A program made the translations under genes and the position numbers. Positions 1-7,454 of a stretch of DNA of 7,454 bases are shown here, piece after piece; position 1 is the stretch's first letter; each line of letters begins with the position of its first letter. The DNA lies in the NCBI GenBank assembly GCA_026706505.1, contig JAPOYQ010000036.1, positions 1 through 7,454 of the forward strand. The letters are read 5' to 3'. The DNA comes from Gemmatimonadota bacterium. Lineage in GTDB: Bacteria; Latescibacterota; UBA2968; UBA8231. The notes below the pieces were generated by a model. That model worked only from the letters and a program-made list of their open reading frames with translations, was not told the origin of the DNA and ran no database searches.

Positions 1-1812
1 GGCGAATTCATGTGGCATGACGAGTGGGGCGGTGGCAGCCCCGACGATTTCTACGAGCCTTTTTTTAATTGGCCGCTCGTGTATCTGATGGGCGGCGGCG
101 AGCACCTGTTGCACTTGGCCGACTGCCAGTGGGAGGCCGTCACCCGTCAACTGACCCGCTTGGGCACGGTCAGCAAAGAATACGGCATCCGCGAAGATCA
201 GATGCACCAAGCGGAAAGCGATGTTTGCTTTTACCACTTGTGCTTGGCCCATCCCAACGCCCCTCGGCGCGTCGAACGGGCCTGCCGCTTTGCCGGCTTT
301 TACCTCAACGAAGACCCCGAAGCGCAAAACTACGACCCCGAGCACAAGATCTTGCGCTCGGGCCTCAACGGCAGCCACGGCCCCTATTTCGCCCCGCTGG
401 CCGAGCGCGACAAACAAAGTTACAACCCTTTGGGCGGCAGCATGGAAGTGTACAATCTGCCCTTTTTCGACTTGCCCGGCATTACCAGTGTGCAGGACTT
501 GGCCGATCCGGCCAAAGCCCGTTTGATGGGACAGACCCTGTTTGACCGCTGGCGTCAGGGCGATACGCCGACTAACTTGGCCGTCACCTCGCTGGTGACC
601 AACGCCTTCCTGATCACTGGCGATGAAAAATACCGCGCTTGGGTCGTAGAATACACCGACGCTTGGGTGGAGCGCGCCCAGGCCAACGGCGGCATGTTGC
701 CGGACAACGTCGGTCTTTCCGGCCAAGTGGGCGAATACTGCGCCGGCAACTGGTACGGCGGGCGCTACGGCTGGACTTTTCCGCACGGCTTTTTGACCTT
801 GCAGAAAGCCACGCTCGACGCGGCGGCCAATGCCTATCTGTTGACCCGCGACCGGACCTATCTCGACCTGCCGCGCCAGCAAATGGACCGCATCTTGGAA
901 CAAGGGCGCATGGAGGATATCCGCGACCAGTACATGAGCGTGGCCGAGCGCTGGGCGAGCCAGTTTGCCGCTATGGGCGAAAAAAGCGAGACCTTGCTGG
1001 TGCCCTACCGCTACGGCGACGCCGGCTGGTTCGACTGGCAGCCCATGAGTCCGGTGTACCCGGTGACGCTGTGGAATCTGTCCATGGACGAGGGCGACTG
1101 GGAGCGCACGGAAGCCATTCGACGAAAAGAAGCGTTCGACTGGGCCGCGGTGTTCCCCTTCCACAACAAAGAGGACTCGGGCCACGAGGCCCCTTGGGTG
1201 CGCTTTCTGGCCGGAGCCAACCCGACCTATCCAGAGCAAATGTTGCAGGCCACGTACCAAGTGGCTGGCCGCCGCTTGGCCCAAATGCGCGCCGATCAAG
1301 ACGTGGGCACCCGACACCACGTCCACCACTGGCAATGGGGCAATCCGGTCTCTTCCGAAGCGCTCATCCAACTCACTATGGGCGGTCCGCAACCCATCTA
1401 CAACGGCGGTCTGCTGCACGCCCGCCTGCGCTACTTTGACGCCCAGCGCCGCCGCCCCGGTCTGCCCGAAGACGTCGGCGCTTTGGTGGACAAGCTCGAA
1501 GCAAATCGAACGGTCGTGCGCTTGGTCAATTTGAATCACAACAAGGACCGGGAACTAGTCATTCAGGGCGGTGCCTTTGGCGAGCACAGCTTTGGTCGGG
1601 CTGTGTACCACAGCCGCATCAGTGAGTACCCGGGCTGGATGGGCGGCTATGCCGGCACGTATGCGGCTCCACCCTTGGAGACTGAGGAGCGCCAGCTAGC
1701 CGTTAATGACAAGCACCTGAGCATCACCTTACCGCCCCATTGCGAAATTACCCTTGATCTGGAAACCCAGCGCTACGTCAATGAGCCTTCGCACCACGCT
1801 GGGCCGTTTTAA
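1..1812 (+). CDS. Uncharacterised large protein, 5-prime truncated; possible alpha/alpha-toroid (six-hairpin) fold
   Basis: The reading frame is open from the window edge. Codons 1-9 (Gly-Glu-Phe) lie in frame ahead of the ATG at 10, so the true start is probably upstream and that Met is internal. About 603 residues are visible. Most of the protein is helical. Segments such as NAFLITGDEKYRAWVVEYTD (near residue 195 counted from the Met at 10) and NAYLLTRDRTYLDLPRQQMD (near 275) look like the paired helices of an alpha/alpha toroid, as in six-hairpin glycosidases and related isomerases or lyases. Aromatic and Gly-rich stretches between them (WYGGRYGWTFPHG) could line a pocket. From about residue 500 the sequence turns beta-rich (RTVVRLVNLNHNKDRELVI, LSITLPPHCEITLDL), like a C-terminal sandwich domain. 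No signal peptide can be judged because the N-terminus is missing. I do not recognise the family and assign no reaction. The fold is inferred from sequence pattern only. G+C is high, like udk and polX. Confidence 0.85.
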   Translation, partial: GEFMWHDEWGGGSPDDFYEPFFNWPLVYLMGGGEHLLHLADCQWEAVTRQLTRLGTVSKEYGIREDQMHQAESDVCFYHLCLAHPNAPRRVERACRFAGFYLNEDPEAQNYDPEHKILRSGLNGSHGPYFAPLAERDKQSYNPLGGSMEVYNLPFFDLPGITSVQDLADPAKARLMGQTLFDRWRQGDTPTNLAVTSLVTNAFLITGDEKYRAWVVEYTDAWVERAQANGGMLPDNVGLSGQVGEYCAGNWYGGRYGWTFPHGFLTLQKATLDAAANAYLLTRDRTYLDLPRQQMDRILEQGRMEDIRDQYMSVAERWASQFAAMGEKSETLLVPYRYGDAGWFDWQPMSPVYPVTLWNLSMDEGDWERTEAIRRKEAFDWAAVFPFHNKEDSGHEAPWVRFLAGANPTYPEQMLQATYQVAGRRLAQMRADQDVGTRHHVHHWQWGNPVSSEALIQLTMGGPQPIYNGGLLHARLRYFDAQRRRPGLPEDVGALVDKLEANRTVVRLVNLNHNKDRELVIQGGAFGEHSFGRAVYHSRISEYPGWMGGYAGTYAAPPLETEERQLAVNDKHLSITLPPHCEITLDLETQRYVNEPSHHAGPF

Positions 1813-1817
1813 GCGGC

Positions 1818-1846
1818 TTGACAGGTCATTAACGCTTTGGTTTATT
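1818..1846 (+). promoter_or_regulatory. Candidate sigma70-type promoter for the 1971 gene
   Basis: A perfect -35 consensus TTGACA (1818-1823) is followed by a 17-nt spacer and TTTATT (1841-1846), which matches 4 of 6 positions of TATAAT. It begins a few bases after the stop of the preceding gene and would give a leader of about 120 nt before the ATG at 1971. The spacing is ideal and the -10 is only fair. Promoter consensus in this unknown host is assumed, not known. Confidence 0.35.
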
Positions 1847-1956
1847 CCAAAATAAGTGCTCGAAGGGAGCCCTCAGGTCCGCGGTAAGGGTCAAACCCAC
1901 CTCTCAGCAAAATAACAGCCTTCTTTCAGCCTGCGACGCGGACATCAGGCACTAAC

Positions 1957-1965
1957 GAGAGAGGG
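1957..1965 (+). promoter_or_regulatory. Ribosome binding site fixing the 1971 start
   Basis: The purine run GAGAGAGGG ends 5 nt before the ATG at 1971. It is the only good Shine-Dalgarno-like element nearby and supports this ATG as the start. Confidence 0.6.
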
Positions 1966-1970
1966 TTGGC

Positions 1971-2681
1971 ATGTCTAGAGCACTTCCCCGTAAGCCCCAT
2001 ATAGATTCCCTCAAAAAGCAGGCCCGGCAGTTACTCCAGGCGCACCGCGAGGGCCGGCCGGAAAGCCTCCGCAGCATTCGGACCTATATGCCTCATTTAG
2101 GTTCATTGTCCGACGAGGCCGCCCTGCAAAGGCCATTTACCTTGCAACAGGCCCAATGCGTCCTCAGCCGCGAGTATGGGTTTAGCAACTGGGCCGAATT
2201 AGTCCGAGCTGTCGAGATTATCCGTCAGGCCGAGTCGGCTATGCTGAGTCAAGTCGATGCCGCTCTGCGCAACGGTCAATCTATCCATGTGTTGATTCCC
2301 GAGCACATGGCGGCGGACATCGCCCAAAGACTGACCGCTCATTGCGGCCAAAATCAGGTACTCTTGGTACTTCGCGAAAGCCAAGAGCCGTTCAATGGCT
2401 GGATCGACCGGATAGCCGCGGCGGCAGTGGTAGTTAGTCCCCCTGGAGAGTTGGGCTTTCTCCACATGCACGAACGCTTGCAAAAACCTGAAGGACCATG
2501 GGATTTCGAGCAGCTTTTATCTGAAGCCCACGCCTTCGTGAACGTGCCGTTCAGAGATGAAAAGACGCCTTTAATTATTTCTGGCTTGGATGAAGAAACA
2601 GACACTGTCCGCGACCTGATTTCCATGTATCTGACGGAGTTCTATGGGTTATACGGTGCGATGATGGACCATCGATATTGA
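1971..2681 (+). CDS. Hypothetical protein with an N-terminal helical module and an unrecognised alpha/beta C-terminus
   Basis: The protein has 236 residues, no signal peptide and no obvious membrane segment, so it is probably cytoplasmic. Residues 11-82 (IDSLKKQARQLLQAH ... FTLQQAQCVLSREYGFSNWAELVRAVE) resemble a short helical module that, from memory, often precedes ankyrin repeats in proteins of large environmental genomes. No ankyrin repeats follow here. Residues 85-236 alternate helices and hydrophobic strands (IHVLIPEHMA, VLLVLRES, AAVVVSPPGELGFLHM, TPLIISGLDEE) and end in an aromatic helix. There is no Walker motif, no nuclease signature and no Cys or His metal cluster. The start is set by a GAGAGAGGG ribosome binding site. 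The gene is separated from the upstream gene by 158 bp and converges on udk. G+C is about 47-58% in the lines I counted, below the 5-prime gene and udk, so later acquisition is possible. Function unknown. Confidence 0.8.
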   Translation: MSRALPRKPHIDSLKKQARQLLQAHREGRPESLRSIRTYMPHLGSLSDEAALQRPFTLQQAQCVLSREYGFSNWAELVRAVEIIRQAESAMLSQVDAALRNGQSIHVLIPEHMAADIAQRLTAHCGQNQVLLVLRESQEPFNGWIDRIAAAAVVVSPPGELGFLHMHERLQKPEGPWDFEQLLSEAHAFVNVPFRDEKTPLIISGLDEETDTVRDLISMYLTEFYGLYGAMMDHRY

Positions 2682-2701
2682 CCTCTAATAGTCAGAGAGG
2701 T
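2681..2701. terminator. Weak inverted repeat between convergent genes
   Basis: ACCTCT (2681-2686) pairs exactly with AGAGGT (2696-2701) across a 9-nt loop. It sits in the 39-bp gap between the stop of the 1971 gene and the stop of udk, where a bidirectional terminator would be expected. There is no T-tract on either side, so intrinsic termination is doubtful. Confidence 0.25.
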
Positions 2702-2720
2702 TATAGGTGCAACCCTTTCC

Positions 2721-3341
2721 CTACAAAGCAGTTAGGACGGCTGAGACCTGTTCTTCAGTAGGCGTGCTACCGTCGAGGATCAAATCCGCGTAGCGGGCAG
2801 TGGGCTGGATGTGGCGGCGGTACATTGGGCGAACCTGTTCTTGGTATTGGGCGCGGATCGAGGCAGGGGAACGGCCGCGCTCGACGCGGTCGCGGGCGAG
2901 GCGGCGCTCCAAGCAGAGCGCGTCGTCAGCCACGACGAAGAGGCGCAGGTGGTAGAGAGCATTGATGTCGGGCCAGTAGAGGGCAAAGAGGCCCTCGACG
3001 AGCAGGAAGTCGGTGGGAGTGAGGCTCTGTTGGTTGGCTTGGCGCGTGTGGGAGGCAAAGTCGTACACTGGGATTTCGACGCGGTAGCCGGCGGCTAACT
3101 GGCGGAGATCCGCGGCGAGGCGTTGGTGGTCCATGGCCTCGGGAGCGTCGAAGTTGACGCGGGCTCTTGCGGCTGGGGAGAGGGCGGCTAAGTCGCGGTA
3201 GTACGCGTCTAGGGAGAGCACCGTGGCTGGGCCGGGCAGGTGGGTCTGGAGGGCGCGGGCGAGCGTGGTTTTACCGGCACCGGATGGTCCGGCTAAGCCG
3301 ATGAGGCGGGGCGACCTTTTAGCTTTGGAATGGGGCTGCAT
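2721..3341 (-). CDS. udk: Uridine kinase family protein (uridine/cytidine kinase)
   Basis: Uridine kinase phosphorylates uridine or cytidine to the monophosphate with a nucleoside triphosphate, in cytosolic pyrimidine salvage. The 206-aa length is close to the roughly 210 aa usual for the family. Visible motifs in order are: P-loop GPSGAGKTT (residues 18-26); SLDAYYRD (43-50), holding the family Asp and Tyr-rich substrate loop; NFDAPEAMD (63-71); PVYDFASHTR (91-100), the nucleoside-binding strand and loop; VEGLFAL (115-121), the Walker-B-like segment; and the Arg-rich lid RRLARDRVERGR (146-157). All of these agree with the family, so it should be active. The annotated ATG has no clear Shine-Dalgarno. 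Its first codons contain one copy of the 13-bp repeat that also ends polX, which suggests the present N-terminus (MQPH) was made by the R-M insertion. Phosphoribulokinase-like relatives share the fold, but the spacing of these motifs favours uridine kinase. Confidence 0.88.
   Translation of the reverse strand: MQPHSKAKRSPRLIGLAGPSGAGKTTLARALQTHLPGPATVLSLDAYYRDLAALSPAARARVNFDAPEAMDHQRLAADLRQLAAGYRVEIPVYDFASHTRQANQQSLTPTDFLLVEGLFALYWPDINALYHLRLFVVADDALCLERRLARDRVERGRSPASIRAQYQEQVRPMYRRHIQPTARYADLILDGSTPTEEQVSAVLTAL
3318..3330. repeat. 13-bp direct repeat, left copy (in the udk 5-prime end)
   Basis: TTTAGCTTTGGAA on the plus strand. On the minus strand it encodes part of udk residues 4-8 (His-Ser-Lys-Ala-Lys). 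An identical copy lies at 5505-5517. The two bracket the lower-GC R-M gene pair and are read here as the footprint of its insertion. Confidence 0.7.
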
Positions 3342-3368
3342 TCTTGACTCGTAAGATACCGTCTATAA

Positions 3369-3453
3369 GTTCAAAAAGACAGGGTTGTGGGAACGATCCG
3401 ACGCGTGTAATCCCTCCACTAGCGAGATTCCCACTCCCATTGGTGTTCAAAAA
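3369..3453. repeat. 9-bp direct repeat pair GTTCAAAAA
   Basis: The copies are at 3369-3377 and 3445-3453, with starts 76 bp apart, upstream of the methyltransferase gene. The second ends about 10 bp before the methyltransferase Shine-Dalgarno. Part of the match is an A-run, which weakens it, but a 9-mer repeat in a 134-bp region is uncommon by chance. Confidence 0.5.
3387..3434. repeat. 7-bp inverted repeat GTGGGAA / TTCCCAC
   Basis: The perfect arms at 3387-3393 and 3428-3434 are separated by 34 bp. The spacing is long for a terminator and has no T-tract. Paired protein-binding half-sites are a more natural reading, without direct support. Confidence 0.4.
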
Positions 3454-3463
3454 ATTATGAAGA

Positions 3464-3470
3464 AAGGAAG
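3464..3470 (+). promoter_or_regulatory. Strong ribosome binding site of the methyltransferase gene
   Basis: AAGGAAG lies 5 nt before the ATG at 3476. It is the best Shine-Dalgarno in the window and contrasts with the endonuclease gene, which has none. This fits the usual need for methyltransferase to be made readily when a cassette enters a new host. Confidence 0.65.
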
Positions 3471-3475
3471 AGCCA

Positions 3476-4414
3476 ATGAACCAAATCGGGCCTTTCCCGA
3501 TCAATAAGACCCACGAAGGCGACTGTTTAGACCTGATTCCGCAACTTCCGGACGAGTCCGTGAACATAGTTGTGACGAGTCCTCCCTATTGGGGGCAAAG
3601 GCACTCGGAAGGGATCGGTATCGAAAAAGACCCGAGGGATTATCTACAGTTTCTCACAAAAGCCTTTGTGGAAGTTTTACCGAAGTTGAGACCGGAAGGG
3701 ATTCTTTGGATCAATATAGGAGACGCTTACAACACCCCTGTGAACTGGAATCAGAAAGCATGGAAATTCAGCACCTTGGGTGCAAAAAAACAAGGTTTTT
3801 CGGAGGACAATTCAGCGTACACCAAACCACGGGCGCGCCGAAAAGCATTTATCGACAAGGATGAAACGTGGCTTCAGTATGGCAATCTTCTGGCGCTCCC
3901 ATATCGTCTTATTATCGCCCTTTGCGACGCGGGCTACTTGTTCCGAGGAGAAGTGATTTGGCGAAAGAAAAATGCCATGCCTGAGGGCCGCTGCCGACGC
4001 CCACATCGTCAACACGAATCGATTTACTTGCTGACAAAGAGCGAGCGGCATGGTTTTCGCGTAACGCCTCCGATTAAGAGCGTGTGGGAGTTCGCAAACG
4101 AGAAGATTGACGGGCTCAAGCATTTTTCACGCTTCCCCAAGGAATTGCCAATTCGTTGCATTAAGGCGTACGGAACCTGTGGAGAAGATGTTGTGGTTTT
4201 AGATCCGTTCTCCGGATCGGGCACTACAGGAATCGCGGCACTGACCCTTGGCTGTTCCTACATAGGATTTGAAGTTGACCCCGAGCAAGTTCAGGCCTCC
4301 AACAAACGCTTAGAGGAAAGTAAAGGGCCAAATTTGGAATTATTTCCGAAATCGGAGACTCTCCGAAACGACGAACTTAGTGAAGGCATCGTCCGGGTCG
4401 GTGAAGTCACATGA
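3476..4414 (+). CDS. Beta-class amino DNA methyltransferase (probably cytosine-N4), modification subunit of a Type II R-M system
   Basis: The enzyme transfers a methyl group from S-adenosylmethionine to the exocyclic amine of a base in the recognition site, protecting host DNA from the paired endonuclease. Its 312 residues follow the beta-class order. The catalytic motif IV TSPPYW is at residues 34-39, followed by a central variable region likely to contain target recognition (about 85-200). Then come SVWEF (202-206), HFSRFPKELPIRCI (216-229) and the cofactor-binding motif I DPFSGSGTTG (243-252), then GFEVDPE (264-270). Ser-Pro-Pro-Tyr-Trp with this arrangement usually marks cytosine-N4 enzymes, but adenine-N6 cannot be excluded by motif alone. 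No key residue is missing. A strong ribosome binding site precedes the ATG. The last 24 codons or so (from Leu289) overlap the antisense 3-prime end of the endonuclease gene; the family core seems to end before that. G+C is about 47-55% in the lines counted, lower than the flanking housekeeping genes. Confidence 0.9.
   Translation: MNQIGPFPINKTHEGDCLDLIPQLPDESVNIVVTSPPYWGQRHSEGIGIEKDPRDYLQFLTKAFVEVLPKLRPEGILWINIGDAYNTPVNWNQKAWKFSTLGAKKQGFSEDNSAYTKPRARRKAFIDKDETWLQYGNLLALPYRLIIALCDAGYLFRGEVIWRKKNAMPEGRCRRPHRQHESIYLLTKSERHGFRVTPPIKSVWEFANEKIDGLKHFSRFPKELPIRCIKAYGTCGEDVVVLDPFSGSGTTGIAALTLGCSYIGFEVDPEQVQASNKRLEESKGPNLELFPKSETLRNDELSEGIVRVGEVT
4340..4414. other. Convergent overlap of methyltransferase and endonuclease 3-prime ends
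   Basis: The two R-M genes face each other and share 75 bp coding on both strands. The overlap covers methyltransferase residues from 289 on and the last 24 or so endonuclease residues. It contains a 6-bp perfect stem TCGGAG (4352-4357) / CTCCGA (4361-4366) with a 3-nt loop. TCCGA at 4345-4349 can pair alternatively with 4352-4356. No T-tract follows on the plus strand and only a short one on the minus, so it is a poor intrinsic terminator. Confidence 0.8.
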
Positions 4415-5503
4415 ATAAATCCGTGCCTTTACTAGGGGGGTATCGGGAGGGGTCGGACGAGTATTGCTATTGTAGGAAAAGCACGCTGAGAAAAAGCCGT
4501 CACTTTCTATGTCTTTTCTCTTAGCGTTCCTTTGATCCTGACCTTCTGCGGTAAAGGGTCTGCCTAATTCGCCGCGATTGACGGGCTCAGGACTAGGGAA
4601 ACTCTTGCAATCCATCGTCCATAGCGGGGAAATGTAGCTAGCATCAACCAGTGCTTGACTCATAGGAACATCGTCTGTCCGGCGTTCCGCAAAACTCGCC
4701 TTGACGTGAACGACCCCAATCATCCGTTCGTTTACGCCCTCGCCGACCGTTAGCATAATATCCACTTTGTCTGCTTCAAGGCGGTGACCCACGTCGATAG
4801 CGTGAAGAATTCTCGCCTTACGCTCGGAATCTTTACGTACCATGTTGATCCCTTGCTTCGCCAGAGTAGCACCGTAATGTTTTTCGAGAACCAACTCCAA
4901 GGCCCAACCAGCAGTTCGTTTCCAGCTTTGCGCAAAGTCTAAGCGAGCATACTGGGCAGGATGGTTGTATGGGTCACAGTAGGCGCGATATACGAGAAAC
5001 CACCAGAGATCGGAGGGGTTAGCTTGGGGCCAGAATTCAACGGCTTTCATGAACGCATTGGCCACACTTTCCATCTTAATCGTCTCGACTCGCTGGTCTT
5101 CAATCCCAGAGTTAGCAAGCTGAGCGAGTCCATTTCGCAACGTTAGGACTATTTCCGTGAACTGCTCCACGGTAGCATCTTCAAGGAGGTAGGTAGCATC
5201 GTATTCGCCATAGGGAAAGTGAAGAATGAGATTATTGCCGACTTCTTCAGGAGTAATTGAGCGTTTTATGGACGGAGCGTTCCCTTCTATGTCTTCTGCA
5301 AGGTCGCGCAGGGTTTTGCCATAGAGTGAGAGAAGAGACATAACCACATCAAGACCGGGAAGGGCCGCACCGCTCTCGAACGCGTGGATCCATCCTGGCC
5401 CCAAAACAAGGTTATTTTCGACCTGCTCAGGCTCAAGTTGGGCTTCCTGACGAAATGTATGCAGTCGCCGAAAAAGCTGTGAGAGGTAATCGCTACGGGT
5501 CAT
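4340..5503 (-). CDS. BsaWI-like (CCGG-family) Type II restriction endonuclease with N-terminal XRE helix-turn-helix
   Basis: The protein should cut unmodified DNA at the site protected by the adjacent methyltransferase. Counted from the ATG at 5503 it has 387 residues. A frame extending to a TTG at 5521 exists, but that would overlap polX and has no better ribosome site. Residues about 14-70 align without gaps to XRE-type DNA-binding domains (EPEQVENNLVLGPGWIHAFE, SGAALPGLDVVMSLLSLYG). A helical region follows (about 85-190). The catalytic part carries SWKRTAGWALE (193-203), with Glu203 a candidate helix acid, then DKVD (245-248) and VVHVKASFAERRTDD (264-278). This reads as a PD-(D/E)xK-type site with Asp248 and Lys268, with His266 in the usual acidic position. 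CCGG-family enzymes use such a relocated acid, and the Arg/Asp-rich stretch after the Lys resembles their base-contact motif. Assignment to BsaWI rests on remembered motif similarity. The start is 2 nt after the polX stop and lacks a Shine-Dalgarno, suggesting coupled translation. G+C is near 50%. Confidence 0.75.
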   Translation of the reverse strand: MTRSDYLSQLFRRLHTFRQEAQLEPEQVENNLVLGPGWIHAFESGAALPGLDVVMSLLSLYGKTLRDLAEDIEGNAPSIKRSITPEEVGNNLILHFPYGEYDATYLLEDATVEQFTEIVLTLRNGLAQLANSGIEDQRVETIKMESVANAFMKAVEFWPQANPSDLWWFLVYRAYCDPYNHPAQYARLDFAQSWKRTAGWALELVLEKHYGATLAKQGINMVRKDSERKARILHAIDVGHRLEADKVDIMLTVGEGVNERMIGVVHVKASFAERRTDDVPMSQALVDASYISPLWTMDCKSFPSPEPVNRGELGRPFTAEGQDQRNAKRKDIESDGFFSACFSYNSNTRPTPPDTPLVKARIYSCDFTDPDDAFTKFVVSESLRFRK

Positions 5504-5504
5504 G

Positions 5505-5517
5505 TTTAGCTTTGGAA
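5505..5517. repeat. 13-bp direct repeat, right copy (at the polX stop)
   Basis: TTTAGCTTTGGAA, identical to 3318-3330. On the minus strand it encodes the last three polX residues (Phe-Gln-Ser) and the TAA stop. It ends one base before the endonuclease ATG, so the whole R-M block abuts the repeat. Confidence 0.7.
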
Positions 5518-7200
5518 CCAAGCGGCAATGGCTTCGCGGCTGAGCGCATTGGGGATGTCGGTGGCGCGGAGCCAGCCCTTGCGGGCAATGCCAATGCCGT
5601 AGCCGAGATGATCTAGGCCGACGACGCTGTGGGCGTCGGTGTTGACGGCGATTTGGACGCCGTGGTCGCGCGCCTTTTTGACGTGCCGCCAGTCGAGGTC
5701 GAGCCGCGACGGGTGGGCGTTGATTTCGAGGGCGACCCCACAGCGGGCGGCGGCTTCGATGATCGAGTCGATATCGACCGCATAGCCTTCGCGGCTGAGG
5801 AGCAAGCGCCCGGTTGGATGGCCGATGATGGTGGCCGCTGGATGCTCGATGGCGCGGACGATGCGGGCGGTCATAGCGTCGCGGCTCAGGTTGAACTGCG
5901 AATGGACCGAGGCGACCACGAAATCGAATTGGGCGAGCAGGTCGTCGTCGTAGTCGAGCGAGCCGTCGCCGAGGATATCCGACTCAATGCCCTTGAAGAT
6001 GCGGAAGGGAGCCAATTCCTCGTTGAGCTGGTCGATTTCTTCCCATTGACGCTGGACTTCCTCAACGCGAAGCCCTCCGGCATAGGCCGCGGCCTGACTG
6101 TGGTCGGCAATGCCCATGTACTCAAAGCCGCGTTCTTGCACGGCGCGGGCCATGGCCTCCAAGCTATCGGCCCCATCCGAATAGGTCGAATGCACGTGAA
6201 GCATGCCGCGAATGTCGGCGGTTGTTACCAGATCGGGCAGTGTGTCGGCGGCCGAAGCCTCGACTTCGCCTTGGTTCTCGCGCAACTCTGGCGGAATGTA
6301 GGCGAGGCCCAAGGCGGCGAACAAAGCTGCTTCATCTGCGCACTCGATGTGCTCGTCGTCGCGCCAGAGTCCGCGTTCGTCGAGGACTAGCCCGCGCTCT
6401 GCGGCCTTGGCGCACAGTGCGGTGCGGTGTTCCTCGCTGCCTGTGTAGTAGTGTAGGGCCGCAGAGAAGGCATCGTCTGAGACTATATACAAGTTGGCTT
6501 GCAGCCCGCTGGACAGCCGCCCTGTGCTCGGCGCAAGGACTTCGGCTATATCCGGATGGTAGCCAAAGGCCGCAGTCGCGGCCTCGGCGTCGGTGGTGCT
6601 GATTACGAAGTCGAGTTGCTGGACTGTTTCTCGCGCTCGACGCAGTTCTCCGGCGATGGCAAAGTGCTGCGCGTGGGAGCACAGGGTTGTGAGCAGACTT
6701 TGAGCGCTTTGGTGGGCGGTATCGACGCGGCAGTGGCCCTCGTGGGCGCGAATGAACTCGACGCCCTTGAGAATGGTTGCCTGGGTCTTGGAGCCAAAGC
6801 CCTTGAGGGCGGCGAGTTGGCCGTCGCGACAGGCTTGTTCAAGGGCGTCGAGAGTCTCAATGCCGAGGGCCTTGCGGATGGCGACGATCTTGCGCGGCCC
6901 CAAACCGGGGACTCGCAGCATGTCGAGCAGACCCCCGGGCGTTGCGGCCCGCAGCTTTTCATAGGCTTGGGCCGTGCCGGTGTCGGCCAACTCGGCGACT
7001 AGCTCGGCCACGCTGTCGCCAATGCCTTTGACCTCGGTCAAAGTCCCGGCGGCGAGGAGTTCGTCGAGGGGGGACGTCAGAGTTTCGAGGGCGCGCACGG
7101 CATTGGCGTAGGCGCGCACCCGGAAGGGGGAGGCTCCACTGAGTTCGAGGAGGGTGGCGTACTCTTCGACAAAATCCGCTGCGATCCGGGCCGTTATCAT
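5506..7200 (-). CDS. polX: Family X DNA polymerase/PHP protein with a degenerate polymerase site (non-canonical PolX)
   Basis: Bacterial PolX joins a Pol-beta-like polymerase to a Mn-dependent PHP 3-prime exonuclease or phosphodiesterase and acts in DNA repair. From the ATG at 7200 it has 564 residues, normal for the family; the longer frame would run through the upstream gene. The order is an N-terminal 8-kDa-like domain with helix-hairpin-helix segments (VKGIGDSVAELVAE 57-70, VPGLGPRKI 97-105, LKGFGSKTQ 132-140), then the nucleotidyltransferase core (GELRR 184-188, ETVQQLDF 191-198, GLQANLY 232-238, YYTGSEEH 251-258), then PHP (about 330-564). In active enzymes the core carries D-x-D and a third Asp. 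Here these are Gln195, Asp197 and Asn236, so polymerization is probably lost. The PHP ligands are all present: His335, His337, Asp342, His367, Glu406, His433, His461, Asp522 and His524. The start overlaps the upstream stop as ATGA, implying translational coupling. Polymerase-inactive, exonuclease-active PolX variants are known in bacteria. G+C is about 68-72% in two lines counted. Confidence 0.93.
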   Translation of the reverse strand: MITARIAADFVEEYATLLELSGASPFRVRAYANAVRALETLTSPLDELLAAGTLTEVKGIGDSVAELVAELADTGTAQAYEKLRAATPGGLLDMLRVPGLGPRKIVAIRKALGIETLDALEQACRDGQLAALKGFGSKTQATILKGVEFIRAHEGHCRVDTAHQSAQSLLTTLCSHAQHFAIAGELRRARETVQQLDFVISTTDAEAATAAFGYHPDIAEVLAPSTGRLSSGLQANLYIVSDDAFSAALHYYTGSEEHRTALCAKAAERGLVLDERGLWRDDEHIECADEAALFAALGLAYIPPELRENQGEVEASAADTLPDLVTTADIRGMLHVHSTYSDGADSLEAMARAVQERGFEYMGIADHSQAAAYAGGLRVEEVQRQWEEIDQLNEELAPFRIFKGIESDILGDGSLDYDDDLLAQFDFVVASVHSQFNLSRDAMTARIVRAIEHPAATIIGHPTGRLLLSREGYAVDIDSIIEAAARCGVALEINAHPSRLDLDWRHVKKARDHGVQIAVNTDAHSVVGLDHLGYGIGIARKGWLRATDIPNALSREAIAAWFQS

Positions 7201-7454
7201 TGCTTTTGCTCGTGCATTAGGTGGAGAATGTGCGATACCAGCGTCGCGTTGCCCGCGGCGAGTCCGCCAGGGATGAGGGTATCGGCTTGGTTGTAGGTCC
7301 GCACTTGGTGGCCGCACGTGTGCATGAGGCCGCCAGCCTCGCGCACCAACAGGTCGCCAGCGCAGACGTCCCACTCGTTTTTGTCTTGAATGCTAAAGTT
7401 GAGGTCGCAGGCCCCCGCAGCCACTAGGGCCAGCTTGTAGGCGACGCTGCCGAC
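7197..7454 (-). CDS. Inositol-monophosphatase superfamily enzyme, C-terminal part only (CysQ-like nucleotidase or inositol phosphatase)
   Basis: The last 85 residues are visible; the gene continues beyond the right edge of the window. They match the end of the Mg-dependent phosphatase superfamily: VGSVAYKLALVAAGACDL (the GSxAxK helix and strand), then NEWDVCAGDLLVREAGG, where the Asp of the Trp-Asp pair is a conserved metal ligand and the helix ends in Glu-Ala-Gly-Gly. A closing GGLAAGN follows, the strand common near the C-terminus. These enzymes hydrolyse either 3-prime(2-prime),5-prime-bisphosphonucleotides (CysQ, recycling the by-product of sulfate assimilation) or inositol monophosphate. 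The Asn-Glu-Trp-Asp form leans to CysQ-like members, but the substrate-deciding N-terminal part is missing. The stop TGA overlaps the polX start as ATGA, so the two genes are one transcription unit with probable translational coupling. Confidence 0.85.
   Translation of the reverse strand, partial: VGSVAYKLALVAAGACDLNFSIQDKNEWDVCAGDLLVREAGGLMHTCGHQVRTYNQADTLIPGGLAAGNATLVSHILHLMHEQKQ

What the first reader, a model, noticed from the sequence alone, without database searches (positions are those of the whole stretch)
3318..5517. R-M cassette inserted between polX and udk, bounded by a perfect 13-bp direct repeat
TTTAGCTTTGGAA occurs exactly at both edges of the lower-GC methyltransferase/endonuclease block: at the 5-prime end of udk and at the polX stop. 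A 13-mer repeat somewhere in 7.4 kb is not very rare by chance. Having one copy at each border of the compositional change is. Deleting one repeat plus the insert joins polX to udk on the same strand. The pattern suggests either a target duplication or recombination at a short homology, with no recombinase gene in the cassette. Such a naked, site-precise R-M insertion is a clear case of cassette mobility and deserves comparison with relatives.
Basis: partly seen in the sequence, partly recalled or inferred. Interest (0 to 1): 0.72.

Follow-up and report, generated by a model that had tools for sequence, protein, structure and literature searches.

The report
Old restriction cassette between two genes
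A two-gene DNA-cutting defence cassette landed long ago between two overlapping housekeeping genes of a little-studied kind of bacterium, apparently copying 13 letters of the target as it did so, and in relatives it has rotted or is missing without a trace; it looks like a clean example of a known kind of event.

Summary
TTTAGCTTTGGAA sits at 3318-3330 and 5505-5517, at the GC change points. The 2174-bp core holds only an AgeI-like endonuclease (R) with an N-terminal HTH domain and a DNA methyltransferase (M). Six of eight close relatives have the empty site with one repeat copy (13/13 in four, 12/13 and 11/13 in two). There polX and udk overlap by 23 nt, and the duplication is what leaves both genes whole in the window. 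The other two relatives carry rotted pieces of the same cassette, with the same inner ends, at the same place, but their polX-side repeat matches only 8/13. The pieces diverge about as much as the flanks. Best reading: one old insertion with a short target duplication, then scarless loss in some lineages and internal decay in others. "Cassette mobility" thus describes one old event; today's presence/absence is probably loss, or exchange of whole alleles by homologous recombination, which is not excluded because the trees are weak. R starts 2 nt after the polX stop and the insert brings no leader for it, so its translation probably depends on polX. R-M insertion with target duplication is already described: a new member of a known kind, with an instructive set of later states.

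The parts
3318..3330 (.). udk-side copy of the 13-bp direct repeat (TTTAGCTTTGGAA); codes for the last base of udk codon 4 and codons 5-8
   Evidence: empty sites with one copy
5505..5517 (.). polX-side copy of the 13-bp repeat; holds the polX stop codon
3331..5504 (.). core of the insert, 2174 bp, absent from six relatives
3476..4414 (+). M: DNA methyltransferase, 312 aa, N6_N4_Mtase
   Evidence: PF01555 9.5e-37; PADLOC MTase_II 2.2e-55
4340..5503 (-). R: AgeI-like restriction endonuclease with N-terminal HTH_31 domain, 387 aa; 3' end overlaps that of M by 75 bp
   Evidence: PDB AgeI 5.1e-40, BsaWI 6.5e-4; HTH_31; PADLOC REase_II 3.8e-42
3331..3475 (.). non-coding end of the insert apart from the first udk codons: leader of M on the + strand, and on the - strand the new 5' end of udk (ATG at 3341)
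   Evidence: sequence; L005 keeps the last 48 bases or so, L004 the last 12
2721..3341 (-). udk, uridine kinase; start codon and first codons (ATG CAG CCC CA) come from the insert
   Evidence: NF004018 5.1e-56; empty sites read TTG CCG CTT GG instead
5506..7200 (-). polX, DNA polymerase / 3'-5' exonuclease; stop TAA, then AC, then the R start codon
   Evidence: NF006375 7.1e-152

Best explanation
A type II R-M pair without mobility genes inserted once, before the sampled lineages of this clade split, at the stop codon of polX, duplicating 13 bp of target. Because polX and udk overlapped by 23 nt, only a product that kept a polX stop on one side and the udk reading frame on the other could leave both genes working; the duplication did that, and the insert edge supplied a new udk start codon. 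The other edge lies 1 nt before the R start codon, so R has no leader of its own and is probably translated by coupling to polX termination, while M keeps its own leader. Afterwards some lineages lost the cassette without a scar, as deletion between the two 13-bp copies would do, and others, where the polX-side copy had drifted, lost it piecemeal. Shown: structure, empty sites, remnants at the same site, divergence like that of the flanks. Inferred: the single insertion, deletion between repeats as the route of loss, coupling of R to polX, activity of the pair.
For: Empty sites with one repeat copy in 6 of the 8 close relatives; remnants with the same inner ends in the other 2. Joined flanks align without gaps to all six empty sites. 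Remnant DNA is 86-94% (L004) and 87-92% (L005) identical to the window, against 88-91% for polX, udk and GH in the same genomes. Insert-type udk N-termini in 17 of 26 udk clusters, empty-type in 8, one unclear (P0122 is L004 and P0144 is L008, so two of these repeat loci). R and polX/udk clusters share listed longest-contig lengths 4522573, 2795841 and 106685, with identities to the window of 87/88, 88/89 and 93/88%. The fewest state changes are 5 on the udk tree, 4 on the polX tree (18 of 85 rows with a state) and 2 for the empty label on the DNA tree (6% of 200 bootstrap trees need one). Two neighbouring markers show all four combinations: cassette present or absent, orf236 intact or scarred. 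R homologues start within a residue or two of the same place, so R is complete.
Against: Trees are weakly supported: holding window+L004+L005 together gives p-AU 0.051, holding the six empties together 0.076, and starred branches alone force no more than one change; on the polX tree 33 of 500 shuffles of the label need as few changes. Exchange of whole alleles between species could give the same patchiness. The exact 13/13 pair is seen in one genome only; both remnant carriers have 8/13 on the polX side. Contig-length links are inference, not read context. The insertion event itself cannot be seen.
Confidence: 0.7

Rival explanations
1. The cassette entered the locus once in the clade and then spread and vanished by homologous recombination in polX, udk and beyond: whole alleles, filled or empty, were exchanged between species. 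The 13-bp repeat is then a relic of the first event and plays no part in loss.
For: All four combinations of cassette and orf236 state occur side by side; quartet site counts are mixed (596, 419, 493 summed over 16 overlapping quartets); flanking homology is high.
Against: No switch of affinity near the insert in polX: the stretch next to the insert resembles the empty relatives most. polX has 2 sites shared by window, L004 and L005 against all empties, and 13 shared by window and all empties; GH has 1 against 7; udk has 3 against 3 and does not decide.
Confidence: 0.25
2. Integration of a circular or linear R-M fragment by crossing over at a chance 13-bp homology, rather than copying of the target. 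The donor already carried the 13-mer.
For: The product has the same structure. My estimate, from no call, is that many 13-bp matches exist by chance between a 2-kb molecule and a 6-Mb genome.
Against: It needs the donor 13-mer to lie exactly 1 nt before the R start codon. No donor was found, but little was searched: R hits in 2 of 64 genomes of the phylum, both at this site; at E <= 1e-20, 0 of 195, 0 of 396 and 1 of 400 genomes in three other phyla (the one, at 35% identity, was not examined further).
Confidence: 0.2
3. Repeated independent insertions of the same cassette at this site by a site-specific process.
For: One variable base (position 7 of TTCCAAAGCTAAA) agrees between the two copies within the window (A, A) and within L004 (C, C), as copying of two different targets would give.
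Against: One site only, and it seems to vary in empty relatives too (udk S-N-A-K against S-K-A-K). Cassette and flanks have diverged about equally. No recombinase in the core.
Confidence: 0.05

Closest known systems
R-M units inserted with short or long target duplication (Furuta 2010 and Nobusato 2000, neither read; as told in passages of the review PMC3874152)
   Same: R-M genes in a host genome with a direct repeat of target sequence and no linked mobile element; inferred from comparison with empty relatives
   Different: 13 bp here; no convincing terminal inverted repeats; set in an overlapping gene pair; decayed and empty forms in relatives
AgeI / BsaWI restriction endonucleases (CCGG family)
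   Same: R residues 144-381 align with residues 44-276 of the 278-residue AgeI chain, with D142, K168, E173-R174 and D177-D178 of that chain all identical in R
   Different: R has an N-terminal HTH domain; its target sequence is not known
IS-linked R-M movement (PMC3031569, passages read)
   Same: direct repeats from insertion
   Different: no IS here; there the repeats were 8-10 bp (IS1) or 4 bp (IS5)

Membership tests
R-M insertion with target duplication | direct repeat at both edges, one copy in empty relatives | tested here: met
   one copy, 13/13 in four of six empty relatives, 12/13 and 11/13 in the other two
R-M insertion with target duplication | imperfect inverted repeats at the ends (said of the short-duplication form) | tested here: inconclusive
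   14 of 18 alignment columns alike near the ends; 15 of 500 shuffles as good with 30-bp ends, 43 and 240 of 500 with 60- and 120-bp ends
IS element or transposon | transposase gene within the element | tested here: not met
   R and M are the only genes found in the core
AgeI-like CCGG-family endonuclease | sequence similarity across the catalytic domain with permuted PD...K...D/E residues | tested here: met
   5.1e-40 to AgeI, residues aligned and identical; motif as described in PMC6344858 passages, V-D in place of P-D in both R and AgeI; Pfam RE_BsaWI is below its cut-off (24.2 against 26.2 bits)
AgeI-like CCGG-family endonuclease | cleavage of a CCGG-cored site | not testable with these tools
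   site avoidance was not specific
Type II DNA methyltransferase, amino (N6/N4) class | N6_N4_Mtase domain | tested here: met
   PF01555 127.5 bits against cut-off 26.7

The most novel reading that the evidence does not exclude
The 13-bp repeat works as a built-in exit. As long as the two copies match, the cassette can be deleted without a scar, restoring the overlapping gene pair, and this has happened several times; once the polX-side copy drifts, the exit is shut and the cassette can only rot in place. The same repeat fuses R to polX translation, so loss, expression and host gene integrity hang on one 13-bp stretch.
Probability: 0.35. Interest if true: 0.5.

Novelty: new member of a known kind. 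Interest (0 to 1): 0.36.

Why it matters
R-M insertions with target duplication are inferred from filled and empty genomes. Here one filled, two rotted and six empty forms lie at one site in one clade, so what happens to such an insert after arrival can be followed, and the part of a short repeat in its loss can be tested. It also shows how an insert can settle in an overlapping gene pair without breaking either gene.

Tried and rejected
Own genome: not held; relatives used instead. Viral contigs with R: no match. Phages: no match; plasmids: one Gordonia plasmid at 44.5% identity with another gene order, not scanned for flanking repeats. Copies of the M-side end of the cassette (3331-3560) in 25 family genomes: only the L005 locus. 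Methyltransferase in 25 family genomes at 1e-15: only the two remnant loci. R in three other phyla at 1e-20: 0 of 195, 0 of 396, 1 of 400; the tool warns that an empty answer without a known positive shows little.

Site avoidance as a footprint of past residence: pooled loci suggested strong avoidance of ACCGGT and TCCGGA (0.29, 0.22; outgroup 1.23, 1.49), but these loci are copies of one region. On sampled stretches of three ingroup genomes (400, 400 and 240 kb) the ratios were 0.51-0.72 and 0.35-0.61, ranks 24-40 and 11-25 of 64 palindromes, in genomes that avoid many palindromes far more; G007 gave 0.95 and 0.94, G016 0.59 and 1.08. Rejected as specific evidence.

Terminal inverted repeats: weak. 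Promoter scan of 3200-5700: 2 sites against 1.5 expected, none in the M leader; Rfam at gathering threshold: none. Structure prediction was not run; the AgeI match made it seem unnecessary.

Rows dropped before counts. Protein searches list only the best 120 hits (of 1060, 1424 and 7966). udk tree: P0147-P0156 and P0158-P0160 (N-terminus missing) and hits after P0161 were left out; P0157 and P0161 were the outgroup; P0146 had no state; classes were set by my own pattern on the N-terminus; L004/P0122 and L008/P0144 are duplicates; the bootstrap had not settled. polX tree: P0315-P0317 and hits after P0320 were left out; 67 of 85 rows had no state; P0296 and P0298 were called filled from their C-terminus, P0285, P0301 and P0312 from contig-length links, P0297 and P0304 are L004 and L005, and the three outgroup rows were assumed empty. 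orf236 states of L003 and L005 were not classed (other sequence there).
Full report
What is there. The window holds, in order, a large unnamed protein gene (10-1812 +, open at the window's start, called GH here for short; no Pfam match at 0.001), a small unnamed gene orf236 (1971-2681 +, no Pfam match), udk (2721-3341 -), M (3476-4414 +), R (4340-5503 -), polX (5506-7200 -) and the end of an inositol monophosphatase gene. The 13-mer of the finding is at both stated places and is identical. The GC change points fall on it, and a shared 13-mer at two such borders did not arise in 20000 shuffles.

The genes. R is 387 aa: residues 12-64 match HTH_31, residues 144-381 match the solved endonuclease AgeI at 5.1e-40 and residues 132-298 match BsaWI at 6.5e-4. 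The aligned AgeI residues D142, K168, E173, R174, D177 and D178 are identical in R (D248, K268, E273, R274, D277, D278; my count on the alignment); which of them are catalytic is taken from the permuted motif in passages of PMC6344858 and from recall. M has the N6_N4_Mtase domain; its TSPPYW motif, recalled as more typical of N4-cytosine enzymes, stands before the DPFSGSGTTG motif. R and M converge and their 3' ends overlap by 75 bp. R has 1060 homologues at E <= 0.001, of which 120 were listed; most listed full-length ones begin within a residue or two of the same place, so the ORF is full length.

The empty site. A scan with polX found relatives whose records are titled Latescibacterota or Gemmatimonadota/-etes and which the genome tool puts in one family. 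In L001, L002, L003, L008, L009 and L022 the polX end and the udk start overlap; there is one repeat copy, 13/13 in four, 12/13 in L008 and 11/13 in L009; the more distant L006 and L007 are empty too (10/13 and 11/13). In L003 the udk frame opens at a TTG inside polX. The window flanks, joined, align without gaps with 193-199 of 213 bases identical, and the overlap from that TTG to the polX stop is 23 nt. A simple insertion into this overlap would break one gene. The 13-bp duplication keeps the polX stop on one side and the udk frame on the other, and the insert edge supplies ATG CAG CCC CA in place of TTG CCG CTT GG. That selection filtered for such a product is inference.

Remnants. L004 and L005 carry pieces of both R and M at the same place, with several internal deletions. 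Their inner ends agree with the window: ATGACCCGTAGCGATTACCTC after polX, and AATGCAGCCCCAT before the udk-side copy. The polX-side copy is 8/13 in both; the udk-side copy is 12/13 in L004 and partly deleted in L005. Identity of the pieces to the window is 86.5-94.3% in L004 and 87.2-91.7% in L005 (end pieces include some flank bases; 15-nt matches left out), like polX, udk and GH (89.1, 88.9, 91.4% and 88.0, 88.3, 90.8%). The pair has thus been in place for about as long as the lineages have been apart, or travelled with its flanks.

How widespread. Among the 25 genomes of the family, and the 64 of the phylum, R is found only in these two. In the protein collection, 17 of the 26 best udk clusters (P0121-P0146) begin with the insert-type sequence (Q-P-H or close variants), 8 with the empty type (P-L-G-S), 1 with neither. 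R clusters P0001, P0003 and P0004 list the same longest contig as udk P0145, udk P0127 and polX P0301 (106685, 2795841, 4522573), which suggests intact pairs at this site in further species. This is inference from lengths; I could not read that DNA.

Gain or loss. The fewest changes between filled and empty are 5 on the udk tree (0% of 200 rough bootstrap trees with one change) and 4 on the polX tree; on the DNA tree of polX+udk+GH the empty label needs 2 (6% of bootstrap trees need one). With a single insertion the two protein trees mean three or more losses or transfers. Support is weak: in the DNA tree the window groups with four empty relatives at 84/94, the alternatives are at p-AU 0.051 and 0.076, and branches with strong support do not by themselves force more than one change. 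A separate argument is the neighbour orf236: it is intact in the window, L009 and L022 and reduced to a similar scar in L001, L002, L004 and L008 (judged by eye; L003 and L005 differ and were not classed). Cassette and orf236 states occur in all four combinations, so at least one of them changed more than once or the stretch recombined. Sites near the insert show no switch towards L004 and L005 in polX, while udk does not decide; this mildly favours loss over exchange in the window's own lineage.

How it probably works. R has no leader from the insert: one nt separates the repeat from its ATG. The polX stop ends 2 nt before that ATG in the window (TAAACATG), overlaps it in L004 (ATGA) and ends 1 nt before it in L005 (TGATATG). 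R is therefore probably translated by re-initiation after polX, and may regulate itself through its HTH domain. M keeps 145 bp upstream with what looks like a ribosome site. None of this was measured.

What is known. [quoted passage not shown] PMC3031569 (passages) tells of long and variable duplications and shows IS-linked cases. PMC4687349 (abstract and outline) reports site avoidance as a trace of lost R-M systems; my test of that was not specific. This locus fits the short-duplication form, with the inverted repeats unproven. None of the six paper searches listed a paper that is evidently about this locus (listings only; PMC12993501 on sponge-associated Latescibacterota was listed and not read). 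Verdict: a real, old insertion of a known kind, with an unusually complete set of later states.

Noticed in passing
window 1971-2681; L009; L022; L001, L002, L004, L008: orf236, an unnamed accessory gene between udk and GH, is intact in three genomes and reduced to a similar short scar in four, with a pattern that conflicts with the cassette's.
   Followed up: partly
L063-L114 (stretches of G002, G004, G003): These genomes strongly avoid many palindromes (CAGCTG 0.05-0.14, GGCGCC 0.09-0.24, GTCGAC 0.09-0.19 of expected) and also GTAGAC/GTCTAC (0.15-0.33) and GTATAC (0.07-0.41), the full GTMKAC set; the relative G007 does not (lowest palindrome 0.56), G016 avoids a different set. This suggests a long history with many type II R-M systems.
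   Followed up: partly
udk cluster P0146, polX cluster P0302: udk begins MTLKTLTQKPPRLIG, neither the filled nor the empty type: perhaps a third junction form.
   Followed up: no
window 3318-3330 and 5505-5517; L004 junctions: Position 7 of the 13-mer (read TTCCAAAGCTAAA) is A in both copies in the window and C in both copies in L004.
   Followed up: no
L057 (Gordonia plasmid): A 44.5% relative of R on a mobilizable plasmid lies near a methyltransferase on the other strand, with a small gene between them, unlike the convergent order here.
   Followed up: partly
window 3345-3360 and 5485-5502: Near its ends the core has a weak inverted likeness (TGACTCGTAAGATACC / TGACCCGTAGCGATTACC), reached by 15 of 500 shuffles.
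   Followed up: partly
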